The notes beneath the pieces are model-generated. The model was not told the DNA's origin and did no database searches. It saw nothing but the letters and a program-made list of their open reading frames with translations. A program made the translations under genes and the position numbers. Below, piece by piece: positions 1-64,000 of a stretch of 64,000 nucleotides of DNA. Source of the stretch: Comamonadaceae bacterium. Its GTDB lineage: Bacteria > Pseudomonadota > Gammaproteobacteria > Burkholderiales > Burkholderiaceae_C. Every line of letters starts with the position of its first letter. Position 1 is the stretch's first letter. The stretch covers positions 1-64,000 of the forward strand of contig CANJPU010000022.1 in NCBI GenBank assembly GCA_947476285.1, in the 5' to 3' direction.

Positions 1-131
1 CAAGATTGCACTCGACGCTGGGCTACGTCAGCCCGATGACGTTCGAGCAACGCTGGATCGCGGCCCAGCAGCAAGACAGGAAGTCCGCATAATGGGCAGC
101 CTATGGAGTGCGGTAAACAGGGGCAAGGTCA
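1..131 (+). mobile_element. IS3-family insertion sequence, right end only
   Basis: The first 92 bases encode the C-terminal tail of an IS3-type OrfB transposase. About 40 bases after the stop codon comes an end whose reverse complement begins TGACCTTGCCCCTG, the TGA..CCCC layout of IS3-family terminal inverted repeats. I place the outer end near base 131. The rest of the element lies outside the window, so the left end and target duplication cannot be seen. The insertion has cut the minus-strand gene next to it. Confidence 0.75.
3..92 (+). CDS. IS3-family transposase OrfB, C-terminal end (partial)
   Basis: Reading from base 3 gives 29 residues and a TAA. They include RLHSTLGYVSPMTFE, the highly conserved C-terminal signature of IS3-family OrfB (DDE integrase-type) transposases, found just after the last catalytic region. 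The 5' part, with the DDE residues and the orfA frameshift, is off the left edge. As far as seen the tail is undamaged, so the element may be intact, but that cannot be judged here. Confidence 0.85.
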   Translation, partial: RLHSTLGYVSPMTFEQRWIAAQQQDRKSA

Positions 132-863
132 AAAGCCGAGATGGCAGGCAAGGTTGTCTCCATCGTTGGTGTCACGAAGAGCATCCTCGACGGCCGTGCT
201 GGTCAACCAAGGGCACATGGCTTGGAGCGTGGTTTGGGCGATGTCTGGGTGGGCGCCGTGTACGGCCGCGTGCAAAACCAGCATGATGGAGTGGAGGTTT
301 TTGCTATTTGCAACTGATCGGATGGAGTCTGGCCCTATTGTCTGCAATACCAACCTGCAAAACGGGGCACTCCCGGTGTGAGCTGCCGCATTGGCAAGCA
401 TGGCGATGCGCTGCGCATCCGAACTCTGGCCCACTCGTTTGACCGATTCCTCCCCCAATCCCGTCAAAACGTTTTTACAGAGCGTTGGGTCACCAGAGCG
501 TGCAGCGGCGTTGGCGACCAGAGAAATGTCAAGTGCGCTTCCGTTGCGAACAGTTGCAGTGATGTTTGCTACGCCTAGGCAATCAAACGCTCGTCTGGAC
601 CAGTTCGCCCCCAGTTTGGATGCATTGTTCAGCAAAGCTGCGAGGCTGCCTGGGGCGGCAGCTTTGACCTCGTGGTCGGACCAAGTTTGGTTGAAAAGCT
701 TACCAAGGATGCGTTGCACCTGCTGCTTGCGATCGGTGTCGTTGGTGCGCTGGAGTTCTTGGGCTAGCGCATCAAGGTTGGGCTTTGGGTTTGGCGTCTT
801 TGGTTCTCCTGTGACTGTGGTGTTGAACTCTTCGTGTCTGTTTTGTCGTCGGTCTCCGTCCAT
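129..863 (-). pseudogene. helical-repeat protein of unknown function, 3' end cut by the IS3 element
   Basis: This is a 244-residue reading frame, starting at the first ATG after the upstream dehydratase gene; no strong ribosome site supports that start. Residues 110-149, 150-189 and 190-229 are three 40-residue repeats, with a weaker copy before them at about 72-109. Each begins with a hydrophobic helix (patterns like SLVANAAARSG or AMLANAAAHTG), followed by a Cys- or Ala-containing second helix. The layout recalls alpha-helical solenoids such as the HEAT/ARM-like SKWP repeats of plant-pathogen effectors, but I cannot assign a family. The TGA stop is the outermost TGA of the IS inverted repeat, so the original protein was longer. 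Confidence 0.6.
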
Positions 864-898
864 CGGACGGTGTCTGTGGTGCGCCCAACGCGACCGCG

Positions 899-2119
899 TC
901 AAAGACGCGCAGCGCGCTGCAAAGGGACTAGAGGTCTTCGCATTTGGGCCAGGATGTCCTGGTACTGCGCCATCTCTTGCGTGGCGATGACTTCTCGCCC
1001 GCTGGCTTGCGCGGCGCAGACGAGGTGGGGCACGCCAGTGGCGGCGTGCGAGGACAGCACACTCTGTGCGTGCGCCCCGATGTTGCGGCCAGAGACCACG
1101 CACAGCAGGTGCTTGCCGGCGACGGCCGCCGGATGTTCATGGCTGTACCGCAACAGGCCCGCGTAGGCCAGACATCCTGCGACTTCAGGTGGGCTGCCGC
1201 CGTCCCGTGCGAGCAGGAAGGCGGCCGCCCCGGCCTCTTCGCGCGAGACCACCATGATCTGGTCGACGAAGGCTTCGCACAGGGTGCGGGTGAGCTCGCC
1301 CACCTTGCCCACGGCGGTGCCACCTGCAAATGGGTCCACCTCCATGCTCAGCGGCGATGCCGGGCGCTCCGCGGCGCTGAGCGTGGCGTGCATGGCCGCT
1401 GCGCCCTGCAGTTGCACACCGATGACTTTGACATCATCGCCGTATCGGGCTTTCAAGTAGGCGCCGATGCCGGCGATCAGTCCACCGCCTCCGATGGGCA
1501 CAAACACTGCGTGAAGCTGTGCAGGACCAACGCCCCGTGCTTGCAACTGTTCCAGCATTTCCGGCGCGATGGTGCCCTGACCGGCGATGATGGCCTCATG
1601 CTCAAAGGGTGGAATGAAGGCGGTGCCTTCAGCCATGGCCACTTGCTCCGCCATGGCGTAGGCGGCGTTGAAGCTCTGGCCCTCGATGATGAGCTTGGCC
1701 GCTGGATTGAGCCGTTGCACCGCCGCGACTTTCACGGGGTCAGCGCCTGCCGGCATGTAAATGGTGCAAGGCAAACCACGCGCGGCGCAGGCCACCGCCA
1801 CACCCTGCGCGTGGTTGCCCGCCGACGCGGTGACGACGTGCGTTCCGCCGGGCAAAGCATCGATGGCCGCGGTGGCGCCCCGCACCTTGAACGAACCCAC
1901 CGCCGTTGCACCTTCGTCCTTGACCCAGATGCCTGCGCAGCTCAGCTTCAGCGCGGTGGCATCGGTGTCGAATTCGTGCAGTGGTGTTGGCGGGATCCGG
2001 CCGTGCAGCGACTGCCTCGTGCTGTCAATCGTGGTTGCCCATTCTCCAGCCAGGGCACGGAGTTCACTCGACAGGGGGGCGGGGCGAAGGTAGGTGGCGC
2101 AGGTGATCTCTGTCGGCAT
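899..2119 (-). CDS. threonine dehydratase-like PLP enzyme
   Basis: This 406-residue fold-type II PLP enzyme belongs to the serine/threonine dehydratase family. GSFKVRGA near residues 76-82 carries the PLP-binding lysine (K78), SAGNHAQG near 99-106 is the substrate loop, and a tetraglycine loop at 210-213 would bind the PLP phosphate. Family members deaminate L-threonine or L-serine to 2-oxo acids and ammonia, or racemise them. No clear C-terminal ACT-like regulatory domain is present, so it looks like a catabolic form rather than the large biosynthetic IlvA. The gene stands alone, 120 bases downstream of argF on the same strand. Substrate is uncertain. Confidence 0.85.
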   Translation of the reverse strand: MPTEITCATYLRPAPLSSELRALAGEWATTIDSTRQSLHGRIPPTPLHEFDTDATALKLSCAGIWVKDEGATAVGSFKVRGATAAIDALPGGTHVVTASAGNHAQGVAVACAARGLPCTIYMPAGADPVKVAAVQRLNPAAKLIIEGQSFNAAYAMAEQVAMAEGTAFIPPFEHEAIIAGQGTIAPEMLEQLQARGVGPAQLHAVFVPIGGGGLIAGIGAYLKARYGDDVKVIGVQLQGAAAMHATLSAAERPASPLSMEVDPFAGGTAVGKVGELTRTLCEAFVDQIMVVSREEAGAAAFLLARDGGSPPEVAGCLAYAGLLRYSHEHPAAVAGKHLLCVVSGRNIGAHAQSVLSSHAATGVPHLVCAAQASGREVIATQEMAQYQDILAQMRRPLVPLQRAARL

Positions 2120-2242
2120 AGGTCTCGGGCAATTCGCAAATCATTCCCCGAAGACCCGATATGAATCCTGCAAAAGAATTATTGTTTGACGTTGCCTAGC
2201 ATTTTAGAACTACGCCAAACCCAACCGCCGACGTTCACTCCG

Positions 2243-3175
2243 TCAGCCCACCCGCCCTAACAGCAAATACTCCATCAACGCCTTCTGCGCATGCATGCGG
2301 TTCTCCGCTTCGTCCCACACAACCGACTGCGGGCCGTCTATGACTTCTGCCGCCACTTCTTCGCCGCGGTGGGCCGGCAGGCAGTGCATGAACAAGGCAT
2401 CGGGTTTGGCAGCTCGCATCATTTCTTCGTCCACGCACCAGTCGGCAAAGGCCTTCTTGCGCGCTTCGTTCTCCGCCTCGTAGCCCATGCTGGTCCAGAC
2501 GTCGGTGGTCACCAGGTCGGCGCCCTGGCAGGCTTGCATCGGGTCCTTGAAGACCTTGTAGCTGTCGGTGCCGCGAATGCCGGCGATGGCCTGGTCCACC
2601 TCGTAGCCGCTGGGCGTGCTCAGGTGCACGGTAAAGCCCAGCAACTCGGCCGCCTGCAGCCAGGTGTTGGCCATGTTGTTCCCATCGCCCACCCAGGCGA
2701 CGGTCTTGCCGGCGATGGCGCCTCGATGCTCGATGTAGGTGAAGATGTCGGCCAGGATCTGGCAGGGGTGGAACTCGTTGGTCAGCCCGTTGATCACCGG
2801 CACGCGCGAGTGCCGCGCGAACAGTTCGATCTTGTCTTGCCCGAAGGTGCGGATCATCACCAGGTCGACCATGCGGCTGATGACCTTGGCGCTGTCTTCG
2901 ATTGGCTCGGCCCGGCCCAACTGGCTGTCGCCAGTGGTCAGGTGCACCACGCTGCCACCCAGTTGGTACATGCCCGCCTCAAAGCTCACCCGCGTGCGGG
3001 TGGAGGCTTTCTCGAAAATCATTGCCAGGGTGCGGTCGGCCAGAGAGTGGTGCTTCTCGTAGGCTTTGAATTTTTTCTTGATGATGGCCGCGCGCTGGAA
3101 CAGCCAGGCGTATTCATCGGCGGTGAGATCGCTGAATTGGAGGTAATGCTTCAAAGTCATGGCAGGAGGCGTCAT
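2243..3175 (-). CDS. argF: ornithine carbamoyltransferase
   Basis: It transfers the carbamoyl group of carbamoyl phosphate to ornithine, giving citrulline in arginine synthesis. The family signatures are present: STRTR at residues 58-62 for carbamoyl phosphate, HPCQ at 136-139, and HCLPAHRG near the C-terminus for ornithine. Length is 310 residues, normal for the family. The first ATG overlaps the argD stop in an ATGA arrangement, which suggests translational coupling and supports this start; a second ATG five codons on is an alternative. It forms a two-gene argD-argF operon. Confidence 0.96.
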   Translation of the reverse strand: MTPPAMTLKHYLQFSDLTADEYAWLFQRAAIIKKKFKAYEKHHSLADRTLAMIFEKASTRTRVSFEAGMYQLGGSVVHLTTGDSQLGRAEPIEDSAKVISRMVDLVMIRTFGQDKIELFARHSRVPVINGLTNEFHPCQILADIFTYIEHRGAIAGKTVAWVGDGNNMANTWLQAAELLGFTVHLSTPSGYEVDQAIAGIRGTDSYKVFKDPMQACQGADLVTTDVWTSMGYEAENEARKKAFADWCVDEEMMRAAKPDALFMHCLPAHRGEEVAAEVIDGPQSVVWDEAENRMHAQKALMEYLLLGRVG

Positions 3176-4368
3176 GGCGACGCTAAAAATTCACGCACCA
3201 GCGGCGCGAGCAGCGCGACGATTTCGTCGGCTTCGGCTTGGGTCAAGATGAGTGGCGGCACGATGCGGATGACGTTGTCGGCCGTCACGCTGATCAAGAG
3301 CCCGTTGTCAGCGGCGCGCTGAGTGAGCACGCCGCAGGGCTTGGCAAGCTCCACGCCAATCATCAGGCCCTGGCCGCGGATGTCGGTCACGCCGGGCAGT
3401 GCGCCCAGCTCGCGCCTGAGCGCGGCCATGAGGTGAGCGCCCACGCACGCCGCATTCTCCAGCAGACCGTCCTCCTGCATGATGCGGATGGTCTCGATGC
3501 CCGCGCGCATGGCCAGCGGATTGCCGCCAAAGGTGGTGCCGTGGTTGCCCGGCTGAAAGATATTCGCCGCCTTGGGCCCGGCCACCACAGCGCCCACCGG
3601 CACGCCAGAGCCCAGGCCCTTGGCCAGCGGCATCACATCGGGTTTGATACCCGCCCACTGGTGGGCGAACCATTTGCCAGTGCGACCCATGCCGCATTGC
3701 ACCTCGTCGATCATCAGCAGCCAATCGCGCTGGTCGCAGAGCTGACGCACTTGCTGCAGGTAGTCAACCCGCATTGGGTTGATGCCGCCTTCGCCCTGTA
3801 TGGTTTCAAAGAACACGGCGACCACATTCGGATTGCCCTCGGTGGCCTTACGCAGTGCGTCCATGTCATTGAGCGGCACGCGGATGAAGCCTTCGACCAG
3901 CGGGCCGAAACCTTTTTGCACTTTCTCGTTGCCAGTGGCCGACAGTGTGGCGATGCTGCGGCCATGAAAGGCCTTTTCGTACACCACGATCTCGGGCCGC
4001 TCGATGCCGCGGTCATGGCCGTACTTGCGCGCCAGCTTGATCGCCGCTTCATTGGCCTCAAGGCCGGTGGAGCAAAAGAACACGCTGCTCATACCCGAGA
4101 GCTCAACCAGCTTGGCCGCCAGCGTTTCCTGGCCGGGTACATGGTAGTAGTTGGAGCAGTGGATGATCTTGGCAAGCTGGTCCTGCAAGGCCGGCACCAG
4201 GCGCGGGTGGTTGTGGCCCAGGGTGTTGACCGCGATGCCTGCCAGCGCATCCAGGTACTGCTTGCCATTGACGTCCCACACGCGAACCCCTTGCCCGTGC
4301 GACATTGCGATCGGCACGCGGCCGTAAGTGTTCATCACGTGGGGCGAAGAAGCCTCGATCAAAGCCAT
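3172..4368 (-). CDS. argD: acetylornithine aminotransferase
   Basis: This class III PLP aminotransferase of 398 residues makes N-acetylornithine from N-acetylglutamate semialdehyde in arginine synthesis, and often also acts on succinyldiaminopimelate. STGLEANEAAIKLAR near residue 100, IDEVQCGMGRTG near 220-231 (D221 pairs with the PLP ring nitrogen) and K250 in PLAKGLGSG mark the cofactor site. A GGAGAG ribosome site precedes the ATG at good spacing. argF follows with a 4-base overlap. Between the ribosome site and upstream DNA lies a terminator-like hairpin, listed separately. Confidence 0.96.
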   Translation of the reverse strand: MALIEASSPHVMNTYGRVPIAMSHGQGVRVWDVNGKQYLDALAGIAVNTLGHNHPRLVPALQDQLAKIIHCSNYYHVPGQETLAAKLVELSGMSSVFFCSTGLEANEAAIKLARKYGHDRGIERPEIVVYEKAFHGRSIATLSATGNEKVQKGFGPLVEGFIRVPLNDMDALRKATEGNPNVVAVFFETIQGEGGINPMRVDYLQQVRQLCDQRDWLLMIDEVQCGMGRTGKWFAHQWAGIKPDVMPLAKGLGSGVPVGAVVAGPKAANIFQPGNHGTTFGGNPLAMRAGIETIRIMQEDGLLENAACVGAHLMAALRRELGALPGVTDIRGQGLMIGVELAKPCGVLTQRAADNGLLISVTADNVIRIVPPLILTQAEADEIVALLAPLVREFLASP

Positions 4369-4391
4369 TTGTCATCTCTCCAAAAAGAAAG

Positions 4392-4411
4392 CGGCTCAAC
4401 GAAGTGAGCCG
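4392..4411 (-). promoter_or_regulatory. hairpin with T-rich tail just upstream of argD
   Basis: On the minus strand a perfect 7-bp stem (CGGCTCA/TGAGCCG) with a 6-base loop is followed directly by CTTTCTTTTT and then the argD ribosome site. The shape is that of an intrinsic terminator inside the argD leader. It could end transcription from upstream DNA, or act as an attenuator or processing element. No leader peptide or competing stem was identified, so the role is inference. Confidence 0.45.
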
Positions 4412-4872
4412 TTGAGGCCCGATTTTAGGCATACCGCAGACACTTGGATATTGCCAATTGCGCATCACAGCGATGCGTGCCGCAGGCGGCCTGAGGCTCA
4501 AGTTGGGGCTGGGGGCGTGCTGCCGAAGCCTTGTCCGACCGCAGCTTGGGCGAGGCTCGCGATGCGCTTTCACTGATTCCTTCATCTTCGTTTTCCATAC
4601 CGATGCTTTCCTTGCTGACGCATCCAAGGCGGATGCCAGCTCCTTTACAGTTCGACGGTTTCTCCAATGAGAGGTCACAAAATTCGATGCTGCATCGGCG
4701 AGTGATCGCATAGTTCACTGCGAAAAAAACCAAAAAAGGTGTATGGATGTAGGATCCTGTGGTGCTAACCAACCGTTGCGGCTTCTGGTCGAAAACTGTG
4801 GCTTGGCGTCACGGCTGTCCTGGTCATACCGGACCAAGGTAAGGTCGGGCGCTGCTACTGGCGAGAGCGCCG
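4412..4872 (+). other. intergenic stretch without a recognisable gene
   Basis: Between the argD leader and the IS66 relic there are about 460 bases with several overlapping short frames on both strands. None resembles a known protein. A 57-codon minus-strand frame starting near 4595 has a fair AAGGA-type site but unremarkable, low-complexity content. The stretch probably holds the argDF promoter plus junk left by insertions. Confidence 0.4.
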
Positions 4873-5115
4873 CCTGATGCGCGGGCTGCTGCGGTAGTCC
4901 GTGTAGATGTCGTCTTGCTGGCTGTCGAGCCGCTGGACATGCGCTCGGGCAGCGAAGCGGCGCTGACACGCGGGGTCGTCGTCTTTGGCTCGGCCCGCCC
5001 ACACCATGTGTACCGGTTCGCCTACCGGCGGGCAAATCGCATAAAGCAGCTCGTGCACGATGGCATCGGCGCGTGGCTGGCCACGCGCCGACGGATCCAA
5101 GGCAACTTCATCTGA
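4873..5115 (+). pseudogene. IS66-family TnpB (Orf2) relic
   Basis: The frame through this stretch reads like IS66 Orf2: LLAVEPLDMRSG, then VVVFGSARPHHVYRFA, RRANRIKQLVHDGIG and AWLATRRRIQGNF. These match the order and spacing of the family core, whose usual form is LATEPVDMRAG..FGAA.PHHAYLFANRRANR.K.LVHDG.G. There is no plausible start codon, and the frame stops at a TGA exactly where the family usually has a tryptophan (GKF.WP). The remaining C-terminus is missing. No IS66 tnpA or tnpC is present, so this is a dead fragment. Confidence 0.8.
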
Positions 5116-5368
5116 GCCGAGGATGCTGCTCTTACACTTGGACTTACCTGCGCGCAGCGATAAGGTCGCCGAGAAGCCTGCGGTCTGCGATGCGTGGAAG
5201 CGCGCCCAGCACTGCATCATCCCGGCCGACGCCTTCTAGGAGCCAGACTGGCGCAGCGGCAAGCACATCCCGACGCGTCTTTCGTGAGCCGACCGCGAGC
5301 CACACGGCATCGCAGTCCTGCGGAGTTGGTGCAAGCCTGCGGGCGGCGAGGAACTCGGTGCGATTGGT
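5114..5368 (+). pseudogene. SRAP/YedK (HMCES-type) peptidase relic
   Basis: In the frame starting at 5114 the translation contains ARSDKVAEKPA, DAWKRAQHCIIPADAF, EPDWRSGKHIPTR and REPHGIAVL. These match the central part of SOS-response-associated peptidases (SRAP/DUF159), which crosslink to abasic sites in single-stranded DNA. Two in-frame stops (5237-5239, where a tyrosine is normal, and 5285-5287) and the absence of the N-terminal catalytic cysteine and the C-terminal half show that it is dead. It abuts the IS66 relic, so an insertion or recombination event probably joined the two. Confidence 0.75.
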
Positions 5369-5665
5369 AGCCGGGCTAGGTGCACCGGCCGACGTAGCTG
5401 ACCCACGACAATATTCGATTATCAGTGGCTAGCCAAATTACCGCAGCAATGTCTGCTTTCGGCCATCGGCAGACATCGCCAACCTGATGGCTGCTACCGT
5501 GGGTTGAAAGCTTGCACAACACCGCAAAAACACTTGGCGTTTCAAGATGGGGTTTACCACGCCCCATAGCGGTGCGTTCGAATAATTCGTACGCCTCAAG
5601 GGTTTCAGCGAATGGTGCCGCCTAGTATCTATGCGGAAGATGGGGAACCCGAGACAAGGAGTCCT
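5369..5665 (+). other. intergenic region before the catabolic operon
   Basis: No gene was recognised. The stretch holds an inverted repeat at 5450-5475 (separate entry) and presumably the promoter of the crotonase-led operon, though no convincing sigma-70 pair stands out. The ribosome site AAGGAG lies a few bases before the ATG at 5666. Confidence 0.4.
5450..5475. repeat. inverted repeat TGTCTGC-N12-GCAGACA
   Basis: Two perfect 7-base arms (5450-5456 and 5469-5475) flank TTTCGGCCATCG. There is no T-run, so it is not a normal terminator. It may be a member of a small dispersed palindromic repeat family or a piece of a lost mobile element; only this copy was seen in the window. Confidence 0.5.
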
Positions 5666-6439
5666 ATGGCCGCCGGAACAGTCAAGCTCGAAGTCAGGAA
5701 CCGCGTTGCCTACGTGACACTGGACAATCCGGAGAAGAGAAATGCCATCTCCGACGAGATGAGCGCGCAACTCGCTTCCCATTTCGACACCATCGAATCC
5801 GACCCCGAGATCCGCGTCGCCGTCATCACCGGCGCGGGGGACATAGCATTCTCGGCCGGCGGATTCATTCCAGGCTACGTGATGAAAAACCTCCTTGGCG
5901 TTGAGGGCGCGGGATTTCAGGAGCGTATCCCCAAGCCGGACGGCCGCAAGGTGTACATCGCAGCCATTAATGGCTATTGCCTTGCAGGGGGCTTTGGCCT
6001 CGCACTGGCTTGCGACCTTCGCATAGCGGCCTCGCACGCCAAAATTGGCGCGTCGGCCATGAAATTGGGTGTTATCGCAGGCGCCCAACAAAGCCAGCGG
6101 CTCATTCGCCTCATACCTTTCGCCAAGGCCCTGGAATTGATGCTGATGGCCAACCATGTCAGCGGCGATGAAGCCGAGCGTCTTGGGCTTATCAATGCCG
6201 TTGTTCCTGGTGAGCAGCTGATGGCCACTGCTACGGCTTGGGCTGAGCGTATAGCGTCTTTCAGCCCACTGGCTGTTCAGGGAACGAAGAACCTTTGCTA
6301 CGAGGGCGCCCACCTGAGTTTGGAGGATGCGCTGCGCCTTGAGGGCGAAGCATTCATGGCCAGTACACGCACGGCAGATGCACTTGAAGGGTTCACCGCA
6401 TGGACCGAAGGCCGAGCTCCCGATTTCAAAGGCCGCTGA
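5666..6439 (+). CDS. enoyl-CoA hydratase/isomerase family protein (crotonase)
   Basis: This 257-residue crotonase-fold protein would act on acyl-CoA thioesters. The start at 5666 is chosen because AAGGAG sits just upstream and it removes an atypical N-terminal extension. INGYCLAGGFGLALACD at about 101-117 gives the oxyanion-hole glycine region, and E157 in ALELML fits the second catalytic glutamate of hydratases. The first glutamate is absent: where PE is normal the sequence has SA (residues 130-131), and the FSAG.D motif reads FSAGGF. Plain hydration is therefore doubtful; isomerase, hydrolase or decarboxylase chemistry is possible. It heads a five-gene plus-strand cluster. Confidence 0.85.
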   Translation: MAAGTVKLEVRNRVAYVTLDNPEKRNAISDEMSAQLASHFDTIESDPEIRVAVITGAGDIAFSAGGFIPGYVMKNLLGVEGAGFQERIPKPDGRKVYIAAINGYCLAGGFGLALACDLRIAASHAKIGASAMKLGVIAGAQQSQRLIRLIPFAKALELMLMANHVSGDEAERLGLINAVVPGEQLMATATAWAERIASFSPLAVQGTKNLCYEGAHLSLEDALRLEGEAFMASTRTADALEGFTAWTEGRAPDFKGR

Positions 6440-6483
6440 GATGTTGACCATGAAATCGGGGTTGACGACAGGAGTGACGGCAC

Positions 6484-7731
6484 ATGCCAAGTGAGGTCAG
6501 GTCCGCCGCAGAAGCACTCGCGGGTATTCGCCCGGGCGCTTCGATCGTTGTCTCGGGCTGCTCCGGAGTTCCGTCCGTTTTGCTCAAGGCGCTTTCTGAC
6601 GACTCGGAGCGCTTCCGCGGTGTCACCATTTATTCGGGGCTGATGTGCGGCCCGTCCAGTTACGACTTTCTCGCGCCAAAACACGAAGGACGGATCCGGC
6701 ATGTAAGTTGGCACATGCCGCACGCGTTCATGAGGGGCATTGCGGCGCCGCACGTGGAGTTTCTACCGATCTCCTGGGCGCGCATCGACAGGTTCCTGGA
6801 AGATCTCAAACCCGACGTAGCACTCGTTCAACTTTCTCCCGCACGGGCGGGCAAATACAACCTGGGCGTCAGCGTGGGATATCACCCAAGCGCCATCCGC
6901 ACTGCCCGCGTCGTGATTGCGGAGGTGAACGACCGTATGCCGTGGACGTTCGGTAACTCTGACGTGGACGAGAGCGACGTCGACCTGATCTTGCCGGTCT
7001 CCTATCCGCTTGCTCCGTTTGACCAGCCGACGACGCTGGACCCCGTGCTCGCCCAAGTGGGTGACATCGTTGCAGGTCTGATACCGAACGGCGCCATCCT
7101 GCAGATCGGAGTCGGAGGCATTCCCTCTGCGACGCTGACGAGCTTGAACCGGTCAGGTCGGCAGGTCTCGGTTTATTCGCTTGTTACAGACGAGCTAGTT
7201 GATCTGGCGGTTAGTGGGGGTCTCTGCCCCATCGGGGAATCGGGCCCCAGCATCGTTGCATGCGAGTCTCTGGGCACGCAGAAAACCTGGGATTTTCTTG
7301 CCGAAAATCCAGATGTGCACATGGTGCCTTCTACCCAGATGCAGAATGCTGCGCTGCTGAGCCGGCTGCAATGTTTCTACTCGCTGAATTCGACTCTGGA
7401 GATCGACCTGCTTGGACAGTGCAACTCCGAGCAACTTGCCGGAAGGCAGATCAGCGGCATTGGGGGAAGTGTTGACTTTATGGAGGGCAGTTGGCTGTCT
7501 CCCGGAGGAAGAAACATCGTTGCCCTGGCATCGGCGACCCGTGACGGTCGGTCGCGTATTGTCTCGACGCTGGCTGCCGGTACGCCGGTGACGCTCCCTC
7601 GGCACGCGGTACACACGGTCGTGACAGAGTTCGGATCGGCCGTACTCTTCAACAAATCAGATCGGCAGCGGCGCGACGCGCTGATCGCTATTGCGCATCC
7701 GGATCACCGGGCAGCACTGCAGGCTGGGTGA
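6484..7731 (+). CDS. acetyl-CoA hydrolase/transferase-family (class I CoA-transferase-like) protein
   Basis: This 415-residue protein has the two-domain layout of the Cat1/4-hydroxybutyrate CoA-transferase family. ILQIGVGGIPSA near 205-216 is the glycine-rich loop opening the second domain, and ISGIGGSVDFMEG followed by SPGGRNIVAL is the usual C-terminal signature. The family's covalent glutamate normally sits in an H(S/T)EM motif after the glycine loop; here the segment reads VYSLVTDELVDL (230-241), with no Glu at that place. A GGAG site precedes the start. It probably moves CoA between carboxylic acids for the operon's substrate, but activity needs testing. Confidence 0.8.
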   Translation: MPSEVRSAAEALAGIRPGASIVVSGCSGVPSVLLKALSDDSERFRGVTIYSGLMCGPSSYDFLAPKHEGRIRHVSWHMPHAFMRGIAAPHVEFLPISWARIDRFLEDLKPDVALVQLSPARAGKYNLGVSVGYHPSAIRTARVVIAEVNDRMPWTFGNSDVDESDVDLILPVSYPLAPFDQPTTLDPVLAQVGDIVAGLIPNGAILQIGVGGIPSATLTSLNRSGRQVSVYSLVTDELVDLAVSGGLCPIGESGPSIVACESLGTQKTWDFLAENPDVHMVPSTQMQNAALLSRLQCFYSLNSTLEIDLLGQCNSEQLAGRQISGIGGSVDFMEGSWLSPGGRNIVALASATRDGRSRIVSTLAAGTPVTLPRHAVHTVVTEFGSAVLFNKSDRQRRDALIAIAHPDHRAALQAG

Positions 7732-7774
7732 GCAGCGCCAGTGTCCCAAACTTGATAGATTGAGGAGACTTAGC

Positions 7775-8776
7775 ATGAGAGAGAACATTTCCAACAGCCG
7801 TCGTCGCGTGCTCGCTTGCGCGAGCGCACTCGCACTAGCCGGAGTGCTGCCGTCTACCGCCATGGGCGCCGAGCAGGACTGGCCCACTCGCCCGGTGAAG
7901 ATTGTCATAGCGCAAGCCGCTGGGTCTTCCACCGACCTTCTTGCCCGCATCGTTGCGCCGAGGCTTGAAACTATCTGGAAACAGCCCGTCATCGTCGAGA
8001 ACAAACCCGGCGCCGGCGGCATGATCGGCACGGAATATACGATCGCATCCAAGGACGCCCATACGTTCCTGCTTGCGACGCAAAGCTCTTATCTGCCGAA
8101 GTTCACACGCAAAGATCTTCGGTACGACCCGTCGACGGACCTGATACCGGTCTACAGGATGATCGACCACCAGATAGTGGTGGTGACGAACGCCGAAACC
8201 GCAAAGCAGGCGAAGTCCTTCCTGGAACTGGTCAACCTTAGCAAGACGAAGGACTTCTTCTTTTCTGGCACCGGGCAAACGTCGGCTCTCAACATTACGA
8301 TGGCGTTGACGAGCAGACCTTACGGGATGAAGTACACGACGGTCGACTTCAACACCATCCCTGCGATGAACTTGGCTGTGCTACGCAATGACGCGCAATT
8401 GCTGGTGAATACATGGTCGTCCGTTCGTTCTCACTTCGATAGCGGCGCACTCGTGCCGATCCTGGCGGTCAGCAAGCAGCGCTACCCTGGGCTGCCGAAT
8501 GTACCTGCCATGGGCGAGTTGCCCGGGTTCAAGGGCTTTCTTCCGATCGTGTGGAACGGAATGGTGGCGCCAAAGGGCACTCCGCAGTACGCGATCGATC
8601 GATTCGCGCGCGACTTGGAGTTTGTGCTGCACAGCCCGGATGTAAAGAATCAGATCGAAATGCAGCTCAGTGGTTCGGTGCAGCAGTCTTCGCCAGCTGC
8701 TTTCGCGAAGCAACTTCGCGAGGAGGCTCAGGTGTGGCGGGACCTCTTCAAGACAATGAATGTCAAGCTCGAGTGA
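7775..8776 (+). CDS. Bug/TctC-family periplasmic solute-binding protein
   Basis: This 333-residue exported protein is of the tripartite tricarboxylate transporter receptor family, hugely expanded in Burkholderiales. An N-terminal RRR, a hydrophobic stretch and an AMGA cleavage site near residue 32 form a signal peptide. The mature part begins with the family pattern WPTRPVKIVIAQAAGSSTD, followed by VENKPGAGGMIG. A GAGGAG site lies 7 bases before the ATG. No tctA or tctB membrane genes are nearby, so it must use a transporter encoded elsewhere. Its place among CoA enzymes suggests it captures the carboxylate that the cluster degrades. Confidence 0.92.
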   Translation: MRENISNSRRRVLACASALALAGVLPSTAMGAEQDWPTRPVKIVIAQAAGSSTDLLARIVAPRLETIWKQPVIVENKPGAGGMIGTEYTIASKDAHTFLLATQSSYLPKFTRKDLRYDPSTDLIPVYRMIDHQIVVVTNAETAKQAKSFLELVNLSKTKDFFFSGTGQTSALNITMALTSRPYGMKYTTVDFNTIPAMNLAVLRNDAQLLVNTWSSVRSHFDSGALVPILAVSKQRYPGLPNVPAMGELPGFKGFLPIVWNGMVAPKGTPQYAIDRFARDLEFVLHSPDVKNQIEMQLSGSVQQSSPAAFAKQLREEAQVWRDLFKTMNVKLE

Positions 8777-8820
8777 TGGTTGCGAAGAAACTCGCTTCCC
8801 CGGTCGTTGAGGATGCAGTC

Positions 8821-10071
8821 ATGACGGTACAGGCCACTTCGTCCGCCCCTGCTGGAGCTCAGCGAAAGCGCGCGCTCGCGGGCATCCGCGTGCTCGCGGT
8901 CGAAGGATTCATCGCGGGTCCATATGCATCCATGTGGCTCGCGGACATGGGTGCAGAGGTGATCAAGATCGAAGAACCCAAGGCCGGCGACGCTGCGCGA
9001 TCCCTGCCCCCTATCAAGGACAGCGGCTCGGGCGAGCCGCGCAGCCTCACCCTCTTTCGCGCTAACCGAAACAAGAAAAGCGTCACGCTGGACTTGAAGC
9101 ACCCGGAAGGTGTCGCGATCTTCGAGAAGCTTGTTGCGCAGTCGGATGTAGTGCTCGAAAACCTCCGCTCCGATGCATTCGACAAGCTGGGGCTTACCTA
9201 TGAACGGCTCGCGGCAATTAACCCTCGGATCATTTACACGTCGATTTCTGGCTTCGGTCACCAGGATCTCATGCCGGGACCCTACACTGATCGGCCCGCG
9301 TTCGATGTGGTGGCGCAGGCCATGGCAGGGCTCATGGGCCGCCCCGAAGGTGCTGAGGAAGGCCCGGTATACGTAGGCTTTCCGCTTTCCGATTTATATG
9401 CCAGCACGGTGGCGGTGTGCGGGACGCTGCAGGCCCTCTTCCAGCGTACCGTGACAGGTGAAGGCCAGCGTGTCGACATCGCAATGTATGACTCGTCGCT
9501 TGTTCTGAACGAACTCGCACTCGTAATGGAGAACGCTACAGGTGTCGCTGCAAAGCCGGGCCTTCATGCATTGACGGCCCCCTTCGGCTCCTTCAAGGGC
9601 CGCGACGGCTGCATCTCCATCGCAATTCTGGGCGAGCGCGTATGGCACAAGTTCTGCACTGCTATCGATCGCATGGATCTCGCGTCAGACCCGGAATTGC
9701 AAAATGGCATCGATCGACATCGCCACTCCGCGAAGCTGCGCGAGATTATCGAAACCTGGCTGCAAGTTCGCTCCAGCGACGAGGCAGTCAAGCGGTTCCT
9801 CGAATTCGGAGTGCCAGCCGCACCGGTACAGGGCGTGCGCGAAATAACAGCGTGTCCGCAGGTGAAAGCGCGGGACATGATCCTAACAATCCAGGACAGC
9901 GCTTGGGGGAAGGTCAAAGTCGTGGGGCAGCCCATCAAAACCTCCGGCTCACCGCCGGCAGAAGCCAGGGCTCCGCCCGCGCTTGGGGAGCATGGGCGTG
10001 ACCTGCTCAAGGCGCTGGCGCAAGTGGATGATTTTGACTTCGACCGCCTGCGCAGCAATGGGGTGGTATGA
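8821..10071 (+). CDS. family III CoA-transferase (CaiB/BaiF type)
   Basis: This 416-residue family III CoA-transferase moves CoA between an acyl-CoA and a free carboxylate. The N-terminus has the family opener ALAGIRVLAVEGFIAGPYA. D224 in VDIAMYDSS matches the aspartate that forms the acyl-anhydride intermediate in formyl-CoA transferase. The start at 8821 is preferred because GAGG lies 8 bases upstream; an earlier ATG at 8776 overlaps the previous stop by one base and is the alternative. A second, unrelated CoA-transferase in the same cluster suggests separate activation and acyl-exchange steps. Confidence 0.92.
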   Translation: MTVQATSSAPAGAQRKRALAGIRVLAVEGFIAGPYASMWLADMGAEVIKIEEPKAGDAARSLPPIKDSGSGEPRSLTLFRANRNKKSVTLDLKHPEGVAIFEKLVAQSDVVLENLRSDAFDKLGLTYERLAAINPRIIYTSISGFGHQDLMPGPYTDRPAFDVVAQAMAGLMGRPEGAEEGPVYVGFPLSDLYASTVAVCGTLQALFQRTVTGEGQRVDIAMYDSSLVLNELALVMENATGVAAKPGLHALTAPFGSFKGRDGCISIAILGERVWHKFCTAIDRMDLASDPELQNGIDRHRHSAKLREIIETWLQVRSSDEAVKRFLEFGVPAAPVQGVREITACPQVKARDMILTIQDSAWGKVKVVGQPIKTSGSPPAEARAPPALGEHGRDLLKALAQVDDFDFDRLRSNGVV

Positions 10072-10226
10072 CGGCCCGAATGGGTCTGCGCAAAATGTTC
10101 GAGATTTGGCACTGCATGGTTAGCGGACCCGGCCGGACTGACCGCTAGTGGGGGAACACGCGCAAGAGTGCCCGCAGTTCAAGTGTCGACTCTCATGCCA
10201 AGGAGACGCGGTACGTAGAATCCCAT

Positions 10227-11069
10227 ATGGTTTCCCGCGAAAGTCTGTCTTCCGCCCTTGAAATAAAGGGCACGCCCCGTGTTGCCTCTGCTGCTTTTGC
10301 TTCCACCCTGGCCCATGGCCTGGACGTGATGGCCGCCCTGGAGCCGGACGGCGCGGGAATATCGAATTCTCGGTTGGCCGCAAAGCTCGGGATGCCACGC
10401 TCAATGGTCTCTCGACTGTGCAGCACTCTCGTGCAACTAGGCTACTTGAGCAAAGGTTCTGACGGACTGTTCAGACCGGCGGCACGAACCCTCGCCTTGG
10501 CCTATCCCATGCTCTCGGGCCTACCCCAGCGGCATCATGCATGGCATCTCATGAACGAATTTGCCACGACATGGAAAGTGAACGTTTCTATGACAATGCT
10601 TGCCGGCACTTATCTAATCAACCTTCTCGCAGTGCAGCATGAAAGGCAGCGCCCGGCTCTTCCGCCCGAAGTGGGCAAGATGGCTCCCGTTGAGATTTCT
10701 GTGGCTGGATACTGCCTGCTGGCGATGTTGCCAATCGAACAACGGCGTTCGTTTGAACGGCAGGCTGCGCTTGAACGGCCGACCAGCTGGGATAAGCACA
10801 AGGACGACGTAGGGCACTCGATGGCGCATGCTCGTTCTCGCGGCTATTGCGTATCGACCGGAGGTCCGGGTGCAACCGTCGCGACGGCGGCCTCACCCTT
10901 GGGAATTACATCTGAGGGGTATTTTCTTGCACTCAGCTCTAGTTTCTCAAGCCAGCGCTCCACGGCAGCAGAACTCGAAAGTGAATTCGGCCCCAAAGTA
11001 GCCGCCCTCGCACGAGAGATTCGTCGTCATGATTTAACGCTCTCCCTATCGTTTGGTGGTGAATCTTGA
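10227..11069 (+). CDS. IclR-family transcriptional regulator
   Basis: This 280-residue protein has an N-terminal winged helix (about residues 28-85; KLGMPRSMVSRLCSTLVQLG is the recognition region) and a C-terminal ligand-binding domain typical of IclR regulators. It lies 155 bases downstream of the CoA-transferase on the same strand, so it may be co-transcribed or have its own promoter. IclR proteins commonly control the neighbouring catabolic genes in response to an aromatic or short-chain acid, the likely role here. The effector cannot be told from sequence. Confidence 0.9.
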   Translation: MVSRESLSSALEIKGTPRVASAAFASTLAHGLDVMAALEPDGAGISNSRLAAKLGMPRSMVSRLCSTLVQLGYLSKGSDGLFRPAARTLALAYPMLSGLPQRHHAWHLMNEFATTWKVNVSMTMLAGTYLINLLAVQHERQRPALPPEVGKMAPVEISVAGYCLLAMLPIEQRRSFERQAALERPTSWDKHKDDVGHSMAHARSRGYCVSTGGPGATVATAASPLGITSEGYFLALSSSFSSQRSTAAELESEFGPKVAALAREIRRHDLTLSLSFGGES

Positions 11070-11430
11070 GACGGTTGGGCCGAATGTTCATTCGCCCTGC
11101 GGCAGAGCAACATCCGAGCGCGTTCATGTTTAAGGCCAAGTCTCGCGCCCAGGTATCGAAAAGCCAACATTGTCGCTAGTGAGCAATGTCACCTCCTCCG
11201 CCCATTCTGTTCGGGCGCGTCTCAATCCACTATAAGTCAACGTTTACGTGGGTTAGGTTATGAGAACGCCGCTGCTCATTTTGCTGTAGTGCGGCAATCG
11301 TTTGTCAGCGATTGGTGCAGTGCAGCTCTAAGGTTCTTCCCCGTGAAATTTTGGCTTTTGCCATTTATGAACTGAACTCGGACTGACACAATTTTTAGGC
11401 GGCGTGGACCGGCTTTAGCTGAGCTTGAAA
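11070..11430. other. intergenic stretch without a recognisable gene
   Basis: About 360 bases between the IclR gene and the rpsT terminator. Base composition is more AT-rich than the surrounding core genes. A minus-strand frame crosses it, but its translation matches nothing I know. This is probably the right-hand boundary of the DNA inserted between argD and rpsT. Confidence 0.4.
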
Positions 11431-11462
11431 GCAAAAAAGCCGTCTTGCGACGGCTTTTTTGC
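11431..11462 (-). terminator. intrinsic terminator of rpsT (bidirectional form)
   Basis: A perfect 14-bp stem (GCAAAAAAGCCGTC/GACGGCTTTTTTGC) encloses the loop TTGC. The A-run and T-run are on opposite sides, so it works as a classical rho-independent terminator in either direction. It lies 73 bases past the rpsT stop and would also stop plus-strand readthrough from the catabolic cluster. Confidence 0.9.
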
Positions 11463-11534
11463 TTTTGCTGGCAGCGCACCCGGTTCAAACGGCGCAATCC
11501 TGGGGGCAGGACTGCGGGCTGTTTGCCTGAATGG

Positions 11535-11843
11535 TCAGGCGGCGGCGGTTGCGGTGGCCAAGGCCTTGACCTTGGCGGACAGGCGGCTCTTGTCGCGAGC
11601 GGCCTTGTTTTTGTGGAAAATCTGCTTGTCAGCGACCATGTCCACCACGCTTTGCGCCTTGGCGAAAGCTTCGGCGGCCTTGGTCTTGTCGCCGGCGGCA
11701 ACCGCCTTCTCGACGTTCTTCACAGCAGTGCGATACTTTGAGCGCAGCGACGTGTTGGCTGCATTGAGCTTGACGTCTTGGCGAGCGCGTTTACGGCCCG
11801 ACGCCAGGCGCGGGTTCTTCTTCTTGGGTTTGGCTGATGCCAT
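11535..11843 (-). CDS. rpsT: 30S ribosomal protein S20
   Basis: This 102-residue basic protein begins [19 protein letters not shown], the usual S20 opening, and continues with helices rich in Lys, Arg and Ala. It binds 16S rRNA early in assembly of the small subunit. The start at 11843 has an AAGGA site nearby; an upstream ATG in frame (11891) would give a non-conserved extension inside the promoter and is rejected. It is a single-gene unit with its own -10 box and terminator, divergent from murJ as is common in betaproteobacteria. Confidence 0.97.
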
Positions 11844-11889
11844 GGTAATGTTCCTTCGGTGTCTGAGGATGATGCCAGCAAAGCCTTCC

Positions 11890-11895
11890 ATTATA
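11890..11895 (-). promoter_or_regulatory. rpsT promoter, perfect -10 box
   Basis: On the minus strand a perfect TATAAT lies 46 bases upstream of the rpsT ATG. The -35 region at 16-17 bases spacing (around GAGAGC) is poor, so only the -10 is convincing. The position gives a leader of roughly 40 bases, normal for a ribosomal protein gene. Confidence 0.6.
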
Positions 11896-11963
11896 GGCGC
11901 ATGTCTTGTCGGCGCTCTCCAGGCCGCTGCGGGCCGACTTCAAGGCGGGCTACACTCGCGCCG

Positions 11964-13529
11964 GTGAGTCTTTTCAAAGCTGCATCCACCGTCTCCTTGC
12001 TGACACTGGCTTCCCGCATCACCGGGCTGGTGCGTGATCTGCTCATGGCGGCCACTTTTGGCGCCTCCGGGCTGACCGATGCCTTCAATGTGGCGTTTCG
12101 CATTCCCAATTTGTTCCGGCGCCTGTTTGGCGAGGGCGCGTTCAGCCAGGCCTTTGTGCCCGCGCTGGCGCACACCAAGGAGCGCGATGGCGAGGCTGCC
12201 ACCCACCGATTGATCGACAGCGTGGCCACGGTGCTGGCCTGGGCCTTGCTGATCACCTGTGTGCTGGGCGTGGCTGGCTCACCCATTTTGGTGTGGGCGC
12301 TGGCGAGCGGGCTTAAGCAGCAGCCACAGAACTTCGAAGCCACCGTGCTGATGACACGCTGGATGTTCCCCTACATCGGCTTCATGTCCATGGTGGCGCT
12401 GTCGGCCGGTGTGCTCAACACCTGGAAGCGCTTTGCGGTGCCAGCGATGACACCGGTGCTGCTCAATCTGGCCATGATCGCGGCGGCCTGGTGGGGTGCG
12501 CCCTGGTTCGGCGCCATGGGCGTGCAGCCCATCTACGCAATGGCCGGCGGCGTGATGCTGGGCGGCTTCCTGCAACTGGCGGTGCAAATCCCGGTGCTGT
12601 GGCGTCTGGGCCTGTTGCCGCGCATAGGCCTGGGCTGGTCGCGTCTGCGTGAGGCATGGAGCGATCCGGGCACGCGGCAGGTGGCACGCATGATGTTGCC
12701 GGCATTGCTGGGTGTGGGCGTCGCCCATGTGTCCATCCTCATCAACACGCAAATCGCCTCGTGGCTCGCACCGGGCAGTGTCACCTGGCTGAGCTATGCC
12801 GACCGCCTGATGGAGTTTCCCACCGCCATGCTGGGCGTGGCGCTGGGTGTGGTGCTGATGCCTCAGTTGGCGTCCGCCAAGGCCGCCAATGACTCGATTC
12901 GTTATTCGGCCATGCTGGACTGGGGCCTGCGTCTGGTGGTGTTGCTGGCGGTGCCATCGGCAGTGGCCTTGCTGGTGTTTGCCAAACCGTTGGTGGCAAC
13001 CTTGTTCCACTACGGTGCCTTCACGGACAGCGATGTGTCGCAGGTGGCGGCGGCGCTGGCCGGCTATGGCGCGGGGCTGGTGGGCTTGGTGGCCATAAAA
13101 GTCCTGGCGCCGGGCTTTTACGCCAGCCAGGACATCCGCACCCCGGTTCGCATAGCCATCGTGGTGCTTGTCATCACCCAGTTGCTCAACATCGCGCTGG
13201 TGCCGCTGCTGCAGCACGCTGGCCTGGCCTTGTCCATCGGTCTGGGCGCGATGATCAACGCCGTCTGGTTGCTGCTGGGGCTGATGCGACGCGGCAGTTA
13301 CCAGCCCGGGCCAGGCTGGGGCGTGTTCGTGCTGCAGGTGCTGGCCGCAAGCACGCTTCTTACCGTGTTCCTGATGTGGGGAGCGCTCAGTTTCCCGTGG
13401 CTTGCGATGCGAGCCCAGCCGCTGGCACGCGCCGGTCTGATGGCGCTGATGATGTTCGGCTGCGCAGCGGTGTATTTCGGCGCGCTGTGGGCAGCGGGCT
13501 TGAAACTGCGGCAGTTCATTGCGCGCTGA
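11964..13529 (+). CDS. murJ: lipid II flippase MurJ
   Basis: MurJ moves lipid-linked peptidoglycan precursors across the inner membrane. The 521-residue protein is almost wholly hydrophobic, consistent with 14 membrane segments. It carries the family's early motifs SRITGLVRDLLMAATFG, TDAFNVAFRIPNLFRRLFGEGAFSQAF and the later NTQIASWL. The start is a GTG at 11964 that yields VSLFKAASTVS, matching the usual MurJ N-terminus; the upstream ATG frame overlaps the rpsT promoter and is not conserved. It is divergent from rpsT. Confidence 0.95.
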   Translation: MSLFKAASTVSLLTLASRITGLVRDLLMAATFGASGLTDAFNVAFRIPNLFRRLFGEGAFSQAFVPALAHTKERDGEAATHRLIDSVATVLAWALLITCVLGVAGSPILVWALASGLKQQPQNFEATVLMTRWMFPYIGFMSMVALSAGVLNTWKRFAVPAMTPVLLNLAMIAAAWWGAPWFGAMGVQPIYAMAGGVMLGGFLQLAVQIPVLWRLGLLPRIGLGWSRLREAWSDPGTRQVARMMLPALLGVGVAHVSILINTQIASWLAPGSVTWLSYADRLMEFPTAMLGVALGVVLMPQLASAKAANDSIRYSAMLDWGLRLVVLLAVPSAVALLVFAKPLVATLFHYGAFTDSDVSQVAAALAGYGAGLVGLVAIKVLAPGFYASQDIRTPVRIAIVVLVITQLLNIALVPLLQHAGLALSIGLGAMINAVWLLLGLMRRGSYQPGPGWGVFVLQVLAASTLLTVFLMWGALSFPWLAMRAQPLARAGLMALMMFGCAAVYFGALWAAGLKLRQFIAR

Positions 13530-13588
13530 TTGACAAGCCTCCAAGGGCTTGACCGGAGCGAGCCCGTCCATTACAAAGACAAGAACCC

Positions 13589-14440
13589 ATGCTGCTCAAC
13601 CTGATCGCTCCAACGCCGCTTGAGTATTTCAGCTCGCTCACCTTGAGCGATGAACACTTTCCGTTGCTGGAAGCGGCAGTCAGCATCGCCCAGGATGAAT
13701 ACCCCGAACTCGACGTGCAGCAGGTGTTGGGCGATGTGGATCAGTTGCTCGCACGCCTCAAACGCAGGCTGCCGGCCGATGCAGTGCCGCTGCACAGGCT
13801 GCGCCTTCTGAACCAGTTCTTCTTTCACGACCTGAGTTTTGGCGGCAACATCAACGACTACGGCGATCCCGACAACAGCCATGTCAATGTGGTGCTGCAC
13901 ACGCGGCGAGGCAATCAGATCACGCTGGCAGTGCTGTGGATCGAGCTGGCCCAGGGCCTGGGTCTGCAGGCGCAGGGCATTTGCTTTCCCGGCCACTTCA
14001 TGGTCAAGGTCAACCTGCCAAAGGGGCAGGTGGTGATAGATCCCTTCAGCGGTCAGTCGCTTTCACGCGAAGACCTGGCCGAGCGGCTCGAACCCTACAA
14101 GCGCCGTAGCGGGCTGGTCGATGATTTCGACGTGCCGCTGGGGCTGTATCTGCAGGCCGCGCCGGCGCGCGACATCATTGCCCGCATGCTGCGCAACCTC
14201 AAGGAAATCCACCGTGCCCAGGAAGACTGGCAGCGCATGATCGCGGTACAGAACCGCCTGATCGTGCTGATGCCCCAGGCCTGGGGCGAATACCGCGACA
14301 GGGGGCTTGCCTATGCAGAGCATGGCAAGGCGACCCTCGCGATGGTTGACCTCGACACCTATCTGCGGCATGCCCAGGACGAGTTGGACATCGATGCGAT
14401 CTCAGAGCGTTTGCGGCAGTTGCGACGCGGGCGGCACTGA
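13589..14440 (+). CDS. sirB1: SirB1-family protein (transglutaminase-like plus TPR)
   Basis: This 283-residue protein is of the SirB1/YchA family. The N-terminal two thirds is a transglutaminase-like domain with FFFHDLSFGGNINDY at about 77-91, and GHFMVKV at about 135-141 contributes the family histidine. The last 80 residues contain tetratricopeptide-like helices (QEDWQRMIAVQNRLIVL.P). Its biochemical role is poorly known in any organism. It lies 59 bases after murJ on the same strand and may be co-transcribed. Family assignment is firm; function is not. Confidence 0.85.
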   Translation: MLLNLIAPTPLEYFSSLTLSDEHFPLLEAAVSIAQDEYPELDVQQVLGDVDQLLARLKRRLPADAVPLHRLRLLNQFFFHDLSFGGNINDYGDPDNSHVNVVLHTRRGNQITLAVLWIELAQGLGLQAQGICFPGHFMVKVNLPKGQVVIDPFSGQSLSREDLAERLEPYKRRSGLVDDFDVPLGLYLQAAPARDIIARMLRNLKEIHRAQEDWQRMIAVQNRLIVLMPQAWGEYRDRGLAYAEHGKATLAMVDLDTYLRHAQDELDIDAISERLRQLRRGRH

Positions 14441-14448
14441 AGGTATTT

Positions 14449-15222
14449 TCACACCGGGGCCAGCAGTTTCGATGTGTCGCGTGCCCTGTGTGCTTTGCCT
14501 GCTTGAGCTTGATCGGGCTTGGCCGCCAGAAGCTGAGTGAAGTGAACGGGTTGTTGGCCCGCAGATGGCTCTCGCACCAGCAGCTCCACCGAAGGCGGCA
14601 TCAAGGGTTGCTTGGAGGGCAACAAGACGCGGTGGTGTTCGGCGTTGCTTGGATCTTCGCTGAGAGACCCACCGAGTCGGGACGCGATTCTCGTCATCGG
14701 ACCGACATGGTGAGGATTGACCTTGCCGGTCAACGCCTCGTGGCCTTGGCTCGCCGCAAGTGCCAATATCTCGCGGACCAGAGCCCGCCCTATCCCTTGT
14801 TCGCGAATACTCGGGTGAACAAAAACGAAGGCGGGATTAGCCGATGCTTGGTGCAAAGTCCGGGCGGTGGACGGGGCCCCGTGGTCCATACTCAAGTCTT
14901 TAGAGCCGTACGTGGCGTATCCCGGCAGCATGCCCAAGCTGGTTTGTGCCACCAGCGTGGCGTTCTCGAATAGCTCCTGCACTTTGCGCACATGCTGGTC
15001 CAACTCATGAAGCTGATCAAACCGCAAGTTTTTGAATTCCGATCCGTACAGGCTCCAGATTTCCTGAACATCGGCTTTTGTGCGCGCGAGGGGCCGCACG
15101 ACAAATTTCATGCCTTCCGTGGTTAGGAATGCCTTCGTCGGCAGGTCTAGGGACTGTGGCCGCAACGATTGGATGGAACTCAATATTTCCTCGACGAACT
15201 CACCGGATCTTCTAAATGGCAT
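14449..15222 (-). CDS. GNAT-like acetyltransferase domain protein, accessory
   Basis: This is a 257-residue soluble protein. FVFVHPSIREQGIGRALVRE at about 130-150 is a GNAT motif A, with the Q/R-x-x-G-x-G/A acetyl-CoA loop. The N-terminal 80 residues contain a charged region around VRKVQELFENATLVAQTS, and the last 50 residues are Gln/Ala-rich and look disordered. The upstream DNA is strongly AT-rich and the coding DNA less GC-rich than its neighbours, which suggests transfer. It is convergent with sirB1, only 8 bases apart. No substrate can be proposed. Confidence 0.6.
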   Translation of the reverse strand: MPFRRSGEFVEEILSSIQSLRPQSLDLPTKAFLTTEGMKFVVRPLARTKADVQEIWSLYGSEFKNLRFDQLHELDQHVRKVQELFENATLVAQTSLGMLPGYATYGSKDLSMDHGAPSTARTLHQASANPAFVFVHPSIREQGIGRALVREILALAASQGHEALTGKVNPHHVGPMTRIASRLGGSLSEDPSNAEHHRVLLPSKQPLMPPSVELLVREPSAGQQPVHFTQLLAAKPDQAQAGKAHRARDTSKLLAPV

Positions 15223-15262
15223 ATTTGAAACCTAAAGAAAATTTTAAACAGGAACTATTTTC

Positions 15263-16459
15263 TCATATAAATCGACGTGAGTTTCCGCGGTTTGTCCAGG
15301 TCAATCCCAACAGCGCCACTACCGCCAGCATCGCCCCCGCCAAGAAAGTCGTGGCGGCACCGAACTGATCCCACAGCAACCCGGCCAGCCCGCTGGCGAT
15401 CAACATCGCCAGGCCGCTTATCAGGTTGAAGAACCCAAAGGCAGTACCGAGCAGATCGGCCGGCGCGGTATCGGCCACCATGGTGGCAAGCAGGCCCTGG
15501 GTGATGGCCAGGTGCAGGCCCCACAGGGCGATGCCGCCCCACAGCGCGGCGCCCTGGTTGCCCGCGGCCAGTAGCAGATCAGCGGCGATCAGCACCGCCA
15601 GGCCCCAACCCAAGAGGCGAGGGTGGCTGAGTTTGTCCGAGAGCTTGCCAAACGGATAAGCGCCCACGGAGTACACGATGTTCATCGCAATCAACACCAG
15701 CGGCGTCCAGGCCATCGCCAACCCGCCTTGCTGGGCGCGCAAGACCAGAAAGGCTTCGCTAAAGCGCGCGAGTGTGAACACCGCACCCACCCCCACCACC
15801 CACCAGTAGGCTTTCCCCAGGCGACTCAGGTTGACGCGACTGATGGGATTGACCGGCCGGCTGGTGGATGCGGGTGCATCTTCGCGTATGCCCACGATGA
15901 GCAAACCCACCGACAACAGGGCGGGGATTACTGCCACCCAGAACACCGCGCGGAAATCATTGGCCCACAGCAGCATCAAACCGATGGCCAGCACCGGCCC
16001 CAGAAACGCTCCCACTGTGTCCAGCGATTGGCGCAGGCCAAATGCCGCACCGCGCATGGAAGGCGGTGCGATGTCGGCAACCAGTGCATCGCGCGGGGCA
16101 CCGCGTATGCCCTTGCCCACCCGATCGATCAGCCGCGCCGTGAGCACCATGCCCACGCTTGTGGCCAGTGCGAACAGAGGCTTGGACAAGGCGCCCATTC
16201 CGTAGCCCAGCACTGCCAGTGGTTTGCGCTTGCCCCAGTAGTCGCTGAGCGCACCCGAGAACACCTTGACCATCAAGGCGGTGGCCTCTGCCATGCCTTC
16301 GATGATGCCCACCACCAGCACGCTCATGCCCAGAGTGGTGACCATGAAGACTGGCAGCAGGCTGTGGATCATCTCGGACGAAATGTCCATCAGCAGGCTG
16401 ACAAAGCCCAGCACCCAAATGCCCGCAGGCATTTTCGGTGCAGCCTGGGGCGGATTCAT
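15263..16459 (-). CDS. major facilitator superfamily transporter
   Basis: This 398-residue integral membrane protein has about 12 hydrophobic segments. The loop after the second helix, GALSDYWGKRKPLAV, is the MFS A-motif (G-x-x-x-D-x-x-G-R/K). DRVGKGIRGAPRDALVAD near residue 100-120 is a second conserved loop shared by a subfamily often found in proteobacteria. The ATG lies 10 bases after the purM stop, so the two are likely co-transcribed. Substrate is unknown. Confidence 0.85.
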   Translation of the reverse strand: MNPPQAAPKMPAGIWVLGFVSLLMDISSEMIHSLLPVFMVTTLGMSVLVVGIIEGMAEATALMVKVFSGALSDYWGKRKPLAVLGYGMGALSKPLFALATSVGMVLTARLIDRVGKGIRGAPRDALVADIAPPSMRGAAFGLRQSLDTVGAFLGPVLAIGLMLLWANDFRAVFWVAVIPALLSVGLLIVGIREDAPASTSRPVNPISRVNLSRLGKAYWWVVGVGAVFTLARFSEAFLVLRAQQGGLAMAWTPLVLIAMNIVYSVGAYPFGKLSDKLSHPRLLGWGLAVLIAADLLLAAGNQGAALWGGIALWGLHLAITQGLLATMVADTAPADLLGTAFGFFNLISGLAMLIASGLAGLLWDQFGAATTFLAGAMLAVVALLGLTWTNRGNSRRFI

Positions 16460-16469
16460 CGAAGCGTGC

Positions 16470-17501
16470 TCAGGTTACCAGCACCGGTGCGCCCTGGCCG
16501 CGTTCGGCGATGACGCCAATTTCATGCACGGATTCGCCTGCCGCCTTCAAGGTGGCTGCCGTCGCCTGTGCATGGGCTGCGTCCACCACTACCACCATGC
16601 CGATGCCGTTGTTGAAGGTGCGGTTCATCTCGTGGTCGTCGATGCCTGCGGTTTTTTGCAACCAGGCGAACAACTCCGTCTGCGGCCAGCTTCCCTTCTT
16701 CAGGTGGGCGGCGCAGCCCTCGGGTAACACGCGTGGAATGTTCTCCAGCAGGCCGCCACCCGTGATATGGGCCAGCGCCTTGATGGGGTGTAGCGCCAGC
16801 GCGGCCAGCACGTTCTTGACATACAGGCGCGTGGGTTCCATCACCGCCTGGCGAAAAGGCTTGCCGTCCAGTGTGGCGGGCAGGCTGGCGGCTGCGCGCT
16901 CGATGCACTTGCGCACCAGCGAGAAACCATTGGAGTGCACGCCGCTGGAAGCCAGGCCCAGCACCACATCGCCGGGCTTGATATCCAAGCCGGAGAGGAT
17001 TTTTGATTTCTCGACCGCGCCCACAGCAAAGCCGGCAAGATCGTATTCGCCAGCGGGGTACATGCCGGGCATCTCGGCAGTCTCGCCACCTATCAGCGCG
17101 CAGCCCGATAGCTCGCAGCCACGCGCAATGCCGCCAATCACGGCCGCAGCGGTGTCCACATCAAGCTTGCCGCAGGCAAAGTAGTCCAGGAAGAACAGCG
17201 GCTCGGCGCCTTGCACCAGCACGTCGTTCACGCTCATGGCGACCAGATCAATGCCCACGGTGTCGTGCATGTTCCACTCGAAGGCCAGCTTGAGCTTGGT
17301 GCCCACGCCGTCGGTGCCGCTGACCAGCACGGGCTCTTTGTAGCGTTTGGGTACTTCGAACAGTGCGCCAAAGCCGCCTATGCCCGCCAGAACCCCCTCT
17401 CGCATGGTCTTTTTGGCCAAGGGTTTGATGCGTTCAACCAGTGCATCGCCAGCGTCAATGTCCACGCCGGCGTCTTTGTAGGAAAGGGGAGATTGGGTCA
17501 T
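16470..17501 (-). CDS. purM: phosphoribosylformylglycinamidine cyclo-ligase
   Basis: PurM (AIR synthetase) closes the imidazole ring in purine synthesis using ATP. The 343-residue protein opens with [20 protein letters not shown], then [11 protein letters not shown] and [23 protein letters not shown], all diagnostic, and has the glycine-rich [13 protein letters not shown]. Length is typical. It is divergent from the PerM-like gene, a conserved arrangement in Burkholderiales. Confidence 0.97.
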
Positions 17502-17647
17502 AAGAAGAGGGTGCGAGGGCGCGTGTTGTCTGGCCCGATAGAATTTGGCCTGATTTTAGCTTCGGCGCCGCCCGGCCTGGTTTCTGGCGGCGCGCAGAGG
17601 CCTGACAGCAAGACGCCACCGCGCGGCACCTACATTTTTTGGCCCCA

Positions 17648-18715
17648 ATGCAATTCACATCTACTCAGAAGCAAGTCGCCGCTTGGCTGATGATTGCTTT
17701 TCTGACGGCGCTGGTGTTGTGGTTGCTCGGCCCGGTGCTCACGCCCTTCATCGTGGCTGCCGTGCTGGCCTACGCGCTCACCCCACTGGTGGACCGGCTC
17801 GATGACTTGGGGCGGGGCCGCATCCCGCGTGTCGTGGCGGTAGCAATTGTCGAGCTCTTTCTGATTTTGATACTGCTGGGCTTGCTGCTGATCCTGGTGC
17901 CGATTCTGGCCAAGGAGGTGCCGCTGATCCGAGAGCAATTGCCTTCCCTGTTCGACAACTTCAAGGCGGCTCTGACACCCTGGCTTGAACAGTTTGGCAT
18001 CACCATCTCATTGGATCTTGCCAGCCTGAAGGGTCGCTTCATGACCTACCTCAGCGCCAACTACGAAGAAGCGGTGGGTTCGGTGCTTTCTTCGCTGCGG
18101 GTGGGTGGCAGTGTGGCGCTGTTCGTGATCGGCAATGTGCTGTTGATTCCCGTGGCATTGTTCTACCTGCTGCTGGACTGGAAGCAACTGGTGGCTAAGG
18201 TGCTGGCTCTGGTGCCCCCGAGTGCGCGGCCCAGCGTGGATTCGTTTACCACCGAGGCGGACGAGGTGCTGGGCCAGTACCTGCGCGGTCAGTTGCTGGT
18301 GATGATCACCATGGCAGTGTTCTACAGCGCCGGCCTGTCGCTGTTCGGCCTGGATCTGGCTCTGCCCATCGGCCTGTTTACCGGGCTGGCCATGTTCGTG
18401 CCCTACGTGGGTTTTGGCATTGGCTTGGTGCTGGCCATCCTGGCCGGCGTGCTGCAATTCGCGTCCATGCAGGCCATCGTGATGGTGGCTGTGGTGTACG
18501 GTGCCGGCCAGGTGATCGAGGGCTTCTACCTCACACCTCGCCTGGTGGGGCGACGCATCGGGCTGCACCCGCTGGTGGTCATCTTCGCCTTGCTGGCATT
18601 CGGTCAGTTGTTCGGCTTTGTCGGCGTGCTGGTGGCGTTGCCGGCCAGTGCGGTGCTGTTTGTCGCGATGCGCCGCCTGCGCCAGAGCTACATCGGCAGC
18701 AATCTCTACCAATGA
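17648..18715 (+). CDS. AI-2E family transporter (PerM-like)
   Basis: This 355-residue membrane protein of the AI-2E/PerM family has about eight hydrophobic segments and the conserved stretch MFVPYVGFGIGLVLAILAG, then QVIEGFYLTPRLVG near the C-terminus. Some relatives export autoinducer-2 and others exchange sodium for protons; neither can be chosen from sequence. The ATG at 17648 is preferred to an in-frame TTG three codons earlier. hda follows after 7 bases, so they form one operon. Confidence 0.88.
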   Translation: MQFTSTQKQVAAWLMIAFLTALVLWLLGPVLTPFIVAAVLAYALTPLVDRLDDLGRGRIPRVVAVAIVELFLILILLGLLLILVPILAKEVPLIREQLPSLFDNFKAALTPWLEQFGITISLDLASLKGRFMTYLSANYEEAVGSVLSSLRVGGSVALFVIGNVLLIPVALFYLLLDWKQLVAKVLALVPPSARPSVDSFTTEADEVLGQYLRGQLLVMITMAVFYSAGLSLFGLDLALPIGLFTGLAMFVPYVGFGIGLVLAILAGVLQFASMQAIVMVAVVYGAGQVIEGFYLTPRLVGRRIGLHPLVVIFALLAFGQLFGFVGVLVALPASAVLFVAMRRLRQSYIGSNLYQ

Positions 18716-18722
18716 CGAACCG

Positions 18723-19397
18723 ATGAAACAGATTGCTCTGGATATCGGCCTGGCGCGCGGGCCGACATTGGCCAACTTTCTCGCCGGGCCCAATGAGGCG
18801 GCGCTGCGGCACCTGCAGTTGTGGGCTGGCAGCCCCACGCGTTCCCCGGTGCCCAGCTACCTGTGGGGCGCGAGCGGCGCGGGCAAGACGCATCTGCTCA
18901 AGGCGGTGGAAGAATGCCTGCGTGAACAGGGAGCGAGCTGCGGCTGGCTCGATGCCACCACGCTGGAGCCGCCGCAATTCGACGAGAGCTGGGCCGTGGT
19001 GTTTCTCGACGACGTGCACCTCTACACCGCCGTGCAGCAGCATGCGGCCTTCAACTGGTTTGTCAATGCGCAGGCGCTGCAGCGCGGCGTGCTGGCTGCC
19101 GGCGCGCTGCCACCGGCTGACCTCAAGCTGCGCGAAGACCTGAGAACCCGTCTGGGCTGGGGCCATGTGTTCCAGTTGCAAGTGCTCAGTGAGCCCGAGC
19201 GCCGCGCGGTGCTGCGCCAGGCGGCTGATGCGCGCGGCGTGTTCCTGGGCGACGAGGTGATGGACTACATGCTCACGCGTTTCTCGCGCGACCTGGGCAA
19301 CCTGATGCAATTGCTGGAGCAGCTCGACGGCTACGCCCTGCAGACCAAACGCGCGATCACCATTCCGCTGATCAAATCCATGCTGGAGAGCGAGTGA
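18723..19397 (+). CDS. hda: DnaA regulatory inactivator Hda
   Basis: Hda promotes hydrolysis of DnaA-bound ATP together with the DNA-loaded sliding clamp and so limits re-initiation of replication. The 224-residue protein is a single AAA+ module: Walker A GASGAGKTH at 49-57, Walker B VVFLDDVHL at about 89-97, sensor I/arginine-finger region around LREDLRTRLGWG. The N-terminal MKQIALDIGLA fits the QL(D)LP-like clamp-binding stretch in a weakened form. The HAD gene overlaps its stop by 4 bases. Confidence 0.92.
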   Translation: MKQIALDIGLARGPTLANFLAGPNEAALRHLQLWAGSPTRSPVPSYLWGASGAGKTHLLKAVEECLREQGASCGWLDATTLEPPQFDESWAVVFLDDVHLYTAVQQHAAFNWFVNAQALQRGVLAAGALPPADLKLREDLRTRLGWGHVFQLQVLSEPERRAVLRQAADARGVFLGDEVMDYMLTRFSRDLGNLMQLLEQLDGYALQTKRAITIPLIKSMLESE

Positions 19398-20074
19398 ATC
19401 TGCCCAAGAAGAAACTGGCACTGTTCGATCTGGACCACACTTTGTTGCCCATCGATTCCGACTACGCCTGGGGCGTGTTCACCCAAGACATCGGCTGGAC
19501 CGACCCAGTCGTGTTCCGTGAGCGCAACGATGAGTTCTACGAGCACTACAAGGCCGGCACACTGGACATCCACGACTATGTGCGCTTTGCCACCGAAGCG
19601 GTGCGCCTGCGCGGTGCGGCACAAGCCGAGACTGCCCACGCGCGCTTCATGCAGACCGTCATCGCGCCAGCAATGCGGCCGCAGGCGCTGGCTCTCGTCG
19701 AGCATCACCGCACTGCCGGCGACGAACTGCTCATCGTCACCGCCACCAATGAGTTCGTCACCACGCCCATCGCCCGCGCGTTCGGCGTGCAAGAGTTGAT
19801 CGCGGTGCAGTTGGAACGCGGCGCCGATGACTGGATCACTGGCGAAATCAGGGGCGTGCCCTCAGCCCGGGAAGGCAAAGTCCTGCGTGTTGCACAATGG
19901 CTGGCTGCGCGCGGGCTGGACTGGGGCGATGTTGATCTCACCTTCTACTCCGACTCCATCAATGATCTGGCGCTGCTGGAAAAAGTGGACCATCCCGTCG
20001 CGACCAATGCCGACGACCGGCTGCGCGGCATCGCGCTTGAGCGCGGCTGGCGCATACTTGATTTGTTCAAATGA
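19394..20074 (+). CDS. HAD-IB family phosphatase (SerB/CicA-like)
   Basis: This 226-residue haloacid dehalogenase-fold hydrolase has motif I FDLDHTLLP with D12 and D14, a helical cap domain, motif II near LLIVTATN and motif IV SDSINDLALL with the metal-binding aspartates. The GTG start overlaps the hda stop as GTGA, and pcnB overlaps its own stop as ATGA. The family is HAD-IB, which includes phosphoserine and histidinol phosphatases; the physiological substrate is not evident. The hda-HAD-pcnB-folK order is conserved in related genomes. Confidence 0.88.
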   Translation: MNLPKKKLALFDLDHTLLPIDSDYAWGVFTQDIGWTDPVVFRERNDEFYEHYKAGTLDIHDYVRFATEAVRLRGAAQAETAHARFMQTVIAPAMRPQALALVEHHRTAGDELLIVTATNEFVTTPIARAFGVQELIAVQLERGADDWITGEIRGVPSAREGKVLRVAQWLAARGLDWGDVDLTFYSDSINDLALLEKVDHPVATNADDRLRGIALERGWRILDLFK

Positions 20075-21657
20075 TTAAAAAATTCATCGACAAGCTGCTC
20101 GGCAAGTCCGCCGCGAGCAGCACCGGCCGCCCTAGCTTCGGCAAACGCCAGGAAGTCGGACCCCAGGAGCACGGCATCGATCCCACGCTGGTGGACGAGC
20201 GCGCCCTCAACGTGGTGCACACCCTTCAGCAGGCAGGGCACAAGGCCTACATCGTGGGCGGCGCGGTGCGCGACTTGCTGCTGGGCCTGCGGCCCAAGGA
20301 CTTCGACGTGGCCACCAGCGCCACGCCCGAGCAGGTCAAGAGCCTGTTTCGCCGCGCCTTCATCATCGGGCGGCGCTTTCGCATCGTGCACGTGGTCTAT
20401 GGCCGTGGGCGCGAGCATGAAGTCATCGAAGTCTCCACCTTCCGCGCCTACATGGACAACGCCGCCGCCGAACAAGTGGCCGGCAACGAGAAAACCAGCC
20501 GAACCGAACTGGCTGGCATGAAGCACGCGGTCGACTCCACCGGGAGGGTGCTGCGCGACAACGTGTGGGGACCGCAGGAAGAAGACGCCACCCGGCGCGA
20601 CTTCACCATCAACGCGATGTACTACGACCCTTCGACGCAGACCGTGGTCGACTACCACGGCGGCATCAAGGACGCAAAGAAGCACACCATCCGCATGATC
20701 GGTGACCCGCTGATGCGCTACCGCGAAGACCCGGTGCGCATCATTCGCGCGGTGCGTTTTGCCGCCAAGCTCAGCCCGCTGGGCTTCAAGCTCGACCCCA
20801 AGACAGCCAAACCGCTGATCGGTTGCCAGGCCCTGCTGGAAGACGTGCCGCAAAGCCGGCTGTTCGATGAAATGCTCAAGCTCTTGCAGACTGGGCATTC
20901 ACTGGCCACCATCGCGCAGCTCAAGCTTCTGGGCATGGCGCGCGGCGTCTATCCGCTGCTCGATGTGGTGGTGGAGCGGGCCGATCAGCCTTTCGTCAAC
21001 GCTGCGCTACAGGACACCGACCGCCGCGTCGCCGAAGAGAAACCCGTCGCGCCCAGCTTCTTGTTGGCCTGCGTGTTGTGGGCCGACGTGCGCGACGGCT
21101 GGGCCCAGCGGCTGGAGCGCAGGGAGCATTCATACCCCGCATTGCAGGACGCCATCGACGACGTGTTCAATGCCCGCATCGGCGATGTCTCCGGCCGTGG
21201 CAAGCTCGCCGCCGACATGCGCGAGATCTGGATGATGCAGCCGCGCTTTGAGAAGCGCACCGGCAGCACGCCCTTCGGTCTGGTTGAGCAGCCGCGTTTT
21301 CGCGCGGCATTCGACTTCATGCGCCTGCGCGCCGATGTGGGTGAGGTCGATATCGTGCTGGCCGACTGGTGGCAGGAATTCAGCCAGGCCAGCGATGCAG
21401 TACGCGAGGATTTGGTGGCGCAGTTGCGCGAAGAGCAGCACAAAGGCCCACGCCGGGTGCGCGCAGCCCGTCCGGCGGACAAGGCCGTCGACAATGCGGT
21501 CGACAATGCGATCGATAAAGCTGGCGCCGATCCTGCGCCTGATCAGCCGCCCTCAGGCGGCGACGAGGCGGCGTCCGATGCGCCCCGGAAGCGCAGGCGC
21601 CGCAGGCGCAAGAGCGGCGGTGAAGCCCCCGGTGCGGGGCCTGCCGGCACGGACTGA
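20071..21657 (+). CDS. pcnB: poly(A) polymerase I
   Basis: This 528-residue class II nucleotidyltransferase adds 3' poly(A) tails that speed RNA decay. AYIVGGAVRDLLLGLRPKDF near residue 60-78 holds the GG and the DxD catalytic site (KDFDVAT). TRRDFTINAMYYD and REDPVRIIRAVRFAAKL follow in the order of PcnB rather than CCA-adding enzymes. The C-terminus ends in a Lys/Arg-rich tail (RKRRRRRRKSGG) typical of PcnB. It is coupled to the HAD gene by a 4-base overlap. Confidence 0.93.
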   Translation: MIKKFIDKLLGKSAASSTGRPSFGKRQEVGPQEHGIDPTLVDERALNVVHTLQQAGHKAYIVGGAVRDLLLGLRPKDFDVATSATPEQVKSLFRRAFIIGRRFRIVHVVYGRGREHEVIEVSTFRAYMDNAAAEQVAGNEKTSRTELAGMKHAVDSTGRVLRDNVWGPQEEDATRRDFTINAMYYDPSTQTVVDYHGGIKDAKKHTIRMIGDPLMRYREDPVRIIRAVRFAAKLSPLGFKLDPKTAKPLIGCQALLEDVPQSRLFDEMLKLLQTGHSLATIAQLKLLGMARGVYPLLDVVVERADQPFVNAALQDTDRRVAEEKPVAPSFLLACVLWADVRDGWAQRLERREHSYPALQDAIDDVFNARIGDVSGRGKLAADMREIWMMQPRFEKRTGSTPFGLVEQPRFRAAFDFMRLRADVGEVDIVLADWWQEFSQASDAVREDLVAQLREEQHKGPRRVRAARPADKAVDNAVDNAIDKAGADPAPDQPPSGGDEAASDAPRKRRRRRRKSGGEAPGAGPAGTD

Positions 21658-21662
21658 TCCGC

Positions 21663-22130
21663 GTGACGCAGGAGACGCTTGCCTATGTTGCGCTCGGTGC
21701 CAACCTGGGCGACGCCCAGGGCACTGTGCGCCAGGCGCTGCAATGGCTGGACGAATTGCCCGACACGCGGCTCGTTCGTGCGTCGTCGCTCTACCGTACT
21801 GCGCCAGTTGACAGCAGCGGCCCCGACTACATCAATGCGGTGGCCCAGGTGCGCACACGCATCGACGCGCACAGGCTGTTGAGCATGCTGCAGGGCCTGG
21901 AGCAGCGCGCCGGACGCGAGCGGCCCTACCCGAATGCGCCGCGCACACTGGATCTGGACTTGCTTTTGTTTGGCGATGCGCACACTGCGACAGCGCAGTT
22001 GCAACTGCCGCATCCGCGCATGTATCAACGCGCATTCGTGCTGGTGCCGTTGGCTGAGATTGCGCCAGCGCTTGTTTCGCCAGAGCAACTTCAGGCTGTC
22101 GCAGGGCAGGGTGTGACGCGCATGGCGTGA
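21663..22130 (+). CDS. folK: 2-amino-4-hydroxy-6-hydroxymethyldihydropteridine diphosphokinase
   Basis: HPPK transfers pyrophosphate from ATP to 6-hydroxymethyl-dihydropterin in folate synthesis. The 155-residue protein has YVALGANLGD at the N-terminus, SSLYRTAPVD, and the metal-binding PNAPRTLDLDLLLFG, followed by LPHPRMYQRAFVLVPLAEI. It begins with GTG 5 bases after the pcnB stop and closes this operon. Confidence 0.95.
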   Translation: MTQETLAYVALGANLGDAQGTVRQALQWLDELPDTRLVRASSLYRTAPVDSSGPDYINAVAQVRTRIDAHRLLSMLQGLEQRAGRERPYPNAPRTLDLDLLLFGDAHTATAQLQLPHPRMYQRAFVLVPLAEIAPALVSPEQLQAVAGQGVTRMA

Positions 22131-22139
22131 CACGCGCCA

Positions 22140-22619
22140 TCAGGAAAACCAGGCCACCATCCCCGACTGCTGCGCGCTTTGCGGGTTGGAGCCGGCGTCG
22201 CGCACGCGCTGTAGTGAATCTTCCGTGTCCAGCCCCAGTGACTTGAGCACGCAGGCTGCCGCGCTGCCGGTTCGGCCTATGCCGGCGGCGCAGTGGAGCA
22301 GGACGCTGTCGCCGTTGCGAAGAGACTGTGCGATGTGCTGCACCGAATCGCGGAACACTTGAGGTTCATCGGGCAGACCGAAGTTGCGCATGGGCAGGTG
22401 CAGCCAGCGAAAGGGCACCGTGCCTTGCGCCAGTGCGGCGTGGTAGGCGGGTGAAAGCTCGGCCAGCTCACTGCGCGGTGTGAGGCACACCACCAATGAC
22501 AAACCGCGGCTGCGGGCCAGCGCCTCGAAGGTGTCCCAGTGTTCAAAACGCCCCGGCATGGCGGCCAGCAACAGGGCTCCGGGGACTTCAGCGGGTAACT
22601 TGACGTAGCGAAAAGACAT
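22140..22619 (-). CDS. protein tyrosine / dual-specificity phosphatase-like protein
   Basis: This 159-residue protein contains the complete phosphatase loop HCAAGIGRTG, with nucleophile C110 and phosphate-binding R116. A possible general-acid aspartate is D84 in FGLPDEP. It resembles small bacterial dual-specificity or tyrosine phosphatases that act on proteins, lipids or RNA ends; the target is unknown. It is convergent with folK (9-base gap) and stands alone. Confidence 0.85.
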   Translation of the reverse strand: MSFRYVKLPAEVPGALLLAAMPGRFEHWDTFEALARSRGLSLVVCLTPRSELAELSPAYHAALAQGTVPFRWLHLPMRNFGLPDEPQVFRDSVQHIAQSLRNGDSVLLHCAAGIGRTGSAAACVLKSLGLDTEDSLQRVRDAGSNPQSAQQSGMVAWFS

Positions 22620-22768
22620 GGCGCGATTTTGCCTGTGTGGCCAGATGCAGCAAGGTCTGCTGCGATTGCGCTTGGAATTGCGGCCCGCCGGATGCGAAGC
22701 GGATGTGAAATCCGAAACGGCCCATGCCCGATCATAATCAACGGCTCCACAGAATTATTTTTTGCCCC

Positions 22769-23284
22769 ATGTCAAGCTACCTTGTCCGTCCCGCGCAGGA
22801 CGGTGATGCCGAATCCATCGCCGCAGTTCACGCCCAATCGTCCCACGCGGCCTACGAATCAGTTGCGCCCGCCTCCTCGCAGAGTTTGCCCATGCCCAAG
22901 CGGATCGCTTTCTGGCGCGATGCCATCGAATACGGCGAGCCCTTGTTGCAGGTTGCCCAAGATGGCTCGCGGCTGATCGGATTTGTTGGCTACGACCGTT
23001 CGCGCGATCCGAAGTCGCGCCCCACCACCGGCGAGATCTGGGCTCTGTATGTCGAGCCCGACCACTGGAACGGCGGTGCAGGCCTGGCTCTGTGGGATGC
23101 CGCGCGCGAAGGCCTGATCGAAGAAGGCTGCACCGAGGTCACCATGTGGATTCCGCTTTGCAATGAGCGCGCGATTCGCTTTGCCGAACTCGCTGGTTTC
23201 AAGCGTGAGATCAACACCGCCAAGACCGCACTGATTGGCGGCGTCAAGCTGGAAGAAATCCGGCTCAAACGCAAGCTGGAATGA
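22769..23284 (+). CDS. GNAT-family N-acetyltransferase
   Basis: This 171-residue GNAT protein has EIWALYVEPDHWNGGAGLAL at about 90-109, holding motif A with the R/Q-x-x-G-x-G/A loop in the form HWNGGAGLA, and a following WIPLCNERAIRFAELAGFK that matches motif B (N..A..FYE..GF). The start at 22769 gives a usual N-terminus (SSYLVRPAQDGDAE). It overlaps the methyltransferase gene downstream by 4 bases. Substrate unknown. Confidence 0.85.
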   Translation: MSSYLVRPAQDGDAESIAAVHAQSSHAAYESVAPASSQSLPMPKRIAFWRDAIEYGEPLLQVAQDGSRLIGFVGYDRSRDPKSRPTTGEIWALYVEPDHWNGGAGLALWDAAREGLIEEGCTEVTMWIPLCNERAIRFAELAGFKREINTAKTALIGGVKLEEIRLKRKLE

Positions 23285-24492
23285 ACTTTGCCGTGAGCGC
23301 CGCAGCCGCGTCACCGGCTTCGGTCCACTGGACCGAAGCGAATGAAGCGCACACAGCCTGCTGGCGATCCGAAGCGGGCGTGGCCCCGCCCCGGCGCATC
23401 GTAGTGGTGGACGACACCCTCAAAGCCGATGCCGCACTGCGCTTGGCCGGCGAAGGTGCGGCCTTGTTGTGGCGCGGTGATTTCCACAACGCGCGTCAAC
23501 TGCTGCTGGCCATGGCCCGGCGCATCGATCGCAAGTCGAGCAGGCCGCACAAGTCGGATAAGTCAAATAAGTCGGACAAGTCAGGCAAGCCAGTCGTCAC
23601 CCCCACCCCGCGCGATGCCTTCCAACTGCACCGTCAGGCGCAAGGCCAGCGCGCCCGCTTGCTGGGCAGTGTGCTCGTTCTGCTGGATGCCGACGGCCGC
23701 CTTGCATTGCCGCGCGCACCGGATCTGCGCGCCGCCTGCGGCCAGACTTGGGGTGAGCCGCAGGGCCAGCCCTGTCTGGTTGCGTTGCGCGAATTGATGG
23801 GCCTGGTGGGCGCCTATGAGTGGCGCAAGAAAGGCGTTGAAATTGCGGCGCTGGGCAGCGGGCCGAACAATCGCATTCATCCGCACTACGGCGTGTTCTC
23901 GCCGGTGCGTGGTGAATACCTCGATCTTCTGGCGCAAGAGCCACTGCCTGGTGATGCGCTGGCATTCGACATTGGCACGGGCACCGGTGTGCTGGCGGCG
24001 GTGCTCGCACGGCACGGTGTGCGGCACGTCATTGCCACCGATTGCGACCCACGGGCCATTGCCTGTGCGCGCGAGAACATCGAACGCCTGGGTTTGAATG
24101 GCCGCGTCGAGTTGCTGCGGGCCGATTTGTTTCCGCCCGGGCGCGCGCCGCTGGTGGTGTGCAACCCGCCATGGCTGCCCGCCCGACCTAGCGCGCCAGT
24201 CGAGCGCGCGATCTACGACGAAGACAGCCGCATGTTGCGCGGCTTTCTGGAGGGTCTGGGCCAGCATCTTGAGCCCGGTGGACAGGGCTGGCTCATCCTG
24301 TCGGATCTGGCCGAACACCTGGGCTTGCGCACGCGTGATGAGCTGCTGGCATGGATTGCAGCGGCTGGTTTGCGGGTGCTGGGCCGCAGCGATGTTCGTC
24401 CGCGCCATCCCAAGGCCGGCGATGCGGGCGATCGGCTCCATGCCGCCCGCGCGAAAGAAGTCACCAGCCTTTGGCGACTGGCTGCCGCCTGA
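23281..24492 (+). CDS. class I SAM-dependent methyltransferase, HemK/RlmF-like
   Basis: This 403-residue protein has its methyltransferase domain in the C-terminal half: AFDIGTGTGVLAAVLAR at about 232-248 is the SAM loop and VVCNPPWLPARP carries the NPPW motif of enzymes that modify amide, amine or base nitrogen atoms (PrmC, RlmG, RsmC types). The N-terminal half lacks a known domain and includes a low-complexity Lys-Ser-Asp linker near residues 84-101 built on 9-base DNA repeats. The start overlaps the GNAT gene as ATGA. It probably methylates ribosomal RNA or a translation protein; the target is inference. Confidence 0.82.
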   Translation: MNFAVSAAAASPASVHWTEANEAHTACWRSEAGVAPPRRIVVVDDTLKADAALRLAGEGAALLWRGDFHNARQLLLAMARRIDRKSSRPHKSDKSNKSDKSGKPVVTPTPRDAFQLHRQAQGQRARLLGSVLVLLDADGRLALPRAPDLRAACGQTWGEPQGQPCLVALRELMGLVGAYEWRKKGVEIAALGSGPNNRIHPHYGVFSPVRGEYLDLLAQEPLPGDALAFDIGTGTGVLAAVLARHGVRHVIATDCDPRAIACARENIERLGLNGRVELLRADLFPPGRAPLVVCNPPWLPARPSAPVERAIYDEDSRMLRGFLEGLGQHLEPGGQGWLILSDLAEHLGLRTRDELLAWIAAAGLRVLGRSDVRPRHPKAGDAGDRLHAARAKEVTSLWRLAAA

Positions 24493-24495
24493 GGC

Positions 24496-25386
24496 TTACT
24501 CGAACAGCGCCTCGAAGCCGCCTTCTATCGGCTCAAAGCGTTTGTTGCGCAAGATGAGGCGTGTGGGGCCGGGCAGCGCGCGCTGCGCCACCGAGTGCCA
24601 TTCATCGCCGGGATAACACACAACGCGGGTGTCTTCATGGTCGCGAGGCTCTGGGCGCACCAAAGGCGGCCGGCGTGCCTTGGCTTCGGCCAGCGCACTT
24701 TCCACACTGTCGTGGTGAGACAAATTGATCAGGCTCATCATCTGTGGCGGTGCGATCTCGATCTGTCGGTCCCAGTATTGCTGCAGCGCCTGGCGCGGCG
24801 CCAGCCAGACACTGTCGACTGCTTCGTGGCCGTCATGGCGTGGCAACTGCCCCTGTGGAATGGTCGCCAGAAAGAAGCGCGTGTCGAAGCGCTTGCGCTG
24901 CACAGCGCCCACGCTGCTGATAGGCGGTGTGATCCAGCGCGACCATGGCTGAAGGCGGCGGGCCTGCAGGCGTAGCCCCATCATTTGCGCCACTTCTTCG
25001 AAGCCGCGTCCCTCGCGCATGAGCTCCCACGCCACTGCGGCGCGCGCTTCGTCCGCCCCCTGCGCGTACAGCACGGTCGTCTCTTCAAAGGCTTCGCGAA
25101 TCGCCGCGATGTGAAGCGCTGCCGCAGCCGATTCGCTCAGGTCTGGCTCGTTCAAGGCCCCATGGAGCTCGGTCGCAGACATGTCCAGGCGCTCGTGAAT
25201 CTCAGGCGCCGCGTCATGGGTGTCCACCTTGCCGCCGGGAAACACGAACACGCCGCCATGTACATCCGAAAGCCCATGCCGCTTGACCAGGAAGACTTCC
25301 AGGCCAGTGGGTCCGTCGCGCACCATCACGATGCTGGCGGCAGAGCGAATCGAGGCTGCTTGGGCGGGTGTGCTTTTCTGTTCCAT
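24496..25386 (-). CDS. NUDIX hydrolase, NUDT19-like
   Basis: This 296-residue protein has a split Nudix box: FPGGKVD near residue 50 and, after an insertion, AAIREAFEETTVLYA with the REAxEE catalytic core. The long insertion between the glycine and the REAxEE helix is typical of the NUDT19/RP2 group, which includes peroxisomal CoA diphosphatases in animals. The last Nudix glycine is Thr here (EETT). A CoA- or nucleotide-diphosphate role is inferred. The HPF-like gene lies upstream on the same strand. Confidence 0.87.
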   Translation of the reverse strand: MEQKSTPAQAASIRSAASIVMVRDGPTGLEVFLVKRHGLSDVHGGVFVFPGGKVDTHDAAPEIHERLDMSATELHGALNEPDLSESAAAALHIAAIREAFEETTVLYAQGADEARAAVAWELMREGRGFEEVAQMMGLRLQARRLQPWSRWITPPISSVGAVQRKRFDTRFFLATIPQGQLPRHDGHEAVDSVWLAPRQALQQYWDRQIEIAPPQMMSLINLSHHDSVESALAEAKARRPPLVRPEPRDHEDTRVVCYPGDEWHSVAQRALPGPTRLILRNKRFEPIEGGFEALFE

Positions 25387-25461
25387 GGACCAAGACTAGC
25401 AGAGCCGGGCAGGGCGGCCAAGTTGTCTGTGAAACTGGCTGCTTTTGTGTTCAAACCACCT

Positions 25462-25815
25462 TCAAACCAAATCTTTGCGAATCGTCTCACGGTCACGATG
25501 CTGGTGGCGGTCTAGCTTGCCCAGGGTGTGCTCCAGCATGTTGATCAGTTTTTGCGTCGCGCCGCGAAAGGCTTCATCTTGAGTCGGAGCGTGGTGATTC
25601 ACTGCCAGCGGCTCATAACCGGTCAATCTGGCCTCCAGCATGCAGCGGGTGTCGGCCGCGCCCTTTTTGGCGCCGTTCTCGTCGCTCAGTTGCACTTCGA
25701 TGCGGGTGATGTCCTGACGAAATCGGGCCAGGTTCTCGTTGAGGAAGGCCGCGGCCCAAAGCTCCAGCGACTCCTTGTTCTCGATGCCGTTGCTGGTGTT
25801 GACCTGAATTTGCAT
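25462..25815 (-). CDS. HPF/RaiA-family ribosome-associated protein
   Basis: This 117-residue protein resembles hibernation-promoting factor/RaiA: an N-terminal MQIQVNTSNGIENKESLELW, a central IEVQLSDENGAK strand, and a C-terminal half ARLTGYEPLAVNHHAPTQDE with AF.GA..KL.NML in the last helix. Such proteins bind the 30S decoding centre in slow-growing cells and stop translation. It is the short single-domain form, without the dimerising tail of long HPF. The start at 25815 has an AAGGA site. A longer frame reading through the esterase is an artefact. Confidence 0.82.
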   Translation of the reverse strand: MQIQVNTSNGIENKESLELWAAAFLNENLARFRQDITRIEVQLSDENGAKKGAADTRCMLEARLTGYEPLAVNHHAPTQDEAFRGATQKLINMLEHTLGKLDRHQHRDRETIRKDLV

Positions 25816-25911
25816 ATCGGTTGATCCTTGGTTGTTGACTCGCACTGTGTAGACGGATGAGTTTGCTTGCATCGAAGCGGTATGCTGGCGGCCTGACGGA
25901 GAAAATACCCC

Positions 25912-26589
25912 ATGGCCGCACTGGAAACCATACAGATCGAAACCGGGCCCAGGCCCGGCGCAAGCGTTATTGTGCTGCACGGATTGGGTGCGGACGGAAA
26001 TGACTTCGTTCCCATCGCGAAAGAACTCGATCTCGCCTCTGTGGGCGAGGTTCGTTTCGTCTTTCCTCATGCGTCGGTGATTCCGGTGACGCTCAACAAC
26101 GGCTATCGCATGCGGGCCTGGTACGACATTTTCGCGCCGGGGCCTGACATGACCCGGCGTGAAGACGAGGCGGGGCTGCGCCGATCCATGGCACAGATTG
26201 AAGAGCTGCTGCAAATCGAGAGGGACCGCGGCATGCCGGCCCATCGCACCGTGCTGGCCGGGTTCTCGCAGGGCTGTGCAATGGCACTCATGACGGGTCT
26301 GCGCCACAAGGAAAGGCTGGCGGGCATCGTCGGTCTGTCCGGCTATCTGCCGCTGGCGTCCAGCACCGCCAGCGAGCGCAGTGATGCCAATGCGCTCACG
26401 CCCATCTTTCTGGGCCATGGCCAGCAAGACGAGATGGTCGCCATGGATCGCGGCGTCGCCACACGCCAGGCGCTGCAATCGCTGGGCTATGACACGCAGT
26501 GGCGCGATTACCCCATGGGTCATTCGGTCTGCATGGAAGAGATCGCCGATCTCAACGCATGGCTGCTGCAGGTGCTGGCAAAGCCCTGA
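25912..26589 (+). CDS. phospholipase/carboxylesterase-family alpha/beta hydrolase
   Basis: This 225-residue hydrolase is of the carboxylesterase/phospholipase family (YpfH and APT1 relatives). The oxyanion motif HGLGADGNDF is at 23-32, the nucleophile S119 in GFSQG, D173 in GQQDEMV and H204 in GHSV, a complete triad. GGAGA precedes the ATG. It is divergent from the HPF-like gene. Relatives cleave short acyl esters or thioesters; the natural substrate is unknown. Confidence 0.9.
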   Translation: MAALETIQIETGPRPGASVIVLHGLGADGNDFVPIAKELDLASVGEVRFVFPHASVIPVTLNNGYRMRAWYDIFAPGPDMTRREDEAGLRRSMAQIEELLQIERDRGMPAHRTVLAGFSQGCAMALMTGLRHKERLAGIVGLSGYLPLASSTASERSDANALTPIFLGHGQQDEMVAMDRGVATRQALQSLGYDTQWRDYPMGHSVCMEEIADLNAWLLQVLAKP

Positions 26590-26671
26590 ACGGCGAGGCT
26601 GCCCGAGCCGCACGCACAGGGTTTGGGCCATGCCAAAGCAGAAAATCCAAAGGCGTGCTACCTTCCGCCCA

Positions 26672-28237
26672 ATGTCAAACCAGTTGAGCCGCCTGCAATC
26701 CCGGATTAACACCCTGTCGCCCGAAAGGCTCAAGGGCATTCGCCGTGGCATTGAAAAAGAAAGCCTGCGCACCACGCAGGCCGGTGATCTGGCCATGACG
26801 CCGCATCCCCAGCAGTTGGGCTCGGCGCTCACACACCCGAACATCACCACCGACTACAGCGAATCGCAGTTAGAGCTGATCACCGGCGTGCACGCTACGC
26901 CCGAGAGCTGCCTGCAAGAGCTGACGCAGATTCATCAGTTCACCTATCGGGCGCTGGGCGATGAAATGCTGTGGGTCTCCAGCATGCCGTGCAAGTTGCC
27001 AACTGACGAGAACATACCGATAGGCCGCTACGGTTCTTCCAACGTCGGGCGCGCCAAGAGCGTTTATCGCATGGGCTTGGCGCACCGCTACGGCAGGCGC
27101 ATGCAGACCATCTCTGGCATCCACTACAACTGGTCCATGCCCGAAGTAAGCAGCCAGCAGTATTTTGACCTGATCCGAAACTTCCGTCGGCACGCTTTCC
27201 TGCTCTTGTACCTGCTCGGTGCATCGCCGGCGGTTTGTTCCAGTTTCGTGGCCGGCCGTCAACACGAGTTGCTGCCCCTGGGCCAGGGTGCGATGTACAT
27301 GCCTTATGGCACCTCTCTGCGCATGGGCCGGCTGGGCTATCAGAGCGATGCACAGGCCAGCCTCGCGGTCAGCTACAACGGCCTGGACGGCTATGCCGCT
27401 TCGCTGCATGAGGCGCTCACCCGGCCTTATCGGCCTTACGAAGCCACCGGCATCATGAACCCCGGCGGCGAATACAACCAGTTGGCCACCAGCCTCCTGC
27501 AGATCGAGAACGAGTTCTACGGCACCATCCGTCCCAAGCGCGTCATCTTTCAGGGTGAGCGGCCGCTCCATGCGCTGCGCGAGCGAGGTGTCGAATACGT
27601 TGAAGTGCGCCTGCTCGATCTCAACCCGTTTTTGCATGTGGGCATCAGCGCACAGAACATGCGCTTTCTCGATGTTTTTCTGCTGCATTGCCTGCTGTCA
27701 GATAGCCCACCCGACACGCCCCAGGAGATCGCCGCTCTGGGCCGCAACCAGCATCGCACCGCGGCTTTCGGGCGCGAGCCGGGCCTCAAGCTCGAGCGCG
27801 CCGATGGCGATGTCGTGTTGGTGCAGTGGGGTGCGCAACTGCTGCAAGAGTTTGCCCCCATCGCGGCCGCGCTCGACGCAGCGCACGGCGGCACCGAGCA
27901 TGCGCAGGCCCTGGCGGCAGCGCAGTCCATGCTGCAACAGCCCGAGCGCTTGCCCTCGGCTCAGGTGCTGGCCGCCACCGCGGCAGACTATGCCAATTCA
28001 TTCACCGCATTCGCCCGCGCGCAGTCTGTGCAGACCAAGGCCAGCATGCTCTCGCTGCCCTTCGATGCACAGCAGCAGACGCGCTTCGCGCAACTGAGCG
28101 AGCAGTCGCTGAAAGACCAGAAGACCATCGAAGACATGGACACCATGCCCTTCGAAATTTATCGCCAGCAATATGTCTCGCCCGACCGCTTGGGGTTGGC
28201 GAAAGGCGCGATTGCTGCGGCGCTGTCGACGGTCTGA
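26672..28237 (+). CDS. gshA: glutamate-cysteine ligase
   Basis: GshA makes gamma-glutamylcysteine, the first step of glutathione synthesis. The 521-residue length and motifs (GIEKESLRT near 26-34, DYSESQLELITG, HYNWSM, GEYNQLATSLLQIENEFYG) place it in the E. coli-type proteobacterial GshA class. The start at 26672 gives MSNQLSRLQSRINTLSPE, the normal N-terminus; the longer frame upstream overlaps the esterase and is rejected. Confidence 0.96.
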   Translation: MSNQLSRLQSRINTLSPERLKGIRRGIEKESLRTTQAGDLAMTPHPQQLGSALTHPNITTDYSESQLELITGVHATPESCLQELTQIHQFTYRALGDEMLWVSSMPCKLPTDENIPIGRYGSSNVGRAKSVYRMGLAHRYGRRMQTISGIHYNWSMPEVSSQQYFDLIRNFRRHAFLLLYLLGASPAVCSSFVAGRQHELLPLGQGAMYMPYGTSLRMGRLGYQSDAQASLAVSYNGLDGYAASLHEALTRPYRPYEATGIMNPGGEYNQLATSLLQIENEFYGTIRPKRVIFQGERPLHALRERGVEYVEVRLLDLNPFLHVGISAQNMRFLDVFLLHCLLSDSPPDTPQEIAALGRNQHRTAAFGREPGLKLERADGDVVLVQWGAQLLQEFAPIAAALDAAHGGTEHAQALAAAQSMLQQPERLPSAQVLAATAADYANSFTAFARAQSVQTKASMLSLPFDAQQQTRFAQLSEQSLKDQKTIEDMDTMPFEIYRQQYVSPDRLGLAKGAIAAALSTV

Positions 28238-28538
28238 TCGAGTCACGCCCAAGCCAATCGGCACTAACGGGTACAATAGCGCTATCGATTGCGCGGGCAA
28301 TTGATGCGCGGCCGACACATATTCTTACAGGCGCGCCCTCCCATCCGCGCATGCGTCGTCCGGGCATCATAGGTTCCGGCGCCGGCTCCGGCAAGCCGGT
28401 CATCCATTCAGACGCAATCCAGGCCCTCAAAGCGAGAGCCACTCCAACGGAATCGATGCGCCGGCCTGCCAGTGCAGGTCACCAGGTATTGAGGGTGTCG
28501 TTCGCGACGCCCACTCAAAGTCGCACAGGAGTCCACAC
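28238..28538 (+). promoter_or_regulatory. infA leader region with stable hairpins
   Basis: These 300 bases hold no gene. A TACAAT at 28272-28277 is a possible -10 box, without a good -35. Downstream are three perfect or near-perfect hairpins: 28382-28399 (CCGGCT/AGCCGG), 28465-28478 (CCTGC-CAGT-GCAGG) and 28493-28512, an 8-bp stem (one G-U pair) closed by the extra-stable UUCG tetraloop. The last ends 26 bases before the infA ATG. The leader may protect the mRNA, bind a regulator or change shape with temperature; that is inference. Confidence 0.55.
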
Positions 28539-28790
28539 ATGGCCAAAGAAGAACTGATCGAGATGAAAGGGCATGTGGACGAAGTGCTGCCGGACTCGCG
28601 TTTTCGCGTCACTCTGGAAAACGGCCACCAAGTCATCTGCTACACCGGCGGCAAGATGCGCAAGCACCACATCCGCATCATCGCTGGCGACAACGTGTCG
28701 CTGGAGATGTCGCCCTATGATCTGACCAAGGGCCGCATCACATTCCGCCATATTGCCGGTCGCAGCGAGCGCCCGCCAATGCGGCGCTGA
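28539..28790 (+). CDS. infA: translation initiation factor IF-1
   Basis: IF-1 binds the 30S A site during initiation. The 83-residue OB-fold protein reads [19 protein letters not shown], then [28 protein letters not shown] and [14 protein letters not shown], the full family pattern. It has a short extra tail (RSERPPMRR) relative to the 72-residue E. coli protein, as is common for a second, monocistronic infA in betaproteobacteria. AGGAG lies 7 bases before the ATG. A structured leader precedes it. Confidence 0.95.
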
Positions 28791-28863
28791 GCGCCAGCGA
28801 GCAAGCGCCCTGGTCCACAGCCGGGGTGCCTCGGGCGTTAGGGTTGAACAACCGGAGCGCACC

Positions 28864-29358
28864 ATGATTCGAAACACACCCACCTATCGCATTCTTGCGC
28901 TGGCCACTGCCTCGTTGATCGCATCGTTGCTTTTCGCGGCGCCCGCATTGGCCAAGGACAAGGATGAAGACGGTCAAGGCAAGGGCAATAGCAAGCACTC
29001 GCAAAAGCAGGAAGCCAAGCGAGAGCGCCAGGAAATCAAGCACGGCGCCTATTTCAATGATCAGCATCGCAACGCTGCGCGCCAGTCGTATGTCCAGTAT
29101 TACAGCGAAGGCAAGAAATGCCCTCCGGGCCTGGCCAAGAAGAACAACGGCTGCCTCCCACCTGGTCATGCCCGCAACTGGGCCGTTGGTCAGCCGGTGC
29201 CGCGCGGCGTGGTGTTCTACAGCGTACCCCAGCCCGTATTGACCAGGCTACCCGCTGCGCCCTACGGTTACCGCTATGGCCGCCTTGGCGGCGATGTGGT
29301 GCTGGTGGTGCAGGGTCAGAACATCGTCGTGGACATCATCCTCGACGTGTTCCACTGA
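28864..29358 (+). CDS. CigR/RcnB-like exported protein
   Basis: This 164-residue protein has a clear signal peptide (residues 1-30, ending APALA), then a highly charged Lys/Glu/Gln segment and the pattern [16 protein letters not shown] around C86-C97, typical of the CigR/RcnB-like family of periplasmic or inner-membrane proteins. The end is hydrophobic ([19 protein letters not shown]). RcnB affects nickel/cobalt export and CigR Salmonella virulence, but the family role is not settled. It is 73 bases after infA and probably independent. Confidence 0.75.
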
Positions 29359-29403
29359 CGCCTGCCGCAAGGCCCAGAGGTCGGCCGACTCCCGGCGCCA
29401 AGC

Positions 29404-29544
29404 CTACTTGGTCTTGGGCTTGCCGCGCGGAATCACCGCAGTCATTGGCGGGGTGGGGCGGTCTGAGGTGCCCTGCTTTGGTGGTGAAGTGTCCTTTTTG
29501 GGTTTCTTTGCCATCTTGTTGCTGCGCTGTTCGCCTTTTGCCAT
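29404..29544 (-). CDS. small basic protein of a conserved Burkholderiales type
   Basis: This 46-residue protein opens MAKGEQRSNKMAKKPKKD and ends IPRGKPKTK. GGAGG lies 6 bases before the ATG, and the high Lys/Pro content suggests a flexible, nucleic-acid-binding or ribosome-associated peptide. As I recall, proteins beginning MAKGQ.RSN.EAKKPK are widespread in betaproteobacteria without known function; that recollection needs a search. It is convergent with the CigR-like gene. Confidence 0.7.
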   Translation of the reverse strand: MAKGEQRSNKMAKKPKKDTSPPKQGTSDRPTPPMTAVIPRGKPKTK

Positions 29545-29641
29545 GAGTCCTCCGGTGCTGGGTTGGGTATGAATGAGTACGATGGGTACATGCCGATGGT
29601 ACTAGTTCTAAGGCGCCTCCAACTGCCGCTGTCACGATGAA

Positions 29642-30265
29642 TCAGCCGTGATCGCGCCCGAACACCAGCAGCAGATTGTTCGCCGGCATCTCGGTTCGCC
29701 TACGCAGAGCCAAGCCCGCGCGGGCCGCCTCTTGCGACACCTCATCGAGTTGACGCACGCCCCAAGACGAATTGCGCCCCCTCAGGCTTTGGTCAAACGC
29801 TGTATTGCCAGGTGCGGGCATCACTGTGCGTTCGAAATAGGGCCCATAGGTGATCAACACCCCGCCGGGTGCAAGGTGCCCCGCCGCGCCCTGCATCAGC
29901 GCCGCGCATGTGGCCCAGGGCGAGATGTGCAGCATGTTGGCGCAATAGATGGCGTCGAATGCTTGAGCGAAGGCCGGCCCTTGCGCGGGCCAGTTCGGCG
30001 CCAGCACATCCACCAGCAATGGGGCGCGCACATTGGCCACACCCGTTTGCGCTGTCCATGCCGCAATCGACGACAGTGCACTTGCGTCGGCATCGCTTGG
30101 CTGCCAGGTCCAGCCGGGCAGGCCGGCTGCAAACCATGCGCAATGCTGGCCCGTGCCTGAAGCGATTTCAAGCGCCGAGCCGCGATCGGGCAATACCAGA
30201 CGCAACACATCCAAAATAGGCTGCTTGTTGCGTTCGGCTGAGGGGCTGACAGTGAGCGTGGTCAC
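29642..30265 (-). CDS. DUF938-family methyltransferase-like protein
   Basis: This protein of about 207 residues matches the DUF938 family of class I methyltransferase folds: SPSAERNKQPILDVL near the N-terminus, ALEIASGTGQH as the SAM loop, then NMLHISPWATC and GPY.R. No substrate is known for this family. The start is taken as GTG at 30265, just past the upstream dehydrogenase stop, since the longer frame runs backwards through that gene. The AAGG-like site is close to the start, so the exact start is uncertain. Confidence 0.83.
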   Translation of the reverse strand: MTTLTVSPSAERNKQPILDVLRLVLPDRGSALEIASGTGQHCAWFAAGLPGWTWQPSDADASALSSIAAWTAQTGVANVRAPLLVDVLAPNWPAQGPAFAQAFDAIYCANMLHISPWATCAALMQGAAGHLAPGGVLITYGPYFERTVMPAPGNTAFDQSLRGRNSSWGVRQLDEVSQEAARAGLALRRRTEMPANNLLLVFGRDHG

Positions 30266-30279
30266 ACCTTTTCGACTGA

Positions 30280-31311
30280 TCAGCCGTTGGCGATGCGGCT
30301 GACCAAGGCCTTGGTGAACGCCGCCGTGTTGGCGCTGCCGCCCAGGTCGCCGGTGCGAACCTTGTCGATGTTGAGCGTTTCGTCGATCGCCGTGCGCAGG
30401 CGCGTGGCCTTGTCGTGCATCCTGCAATGGTCCAGCATCATGGCCGCGGCCAGCAGCAGGGCAATTGGGTTGGCGATGCCCTTGCCTGCAATGTCGGGGG
30501 CCGAGCCGTGCACGGCTTCGAAGATCGCTGCGTCCACCCCGATGTTGGCACCCGGCGCCATGCCCAGGCCGCCCACCAGCCCGGCCACCAGGTCAGACAA
30601 AATGTCGCCGAACAAATTGGTGGTGACCAGCATGTCGAACTGCCAGGGGTTGAGCACCAGCTTCATCGCGCAGGCATCGATGATCACTGTGTCCAGTTCA
30701 AAGCGGCCCTTGTATTTTTTCTCGTACAAGTCCAGACCGGTCTCCAGGAAGATGCCGGTCAGCGCCTTCATGATGTTGGCTTTGTGGACGATGGTCACCT
30801 TCTTGCGCCCGGTGGCCACCGCATTGTTGAACGCGAATTCAAGCAGCCGGCGGCTGCCTTGCCGGGTGTTCACGCCAGTGGCCATGGCCACTGCGTGCGG
30901 GTCGCCGTCGATGGGGATGTAGTGCTCGTGGCCGATGTACAGGCCTTCGAGGTTTTCGCGCACCACGACCAAATCGATTTTGTCGTAGCGCCCGCCAGGT
31001 ACGATGGTGAGGGCCGGACGCAGATTCGCATAAAGCTGAAACTCCTCACGCAGTCGCACATTCGATGAGCGGTAGCCGCCGCCCGAAGGCGTCTCCAGCG
31101 GGCCCTTCAGGGCCAGGCGGGTGCGGCGGATGCTGTCCAGCGTGGCGGCGGGAAGTGGGTCGCCGCCGGCTACAACGCCGGCCAGCCCGGCAGCCTGACG
31201 ATCCCAGTCGAAGGGGGCTTGCAACGCATCCAGCGCGGCCAGCGTGGCATCGACGATCTCGGGGCCAATGCCGTCTCCGGGAATGAGGGTGGCGGGGATA
31301 GTGTGGGTCAT
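30280..31311 (-). CDS. NAD-type isocitrate dehydrogenase-like enzyme
   Basis: This 343-residue beta-decarboxylating dehydrogenase has PGDGIGPEIV near 11-20, the substrate-binding YANLRPA, VRENLEGLYIG (IDH-like rather than the LeuB pattern), the catalytic lysine region KANIMK, and NLFGDILSDL with GSAPDIAGKG at the adenosine site. Isopropylmalate or tartrate/malate dehydrogenases of the family are less likely. The start at 31311 has GGAGAG 7 bases upstream; the longer frame adds six odd residues. The DUF938 gene follows 14 bases downstream. Confidence 0.88.
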   Translation of the reverse strand: MTHTIPATLIPGDGIGPEIVDATLAALDALQAPFDWDRQAAGLAGVVAGGDPLPAATLDSIRRTRLALKGPLETPSGGGYRSSNVRLREEFQLYANLRPALTIVPGGRYDKIDLVVVRENLEGLYIGHEHYIPIDGDPHAVAMATGVNTRQGSRRLLEFAFNNAVATGRKKVTIVHKANIMKALTGIFLETGLDLYEKKYKGRFELDTVIIDACAMKLVLNPWQFDMLVTTNLFGDILSDLVAGLVGGLGMAPGANIGVDAAIFEAVHGSAPDIAGKGIANPIALLLAAAMMLDHCRMHDKATRLRTAIDETLNIDKVRTGDLGGSANTAAFTKALVSRIANG

Positions 31312-31395
31312 GGGTGGCTCTCCAGGCAAGGTGCGCAGCTTAAGCCTTTACGCCGCTATGGCGTTTGATGCTTCTCATGTCAGTGCCATTGTGGC

Positions 31396-32805
<1,410 letters not shown>

Positions 32806-32817
32806 ACCCCGATCATT

Positions 32818-33462
32818 TCACAGGTTCAGCAAGAGTTCCGCGAGGTCCATGCATTCCTCGAAAGACCGTGTGTAGGCGATCCTGTCGATCCTGTTAAATT
32901 CTTCCCTGCTGATGTCAGGATATTGCTTCAGCCGTGCAAGGAAATCTTTCGAGTGACGGCCGAAGAAAGGGCGCGCTTCATCAATCGCTGTCGGCTCCAG
33001 ATCCGCGACAGCGCATAGATCGAAGAGGTCACGCGCCTTCGCCTGGTTACCTCTGTGCCACATCTTCTTTGCCACGATTTCGGCGCAAGTCTCTACGCAA
33101 ATCGCGCGTCCCTGAAAGTTGATGACCTCCCAGGGTGTGTCAGTCAGTGCAGTACCCACTACCACGTCTATTTCACCGCTTGGGAGAAGCAGCTTGATGT
33201 ATTCGGCGGCTTCGTGATAGTTGGTGCTGATCTGCTCTGCCGCGTCGGTCAGGCGTGGCGAGAAGTGTCCCAGGTACTGAGGGTCAGGCACAAAGAGGTC
33301 GATGTCCTTGCTGTGGCGATGATTCAGCCGCAGCATCAGCACCGTCCCTCCGCCAAAACTCCACGTTGGTTTCTTGACCACCGTTCCAAGGTGATCTGTC
33401 AGCGTCAATGCCGCTTCGAACAGTTCGCGCCAGATGCCCGGGCGATCAAACTCAACCGGCAT
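32818..33462 (-). CDS. AbiEii-type nucleotidyltransferase toxin
   Basis: This 214-residue protein is of the AbiEii/AbiGii toxin family. SFGGGTVLMLRLNHRHSKD around residues 35-53 holds the GG and the S-x-D-x-D core, with D53 and D55 as predicted metal ligands. Such toxins transfer nucleotides to tRNA or another acceptor and arrest growth; some give phage resistance by abortive infection. The start at 33462 overlaps the antitoxin stop by one base (TGATG), a typical coupling; an earlier ATG eight codons upstream lies inside the antitoxin gene. Confidence 0.85.
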   Translation of the reverse strand: MPVEFDRPGIWRELFEAALTLTDHLGTVVKKPTWSFGGGTVLMLRLNHRHSKDIDLFVPDPQYLGHFSPRLTDAAEQISTNYHEAAEYIKLLLPSGEIDVVVGTALTDTPWEVINFQGRAICVETCAEIVAKKMWHRGNQAKARDLFDLCAVADLEPTAIDEARPFFGRHSKDFLARLKQYPDISREEFNRIDRIAYTRSFEECMDLAELLLNL

Positions 33463-33965
33463 CAAGACCAGATACCTCTGGTGCATGCGACGGCGGCTGC
33501 CAGCTGACGCATTTTCTGCCAGGTGATCTTTCGACGTGCGCCGTTCTCCGTCTCCAGTTGCGCGACAAGGGCAGACAGTACGCTCACTGGTGCCTCGTCG
33601 AGCAATGCTCGTAGCTGAGGTATGTGTTTGGGAGGTATGACGCCTGTGAGCAATGCGTGACGCAAGGTTTCCGCACGAAGTGCAGTGCCATAGCTGACGT
33701 TGGCTGTCCGCACGGCAGTTTCGAGCGCGTTGTCGCTTTCACTTTTTGATTTCGGCTTGCGCACGCCAGTCATGCCCAAGCCATAGCCCAACAAGTTGGC
33801 TAGGCGTTCGGCACGTGTAAGGCTCAGGTTACTGAGCTTGCCTGTTTCGAGTTCGTTGATGGTGGCGCGCGACAAGCCCGCCAGTTCGGCAAGGCGTTCC
33901 TGGCTGAGACCCATTTCAGATCTCTGGCGCTTCACGACAGTGGAGAGCTCTTGGAGGATCGGCAT
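33462..33965 (-). CDS. XRE-family antitoxin/regulator paired with AbiEii toxin
   Basis: This 167-residue protein has an N-terminal HTH_3 domain (RQRSEMGLSQERLAELAG, then SRATINELETGK at about 32-43). The C-terminal half (LRHALLTGVIPPKHIPQLRALLDEAP) would contact the toxin. It replaces the AbiEi partner of classical type IV systems, so this is an XRE/AbiEii variant. The start at 33965 keeps the usual XRE N-terminus; the longer frame would place 23 residues over the promoter. A promoter and inverted repeat upstream fit autorepression. Confidence 0.85.
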   Translation of the reverse strand: MPILQELSTVVKRQRSEMGLSQERLAELAGLSRATINELETGKLSNLSLTRAERLANLLGYGLGMTGVRKPKSKSESDNALETAVRTANVSYGTALRAETLRHALLTGVIPPKHIPQLRALLDEAPVSVLSALVAQLETENGARRKITWQKMRQLAAAVACTRGIWS

Positions 33966-33983
33966 GACTTTATTGGTCTCTCT

Positions 33984-34034
33984 CTTGACTGGGAATGTTT
34001 GCGTCAAGATACCGAGAGAAAGCAAGAATGTCAA
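33984..34034 (-). promoter_or_regulatory. toxin-antitoxin promoter with overlapping inverted repeat
   Basis: On the minus strand TTGACA (34029-34034) and TATCTT (34006-34011) are separated by exactly 17 bases, the best sigma-70 pair noticed in the window. An inverted repeat CTTGAC-N13-GTCAAG (arms 34003-34008 and 33984-33989) overlaps the -10 box and the likely start site. That position suits binding by the XRE antitoxin as its own repressor. Confidence 0.72.
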
Positions 34035-34141
34035 ATATTTACTACATTCAAATGACTAATATATAACGCATCGTTGCGAACCGCCACTCGCCTGGCTTGC
34101 GCCGCATTGAGGTTCAAAAAGCGGCGCAACGTCGTCAAGCA

Positions 34142-35080
34142 TCAATTGAATTGCAGGCACAACACAAGCAACCCGAGCACCACCAAGCCCAGCCCGATCT
34201 TCTCCCCGCGCGTCAGCCGCTCCTTCATGAAGCGGTGCGCCACCACCAGGCTGAAGACCACCTCCACAATGCCCAGGGTGCGCACATTGGCCGCAGAGGT
34301 GAGTGCAAATGAAGTGAACCAGGCGATGGAAGCCGCAGCGCCCATGCTGCCCGCGACCATGGACACACGCCAGGCTACTACCAGGGCACGCAAGGCCGCG
34401 CGATCGCGCCAGGCCAACCAGCCGCCCAGCATCAGGCTTTGCCCGGCCTGTGCCCACAGCACGCCCCAGGCACCGGCCAGCCAGGGCGTGGCATCGGGCA
34501 GCGCCAGGGCTGCGCCGCGATAGCCGATGGCCGAGAACGCGAAACCGGCGCCCGAAGCCAGGCCGTACCAGGCAGCCCGCCCAGTCCATGCCCGCGCGTC
34601 ACCGGCCAGCGCGGCGCCAGCCTTTTGCGGCAGCGACAAAATGATCACACCCACGGTTGCCAGCGCGATGGCGAGCATGGTCATCCAGCCGGGCAACTCG
34701 TGCAGGAAGAGTGCGCCAAACAATGCCACCTGCACGGCGTCGGTCTTGGAAAATGCCACGCCGACCACGAAGTTGCGCTGCTTCATCGCCGCCAGCATGA
34801 AAGCCGTGGCCGCGATCTGGCTTACTGCGCCCAACATCAGCCAGGCGAAATAGTTTGGCGTGAAATACGGAATGCCCACAGCCGCCGAAGGCGTGGCATG
34901 CAGCGCCAAGACCCACGCTGCGGCAAAGGGCAGGCCATACAGAAAACGCGCCAGCGTTGCGCCCATAGTGCCGGCCTGCGCCACCAGCGAGCGCTGGGCC
35001 GCGTTGCGTGCGGTCTGCGCGAGGGCCGCGAAGACGACGATGGGGATCCAGGCCCAGGTGAGAAAAGTGGCGGCAGGCAT
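34142..35080 (-). CDS. EamA/DMT-family transporter
   Basis: This 312-residue membrane protein is made of two repeats of the EamA domain, about ten hydrophobic segments in all. The second half includes SIAWFTSFALTSAANVRTLG and EVVFSLVVAHRFMKERLT, the usual end of the second EamA repeat. DMT exporters handle amino acids, drugs or metabolites; the cargo cannot be told. It stands alone between the toxin-antitoxin promoter and a small regulator. Confidence 0.85.
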   Translation of the reverse strand: MPAATFLTWAWIPIVVFAALAQTARNAAQRSLVAQAGTMGATLARFLYGLPFAAAWVLALHATPSAAVGIPYFTPNYFAWLMLGAVSQIAATAFMLAAMKQRNFVVGVAFSKTDAVQVALFGALFLHELPGWMTMLAIALATVGVIILSLPQKAGAALAGDARAWTGRAAWYGLASGAGFAFSAIGYRGAALALPDATPWLAGAWGVLWAQAGQSLMLGGWLAWRDRAALRALVVAWRVSMVAGSMGAAASIAWFTSFALTSAANVRTLGIVEVVFSLVVAHRFMKERLTRGEKIGLGLVVLGLLVLCLQFN

Positions 35081-35151
35081 CTGGAGCGGTCCGCTAGTGC
35101 ATGTGGACGGACGGATGCCAAGGTCCGCAAAGAGATAGATCAGTCAGAGAG

Positions 35152-35526
35152 TCAACCCAATATGGCCACCACCTCGATGCGCGAGGCCACAGCTTGCACA
35201 AACTTTTGAATGCCGTGCCCGGGGTTAATTTGACGTCGCGACACAATCAAACCCTTTCGCTCCAGTAAGCCCAAATCTTTTGTCACAGCAGATCGGTTAC
35301 GGTGCAAGCATCGCGTCAATTCAGTGATGGTCTTGGGCTCTTGCATGACTTCACGCATCAGTCTGCGTCGGGCTTCAGACAGAACGGTAAACATGATCTG
35401 CGGGTCTTCAAATGCCAGCGTCACTGTGCCGTCCAAGGACCGGCCCATATCCGCAGTGTGAGCCGCTTTGCGAGCCCGCGCAAAAAAACCAGCAACATCT
35501 CCGCTGCGAACAACAACTTTAGTCAT
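35152..35526 (-). CDS. small winged-helix regulator (MarR/HVO_A0114-like)
   Basis: This 124-residue protein has a central winged helix: EARRRLMREVMQEPKTITEL, then HRNRSAVTKDLGLLERKGLI, with the wing following in VSRRQINPGHG. This resembles the HVO_A0114/COG4190 group, often the antitoxin or regulator half of small two-gene modules. The ATG overlaps the stop of a 32-codon upstream frame (ATGA), so a coupled partner may exist or have existed. The target is unknown. Confidence 0.7.
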   Translation of the reverse strand: MTKVVVRSGDVAGFFARARKAAHTADMGRSLDGTVTLAFEDPQIMFTVLSEARRRLMREVMQEPKTITELTRCLHRNRSAVTKDLGLLERKGLIVSRRQINPGHGIQKFVQAVASRIEVVAILG

Positions 35527-35621
35527 TTCCGACGTCCCTTGATGGATTGCACCACATTGATCTTGAGCTCAAAGCGTTCCATTTCGAGCAAGCTTTCGTT
35601 CCCGTTCTTGGGTTTGACCAT
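35523..35621 (-). CDS. 32-residue upstream ORF coupled to the regulator
   Basis: A 33-codon frame begins MVKPKNGNESLLEMERFEL and its stop overlaps the regulator ATG by 4 bases. It is charged and has no close family that I recognise. Regulators of this type usually follow a toxin gene of about 100 codons, so this could be a relic of that partner or a short leader peptide. A weak ribosome site and small size make it uncertain. Confidence 0.3.
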   Translation of the reverse strand: MVKPKNGNESLLEMERFELKINVVQSIKGRRK

Positions 35622-35716
35622 CGCGTGAATGATCCAGTGTGCTTGACTTTAGCGCATCCGCTCGACTTGTCACGCTGCACTCGTGGTGTCAACTGTTGGA
35701 GCCGCACGGCGTGATT

Positions 35717-36652
35717 TCAGTGCCGGCTGCTGTTGCGTCTTCCTCCCGGCAGCGTCAGCAACCCAGTGGACAGCGCCGTGCCCAACAGCACCACCAGCCC
35801 GCACCACAGCATGCGGGCAGTGACGGCCTCGCCCAGGAAGAGTGTGCCGTACAAGAGCGCGAACAGGGGAATCAAAAAGGTCACCGCCACGGTGCGCGCC
35901 GGCCCGGTCTTCTCGATCAGTCGAAAATAAAGTACATACGCAATGCCCGAGCAGACCACCCCCGCGACGGTGACGCTGGCCCAGGCCTGCAGGCCCGGCA
36001 TGTGCGCGGGCCACAGCCAAATGGCGGGCAATGCCAGGCCCAGCGCCGCGCCCAGGCAGCTTCCCGCAGCCGTGACCAGCGAGTGCAGGCCACCCAGGTA
36101 GAGCTTGCTCGCGTTGGCCGCGAGCGCATAGCACAGCGTGGCGACCAGGCAGGCCAGCACAGCCCAGGCAGGCGCGATGCCGCCGCTGCTAGGGCGAAAG
36201 CTGGCCTGGTCCCAGGTCAGCAAGGCGACGCCGGCGAATCCGATGGCCAGGCCCAGCACGCGCGACGCGTTGGGCCGGTCCTTGAGCCACACCCATGCGA
36301 CCAGGGCGCCAAAGAGCGGCACCGTGGCATTGAGAATCGCCGACAAGCCGGTGGTGATGGACATCAACGCGAAGGCGAAACACGCGAAGGGAATGCCCGA
36401 GTTGAAGACGCCGATCAGCAGCAGCGGCTTCCAGTTGGCGCGAAGCTGCGGCCAAAGGCCGCGCAGGTAGACCAGCGGCAGCAACGAGGCGGCCGCCACC
36501 GCGACTCGCACGGCCGACGTGGGCAAGGGGCCAAAGTCTTGCACCGCCAGCAGCATGAACATGAAAGACGATCCCCAGATCGCGCCCAGCAGTATGAAGT
36601 CGACAACCCAGCCGCTACCGACGCCCTCGCCCGAGTGCGCTTGTGCGCTCAA
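35717..36652 (-). CDS. EamA/DMT-family transporter (TTG start)
   Basis: This 311-residue membrane protein has two EamA repeats ([20 protein letters not shown] near the N-terminus, [20 protein letters not shown] and [16 protein letters not shown] in the second). No ATG or GTG fits before the first helix. A TTG at 36652 overlaps the ogt stop as TTGA and has GGAAGG 6 bases upstream, so I take it as the start. It is translationally coupled to ogt. Cargo unknown. Confidence 0.85.
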
Positions 36653-37143
36653 GCCGTGCCTTCCAGCCGCAGCAATGCGCTCTTGCGTTCCAGGCCGCCC
36701 GCATAGCCAGTGAGTGCGCCTGTGGCACCCAGCACGCGATGACAGGGTACGACGATGCTGATCGGGTTGCGGCCGACGGCTGCGCCCACTGCCCGCACGG
36801 CGCGGGGCCGGCCGATGTGTTGGCCCAGCAGGCCATAGCTTGTGGTGGCGCCGCTTGGTATTGCCAACAGCGCCTGCCACACCGATTGCTGGAAAGCAGT
36901 GCCCGACTGCAGGTCCAGTGGCAGCTCAAAGGCCTTGCGCTTGCCGGCGAAATATTGCGCCAGTTGGGCCCTGGCGCGCACCAGCACTGGATGCGCGGGT
37001 TGTTCAAGCCAGGCGCTCGCGTCGGGCATATGGCGCTGGCCCTCGAACCACAGGCCGGCCAGTCCTCTTGCGCTGGCTGCCAGCAGCATGGCTCCGAGGG
37101 GGCTGTCATAGCTGGCACGCACCAGCGTGTCTTGAAACTTCAT
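36649..37143 (-). CDS. ogt: methylated-DNA-protein-cysteine methyltransferase
   Basis: This suicide DNA repair protein takes the methyl group from O6-methylguanine. The 164-residue protein has PCHRV at 133-137 with acceptor C134, preceded by the helix-turn-helix region [20 protein letters not shown] and the asparagine hinge GRNP. It lies 22 bases downstream of the Ada-AlkA gene on the same strand, so the two repair genes are probably one alkylation-damage operon. Confidence 0.95.
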
Positions 37144-37165
37144 GAGGGCATCTCCTGCGATATTG

Positions 37166-38653
37166 TCATGTCATGCCGTGCCATGCGCGCACCACGGCGT
37201 AGCTGCGCCATGGCTTCCACGCTTGTGATGCCGCCAGTGCCATGCGCGCCGCCTGCGAGCCGGCAGGCACTTGCAAGGCCTTTTGCAAGGCCACGTCGCC
37301 GGAAGGAAAGGCATCGGGCCAGCGCAGTGCGCGCATCGCAATGTACTGCGCGGTCCAGTCGCCAATGCCCGGTAGTTGCATCAGCGTCGCGACGGTGGTT
37401 TGTACGTTCACCCCCGCATGCAATTGGAGGCGTCCTTCGGCCACCGCCTGCGCAAGGGCCACGATCGCGCCTTGCCGCTGCCGCACGATGCCCAGTTGCC
37501 CCAGTGTGTCGCCATCTGCCCGTGCCAGCACCTGCGGTGTGGGAAACAGGCGCGCCAGTTCGGGCCACGGCGTGATGATCGGCTCGCCCAGGCGCGCGAT
37601 CAGGCGTTGCGCCAGCGTGCGCGCGCCGGCTACAGTCACTTGCTGGCCAAGCACAGCCCGCACCGCAAGTTCAAAGCCATCCATACATCCAGGCACGCGC
37701 ACGCCGTCCCCGCGCGGAAAGTTCGAATGCAGCACCGCATTGATGGCTTGGGGATCGGCATCGAGGTCAAACGCGGCGCGCACCCGGCTGATCACCGCTG
37801 GCAGCACTTCGCGCAGCGAGTCGCTGACTTGCAGCAGCACCTGATGATGCTGCGCGTCGAACTGTGCCACCAGCCAGCCGGCATGGTGTTGTCCGCGTGA
37901 ATGCAGGGCCAGCGTGCGGGCCATCGCATCGGGCCGGCCGGGCAGGGCCAGCCATTCCATGCCGGCAATCGCACGCTGGCGAAAAAACCCCAGCATCGCC
38001 TGCACATCGTAGGGCGGGCGATAGGCCAGCCGCAGCGACAAGCCCTTGTCGCCGGTGGAAGCGCCCGCCCGTCTGAGCTGGCTGGGGTTCAGGCCGTAAT
38101 GCGATTGGAAGGCGGCATTGAAGCGGCGCACGCTGGCGTAGCCGCTGATCAGCGCCACCTGCATGATGGGCAGCTGGGTATCGGCCAACAACTGTTTGGC
38201 TGTGAGCAGCTTGCGCGTCTGCAGATATTGCAGCGGCGACACGCCGAAGTGCGCGTCGAAGATTCGCCGCAGGTGTCGATCGCTCACGCCCATCTGCAGG
38301 GACAACTGCTGCATCGTAGCGCCCGCATCGCCCCAGGCATCGGGCGCATCAAGCAGCCGCGCCGCCTGATGCGCCAGGATCTGGCTCGCGTCCTGGATGG
38401 ACCATGCCTGAGAGCGCGGCGCCAGCTCGGGCCGGCAGCGCAGGCAGGGCCGGAAACCTTCGCGCTCGGCCTGCGCGGCGTGGCCGAAGAAGCGGCAGTT
38501 CTCGCGCCTGGGTGTTCGCACCTTGCAAACCGGTCGGCAATAGATGCCGGTAGAGGTGACGCCAGTGAAGAAGCAGCCGTCAAAGCGCGCATCACGGGCC
38601 TTCAGTGCCAGGTAACAGGCATCGGGTTGCATTGGCGCTGGGTTGGAGCTCAT
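37166..38653 (-). CDS. Ada-AlkA fusion: AraC-type activator with 3-methyladenine DNA glycosylase
   Basis: This 495-residue protein has three modules. Residues 1-80 are an Ada N-terminal zinc domain with C39, C43, C70 and C73, the four ligands that take methyl groups from phosphotriesters. Residues 85-200 are an AraC-type HTH ([37 protein letters not shown]). Residues 210-495 are an AlkA glycosylase with HhH motif [20 protein letters not shown] and catalytic D453 in FPSGDVAL. It senses methylation, activates transcription and excises 3-methyladenine. ogt and an EamA gene follow. Confidence 0.93.
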
Positions 38654-38774
38654 GGAAGGATGATACGCAGAGCGCCGTGGGCGAGTAGCCGTTTCCGGAC
38701 ATGTCCCTCACACACGGTGAGGCGCTTGCCGCCTACAATTCCGGCTCGCGCCATCCTTCAGAAACCGAGCCTCA

Positions 38775-40166
38775 ATGCAGTTATCACCTTCGATTTTCAA
38801 AGCCTACGATGTGCGCGGCATTGTGCCGGCCACACTGAATGAAGAGGTGGCGCAGGCTTTGGGTCATGCCTTCGGCACGATCGCCATGGCACAAGGCGAG
38901 ACAGTGGTGGCCGTGGGCCGTGACGGCCGGTTGAGTGGCCCGGCTCTGAGTGCCGCGCTGATGCAAGGCCTGATGGCTGCCGGCGTCGATGTGATCGACG
39001 TCGGTCTTGCCACCACACCCATGCTCTACTTTGCCGCCAGCACGCTCTGCACAAGTGGCATTCAGGTCACTGGCAGCCACAACCCAAAGGACTACAACGG
39101 CTTCAAAATGGTCATGGCCGGTCGCGCCATCTATGGCCAGGAGATCCAGGCCCTGCGGCGCCAGATCGAGGCCACCGGCTCTCAGGGCCCTGTGGCCGCG
39201 CGGCCCGGCACCCATCGAAGCGTGGATCTTCTGCCAGCCTATAGCGAGCGAATCGTGCAGGACGTCAAGCTGACGCGGCCGATGAAGATCGTGGTTGATT
39301 CAGGCAACGGCATCGCGGGCGCTTCGGCGCCAGGGATTTTCCGCGCGCTGGGCTGCGAAGTGATCGAGCTCTTCAGCGAAGTAGACGGCAATTTCCCCAA
39401 CCACCATCCCGATCCGAGCAAGCCGGAAAACCTCAAGGACCTGATCGCGGCCATCGCAAGCAGCGGCGCCGAGCTGGGACTGGCCTTTGATGGCGACGGC
39501 GATCGCCTGGGCATCATCACCCGGGGCGGCAACAACATCTACCCCGACCGCCAGATGATGCTGTTCGCGCGCGACGTGCTGGGCCGCGTGCCCGGCGGCA
39601 CCATCGTCTTTGATGTGAAATGCACCCAGCGCCTGGCACCGGTGATTCGTGAAGCCGGCGGCATCCCATTGATGTACAAGACAGGGCATTCGCTGATCAA
39701 GGCCAGGATGAAGGAAGTCTCATCGCCCCTGGGCGGCGAGATGAGCGGCCATATCTTTTTTGGCGAGCGCTGGTTCGGCTTTGACGACGGCACCTATGCC
39801 GGCGCACGTCTGCTGGAGATTCTTTCGCGCCACGATGATCCCAGCGCCGTGCTCGATGGCCTGCCCACCAGCTTTTCCACGCCCGAACTCAATGTCAAAT
39901 GCGCCGAGGGGGAAGCCCATGTGTTGGTTGACAAACTCATGGCCACCCCAGCGTTCGAGGCACCGGCGCAAATCAGCACCATCGACGGTGTGCGGGTGGA
40001 CTGGCCCGACGGCTTTGGCCTGATACGCGCTTCCAACACCACCCCTGTGCTGGTGCTGCGCTTCGAAGGCCAGACGCCGCAGGCACTCAAGCGCATTGAA
40101 AGCGACATGCTGGCGCTGCTGCGCCGGGTCAAGCCCGATGCGACCATCGGCGAAGCGGCGCATTGA
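38775..40166 (+). CDS. phosphomannomutase/phosphoglucomutase
   Basis: This 463-residue alpha-D-phosphohexomutase is of the AlgC/ManB type. FKAYDVRGIVP opens the protein; TGSHNPKDYNGFK near residue 98-110 holds the phosphoserine; DGDGDRLG near 240 binds magnesium; GEMSGHIFF is the sugar loop. It makes mannose-1-P and glucose-1-P for LPS and exopolysaccharide. The waaC relic and waaA follow, so this is an envelope-sugar locus. Confidence 0.95.
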   Translation: MQLSPSIFKAYDVRGIVPATLNEEVAQALGHAFGTIAMAQGETVVAVGRDGRLSGPALSAALMQGLMAAGVDVIDVGLATTPMLYFAASTLCTSGIQVTGSHNPKDYNGFKMVMAGRAIYGQEIQALRRQIEATGSQGPVAARPGTHRSVDLLPAYSERIVQDVKLTRPMKIVVDSGNGIAGASAPGIFRALGCEVIELFSEVDGNFPNHHPDPSKPENLKDLIAAIASSGAELGLAFDGDGDRLGIITRGGNNIYPDRQMMLFARDVLGRVPGGTIVFDVKCTQRLAPVIREAGGIPLMYKTGHSLIKARMKEVSSPLGGEMSGHIFFGERWFGFDDGTYAGARLLEILSRHDDPSAVLDGLPTSFSTPELNVKCAEGEAHVLVDKLMATPAFEAPAQISTIDGVRVDWPDGFGLIRASNTTPVLVLRFEGQTPQALKRIESDMLALLRRVKPDATIGEAAH

Positions 40167-40193
40167 GCACCTGCCCACGCTCAAGCTCAAGCA

Positions 40194-40310
40194 GTGAATA
40201 TCCTGGTCGTCAAACTCTCCTGGCTGGGTGACGTAGCTCATGCCATGCCGGCCGTGCAAGACCTGCGCGTGGGTGCTCTGATGCGGGCTGGGGACTATGT
40301 CATTCTCTAG
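40194..40310 (+). pseudogene. waaC: heptosyltransferase I relic with internal deletion
   Basis: A GTG at 40194 opens a 38-codon frame reading VNILVVKLSWLGDVAHAMPA then VQDLR, the exact N-terminal signature of lipopolysaccharide heptosyltransferases (normally over 300 residues). It then jumps to VGALMRAGDYVIL and a stop, which could be the original C-terminus. The likeliest history is a large in-frame internal deletion. It lies 27 bases after the mutase gene and overlaps waaA, exactly where waaC is expected. A functional copy would have to be elsewhere. Confidence 0.8.
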
Positions 40311-41595
40311 CATGCGCTGGCTCTACTCAATCGCCGCTGTGGCCGCGCAGCCTTTTCTGCGCCGCAAACTGCACAGGCGTGGCCGAGCCGAGGCGGGTTA
40401 TCTTGAGCGCGTGGGCGAACGCTTCGGCCAGTACGAAGGCCGGCCACAGCCAGGGGCGCTCTGGATTCACGCGGTCTCCCTGGGTGAGACCCGAGCGGCG
40501 TCCATCCTGATCGATCGCCTGCGCCACCTGCAGCCTGATATTCGCATTTTGCTCACGCACGGCACCGCCACCGGCCGAGCCGAAGGCGCGCGTCTGCTGC
40601 GCCCCGGCGATGCGCAGGCCTGGCTGCCGTGGGACACACCGCACGCGGTGTGCTGCTTTCTTGACCACTTCAAACCCAGAGCCGGCCTGATGATGGAAAC
40701 CGAAGTCTGGCCCAATCTGGTGTCCGAGGCATCGCAGCGCGGCCTGCCCCTGATGCTGGCCAATGCACGCTTGAGCGACAAGTCGCTGGCCGGCACGCGG
40801 CGGCTGGCCTGGTTATCCCGCCCTGCCTATGCTGCGCTCACGGCGGTGTGGGCACAGACCGAAGCCGACGCCCAGCGTCTGCGCGCAGCCGGCGCACAAG
40901 TGCAGGGCGTGTTTGGCAATTTGAAATTCGATGCGCAGCCGCAGCCGCAACAACTTCAACAAGGCCGGCGCTGGCGCGAAGCGTCGACTAGGCCGGTGTT
41001 GATGTTCGCCAGTTCGCGCGAGGGCGAAGAGCTTGAATTCTTTCGGGCGATCAAGTCGCTGGCGCAGCCTCTCCCGATGCAGCTGCTATTGGTGCCGCGC
41101 CATCCGCAGCGCTTTGCCGAGGTGCAGGCACTGGCCGAGCAGCACGGCCTATCGGTCGCGCGCCGCAGCCATTGGCGCACACAACCCGAGTCGGCCGATG
41201 TGTGGCTGGGCGACTCGCTGGGAGAGATGGCGTTGTACTACGGCATGTCCCATGTGGCCCTGCTAGGCGGCAGCTTCGCGCCATTGGGTGGACAAAATCT
41301 GATCGAAGCGGCCGCCTGCGGCACACCGGTGGTGATGGGCCCGCACACTTTCAATTTTGCACAAGCGGCGCAGATGGCGCAGCAATGCGGCGCCGCGCTG
41401 CGCGTGCAGGACATGGGCCAGGCCGTGCATGCCGCTGGGGCTCTTTTGGCAGACCCAGTCGCCCGCGATGCAGCCGTGCGATCGGCACTGGCCTTCGCCG
41501 CCGCAAATCAAGGCGCGGCAGACAAGACAGCGCAGGCGGTCCTGCGCGTGCTGGGCCCCGTTGCTTGGGCACCGCCTGCTGCGGCCAACGCATAA
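40297..41595 (+). CDS. waaA: 3-deoxy-D-manno-octulosonic acid transferase
   Basis: WaaA (KdtA) adds Kdo to lipid A precursor at the inner membrane. The 432-residue GT-B protein has the N-terminal glycosyltransferase domain with GALWIHAVSLGETRAA and METEVWPNLV, and the C-terminal donor domain with VLLGGSFAPLGGQNLIEAAA and FNFAQAA. The start at 40297 overlaps the waaC relic; an ATG at 40312 is the other choice. Essential in most Gram-negatives. Confidence 0.95.
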   Translation: MSFSSMRWLYSIAAVAAQPFLRRKLHRRGRAEAGYLERVGERFGQYEGRPQPGALWIHAVSLGETRAASILIDRLRHLQPDIRILLTHGTATGRAEGARLLRPGDAQAWLPWDTPHAVCCFLDHFKPRAGLMMETEVWPNLVSEASQRGLPLMLANARLSDKSLAGTRRLAWLSRPAYAALTAVWAQTEADAQRLRAAGAQVQGVFGNLKFDAQPQPQQLQQGRRWREASTRPVLMFASSREGEELEFFRAIKSLAQPLPMQLLLVPRHPQRFAEVQALAEQHGLSVARRSHWRTQPESADVWLGDSLGEMALYYGMSHVALLGGSFAPLGGQNLIEAAACGTPVVMGPHTFNFAQAAQMAQQCGAALRVQDMGQAVHAAGALLADPVARDAAVRSALAFAAANQGAADKTAQAVLRVLGPVAWAPPAAANA

Positions 41596-41626
41596 GTGGG
41601 CGCCACAGACTCGCGACAATATCCAC

Positions 41627-42034
41627 ATGCAGATCAGCAAGACAGACAAGCCAGACATCACACCATTCGAATGGATAGGCGGCGAAGACAGAGTCAAGGC
41701 TCTGGTCGAGCGCTTTTATGACTTGATGGACCTGGAGCCGGCCTATGCGCATTTGCGCGCCGCGCACGGCACCGATCTGGTCAAGGCCCGGCAGCATCTT
41801 TTCTGGTTTCTCTGCGGCTGGCTGGGCGGGCCGCAGCATTACACCGAACGTTTCGGTCATCCGCGCCTGCGCATGCGCCACATGCCCTTTGCCATCGGCA
41901 TTCGCGAGCGCGACCAGTGGCTGGCCTGCATGGACCAGGCCATGGGAGAGACCGCGGTCGATGCGGCCTTGCGCGCCAGGCTCAAGGCCAGCTTCTTTCA
42001 GACTGCGGACTGGATGCGCAACACGAACGTGTAG
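41627..42034 (+). CDS. group II truncated hemoglobin
   Basis: This 135-residue protein is a group II (trHbO-type) truncated globin. TPFEWIGGEDRVKALVERFYDLM gives the A-B helices, the stretch ARQHLFWFLCGWLGGP with the family tryptophan follows, and GHPRLRMRHMPFAIG carries the proximal histidine region. These globins bind oxygen or react with NO and peroxide. It is separate from waaA by 31 bases and not clearly in an operon. Confidence 0.88.
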   Translation: MQISKTDKPDITPFEWIGGEDRVKALVERFYDLMDLEPAYAHLRAAHGTDLVKARQHLFWFLCGWLGGPQHYTERFGHPRLRMRHMPFAIGIRERDQWLACMDQAMGETAVDAALRARLKASFFQTADWMRNTNV

Positions 42035-42113
42035 GGCTTGGTGGCTGCGCAATGTGCCAACCCAATTGACATAACTCAAGTACCCCGCCCACGATGCAGT
42101 TATGCTCGCAGCC

Positions 42114-42515
42114 ATGACACTGTCAAAGCGGCTTCGCCGCTGGGTAAGCGGCGCAATGACGGTGGCGGTCCTGTTCACGCAGCTCGCCATCGCCGCTTAT
42201 GTGTGCCCGGCGCCCGAGTCCAACGCGCAGGCTCCTGTGGCCATGGAGGCCATGCCTGACTGTCATGGCATGGGTGAACCAGACCCGGCTGCACCGCAAC
42301 TTTGCAAAGCCCATTGCAGCCAGGACGCACAGTCGTCCGCGCGCACACTGCTGCCCGATCTACAGCCCAACCCTGCCTCCGTGGCGCTGTTGGTTCGCGT
42401 CATCGAGCCGCAGCCGCCGGTGTCAGGCTTCGCCGTCATTGGCCGTGCGCCGCCGCTGTCGAACACGGCTGATCCGATACCCATCTATCTCGCGCTGCTC
42501 GTTCTTCGCAATTGA
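42114..42515 (+). CDS. Cys/His-rich exported protein ahead of the copper efflux operon
   Basis: This 133-residue protein has a signal-like start (RLRRWVSGAMTVAVLFTQLAIA) and then a cluster of metal-ligand residues: C31, PDCHGMG with C50 and H51, and LCKAHCSQ with C64, H67 and C68. The rest is proline-rich. No family name is certain, but small Cys/Met/His-rich periplasmic proteins often sit in copper operons. It is 71 bases before the cusC-like gene and on the same strand. The start at 42114 gives a shorter, more usual signal than 42102. Confidence 0.7.
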   Translation: MTLSKRLRRWVSGAMTVAVLFTQLAIAAYVCPAPESNAQAPVAMEAMPDCHGMGEPDPAAPQLCKAHCSQDAQSSARTLLPDLQPNPASVALLVRVIEPQPPVSGFAVIGRAPPLSNTADPIPIYLALLVLRN

Positions 42516-42586
42516 CACCTGCCGGCATTGTTCATGCGCCTTGCGCGTGAATGGATTGCTCTGTGGTCTCACTCCGAAGGACTCCC

Positions 42587-43816
42587 ATGAAATCGAAATT
42601 TCGCGGCGCCATTGCGCTGCTATGCAGCCTGACTCTTGCGGGCCCGGCCTGCGCGTTGACATTCCAGCAGGCCCTGGCGCTGGCAGAGCAGCAAAGCCCA
42701 GGCTTGACAGCCCAGGGCGCATCCATTGCCAGCGCCGAGTCGGCGGGCAAGGCGGCACTGAGCTTGCCCGACCCGCGCCTGTCGGTGGGTGTTGAAAACT
42801 TTCCCATCGGCGGACCGGAGCGCTTTAGCCTGACGCGCGACTTCATGACCATGACGCGCATCGGCCTGATGCAAGAGGTGCCCAATCTCGCCAAGCGGCA
42901 GGCGCGCGAGCAGATCGCGCAGGCCAAGGCGCAGCGTGAGCGCGGCATGCTCACGGTGGCCCGATTGCAATTGCGCCAGTCGTTCACGCGCGCCTGGCTG
43001 GCCGTGGGCTTTGCCCAACAGCGACAGCGCGCGCTCGGTGAACTGGTGCAAGAGAATCAGCGGCTGGCAAGCACACTGGCATCGCGCATCGCAGCGGGCA
43101 CGGCGCAGGCGGCGGACATGCTGATGGCGCGCCAGGAAGCGCTGGCCCTGGAGGACCGGCGCGATGACCTCGCGCGCGAAGAGGCCAAGGCCCGCAGCGC
43201 CCTGCGCCGCTTCATTGGCGAGCGGGCCTCCGAGCCGCTGCAAGATGGCGCGCCGGTGTCGCAGCGATCGGCCCGAGAGATTCGCGAACAAGTGCATGCG
43301 CATGCCGAGGTCACGGTCTATCAGGCCATGGCATCGATGGCTCAAGCCGAGGTGAATGAGGCGCAGGCCGATGCAAAGGGCGACTGGTCATGGGAAGTGG
43401 CTTACAGTCGGCGCGGCCCGCAGTGGGGCGACATGCTTTCATTTCAAGTCAGCATGGATCTGCCTTGGCAAAAAGACCGGCGGCAAAACCCGCTGATCGC
43501 AGCCCGGCAAAACGATGTGCGCAAAGTAGAGGCCGAGCGGGCCGAGCTGGAGCGCCGCCACGGGCAAGAGATTGACGAACAACTCGCTGAGCTGCAGGCC
43601 CTGGACAGTCAGCGCCAACGCCTGCACACGCGTGGCCAGAAGCTCGCGCAAGACCGCGTGGCGCTGGCCATGGGCAGCTACCAGGCCGGGCGTGAAGGAC
43701 TGGGCATGGTGCTGACCGCACGGCGCGAATTGCTGGAAGTGCAGATGCGAATGATAGAGATCGATGCCCAACGCGCCGACCTGCGCGCGCGCCTTGACAA
43801 CTTGATTGCGGAGTAA
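42587..43816 (+). CDS. outer-membrane efflux protein, CusC/CzcC (TolC) family
   Basis: This 409-residue TolC-family channel protein has a signal peptide (KSKFRGAIALLCSLTLAGPACA) and long coiled-coil segments rich in Gln, Ala and Glu (LAKRQAREQIAQAKAQRER, LAEQQ). It lacks the lipobox cysteine of CusC and is closer to CzcC-like forms. GAAGGA precedes the ATG. It is the first gene of a three-gene efflux system, with cusB 4 bases downstream, and makes the outer-membrane exit duct. Confidence 0.87.
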   Translation: MKSKFRGAIALLCSLTLAGPACALTFQQALALAEQQSPGLTAQGASIASAESAGKAALSLPDPRLSVGVENFPIGGPERFSLTRDFMTMTRIGLMQEVPNLAKRQAREQIAQAKAQRERGMLTVARLQLRQSFTRAWLAVGFAQQRQRALGELVQENQRLASTLASRIAAGTAQAADMLMARQEALALEDRRDDLAREEAKARSALRRFIGERASEPLQDGAPVSQRSAREIREQVHAHAEVTVYQAMASMAQAEVNEAQADAKGDWSWEVAYSRRGPQWGDMLSFQVSMDLPWQKDRRQNPLIAARQNDVRKVEAERAELERRHGQEIDEQLAELQALDSQRQRLHTRGQKLAQDRVALAMGSYQAGREGLGMVLTARRELLEVQMRMIEIDAQRADLRARLDNLIAE

Positions 43817-43820
43817 AGCC

Positions 43821-45077
43821 ATGAACGCCAACACCCGAACCTTCCTCATTGCGCTCACGATGCTTGCCGCGGGCATCGCCATCGGCTGGACCGTGGCGTC
43901 GCAACGCGCGGTGGACCACGCCGCATCCGCAACCGCACCCTCACCCGCCAAAGCCGAGCGCAAGGTGCTCTACTGGTACGACCCCATGGTGCCCACGCAG
44001 AAATTCGACAAGCCGGGCAAGTCCCCCTTCATGGACATGGAACTGACCCCGCGCTATGCCGATGAAGGCGAGCAGGCAAAGGGCGGCGTCGCGGTGTCGC
44101 CGCAGGCAGTGCAGTCGCTGGGTGTGCGCCTGGCCACCGTCGAGAAGATGAACATCAACGAAAGCATCGATGCGGTGGGATCACTCGGCTTGAACGAGCG
44201 CGATATCAGCATCGTGCAGGCGCGCGCCAATGGTTTCGTCGAAAAAGTCTATGCCCGCGCCCCTGGCGACGTGATTGCCGCCGGTGCGCCGCTGGCTGAT
44301 CTGCTGCTGCCCGAGTGGGTGGCCGCGCAGCGCGAATTTCTGGCCGTCAAGGGGCTGGGCGATGAGGCACTCACCGCCGCATCGCGCCAGCGGCTGGGCT
44401 TGCTGGGCATGCCCGCTTCTTTGCTCGCGCAAGTCGAGCGCACGGGGCAGGTGCAGGGCAACCAGACCGTCACTGCGCCGGCAGGCGGCGTCATCGTCGA
44501 GCTGATGGTGCGCGCCGGTATGACTGTGTCGCAGGGCATGAGCCTGGCCCGCATCAACGGCCTGGGCAGCTTGTGGCTGGAGCTGGCCGTGCCCGAAGCG
44601 CAGGCTGGGGCAGTACGTACGGGCCAGGCCGCGCAGGCGCGCTTTGTTGCGTACCCGGGCGAAGTGTTCAAGGGCCGGGTCTCAGCCATATTGCCTGAGA
44701 GCAACCGCGAGAGTCGCACCTTGCGCGTGCGCATCGACCTGCCCAACCCCGGGCAGCGACTCAAGGCCGGCATGTTCGCGCAAGTGGCGCTGCAGGGGCC
44801 AAGCATGCAAGCCATTGTTGTGCCCAGCGAAGCGGTGATTCGCACTGGCAAGCGGGCACTGGTTTATGTGGTGGATGAGCCCGGCCGCTACCGTCCGGTC
44901 GAAGTGGATGTGGGCGCCGAGGTCGATGGCAAGCTGGTGGTGCGCAGTGGGCTTGTGGCGGGGCAGCAGGTGGTGGCGTCTTCGCAGTTCTTGATCGATT
45001 CAGAAGCCAGCTTGCGCGGGGTGTTGGCCAATGCACCTACAGCACCGACCGCACCGGCCTCAGGGAAGCGGCCATGA
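43821..45077 (+). CDS. cusB: periplasmic adaptor of the Cu/Ag efflux pump
   Basis: This 418-residue membrane-fusion protein has an N-terminal hydrophobic anchor and then [20 protein letters not shown] followed by MDMEL, the CusB-type metal-binding motif with its methionines, which hands copper or silver to the pump. The lipoyl/hairpin and beta-barrel regions follow ([18 protein letters not shown]). GGAG lies close upstream of the ATG; a start five codons earlier is rejected. It overlaps cusA by 4 bases. Confidence 0.92.
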
Positions 45078-48000
45078 TCGCGAACCTTATTCGCTGGTCG
45101 GTGGGCAACCGCTTCCTGGTGCTGTTGGCCACCGTCATGCTCACGGCCTGGGGCGCGTGGGGCCTGCGCAGCACGCCCATCGACGCCTTGCCTGATCTAT
45201 CGGATGTGCAGGTCATCATCCGCGCCAGCTACCCCGGCCAGGCGCCGCAGATCGTAGAGAACCAAGTCACCTATCCACTGGCCACCACCATGCTCTCGGT
45301 GCCCGGTGCCAAGACCGTGCGCGGCTTCTCGTTCTTTGGCGATTCGTTTGTCTATGTGTTGTTCGAAGACGGCACCGATTTGTATTGGGCTCGCTCGCGC
45401 GTGCTTGAATACCTCAATCAGGTTCAAGGCCGATTGCCCGCCACCGTCAAGACCAACCTGGGTCCTGATGCCACCGGCGTCGGCTGGATTTTTCAGTACG
45501 CGTTGGTGGACCGCAGTGGCGCCAATGACCTGTCGCAACTGCGCGCGTTGCAAGACTGGTTCCTGCGCTTTGAGCTCAAGGGCCTGCCCAACGTGGCCGA
45601 GGTGGCATCTGTGGGCGGCATGGTCAGGCAATACCAGGTGGTGCTCGACCCGATGAAGCTGGCAGCCTACGGGGTCACGCAATCGCAAGTGCGCGAGGCG
45701 CTGATGGGCGCCAACCAGGAGAGCGGCGGGTCGGTGCTTGAGCTGTCTGGCGCGGAGTACATGGTGCGCGCCAGCGGGTACCTGAAGACGCTCGATGACT
45801 TTCGCGCCATCCCCTTGTCGGCGCGCCGAGGTGTGCCGGTGCGCCTGGGCGATGTGGCGGTGCTGCAGATCGGGCCGGAGATGCGGCGCGGCATCGCTGA
45901 GCTCGACGGCGAAGGCGAAGTTGCCGGTGGCATCGTGATTTTGCGTTCGGGAAAAAATGCGCAGGAGACGATTGCTGCGGTGAAGGCCAAACTCAATGAG
46001 CTCAAGTCCAGCCTGCCAAAGGGTGTGGAGATCGTCACCACCTACGACCGCAGTGCCTTGATTGAGCGGGCCATTGCCAACCTCACCAGCAAGCTGGTGG
46101 AAGAATTCATTGTGGTCGCGCTGGTGTGCGTCATCTTCCTGTGGCATTTGCGATCGGCCCTGGTGGCCATCATGGCGCTGCCGCTGGGTGTCTTGATGGC
46201 CTTTCTGGTGATGCGCTATCAGGGCATCAATGCCAACATGATGTCGCTGGGTGGCATCGCGATTGCAATTGGCGCCATGGTGGACGCCGCCGTGGTGATG
46301 ATAGAGAACGCGCACCGCAAGCTCGAAGAATGGCAGCATGCCCATACGGGTGAGAAGCTCCAGGGCCAGGCGCGTTGGGATGTCATCACGCAGGCCGCTG
46401 TGGAAGTTGGCCCGGCCTTGTTTTTCTCGCTCTTGATCATCACGCTGTCTTTCATTCCTGTGTTCACTTTGCAGGCGCAAGAGGGTCGGCTGTTTGGTCC
46501 GCTGGCCTTCACCAAGACCTATGCCATGGCTGCGGCAGCGGGCTTGTCGGTCACGCTGATTCCCGTGCTCATGGGTTACTGGATTCGCGGGCGCATTCCC
46601 GATGAACAGAAAAATCCGATCACCCGCGTGCTGATCGCTGTGTACCGACCGGCGCTTGAATGGGTCTTGCGCTGGCCCAAGACCACGCTCTTGATCGCAG
46701 TGCTGGCGCTGGTCACCACCGTCTGGCCATTGGCGCGACTGGGCGGCGAATTCCTGCCGCGCATCGACGAGGGCGATCTCTTGTACATGCCATCGGCCTT
46801 GCCTGGCCTGTCGGCCCAACGCGCCGGTGAACTGCTGCAAATCACCAACCGCATGATCAAGACCGTGCCCGAGGTGGCCCGAGTGTTCGGCAAGGCCGGC
46901 CGCGCCGAGACCGCAACCGACCCCGCCCCAATGGAGATGTTCGAGACCACGATTCAACTCAAGCCGCACGATCAATGGCGCCCCGGCATGACACCCGAGC
47001 GCATCATCGAAGAGCTGGACAACGCAGTGAAGATTCCGGGCCTTGCCAACATCTGGGTGCCGCCTATTCGCAACCGCATCGACATGCTGGCCACCGGCAT
47101 CAAAAGCCCCATCGGTGTGAAGGTGACCGGCAGTGACCTGGCCGTGCTGGACCGTCTGGCCGCGCAGGTCGAGCAGGTGGCCAAGGGTGTGCCCGGCGTG
47201 AGCTCCGCGCTGGCCGAGCGACTCACAGGCGGGCGCTATGTGGACGTGCAGATCGACCGCGTCGCGGCCGGACGCTACGGCCTGAACATCGCCGAAGTGC
47301 AGGCCATCATCGCTGGCGCAGTGGGCGGCGAGAACGTGGGCGAGACGGTGGAAGGGCTGGCACGATTCCCGATCAATCTGCGCTATCCGCGCGAATGGCG
47401 CGATTCACCGGACAAACTGGTGCAGCTTCCCATCCTCACGCCCATGGGGCAGCAGATCACGCTGGGCACCATCGCGCGCATTGCCATCACCGATGGGCCG
47501 CCCATGCTAAAGAGCGAGAACGCGCGGCCTTCGGTGTGGGTCTATGTGGATGTGCGCGGACGCGACTTGGCCGCAGTGGCGCATGATCTGCGCGACGCAG
47601 TGGCCAAGGGCGTCAAGTTCGAGCCCGGCGTGAGTGTGGCCTACTCCGGCCAGTTCGAATACCTGGAGCGCGCCAACGAGCGACTGAAGGTGGTGGTGCC
47701 GGCCACGCTGATGATCATCCTGGTACTGTTGTACCTGACCTTCAAGCGTGTTGACGAAGCGGTGCTGATCCTGGCCACCTTGCCTTTCGCGCTCACGGGC
47801 GGCATCTGGTTTCTCTACCTCATGGGCTACAACCTGTCGATCGCCACCGGCGTGGGGTTTATTGCGCTGGCGGGCGTGGCCGCAGAGTTTGGTGTGGTGA
47901 TGCTGATTTATATCCGGCACGCACTGGAAGACCGATTGCGCGCCGGTGCGCCGCTCACTGCGGCCCTGCTACTCGATGCAATCCGCGAAGGCGCCGTCTT

Positions 48001-48202
48001 GCGTGTGCGACCCAAGGCCATGACAGTGGCCGTGATCCTCGCCGGCCTGGTGCCCATCGTGTGGGGCAGCGGCACCGGCTCTGAGGTGATGAGCCGCATT
48101 GCCGCGCCTATGCTCGGGGGCATGATCACAGCGCCGCTCTTGTCGCTGTTTGTGATTCCGGCGGCGTTTGCCTTGCTGCGGCGGCCGCGGCGTTTGGGCT
48201 AG
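45074..48202 (+). CDS. cusA: Cu(I)/Ag(I) efflux RND pump
   Basis: This 1042-residue heavy-metal RND transporter has 12 membrane helices and two large periplasmic loops. M572, M622 and M671 align, one residue off, with the three methionines of E. coli CusA (573, 623, 672) that bind Cu(I) or Ag(I), and D404 fits the proton-relay aspartate in helix 4 ([17 protein letters not shown]). Both features favour copper/silver over Zn/Co/Cd. ATGA overlap with cusB indicates one transcript. No cusRS regulator or cusF is in the window. Confidence 0.95.
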
Positions 48203-48214
48203 GGGGCCAGCGCC

Positions 48215-48574
48215 CTAAAACCCGATCGACAACAAAGCACCCGCCGCAACCAGCGTGATTAACATCGCGCCGCCATAGCAGGCGAGTTTTGCGACCGTGC
48301 CCGTGTGCACACCCACATCATGCAGGCTGTGATAGATGCGGTGCACCGCATGCCAGGCAAACAGCATGATGATGGCAAACACAAAGCCCTTGCCAATCCA
48401 GTGCTGCGAAAAAGCCAGCATGCGCGGATAACTCAGCAGGTTGGGGGATGCCAGCCAGCCCAGTGGCGATGCAATGCCGGTGATGAAGACCAGTGCCGTG
48501 CCGAACAAGGCGGACAACATGCCACCAGCGCCGAACAAGAGCCAGAAGATGGGAGCGTTGGAGCGTTTTCTCAT
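48215..48574 (-). CDS. frdD: fumarate reductase membrane subunit D
   Basis: This 119-residue membrane anchor has three hydrophobic helices and the pattern RSNAPIFWLLFGAGGMLSAL at the start, with HAVHRIYHSLHDVG near residue 80-93, as in FrdD of the four-subunit fumarate reductase. It holds part of the quinol site. The start at 48574 overlaps the frdC stop as ATGA. It is the last gene of the minus-strand respiratory cluster and convergent with cusA. Confidence 0.9.
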   Translation of the reverse strand: MRKRSNAPIFWLLFGAGGMLSALFGTALVFITGIASPLGWLASPNLLSYPRMLAFSQHWIGKGFVFAIIMLFAWHAVHRIYHSLHDVGVHTGTVAKLACYGGAMLITLVAAGALLSIGF

Positions 48575-48978
48575 CTCAGCCCCCACACCAGCAAGAGCAC
48601 CAGCACCGTGACGACCACCACTGCCGCATAACCGCTTCGCGTGATGGCCGAAGCCTCAACGCGCTTGCCACCGATGAACATGATGGGCATGGTCTTGGGC
48701 ATGATGTCAAACCAGCTCTTGGCATGCACCACCATGCAGACCAACAGCACAAGGTGCAGCAAGATGGACCCTGGCGAGCCCAGCGCGGCCAACCAGCCGC
48801 TCCATGCGGCTTCGCCTTGCGAGAGCCGTACCACGCCAACACAAAGCACCACTGCATAGACCAGCACCGCGATGGCGGTGGCCTCGCGGATCATGTAGCT
48901 CATGAAGAAGGGGTCGCGCCGCCACCATCCCTGCATCGGCCGGATGTAGGCTTTGCGCACTGTGGAAGGGCGGTTCAT
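48571..48978 (-). CDS. frdC: fumarate reductase membrane subunit C
   Basis: This 135-residue membrane anchor begins TVRKAYIRPMQGWWRRDPFF then YMIREAT, the FrdC signature, and has three hydrophobic helices. With FrdD it anchors FrdAB and binds the quinol, in the heme-free E. coli manner. The ATG at 48978 overlaps frdB by 4 bases; a longer frame reads into frdB and is not real. Confidence 0.93.
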   Translation of the reverse strand: MNRPSTVRKAYIRPMQGWWRRDPFFMSYMIREATAIAVLVYAVVLCVGVVRLSQGEAAWSGWLAALGSPGSILLHLVLLVCMVVHAKSWFDIMPKTMPIMFIGGKRVEASAITRSGYAAVVVVTVLVLLLVWGLR

Positions 48979-49727
48979 TTCGTCATTCCTTTGGGTGAGA
49001 GGAATCGAAGGAAGTAATCCTTGGCGCTGTTGACCTTGTTTTGGTTCACTGCGTTGGCCGGGTCCACACCCTTGGGGCAGACTTCTGAGCAGTAGCCCAC
49101 GGCGGTGCAGCTCCACACGCCTTCTTCGGCATTCATGATTTCCATGCGCTGCTCGCGCCCGCCGTCGCGCGAATCGGCGTTGTAGCGGTGCAGCAGGGCC
49201 AGCACGCCCGGGCCGGTGAAGTCGGGGTCCAGCCCGAACTGCGGGCAGGCCGCGTAGCACAGCATGCAGTTGATGCAGGAGCTGAACTGCTCGAACTGTT
49301 CCAACTGCGCCGGCGTCTGCAAATACTCGCCTTGTTCCAGCGTGCGCGGCTCTTTCGCGATGATGTAGGGCTTGATGCTCTCCAGCTTGGAGACAAAGCC
49401 CTGCACATCAACTACCAGGTCGCGCTCGATGGGAAAATGCGCGAGCGCTTCCACCCGCACTGGCCCGGGAAGAAATTCGCGCAGAAAAGTCTGGCAGGAA
49501 AGATTGGGCTTGCCGTTGATCATCATGCCGCAGCTTCCGCAGATCGCCATGCGACAGGACCAGCGGAAACTCACGCTGCCATCGAGCTCGTCCTTGATGT
49601 ACTGCAGGCCTTGCAGCACCGACATGTCCTCGGTGTAGGGCACTTGGTAGCTCTGCCAGACCGGCTCACTCTCTTGCTCGGGCCGATAGCGCAGAACCTG
49701 TATTTCTATGCGAGGTGTATCAGGCAT
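48975..49727 (-). CDS. frdB: fumarate reductase iron-sulfur subunit
   Basis: This 250-residue protein carries all three iron-sulfur centres: C58, C63, C66 and C78 for the [2Fe-2S] cluster; C151, C154, C157 with C217 for [4Fe-4S]; C161, C207 and C213 for [3Fe-4S]. It passes electrons from the quinol site to the FAD of FrdA. The start overlaps the frdA end by 8 bases. Confidence 0.96.
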   Translation of the reverse strand: MPDTPRIEIQVLRYRPEQESEPVWQSYQVPYTEDMSVLQGLQYIKDELDGSVSFRWSCRMAICGSCGMMINGKPNLSCQTFLREFLPGPVRVEALAHFPIERDLVVDVQGFVSKLESIKPYIIAKEPRTLEQGEYLQTPAQLEQFEQFSSCINCMLCYAACPQFGLDPDFTGPGVLALLHRYNADSRDGGREQRMEIMNAEEGVWSCTAVGYCSEVCPKGVDPANAVNQNKVNSAKDYFLRFLSPKGMTK

Positions 49728-51513
49728 TGGCTTGTTCCTTGGCCTTGCGGTCGGCTTCTTCGCCGGCCGCGCCGTAGGCGCGTGTGCCCGGCGTGGAGCT
49801 GGTGATTTTTACCGGGCCGTAGTCGATGCGGGGCGCGTCGCCGCCTTGGTAGACCGCCAGCGAGTGCTTGAGATAGTTGACGTCGTCTCGGTTCTCGAAG
49901 CCATCGAGCCGCTGATGCGAGCCGCGTGATTCACGCCGCTGGAGAGCCGAGTGGGCCATTGCCTGTGCCACATCAAGCAGATAACCCAACTCGATGGCCA
50001 GCAGCCATTCGGTGTTCCAGCCGCGTGAGTGATCGTCCAGCTTCACCGATTGGTAGCGTTCTTTGAGCTCGGCCAGCTTGTCGCAGGTCTCCTGCATGGT
50101 CTGCGCCATGCGGTAGATGCCGCAACCGTCTTCCATGCTCTTGGCCATCTCGCGGCGCAGCGTGGCAATGCGCTCGGTGCCGCCCTTGCCTGGGTCCACG
50201 ATGGCCATCGCATTGCGCATGGCTTGATCGGCCTGGCTCTCCAGTGCCGCAGTGTTGGCGGGGCCTGCCGATTTGGCAAAGGCCACGGCCTGCATGCCCG
50301 CCATCTTGCCGAACACCAGCAGTTCGGTGAGGGAATTGGAGCCCAGCCGATTTGCGCCGTGTATACCCACGCTGGAGCATTCACCCACCGAGTAAAGGCC
50401 GGGCAAGGTGGATGCGGTCTTGCCATCGGCGGTGATGCCGCCCATGGTGTAGTGCACGGCCGGCAGCACCGGAATGGGCGCCTTGGCTGGATCGACGCCT
50501 AGGTATTCGACCGCCAGCTCATAAATCTGCGGCAGGCGTTCGCGCAATTTCTTCTCGCCCAGGTGGCGCAAGTCCAGGTGAACCACATCGCCGTGCGGGC
50601 CTTGAATGGTGCGGCCCTTTTGCTTCTCGTGCCAGTAGGCCTGGCTCAGGCGGTCGCGCGGGCCTAGCTCCATGGCCTTGTTGCGCGGCGTCGGCTCGGC
50701 CGGCCCCAGACCGTAGTCTTGCAGATAGCGGTAGCCGTCTTTGTTGAGCATGAAGCCGCCTTCGCCGCGGCAAGCTTCGGTGAACAAGAGGCCGGTGCCG
50801 GGCATGCAGGTGGGGTGGTACTGCACGAACTCCATGTCGCGCAGCGGCACGCCGTGCCGGTAGGCCAGCGCCATGCCGTCGCCAGTGACAATGCCGCCAT
50901 TGGTGTTCTCGCGAAACACCCGGCCAGCGCCGCCCGTGGCGATGATCACCGCCTTGCCTTGTATCAGTCGGAACTGCCCGGTGGCGATTTCAATAGCCAC
51001 CACGCCTTGCGCGCGGCCTTCATCGACCAGCAAGTCCAGGCAGAAGTGTTCATCGAAGCGCCGGATAGACGGATACTTGATCGAGGTCTGGAACAGCGTG
51101 TGCAGCATGTGAAAGCCGGTCTTGTCGGCGGCGAACCATGTGCGCTCGATCTTCATGCCGCCAAAGGCGCGCACATTGGCATGGCCATCGGGGGTGCGGC
51201 TCCAGGGGCAACCCCAGTGCTCCATCTGCACCATCTCTTCATGGGCCTGGCCCACGAAGTATTCGACCACATCCTGCTCGCACAGCCAATCGCCGCCGGC
51301 CACCGTGTCGTGGAAGTGTGCTTCCAGGCTGTCGTGCGCCTGCGTCACCGCAGCAGCGCCACCCTCGGCCGCCACCGTGTGGCTGCGCATGGGGTAGACC
51401 TTGGAGATCAGCGCGATGCTGAGCTTGGGGTCAGCCTCGGCTACCGCGATCGCGGCGCGTAGACCGGCGCCGCCGGCTCCCACGATCACCACGTCCGCTT
51501 TGAAAGTTTCCAT
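49720..51513 (-). CDS. frdA: fumarate reductase flavoprotein subunit
   Basis: FrdA reduces fumarate to succinate in anaerobic respiration. The 597-residue protein has a dinucleotide-binding VIVGAGGAGLRAAIA, H45 in MRSHTVAAEGG for the covalent FAD link, and the active-site IHGANRLGSNSL. Length and its FrdBCD partners place it as quinol:fumarate reductase rather than aerobic SdhA. The ATG at 51513 has a GAAGAGA site; the longer open frame crosses the rquA relic and is spurious. Confidence 0.95.
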   Translation of the reverse strand: METFKADVVIVGAGGAGLRAAIAVAEADPKLSIALISKVYPMRSHTVAAEGGAAAVTQAHDSLEAHFHDTVAGGDWLCEQDVVEYFVGQAHEEMVQMEHWGCPWSRTPDGHANVRAFGGMKIERTWFAADKTGFHMLHTLFQTSIKYPSIRRFDEHFCLDLLVDEGRAQGVVAIEIATGQFRLIQGKAVIIATGGAGRVFRENTNGGIVTGDGMALAYRHGVPLRDMEFVQYHPTCMPGTGLLFTEACRGEGGFMLNKDGYRYLQDYGLGPAEPTPRNKAMELGPRDRLSQAYWHEKQKGRTIQGPHGDVVHLDLRHLGEKKLRERLPQIYELAVEYLGVDPAKAPIPVLPAVHYTMGGITADGKTASTLPGLYSVGECSSVGIHGANRLGSNSLTELLVFGKMAGMQAVAFAKSAGPANTAALESQADQAMRNAMAIVDPGKGGTERIATLRREMAKSMEDGCGIYRMAQTMQETCDKLAELKERYQSVKLDDHSRGWNTEWLLAIELGYLLDVAQAMAHSALQRRESRGSHQRLDGFENRDDVNYLKHSLAVYQGGDAPRIDYGPVKITSSTPGTRAYGAAGEEADRKAKEQANA

Positions 51514-51554
51514 GGCGTCTCTTCGTTGTGCTTCTTGGTATTGCGTTGAGTCAA

Positions 51555-52187
51555 TCAGCGGGTCAGCACCAGCTTCTGGTAGAGCCCGCCGTAGTAGGTG
51601 AGTTTCTCGATGGCGGCGGGGCGCACCGCCTCCGGCATGAAGGCTTCGATCTCGTTTTGCCACAGGTCCATGGCATAGGGCTCCAACTTGCGGAACACCC
51701 CAGTCATCAACAGGCGCAGTGGGTGCCACGGCCTGGGCCGGTGGTAGTCCACAATCACGATCTTGCCGCCGGGCCGTGTCACGCGCAGCGCCTCGGCCAG
51801 CGTCGCGCGGCGCACCGCCTCGGGTTGTTCGTGCAAGAGAAAGAACAACAGCACCTGGTCATAGCTGGCATCCGGGCAGGCCAATGAGGAACTGTCGCCT
51901 TGCAGCAAGGCCACACGCTCATCGGCCGGCAGTTTGGCCGCGAGGTTCTTGAGCTGAATCGGCAGTATGTCCACGATGTCCAGGCTGGCTTCGGGCGCCA
52001 GGCGGGCAAGCAGGCGCGGCGTGAGGTCGCCATAGACGCAGGCCACCTGCAAGATATTGCCACTGACCTGCTGGCCCAGATCGTCCAGTGCCGCATTGCG
52101 CAGCCGGCCGTAGTTGCCAAAGAGGATCAGATTGACCAGCCACTCGCGCTCGAAGATGTGGACTGCCTTGGGGTGAACGTATGCCCG
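51555..52187 (-). pseudogene. rquA: rhodoquinone biosynthesis methyltransferase RquA, 5' end lost
   Basis: The frame reads AYVHPKAVHIFEREWLVNLI, LFGNYGRLRNAAL, LQVACVYGDLTPRLLARL, then QVLLFFLLHEQPEAVRR and GGKIVIVDYHRPRPWHPLR, which is RquA through to its end. RquA converts ubiquinone to the low-potential rhodoquinone used by fumarate reductase. The usual first part (about 25-40 residues) is absent, an in-frame TAA lies just before AYVHP, and the only internal starts are TTG/GTG around 52052, after conserved N-terminal sequence. frdA follows 41 bases downstream. Probably non-functional. Confidence 0.85.
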
Positions 52188-53490
52188 TTAGCGTCAGCAG
52201 CATCAAGCTCAAGGCGAACACCAGATGGGCGATGCGCCAGATGGGGCTGAAGCGTTGCACATGCTTCGTATGTAACTGGGCAGGCACCTCGTCGAGCCTG
52301 ACGTGTTGATGGCCGCCGCGCGCTTTGCGCTCCTTGTATTCACGGTAGAACCACAGGGCGGTGTGCAGCCAGAAGAAGGCAAAGGTGCCCACCAGCAAGC
52401 CGGCCATCATCTGGAATGCAATCCAGATCTCAGGGTAGCGACTGAAGTCGTGCGCATTGCCGTGTGGCTGGAAGCTGGCAAAACCCGCTGGCACGTCCGG
52501 CAAGCCCTTCTTGGCGTTGTGGCACTCCTGGCATGTCTTCATCCGGTTGTCCGGGTGCACTTTGGACTTCGGGTCCTTGGTGCGCACGATCTGATGGCTG
52601 CCGTGGCAATCGAAGCACTTGGCGGTGTAGCTGTAGCCCAGGGTGGTGATGCTGCCGTGGAAGGTGTCCTTGTAAGAATCAAGCTGCGCCTTGTGGCAGT
52701 TTCCGCAGTTTGCTGAGACGGCCAGCTTGAAGGGGTCACCAGAAGTGTTGCTCACGGCATGCGCGCTGTGGCAATCGGAGCAGACGGCTGCCTGCGCCAG
52801 CATGTTCTTGCTGTTCTCTTGCCCGTGCACCGAGCCCAGGTAGGCTTCAAGCTGGTCGGTGTGGCATTGAGCGCCGCAAGTCTTGGGAATGCCCAGGCGC
52901 CACTGGTTGTGTTCCGGCGAATTTTTCGGCGGAACGTTGAAGCTGTGGGTGTCGTGGCAGTTGTCGCACGATGCGTTTGGCCGGGTCTTGTCGTCAGCGT
53001 TGGGCCGCGCGTGGAATGACTTTTTGTAGGCTTCTATGTTCTTGGCCACAACGCCCAGCCTTGGCCGCTCTTCGGCCCGCCCGCGCTTTTGTGTCTGCTC
53101 CCACAATTCCTGGTGACATCCGGCGCAGTCCACTTTCTTCAGCGGCTCGGCTGTGTTTTTCGCATGGGCGTTGCCTTTTTCGGCGTTGTCCGTGATGTCC
53201 GAATGGCATGCCACGCACTGCATCCTGGCATGCACGCCTTTTGCGAACTGCTCCGGCGCAACGCCACGCAAGGCCCGTTGCTTGCCGTCGGGCGTGGCAA
53301 CTTCCAGCTTGGCTTTTTTGCCGTCATGGCAGCCTAGGCAGTTTGTGTTTTCAAGCGCAGGCGCTGCAGCTGCTTGCGCGGCTGCGTCGAAGCTGAGGCC
53401 GCACAAGGCAAGACTGCATGCCAGCAGCCAGTATGAAAACTTGATGCGCCACAGGCCCCGTGGCAGACGCAGGCTGAGCAATAGCTGCAT
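51919..53490 (-). pseudogene. multiheme cytochrome c with membrane domain, 3' end lost
   Basis: The frame encodes a signal or anchor (about residues 10-40), then eight CxxCH heme sites (CLGCH, CVACH, CAGCH, CDNCH, CSDCH, CGNCH, CFDCH, CQECH) and one unusual CGAQCH, then two membrane segments (WIAFQMMAGLLVGTFAFFWLH and IAHLVFALSLMLLTLTG). After about 436 residues, near 52183, it runs into rquA in the wrong frame and stops at 51919. Relatives, as I know them, continue with more b-type cytochrome helices. The 3' end and the rquA 5' end were lost together. It would have carried electrons between quinol and periplasmic acceptors. Confidence 0.78.
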
Positions 53491-53539
53491 GATGAGCACT
53501 TTCCCATGACGGGCAGAAGAATGATGGCGGTGTCGCATG

Positions 53540-54187
53540 TCAACCGTGGGCACTGTCGAGCAGCTTGTGCTCGATTGCGTAACGTACCAGTTCGACCTGG
53601 CCTGCCAGAGTCATTTTGTCCAGAATGTTGGACTTGTGCGTACTGATTGTCTTGATGCTCAGCGAAAGCTCGTCTGCGATCTCGGTCAGCTTGGCGCCGC
53701 TGATGATGCGGCTGAAAATGCCATACTCACGGTCTGTCAGGCGCGTGTGCGGAAGATGGTCGGTGTCGCGTACCGGGTCAGTGGCGAGGAGTTCGCTGAC
53801 CTTCTGGCTGAAATAAACACTGCCACCAGCCACTTTGCGCATGGCCTGCAGAAGTGACTCGGCATCTGTTTGTTTTGAAACATAGCCCGCCGCGCCGGCC
53901 CGTATGGCCCGAACCGCGTACAGTTCTTCCCTGTGTGCACTGAAAACCAATATTGGCAGGCGAGGACTTTCACCCTTGAGCAACTTGATGAGTTCCAGGC
54001 CGCTGCGCCCTGGCATTGAAATATCCAGCACCAGCAGATCCCAGCCGCGATGGCGCACGCACTCCAGGGTGGCGTGTCCGTCGGCGGCTTCGCCTTCCAC
54101 CGAAAGGTCGTCGCATCCGCACAAGATTGCGCGCAGGCCCAGTCGAATGACCGGATGGTCGTCGGCTATCAATACCGCTCGCTTCAC
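53540..54187 (-). CDS. NarL/FixJ-type response regulator
   Basis: This 215-residue protein has a receiver domain with acidic D9/D10, phosphoacceptor D55 in LLVLDISMPG and lysine in YVSKQT, and a C-terminal LuxR-type HTH (LTDREYGIFSRIISGAKLTE, IADELSLSIKTISTHKSNIL). The GTG start at 54187 has GGAGG 5 bases upstream. No sensor kinase is nearby, so it is an orphan here. It is upstream of the cytochrome, rquA and frd genes on the same strand and divergent from ccm, which makes it the likely local regulator. Confidence 0.92.
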   Translation of the reverse strand: MKRAVLIADDHPVIRLGLRAILCGCDDLSVEGEAADGHATLECVRHRGWDLLVLDISMPGRSGLELIKLLKGESPRLPILVFSAHREELYAVRAIRAGAAGYVSKQTDAESLLQAMRKVAGGSVYFSQKVSELLATDPVRDTDHLPHTRLTDREYGIFSRIISGAKLTEIADELSLSIKTISTHKSNILDKMTLAGQVELVRYAIEHKLLDSAHG

Positions 54188-54293
54188 TCACACCTCCAGA
54201 AGTACTTTGCAATTATTTTTCGTATCTGAACGGGCCCCTGCGAGAGCCCAATTCCAATGCCTAGAGTGTGTGATTGACCTGATCCCGAGCCCG

Positions 54294-54307
54294 TTGATCT
54301 ATGTCAA
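54294..54307. promoter_or_regulatory. FNR/Anr box in the divergent regulator-ccm region
   Basis: TTGAT-CTAT-GTCAA matches the palindromic FNR consensus TTGAT-N4-ATCAA at 9 of 10 positions. It lies 55 bases before the ccmA start and about 106 before the response regulator start, in the only intergenic region shared by the two units. An oxygen-sensing FNR/Anr protein bound here could switch on both cytochrome c maturation and the fumarate cluster without oxygen. Spacing to a mapped transcription start is unknown. Confidence 0.6.
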
Positions 54308-54361
54308 GCACACTGCATCGCCCGAGTTGGCATGCCACTTCGGCTTCAACACAATCGCCTC

Positions 54362-54967
54362 ATGTTGAGCAGCGTCAATCTGTCATGCGTGCGGGGTGAG
54401 CGCACCCTTTTCACTGGCCTGGGCCTGTCGGTCGCGCCGGGTCAATGGCTGCACGTGCGCGGTGCCAACGGTTGCGGCAAGACCAGCTTGTTGCGTCTGC
54501 TGGCGGGCCTGTCGCGGCCCGAGGCGGGCGATGTGCTCTGGGCCGGGGAGCCGATCGCGCAGCTGGGTGCGGCATGGCGCAGGGTGATGCTGTTCCTGGG
54601 CCACCATGCGGCCGTGAAAGACGATCTGACCGCCCGCGAAAACCTGGCATTGGCCGGCGCACTGGATGACTGCAATGCCTCTGACGCCGATGTGACCACC
54701 GCCTTGCATCGCTTCGGCCTCAAGGGCCGCGAAGACCTGCCGGTACGCGTCATGTCCGCCGGCCAGAAGCGCCGCGTGCTGCTGGCGCGCTTGCAAACGC
54801 GCAAGGCCAGTCTCTGGATTCTGGACGAGCCCTTCACCGCACTCGATACAAAAGCAGTAGAAATGCTGTCCGATTTGGTGGGTGAGCACCTCGCCGCAGG
54901 CGGCTGCGCGGTCATTACCAGCCATCAGCCGGTACCCCTGGCCTCCGGGAAGGTGCTGGACCTATGA
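54362..54967 (+). CDS. ccmA: cytochrome c biogenesis ABC ATPase CcmA
   Basis: CcmA powers release of heme-loaded CcmE from the CcmABCD complex. The 201-residue ATPase has Walker A GANGCGKTSLL near 35-45, a signature VMSAGQKRRVLLAR and Walker B LWILDEPF, with the switch histidine in TSHQP. The start at 54362 is preferred to an ATG 30 bases upstream. First of nine genes joined by 4-base overlaps. Confidence 0.95.
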   Translation: MLSSVNLSCVRGERTLFTGLGLSVAPGQWLHVRGANGCGKTSLLRLLAGLSRPEAGDVLWAGEPIAQLGAAWRRVMLFLGHHAAVKDDLTARENLALAGALDDCNASDADVTTALHRFGLKGREDLPVRVMSAGQKRRVLLARLQTRKASLWILDEPFTALDTKAVEMLSDLVGEHLAAGGCAVITSHQPVPLASGKVLDL

Positions 54968-55629
54968 GGGCCCTGGTGGCGGTGATCCGGCGCGACTTGC
55001 TGCTGGCGATGCGGCGCAAGACCGAAGTGCTCACCGCGCTTTTCTTCTTCGTCATCGTCACCAGTCTGTTTCCTTTGGGCATAGGACCCGAGCCTGCGCT
55101 CTTGCGCAAGATCGCACCGGGGGTGCTGTGGGTGGGCGCGCTTTTGGCCACCATGCTGGGCCTGCAGAGAATGTTCGCCGCAGACCATGCGGACGGCACC
55201 CTGGAGCAGATGGTGCTCTCACCCACGCCGCTGGTGCTGCTGGTGGCGGGCAAGAGCATCGCGCACTGGCTGGTGTCGGGCCTGCCGCTGGTGGTGCTGG
55301 CCCCTGTTCTTGGCATACAGTTCGACCTGGACGCGCAGGCGCTGGGCGTGCTGGCGCTGGCCTTGCTGCTGGGCACCCCGGTGCTTTCGCTGGTGGGCTC
55401 GATCGGTGCAGCCCTCACGCTCGGCGTGCGTGGCGGTGGCGTGCTGCTGAGCTTGCTGGTGCTGCCGCTGTTCATCCCGGCGCTGATTTTCGGCGCGGGT
55501 GCGGTGCAGGCCCATACTTCGGGGCAGGGGGCTGAAGGCCACTTGTCGCTGCTGGCCGCGCTGCTGGTGCTTTCCATGTTTTTCGCGCCCTGGGCAACCA
55601 CGGCTGCATTGAGGATCGCTGTCGAATGA
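54964..55629 (+). CDS. ccmB: heme exporter protein CcmB
   Basis: This 221-residue membrane protein has six hydrophobic helices. The start RALVAVIRRDLLLAMRRKTE is the CcmB cytoplasmic N-terminus, and FAADHADGTLEQMVLSP is its most conserved loop. It is the membrane half of the CcmAB transporter. ATGA overlaps with ccmA and ccmC. Confidence 0.95.
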   Translation: MRALVAVIRRDLLLAMRRKTEVLTALFFFVIVTSLFPLGIGPEPALLRKIAPGVLWVGALLATMLGLQRMFAADHADGTLEQMVLSPTPLVLLVAGKSIAHWLVSGLPLVVLAPVLGIQFDLDAQALGVLALALLLGTPVLSLVGSIGAALTLGVRGGGVLLSLLVLPLFIPALIFGAGAVQAHTSGQGAEGHLSLLAALLVLSMFFAPWATTAALRIAVE

Positions 55630-56375
55630 GCAATCGCATCGTCAACTGGTTTCGTCTGTCCAGCCCCGCCACCTTCTATCCGGTGGCGGGCAAGCTGATT
55701 CCCCTGTTCGTGGCCTTGGCCGTGATCTTCGGCGCCGCCGGCCTGTGGCTGAGTTTCTTTGTGGCGCCCACCGACGCAACACAGGGCGAGGGCTACCGCA
55801 TCATCTTTGTGCATGTGCCGGCATCGTGGATGTCCATGTTCATCTACCTTGTGATGGCCGGATGGGCTGGCTTTGGCCTGGCCTTCAACACCCGCCTGTC
55901 GGGCATGATGGCCCAGGCGCTGGCGCCCACTGGCGCCCTGATGGCCTTTCTGTCGCTGTGGACCGGCGCCTTCTGGGGCAAGCCCATGTGGGGCACCTGG
56001 TGGGTGTGGGATGCACGCCTGACATCCGAGCTGATCTTGTTTTTCCTTTATCTGGGCTTCATCGCATTGCAGGCGGCCATTGACGATCCTCGCCGGGCCG
56101 ACAAGGCCGGCGCCATCCTGGCGTTGGTGGGCGCGGTCAATGTGCCCATCATCTATTTCTCGGTCAAGTGGTGGAATACCTTGCACCAGGGCTCGTCGGT
56201 GTCTCTCACCCGCGCGCCGTCCATGGCGCAGACCATGCTGCTGGGCATGCTGCTGATGGCCTTGTGCTTCTGGATGTATTCGGTGGCCATGGCGCTCAAA
56301 CGCGTGCGAACCATTATTCTCGAACGCGAGTCACATACCGAATGGGTGCGCCAGTTGGCGGAGGTAAAGGCATGA
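55626..56375 (+). CDS. ccmC: heme-handling protein CcmC
   Basis: CcmC brings heme to CcmE on the outer face of the membrane. The 249-residue protein has six membrane helices and the tryptophan-rich heme loop WGTWWVWDARLTSELILF, preceded by IFVHVPASWM with a conserved histidine. ATGA overlaps on both sides. Confidence 0.96.
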   Translation: MSNRIVNWFRLSSPATFYPVAGKLIPLFVALAVIFGAAGLWLSFFVAPTDATQGEGYRIIFVHVPASWMSMFIYLVMAGWAGFGLAFNTRLSGMMAQALAPTGALMAFLSLWTGAFWGKPMWGTWWVWDARLTSELILFFLYLGFIALQAAIDDPRRADKAGAILALVGAVNVPIIYFSVKWWNTLHQGSSVSLTRAPSMAQTMLLGMLLMALCFWMYSVAMALKRVRTIILERESHTEWVRQLAEVKA

Positions 56376-56560
56376 GCTGGAATTCAGCTTCGGAATTTTT
56401 TGCAATGGGCGGCTACGCCCTTTATGTGTGGGGAAGCTTCGGCGCCTGCGCGCTGGCCATGGTGTTTGAGCCCCTGCTGGTGGGTCGCCGGCGTCAGGCC
56501 ATCATTCAAAGCCTGCGTCGCCAAGCGATGGCGGACCGTCTGGACAAGGAACATTCATGA
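56372..56560 (+). CDS. ccmD: heme exporter protein CcmD
   Basis: This 62-residue single-helix membrane protein reads [20 protein letters not shown] near the N-terminus, typical of CcmD, with a basic cytoplasmic tail ([12 protein letters not shown]). It helps assemble CcmC with CcmE. Start at 56372 overlaps the ccmC stop; the longer frame upstream is a shadow. Confidence 0.9.
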
Positions 56561-57009
56561 AAGCCTGGAAGAAACGCGGCGCCATTGTGGCGGGCGGATT
56601 GGTGGTGGTGGGCATTGCGGCGGCCCTGGTCTTGAACGCGCTCAACAGCAACATTGCGCTGTACGTCACGCCTTCTGAGGTGGCGGCTGGCAAGGCGCCA
56701 AAAGAGCAGGCCTTTCGCATCGGCGGCATGGTCAAGGAAGGCTCGGTCAAGCGCGACAACCTCACCGTGCACTTCATCGTCACCGACATGGCCCGTGACA
56801 TTCCCGTGGCCTACACCGGCATCCTGCCCGACCTGTTCAAGGAGGGCAAGGGCGCGGTGGTGCAGGGCAAGCTCGGCCCCGACGGCAAGTTCACTGCTTC
56901 CGAAGTGCTGGCCAAACACGATGAAAACTACATGCCGCCGCAGGCCCAGCATGCGCTGGACCAGGCCAAGGCGGCGCAGCAGATGCAGCAGAAAGCAGCC
57001 AAGCCATGA
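56557..57009 (+). CDS. ccmE: heme chaperone CcmE
   Basis: CcmE holds heme covalently in the periplasm. The 150-residue protein has an N-terminal anchor, an OB-fold middle and [11 protein letters not shown] with heme-binding H121 and the adjacent Y125, followed by a charged tail. This is the histidine form (HxxxY) rather than the cysteine variant. Overlaps ccmD and ccmF by 4 bases. Confidence 0.95.
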
Positions 57010-58955
57010 TTCCTGAACTCGGACATTTCGCCCTCATCCTCGCCTTGTGCGTGGCCATCGTGCTGGGCACGCTGCCCCTGATGGGTGCGCACCAGGGCCG
57101 CCGTGAATGGCTGGTGCTGGCAAGGCCGGCCGCGCAGGTGATGTTTCTGCTGGTGTCTGTTTCCATGGCTGCGCTGGCATGGAGCTTTTATGTCAATGAT
57201 TTTTCCGTGGCCTACGTGGCGGGGCACTCCAACTCGCTCTTGCCCACGGTCTATCGTCTGGCCGCCGTGTGGGGCGGGCATGAAGGCTCATTGCTGTTGT
57301 GGCTGTTCATGCTCGCGGGCTGGACGGTGGCGGTGGCGCAGCGTTCACGCACGCTGGACGAAACCATGGTGGCGCGTGTGCTGGGCGTGCTGGGGCTGGT
57401 GTCCACCGGCCTGATGCTCTTCGTGCTGCTCACATCCAACCCCTTTGACCGGCTGATTCCTGCAGCCCAAGACGGCCGCGATCTCAATCCGCTGCTGCAA
57501 GACCCAGGGCTCATCATTCATCCGCCCATGCTCTACATGGGCTATGTCGGTTTCTCCGTTGCGTTTGCTTTTGCCATCGCGGCCTTGTTGTCGGGCCGGC
57601 TCGACGCCGCCTGGGCACGGTGGTCGCGCCCGTGGACCACCACCGCCTGGATCTTCCTGACCCTGGGCATCGCGCTGGGTTCCTGGTGGGCCTACTACGA
57701 ACTCGGCTGGGGCGGCTGGTGGTTCTGGGACCCAGTGGAAAATGCCTCCTTCATGCCGTGGCTGATTGGCACCGCGCTCATGCACTCGCTGGCAGTCACC
57801 GAAAAGCGCGGCACTTTCAAAAGCTGGACAGTGCTGCTGGCGATAGGCGCGTTTTCACTCTCGCTGCTGGGTACTTTTCTGGTTCGCTCTGGCGTGCTCA
57901 CATCGGTGCATGCGTTCGCAACTGACCCGCGCCGTGGCGTGTTCATACTGATCTTGCTGGCTCTGGTGATCGGTGGTTCACTGGTGCTCTTTGCCTGGCG
58001 TGCGCCCAAAGTCGCGCTGGGCGGCACCTTCGCGCTGCTCTCGCGCGAAACCTTCATGCTGGTGGGCAATGTGCTGCTGGTGGTGGCTGCGGCATCCGTG
58101 CTGCTGGGCACGCTGTACCCGCTGCTGATTGATGCGCTGGGGCTGGGCAAGATTTCAGTGGGTCCGCCTTACTTCAATTCAGTGTTCGTGCCGGTCATGG
58201 CGCCTGTGCTCCTGCTCATGGCTGCTGTGCCGCTGGCACGTTGGAAGCATGCGCAACTGCGCGACATGGCAAGACGCTTGTGGTTGCCCGCCGCGTCGGC
58301 ACTGATCGGCAGCATCGCCATCCCCATGATGATGGGTGGCTGGAGCTGGCTCACCGCACTGGGTGTTGCGCTGGCAGTGTGGATCGGTGTGGCCATGCTG
58401 CAGCAGGTTGCCACTCGGCTCAGGTCGGGCAATCCGCCGCTGTCGTTCTGGGGCATGCACCTGGGCCACTTCGGTATCGCGGTGTTCGTCATGGGTGTCA
58501 CGCTGGTGGGCGGCTTCCAGGAAGAAAAGGATGTGCGCATGGAGCCTGGCGACACGGTGAGCGTGGGCGGCCATGAGTTCAAGTTCCTCGGTGTCAGGCA
58601 AGTGGCTGGGCCCAACTACGTTGCCGCGCGTGGCGAGTTCGAGGTGTCCAAGGGCGGCCGAGCCGGTGCCAATCTGTTCCCTGAGAAGCGCAACTATCAG
58701 TCTTCCTCCATGCCCATGACCGAGGCGGCCATTGATGCGGGCTTCACCCGCGATGTGTACGTGTCGCTGGGCGAGCCGCTTGAAGGCCGGGCCTGGGCGG
58801 TTCGCGTCTACTACAAGCCTTTTGTTAACTGGATCTGGGGTGGCTGCCTCTTGATGGCGCTGGGCGGCCTGTTCGCTGTGCTCGACAAGCGGTACCGCCT
58901 GCGCGTCAAGTCCACCGCGACTGAGAGCACGACGATGCTGGGGGCTTCGACATGA
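57006..58955 (+). CDS. ccmF: cytochrome c heme lyase subunit CcmF
   Basis: This 649-residue protein with about 15 membrane helices attaches heme to apocytochrome c with CcmH. The tryptophan-rich loop [18 protein letters not shown] near residue 235-252 is diagnostic, and [12 protein letters not shown] comes earlier. Length is normal. Overlaps on both sides. Confidence 0.96.
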
Positions 58956-59482
58956 AGGCACGCTTTCTCATTCCGCTGGCGCTTTTCATTGTGCTGGTTG
59001 GCTTTCTGGCGGTGGGCCTGCAGCGAGACCCCCGCGAGATACCTTCGCCCTTGGTGGACAAGGCCGCGCCGATTTTCAAGGTGTCGCAACTGATAGAGGC
59101 CGACAAGCCTTTTTCGCCGCAAGACATGAAGGGCCAGGTCTGGATGCTCAACGTCTGGGCATCGTGGTGCGTGGCCTGCCGGGTCGAACACCCACTGCTG
59201 GTGGAGATCAAGCGCTCAGGCATCGTGCCCCTGGTCGGCCTGGACTACAAAGACCAGCGCCCCGACGCGCTGAAGTTTCTCAGCCAGCATGGCGACCCCT
59301 ATATGCTCTCTGCCTTTGATGGCGATGGCCGCGTGGGCATCGACTACGGCGTCTATGGTGTGCCCGAAACCTTCATCATCGACAAGAACGGCGTCATCCG
59401 CCACAAGCAGATCGGGCCCATCACCGAAGAGGCGCTGCAAAAAACCATCTTGCCCTTGATTCAAAAGTTGAAGCAATCATGA
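58952..59482 (+). CDS. ccmG: thiol:disulfide interchange protein CcmG/DsbE
   Basis: CcmG keeps the heme-binding cysteines of apocytochrome c reduced. The 176-residue protein has an N-terminal anchor and a thioredoxin fold with C73 and C76 in WASWCVACRVEHP; YGVYGVPETF is the cis-proline loop. The CVAC active site fits the DsbE group (WCxxC). 4-base overlaps with ccmF and ccmH. Confidence 0.95.
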   Translation: MKARFLIPLALFIVLVGFLAVGLQRDPREIPSPLVDKAAPIFKVSQLIEADKPFSPQDMKGQVWMLNVWASWCVACRVEHPLLVEIKRSGIVPLVGLDYKDQRPDALKFLSQHGDPYMLSAFDGDGRVGIDYGVYGVPETFIIDKNGVIRHKQIGPITEEALQKTILPLIQKLKQS

Positions 59483-59940
59483 GATTTTTTTTCGCATGGA
59501 TGATGCTCGCCCTGTGCATGGCCACGGCCAGCGCCAAGGAGGCCGCGCCGCTGGCCGAAGACCCGGCCGTGGAGCAGCGCCTGGTTGCCATATCCGAAGA
59601 GATGCGCTGCCTGGTCTGCCAGAACGAATCGCTCTCGGCGTCACGCTCCGATCTGGCGCAGGATTTGCGGCGCGAATTGCGCACGCTTATCCGCCAGGGC
59701 AAGAGCGATGCCGAGATTCGCGATTTCATGGTCAGCCGCTATGGTGATTTCGTGCTCTATCGGCCGCGCGTCAAGCCCGAGACTTGGTTGCTTTGGGCTG
59801 GCCCGTTTGTGCTGATGGGGGTGGCAGTGATGGTGCTGCTGGTTTACCTGCGCCGGCGCAACCGCGCCGTGCCTGAGGCCGAATTGACCGAAGACGAAAC
59901 CCGCCGCGCCCAGGCGCTGCTTGCTGAGGGTGACAAATGA
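59479..59940 (+). CDS. ccmH: cytochrome c-type biogenesis protein CcmH (CcmL-type)
   Basis: This 153-residue membrane-anchored thiol protein has a signal peptide, the redox motif MRCLVCQNES with C44 and C47, and a C-terminal membrane helix (LLWAGPFVLMGVAVMVLLVY). It reduces apocytochrome cysteines and feeds CcmF. In this genome CcmH and CcmI are separate genes, unlike the fused E. coli form. Confidence 0.94.
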   Translation: MRFFFAWMMLALCMATASAKEAAPLAEDPAVEQRLVAISEEMRCLVCQNESLSASRSDLAQDLRRELRTLIRQGKSDAEIRDFMVSRYGDFVLYRPRVKPETWLLWAGPFVLMGVAVMVLLVYLRRRNRAVPEAELTEDETRRAQALLAEGDK

Positions 59941-61190
59941 CTGTGTTCGTGATCGCCGCCCTTGTGGCGGTGCTGCTTGTGCTGGCCTTGCTGCTTCGCC
60001 CCTTCTTGCGCACCACTGCCAGCGCGCAAACATCGCAGCGGCAACTCAATGCCGCCATCTACCGCGAACAAATCGCCAAGCTGGAGCAAGACCTTGCCGA
60101 AGGCTCGCTCGCACAAGCCGACTATGCGCAGGCTCGCACCGAGCTGCAGCGGCGCGCGCTGGACGACACCAGTGAGCAAGATGCCACCGCCAGACTGCAT
60201 GCCCCCAAGCGCACCGTGGTGGCCTTGGCCCTCGTGCTGCCGCTGGTGGCCGTAGGGCTGTATCTGCTGATCGGTTCGCCGGCGGCTCTGTCGAGCGGCG
60301 GGGGATCGGCCCACATGCAAAACCCGCAAGACATGGAACGCCTGGTGGCTGGCCTGGCGAAAAAACTCGAAAGCGAGCCCGACAACCTCAAGGGCTGGGC
60401 CATGCTGGCGCGCTCCTACAAGGTGATGGGCCGCAGCCAGGAGGCCGAGAAGGCATTCGAGCGCGCTGGCAGCTTCATCGACAACGACGCCTCCATGCTG
60501 GCCAACTATGCCGACGTGGCTGCTGCCAACGCCGGCGGCCGTCTGGCCGGCAAGCCGGCGCAGTTGATCGCCAAGGCATTGCAGGCCGACCCGAGCAACG
60601 CCATGGCGCAGTGGCTGGCCGGCACTGCGGCGCTGGAGGTCCGGGACTACGCCCGAGCACTGGCGATCTGGCAACGCTTGCTGACGCAGATGGAGCCCGG
60701 ATCGGAAGATGCCCGCATGCTCCAAGGTGCCATCGAAGATGTGCGGTCTAAGTCCGGTGCTGTGGCGGCGCTGCCGCCTGCGGCAGCCGGTGCGGGGCCG
60801 CGTATAGCTGCTGCAGCAAGCCCCGGCGCGCCGGCAGCCGCCACCGCTGGCGCCAGCGTCAGCGGCACGGTCGAACTCGACGCATCGATGAAAGCGCGTG
60901 CAGAGCCCGGCGCCACGCTGATGGTCATCGCCCGCCTGCCCGGCACCCGCATGCCCCTGGCTGTGCTGCGCGTGCCGGCCTCGCAGTTCCCCGCGAAATT
61001 CACGCTCGATGATTCCCTCGCCATGAACCCGCAGGCGCTCATCTCCACTGCCCGCGAGGTGGAGTTGGAAGCCCGCATCTCCAAGTCCGGCCAGGCCAAG
61101 CCAGAGCCGGGCGATCTTTATTCGGCGGCGCAGACGGTGAAGGTGGGTGCCAAGGGGGTGGCGCTCCGGGTGGGGCAGGTGAGGCAGTAG
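59937..61190 (+). CDS. ccmI: cytochrome c biogenesis protein CcmI (TPR)
   Basis: This 417-residue protein has an N-terminal membrane helix, a second one near residue 80-97 (VVALALVLPLVAVGLYLL), then TPR units (LKGWAMLARSYKVMGRSQEA and NAMAQWLAGTAALEV), followed by a C-terminal beta domain (GTVELDASMKARAEPGATLM). CcmI binds the C-termini of apocytochromes c. Last gene of the ccm operon; convergent with the Smr gene. Confidence 0.92.
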   Translation: MTVFVIAALVAVLLVLALLLRPFLRTTASAQTSQRQLNAAIYREQIAKLEQDLAEGSLAQADYAQARTELQRRALDDTSEQDATARLHAPKRTVVALALVLPLVAVGLYLLIGSPAALSSGGGSAHMQNPQDMERLVAGLAKKLESEPDNLKGWAMLARSYKVMGRSQEAEKAFERAGSFIDNDASMLANYADVAAANAGGRLAGKPAQLIAKALQADPSNAMAQWLAGTAALEVRDYARALAIWQRLLTQMEPGSEDARMLQGAIEDVRSKSGAVAALPPAAAGAGPRIAAAASPGAPAAATAGASVSGTVELDASMKARAEPGATLMVIARLPGTRMPLAVLRVPASQFPAKFTLDDSLAMNPQALISTAREVELEARISKSGQAKPEPGDLYSAAQTVKVGAKGVALRVGQVRQ

Positions 61191-61211
61191 GGCGAGCGGG
61201 CGGCCAGCGAG

Positions 61212-61847
61212 TCACCCTGCCCCCAACAACACCACCACCGCCCCACCCCCGCCCTCATCCCCGCGCGCCTGCACAAAGGCCAGCACTTCGCTCTTTTGCA
61301 CCAGCCAGCTTTGCACGCGGCCCTTGAGCACCGGTGTCTTGCCCGGTGAGCCCAGGCCCTTGCCGTGGACCACGCGCACGCAGCGCCAGCCGCGTTTGTT
61401 GGCATCGCGGATGAAAGCGGACAGGGCTTCGCGCGCTTGCTCGCGGCGCAGGCCGTGCAGGTCGATCTCGCCCTGTATGCTCCAGCCGCCTTTGCGCAGC
61501 TTGCGTGTGACATCCTGGCCGATGCCGGGGCGACGGAAACTCAAGGCGTCGTCCACGTCCAGCAAAGTGGCGGCGTCGAATTCGTCGCTGATGGATTCTT
61601 GCAGCACGCGTTGGTCGTCCAGGTGCTGCTGCACTGCAATCGGCGGCGGCTGCTCGGGCGCGAGCGGCACGCGCTGAGGCGCGGTGATGGGCTTGACCGC
61701 ACCGGCAGCGCGCGCAAAGAGCGTCTTGTCTGCATGCGCGCGCCGCTCGGCCGCCAAGCGCCGGGCTTCTTGCTGCGCGGCGAGCTCTTGCTGGGCCACC
61801 AGCTTTTGCTGGATGTGCTGCAGGTCTTTGAGCGATTTGGCTTTCAC
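61212..61847 (-). CDS. Smr-domain protein
   Basis: This 211-residue protein has a basic, coiled N-terminus (QQKLVAQQELAAQQEARR) and a C-terminal Smr domain with IDLHGLRREQAREALSAFI and VVHGKGLGSPGKTP, the two conserved motifs. Smr domains act as nucleases on DNA or on stalled-ribosome mRNA. Which substrate this one uses is open. RadC is 13 bases upstream on the same strand. Confidence 0.9.
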   Translation of the reverse strand: MKAKSLKDLQHIQQKLVAQQELAAQQEARRLAAERRAHADKTLFARAAGAVKPITAPQRVPLAPEQPPPIAVQQHLDDQRVLQESISDEFDAATLLDVDDALSFRRPGIGQDVTRKLRKGGWSIQGEIDLHGLRREQAREALSAFIRDANKRGWRCVRVVHGKGLGSPGKTPVLKGRVQSWLVQKSEVLAFVQARGDEGGGGAVVVLLGAG

Positions 61848-61860
61848 GGCGTGTACTGTG

Positions 61861-62538
61861 TCAGATGAGCCCGCTCTCGGCCATGGAGAACGAGTTGCCC
61901 TGGGCCACGATCACATGGTCGAGCACGCGCACATCTACCAGGGCGAGCGCGGCCTTGAGCGTCTGGGTCAATGCCTCGTCGGCGCGCGAGGGCTGAACCG
62001 ATCCGCTGGGGTGGTTGTGCGCCAGCAGCACAGCGGCGGCATCATGGTGCAGCGTGCGTTGCACCACTTCGCGCGGATACACGCTGGTCTGGGTGAGCGT
62101 GCCGCGAAACATCTCTTCCATTGCAATCAGCCGGTGCTGAGCGTCAAGGAACAAGACTGCGAACACCTCATGGGTCTTGGCGGACAGATGAAGCTGAATA
62201 TATTGCTTGACGGTGTCGGGCGAATTCAACACCTCGCGCTCCTTGAGCTGCTGGGCCATGGCCCTGCGAGCCAGCTCCAGCACCGCGATCAGTTCGGCGC
62301 GCTTGGCGGTGCCGCCCAGACCTTTGACGCGCTTCAAGTCATCCGCGCCCGTGTGCAAGAGCCCGGCGATGCCGCCGAAGGTGTCCAGCACCTCCTGCGC
62401 CATCTGCAGCACGCCGCGCCCGGCGGTGCCGGTTCGCAGCAGCAAGGCCAGCAATTCGGTGTCGGTCAACGCCATGGGGCCGCGCGCCAGCAGCTTCTCG
62501 CGCGGTCTGGATTCTGCGGGCAGGCTCTTGATGGGCAT
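61861..62538 (-). CDS. radC: RadC-family protein
   Basis: This 225-residue RadC/UPF0758 protein has an N-terminal helix-hairpin-helix ([30 protein letters not shown]) and a C-terminal JAB/MPN metalloprotease-like domain with [14 protein letters not shown]. Early claims of a DNA repair role are disputed. Full length. Divergent from the FKBP gene. Confidence 0.93.
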
Positions 62539-62645
62539 GGGGAAGTGGGCAATGGCGCAAGGGTGAAGAGGGCTTCGAATGTTTCAGCCCGCACGGAAGG
62601 GCTTGGTGGGCGTAGCCCTAAAATACGCCGATTATCAGGACTTCC

Positions 62646-63122
62646 ATGGCATCCATCGCGCACCGGGTTCAACCGGATTCATTTTTGACTCTGCACTATC
62701 GTCTGTCGGGACCCGAAGGCGACATCATCAACACCTTCAATGAGCAGCCGGCCACACTGACGCTGGGCTCGGGCGAACTTTCGCCGGTGATGGAGCGATG
62801 CCTGCTGGGTCTGGAAGAGGGCGCACACGCCACCTTCGAACTCGCGCCGGGCGAGGCCTTTGGCCCGCGCAATCCTGAGATGGTGCAGTGGGTAGCGCGC
62901 AAGCTTCTGAATCAACTGGGCGACCCGAAAGAGCACTACGCGGTGGGCGATGTGGTGCAGTTTCCAACGCCCGATGGCCTGGGCAGCTACGCCGGCTCGG
63001 TGCGCCAGGTGGGCCGCGCGGGCGATGGCGACGGCATGGCCGATGCGGTGCTGTTTGATTTCAATCACCCGCTGGCTGGCTTGCCCACCACGTTTGAAGT
63101 GCATGTGATCGGCGTGCTATGA
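62646..63122 (+). CDS. FKBP-type peptidyl-prolyl isomerase, FkpB/SlpA-like
   Basis: This 158-residue protein is of the SlyD/FkpB type with an insert-in-flap chaperone domain: LTLHYRLSGPEGDIINTF, then GSGELSPVMERCLLGLEEG and ELAPGEAFGPRNPEMVQWV, and DFNHPLAGLPTTFEVHV at the C-terminus. It lacks the SlyD histidine tail. The stop overlaps the ispH ATG as ATGA, the usual fkpB-ispH pairing. Confidence 0.93.
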   Translation: MASIAHRVQPDSFLTLHYRLSGPEGDIINTFNEQPATLTLGSGELSPVMERCLLGLEEGAHATFELAPGEAFGPRNPEMVQWVARKLLNQLGDPKEHYAVGDVVQFPTPDGLGSYAGSVRQVGRAGDGDGMADAVLFDFNHPLAGLPTTFEVHVIGVL

Positions 63123-64000
63123 GTCTGCTGCACAAGGGCGCTGACGCAAACTATGAAGTCTTGTTGGCCGAGCCGCGCGGCTTTTGCGCGGGGGTTGATC
63201 GGGCCATCGAAATCGTCGAGCAGGCCTTGCGCAAATTCGGCGCGCCCATCTACGTGCGCCACGAGATCGTTCACAACACCTATGTGGTGAACGACCTCAA
63301 GGCCAAGGGCGCGATCTTCATCGAAGACCTGGCCGACGTGCCGCCCGGTTCCACTCTGGTGTTCTCCGCACACGGTGTGAGCAAGGCCGTGCAGCTTGAG
63401 GCGCACGACAGGGGCTTTCATATCTTCGATGCCACCTGCCCGCTGGTGAGCAAGGTGCATGTGGAAGTGGCCAAGCTGGCCAAGGAAGGCTATGAGTTCA
63501 TCATGATCGGCCACAAGGGCCACCCCGAGGTCGAGGGCACCATGGGCCAACTCGATCACGGCATTCATCTGGTGGAAGACGTGGCCGATGTGGCCCGCGT
63601 TGCACCCGCGCAGACCGAGCGCTTGGCCGTAGTGACGCAGACCACCTTGTCGGTGGACGATGCCGCGCAAATCATGGCCGCGGTGTGTCAGCGATTTCCC
63701 CAGGTGCGCCAGCCCAAGCAGCAAGACATCTGCTATGCCACGCAAAACCGGCAAGACGCCGTCAAGCTCATGTCGCCACAGGTGGAAGTGATGATCGTGG
63801 TGGGCAGCCCCACCAGCTCCAACAGCAACCGCCTGGCTGAACTCTCACGCAAGCTGGGTGTACCCAGCTACATGGTCGACAGCGCGGCCGAGTTACAACC
63901 CCAGTGGTTGCAAGGCAAGCAGCGCGTGGGTTTGACAGCCGGCGCGTCCGCGCCTGAGGTGCTGGTGCGCGCCGTGATAGAGCGCATCAAGGCGCTGGGG
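63119..64000 (+). CDS. ispH: 4-hydroxy-3-methylbut-2-enyl diphosphate reductase (3' end off window)
   Basis: IspH performs the last step of the MEP isoprenoid pathway. Visible are 294 residues with the three [4Fe-4S] cysteines C23 (GFCAGV), C107 (DATCPLV) and C205 (DICYATQN), plus HGV and GHPEVEG histidine motifs and SPTSSNSNRL. About 20-30 C-terminal residues fall beyond base 64000. The ATG overlaps the FKBP stop by 4 bases. Confidence 0.96.
   Translation, partial: MSLLHKGADANYEVLLAEPRGFCAGVDRAIEIVEQALRKFGAPIYVRHEIVHNTYVVNDLKAKGAIFIEDLADVPPGSTLVFSAHGVSKAVQLEAHDRGFHIFDATCPLVSKVHVEVAKLAKEGYEFIMIGHKGHPEVEGTMGQLDHGIHLVEDVADVARVAPAQTERLAVVTQTTLSVDDAAQIMAAVCQRFPQVRQPKQQDICYATQNRQDAVKLMSPQVEVMIVVGSPTSSNSNRLAELSRKLGVPSYMVDSAAELQPQWLQGKQRVGLTAGASAPEVLVRAVIERIKALG

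Follow-up and report, generated by a model that had tools for sequence, protein, structure and literature searches.

A locus in which a multihaem cytochrome gene runs straight into rquA, beside the fumarate reductase genes frdABCD, raises the question of what once lay between the two genes and what the organism lost with it. The window, that is, the whole stretch of 64,000 nucleotides that was analysed, comes from a contig of a Comamonadaceae bacterium, and a sequence-only reading of it had proposed that a deletion fused the two genes and broke both.

The junction and its flanks

The features of the locus are as follows:

48215..48574, minus strand: frdD, membrane subunit of fumarate reductase (NF003977, E 7e-34, over cut-off)
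48571..48978, minus strand: frdC, membrane subunit (NF003445, E 2e-31, 108.7 bits, below the cut-off of 143; model positions 3-128 of 130)
48975..49727, minus strand: frdB, iron-sulfur subunit, intact (NF009051, 411 bits, over cut-off)
49720..51510, minus strand: frdA, fumarate reductase flavoprotein, intact (NF006686, 1053 bits, over cut-off)
51555..52184, minus strand: rquA remnant from AYVHP to the stop, which lacks the start codon and about 34 residues of the N-terminus but has a complete catalytic core
51919..53490, minus strand: present-day frame of 523 aa from its ATG, made up of 437 native residues and an 86-residue out-of-frame tail through rquA
52181..52186, minus strand: deletion junction, GGGCAT, the overlap common to both homology edges
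52181..53490, minus strand: first 437 codons of the gene for a multihaem cytochrome c / cytochrome b fusion protein, with eight CXXCH motifs and one CX3CH motif kept
53540..54187, minus strand: LuxR/NarL-type response regulator (general response-regulator matches), beside the cytochrome in relatives too
54332..61190, plus strand: cytochrome c maturation genes ccmA, ccmB, ccmC, ccmE, ccmF and ccmI, divergent from the cluster (58956-59936 left out)

The junction is real and exact. When positions 47000-58000 of the window were compared by blastn with the loci of ten relatives, the cytochrome-side match began at 52181 in all five loci with the cytochrome, and the rquA-side match ended at 52186 in all eight loci with rquA. 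From the ATG at 53490 the cytochrome frame stays native as far as the junction (about 52180), 437 residues that end in TLTGI, and the rquA frame is native from 52184 (AYVHP) to 51558, with a stop that ends at 51555; at the junction the two frames are offset by one base. These edges confirm the places, after TLTG near 52183 and from AYVHP at 52184, at which the cytochrome resemblance had been read as lost and the rquA resemblance as gained, and together with the intact genes of relatives they uphold a deletion that joined and truncated both genes. The TAA that had been placed immediately before AYVHP is present (52190-52188), but it is not directly adjacent, one CGG codon intervening before the GCA. 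The absence of a conserved rquA start was likewise borne out: the first ATG, GTG or TTG in this frame is the TTG at 52052, residue 45.

Short-homology deletion of bacterial DNA is ordinary in kind, and there is nothing unusual about it here: as in other such deletions in bacterial genomes, the edges in the window have 4-6 bases in common and the DNA between them is gone. The earlier suggestion that all six bases of GGGCAT fit both partners was not upheld, although the deletion itself was. A perfect 6-bp match is doubtful because the lost rquA copy would need the alanine codon GCA at its edge, which is found in none of 37 relatives (GCC in 24, GCG in 11, GCT in 2); GGGCnT, five of the six bases, is the safer statement of the shared sequence. 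Random joins within the L046 locus of a relative share at least 6 bases in 0.26% and at least 4 bases in 2.35% of 200,000 trials, and help from short homology is therefore plausible but not strong.

A conduit cluster in the relatives

Four contigs of the same genus, presumably Ramlibacter, carry the cytochrome gene and rquA, both intact and on one strand. The two points that are neighbours in the window lie 12,204 bases apart in L044, 12,875 in L045 (R. lithotrophicus), 7,250 in L046 and 23,141 in G005 (L047/L048). In L045 and L046 the gene order is ccmCBA-regulator-cytochrome-mtrC-mtrA-mtrB-rquA-frdAB, with which the order in L047/L048 and in L044, a stretch that holds no ccm, is consistent. 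Both flanks of the junction are colinear with the relatives, with ccm and the response regulator before the cytochrome and frdABCD after rquA. The deletion would be several to many kilobases long, roughly 7-23 kb if the ancestor resembled these relatives, a length that comes from the relatives only and on which they differ among themselves.

Three proteins of the L046 block exceed curated family cut-offs: (i) an OmcA/MtrC-family cytochrome (TIGR03507, 580 bits), (ii) a DmsE/MtrA-family decahaem cytochrome (TIGR03508, 279 bits) and (iii) an MtrB/PioB barrel (TIGR03509, 392 bits). Relatives of MtrA, MtrB and MtrC are also found in the blocks of L044, L045 and L047/L048, and the gap between mtrB and rquA holds a small cytochrome c frame of about 110-136 residues (L044, L045, L046 and L053 examined). 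Judged by these relatives, the missing block is predicted to have encoded an MtrCAB-type outer-membrane electron conduit and a small cytochrome c. The likeness to the MtrCAB systems of Shewanella and of betaproteobacterial groups (PMC8805035) lies in the presence of all three family proteins in the L046 block and in the adjoining ccm genes, as the available text of that paper reports for mtrCAB of R. lithotrophicus; the differences are that several Ramlibacter genomes have the cluster in linkage with rquA-frdABCD and that the window's genome has it deleted. This putative MtrCAB extracellular electron conduit, the main content of the deletion, had been missed by the sequence-only reading, and the chief function lost was probably electron exchange with the outside, beyond a quinol for fumarate reductase.

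The lost parts were searched for in the rest of the assembly, a draft of 117 contigs and 4.89 Mb that is 94.9% complete; the search covered the cytochrome back half, MtrA, MtrB and MtrC. In a set with one genome per species, the front half of the cytochrome occurs in 18 of 147 genomes, the window's included, and the back half in 17, which are exactly the 17 others with the front half; the window's 4.89 Mb assembly is the sole front-half genome in which no back half was found. Neither MtrB (present in 27 of the 147 genomes, in 25 over the cut-off) nor the MtrA family has a match in the window's assembly, and the MtrC family has only three matches there, all below the cut-off and all inside the truncated cytochrome. 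Scattering of MtrA, MtrB, MtrC and the cytochrome back half over other contigs of the assembly is rejected on this lack of matches. Because the searched parts are absent elsewhere in the assembly, the event is a deletion of the conduit and not a mere fusion of two genes; absence alone is no proof, but joint absence and an exact junction are hard to explain other than by loss.

A single deletion, in an ancestor with the full run, thus very probably removed the conduit, truncated the cytochrome and beheaded rquA. The ancestor would have carried, in this order, ccm, the regulator, the multihaem cytochrome b-c gene, one or more mtrC, mtrA, mtrB, the small cytochrome c, rquA and frdABCD. One deletion, with ends sharing 4-6 bases, would then have excised all the DNA between about codon 438 of the cytochrome and about codon 34 of rquA. 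The cytochrome would have lost most of its membrane part and rquA its start codon, and frdABCD would have come nearer to the upstream region of the cytochrome.

Related arrangements occur elsewhere, and the full run is not shared by all relatives: L138 (G025) and L139 (G008) have the cytochrome grouped with mtrCAB in a stretch that contains no rquA. Five betaproteobacterial metagenome-assembled genomes (MAGs; L080, L099, L104, L105 and L114) have the same cytochrome directly before rquA on one strand, with 177-199 bases between the matches and no frdA match within the locus. In two other genera, cytochrome and rquA are far from each other on long single contigs (G066:C1 and G076:C1). The cytochrome is uninterrupted at positions 10711-16700 of L137 (G003:C214), where the response regulator is matched in two pieces; by eye (L007), a small monohaem cytochrome and a NapC/CymA-like protein follow it near the contig end, and this assembly has no rquA or mtrB match. 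A Rhodoferax MAG (L128, 1469-3684) shows, upstream of rquA, an mtrB match split into two pieces that overlap. Another Ramlibacter genome (L140, G014:C1:2170605-2172753), which has no rquA match, has an MtrB-family barrel gene matched in three separate pieces, possibly an independent decay of a conduit.

The cytochrome of the relatives continues for about 240 residues past the window's junction. Hydropathy analysis, with overlapping calls merged, predicts six membrane segments in the intact L046 protein, the last four beyond the junction. The membrane part of an intact relative gives a weak match to formate dehydrogenase gamma (E 6e-7, below cut-off), the best solved-structure match is 1kqf_C at only E 0.054, and the AlphaFold model of an intact relative is too poor for use (mean pLDDT 48.3). 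By its architecture, a multihaem c front and an FdnI-like membrane back, the intact cytochrome would be quinol-oxidase-like, as is Geobacter CbcL, the comparison being one of domain architecture. CbcL is described as a bc-type complex in the accessible part of PMC12307469; unlike this bc-type menaquinol oxidase, the cytochrome in the window is truncated and lies in a genome with no detected menaquinone route. The neighbouring genes suggest that the intact protein may have oxidised a quinol and fed outer-membrane conduits.

How closely conduit and rquA belong together depends on the taxonomic range considered. Every one of the genus's 13 other genomes that match rquA also has mtrB, which ends at most 0.8 kb upstream of rquA on the same strand in seven, lies 4.9 kb away on the other strand in one and is on another contig in five; three same-genus genomes have mtrB and no rquA match. 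The Fisher test within the genus (p 1e-10) is a guide only, since the genus size (59 others) is inferred and kinship ignored. Among the best 80 of 197 rquA loci, of which only 45 extend 9 kb upstream, 18 have the cytochrome back half near rquA and 11 have mtrB there, distant matches being counted; 26 have at least one of the two, and 41 have an frdA of at least 50% identity. Across 399 genomes sampled evenly from the order, MtrB is present in 4 of 15 other rquA genomes versus 37 of 383 without rquA; this co-occurrence is weak (one-sided p 0.057), and a strong order-wide coupling was not upheld. Two of the four order-sample genomes with both have them close on one contig, at 141 bases and 14 kb.

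In the literature, rquA has been placed near genes for respiratory complexes, cytochromes and haem (Stairs et al. 2018, PMC5953543, available text), and PMC11707229 and PMC13386864 treat its distribution, with no mention of Mtr in their accessible portions. Open-access searches found no paper linking rquA or rhodoquinone with MtrB, mtrC or Rhodoferax Fe(III) reduction, and the available texts that pair rquA or rhodoquinone with extracellular electron transfer contain no Mtr link. Within the open-access papers searched, an association of mtrCAB with a quinol-oxidase-like cytochrome, rquA and frd is apparently unreported.

The ancestral linkage suggests rhodoquinone-linked electron export. Electrons may have passed from rhodoquinol (rhodoquinone potential about -63 mV, according to the text available of PMC9814641) to the cytochrome, on to MtrCAB and to an acceptor outside, with fumarate as the acceptor inside. 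Tentatively, and with somewhat less than an even chance, the intact cluster can be regarded as a self-contained module for rhodoquinone-linked extracellular respiration, in which RquA would convert ubiquinone to low-potential rhodoquinone, the cytochrome b-c would oxidise rhodoquinol and MtrCAB would export the electrons, FrdABCD being the inside alternative. The cluster might instead have been oxidative, with Mn(II) or Fe(II) as the source of the electrons taken up; rquA and frd would then be neighbours that share no job with it. This alternative, a serious one that we nevertheless consider doubtful, draws on the expression of mtrCAB by R. lithotrophicus on Mn(II) in coculture (PMC8805035, accessible text), on the weak co-occurrence across the order and on the groups of cytochrome and mtrCAB without rquA in L138 and L139; the presence of mtrB in every other rquA genome of the genus, and of the cytochrome back half or mtrB near rquA in 26 of 80 loci, speaks against it.

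The remnants of RquA and the cytochrome

That RquA is broken had been read from the missing start and N-terminus, which are indeed missing; loss of activity was overstated, since the catalytic core is present. The remnant matches the NCBIfam RquA model (NF038261) with 272.8 bits against a cut-off of 175, over model positions 12-218 of 218. Its D72, invariant in 22 sequences, and D97, nearly so, correspond to D118/D143 of R. rubrum RquA by the same 25-residue spacing, not by alignment. The 209 residues that remain are predicted to fold completely, as a methyltransferase-type domain (mean pLDDT 91.3), and yeast Coq5 is one of the closest solved structures. By aspartate spacing only, again not by alignment, residue 1 of the remnant is about residue 47 of R. 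rubrum RquA. In E. coli, that protein shortened by 40 residues at the N-terminus is reported to give quinones in the same composition as the full-length form, with no difference to be seen (PMC9814641, available text). Most of the missing part would therefore correspond to a stretch that is dispensable there, the last few missing residues lying outside the truncation described. The start codon is a harder loss than the roughly 34 residues, and the ribosome site presumably went with it. RquA activity is likely lost in the window's genome, unproven because the R. rubrum truncation is reported to be active.

A second rquA, for which the earlier reading had left room, was not found in the assembly and is rejected, the next-best match being only 29% identical (E 9e-10). 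One genome of the order sample, G289, has two separate rquA-like matches (C42 and C28).

Lineage-unique changes were counted in six triplets per gene, with G035 and G005 as the only sisters. The ratio of amino-acid-changing to silent changes in the window's lineage is 0.29-0.50 for rquA and 0.33-0.42 for the cytochrome, with 0.08-0.30 for frdA and 0.14-0.41 for frdB; the rquA value lies between those of the sisters (0.07-0.18 in G005, 0.9-1.0 in G035). Compared with relatives, neither remnant contains a stop or frameshift. This substitution pattern is compatible with a recent deletion and equally with continued use, and a short neutral phase after the deletion may be compatible with the rquA ratios, two sisters being the whole comparison.

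The deletion could be real and rquA still work, by way of an unusual start codon or a +1 slip from the cytochrome frame. A CCC-C run at 52173-52170, just past the junction, is such a slip site. The activity of truncated R. rubrum RquA, the approximate position of the remnant's first residue, the core predicted whole with its Coq5-like fold and the mostly silent changes in rquA are in keeping with this, but we consider it unlikely: the TTG at residue 45, before which there is no ATG, GTG or TTG, falls at the first core strand of the predicted fold; the lost YWW motif, present in 25 of 26 relatives read (YSW in L046), is probably beyond the truncation tested; and RquA made by slippage would come after the second membrane helix of the cytochrome and probably be periplasmic, away from SAM, to judge by hydropathy.

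It is improbable that the joined arrangement is old and kept, with the truncated cytochrome as a new membrane-anchored periplasmic cytochrome. The nine haem motifs, as in two intact relatives, a membrane helix and the ccm genes do persist, and the silent-to-changing pattern looks constrained, but the tail is out-of-frame rquA sequence, all 17 other front-half genomes have the back half and the conduit to be fed is missing. Least probable, by a shade, is a chimeric read or strain mixture that joined the ends while the genome keeps an intact cluster: the assembly is a 117-contig draft judged from its contigs without reads, and the junction overlap is at most 6 bases, but an overlap of 6 bases is too short for graph assemblers to join contigs, the gene order on either side is that of relatives, and mtrA, mtrB, mtrC and the cytochrome back half are absent from the 4.89 Mb.

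Quinones and electron export

That frdABCD is intact, as had been read, is upheld by the family matches, that of frdC being below its cut-off; the frdC and frdD starts were read from the sequence. None of the best 25 matches listed for the response regulator is over its cut-off. The general lack of menaquinone in Burkholderiales, to which the earlier reading had pointed, agrees with this genome: no MenD over the cut-off was found in the assembly (nine weaker matches, the best at 82.8 bits versus 244.2), and the MqnA/MqnD family has no match, which leads us to reject menaquinone as a substitute quinol. The ancestral pathway would be lost here, and probably rhodoquinone as well, leaving FrdABCD deprived of a favourable quinol.

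Which quinol stands behind electron export in menaquinone-less bacteria is, to our knowledge, not settled. If the module exists as proposed, its rhodoquinone step (about -63 mV) would answer this question, such bacteria could use the module for respiration on solids, and a natural knock-out of it would be at hand in the window's genome. The deletion is ordinary in kind; the linkage of rquA, cytochrome, conduit and frd that it exposes may not be. Several Ramlibacter genomes have this run and other betaproteobacteria have parts of it, to which the window adds the apparent natural loss of the whole module.
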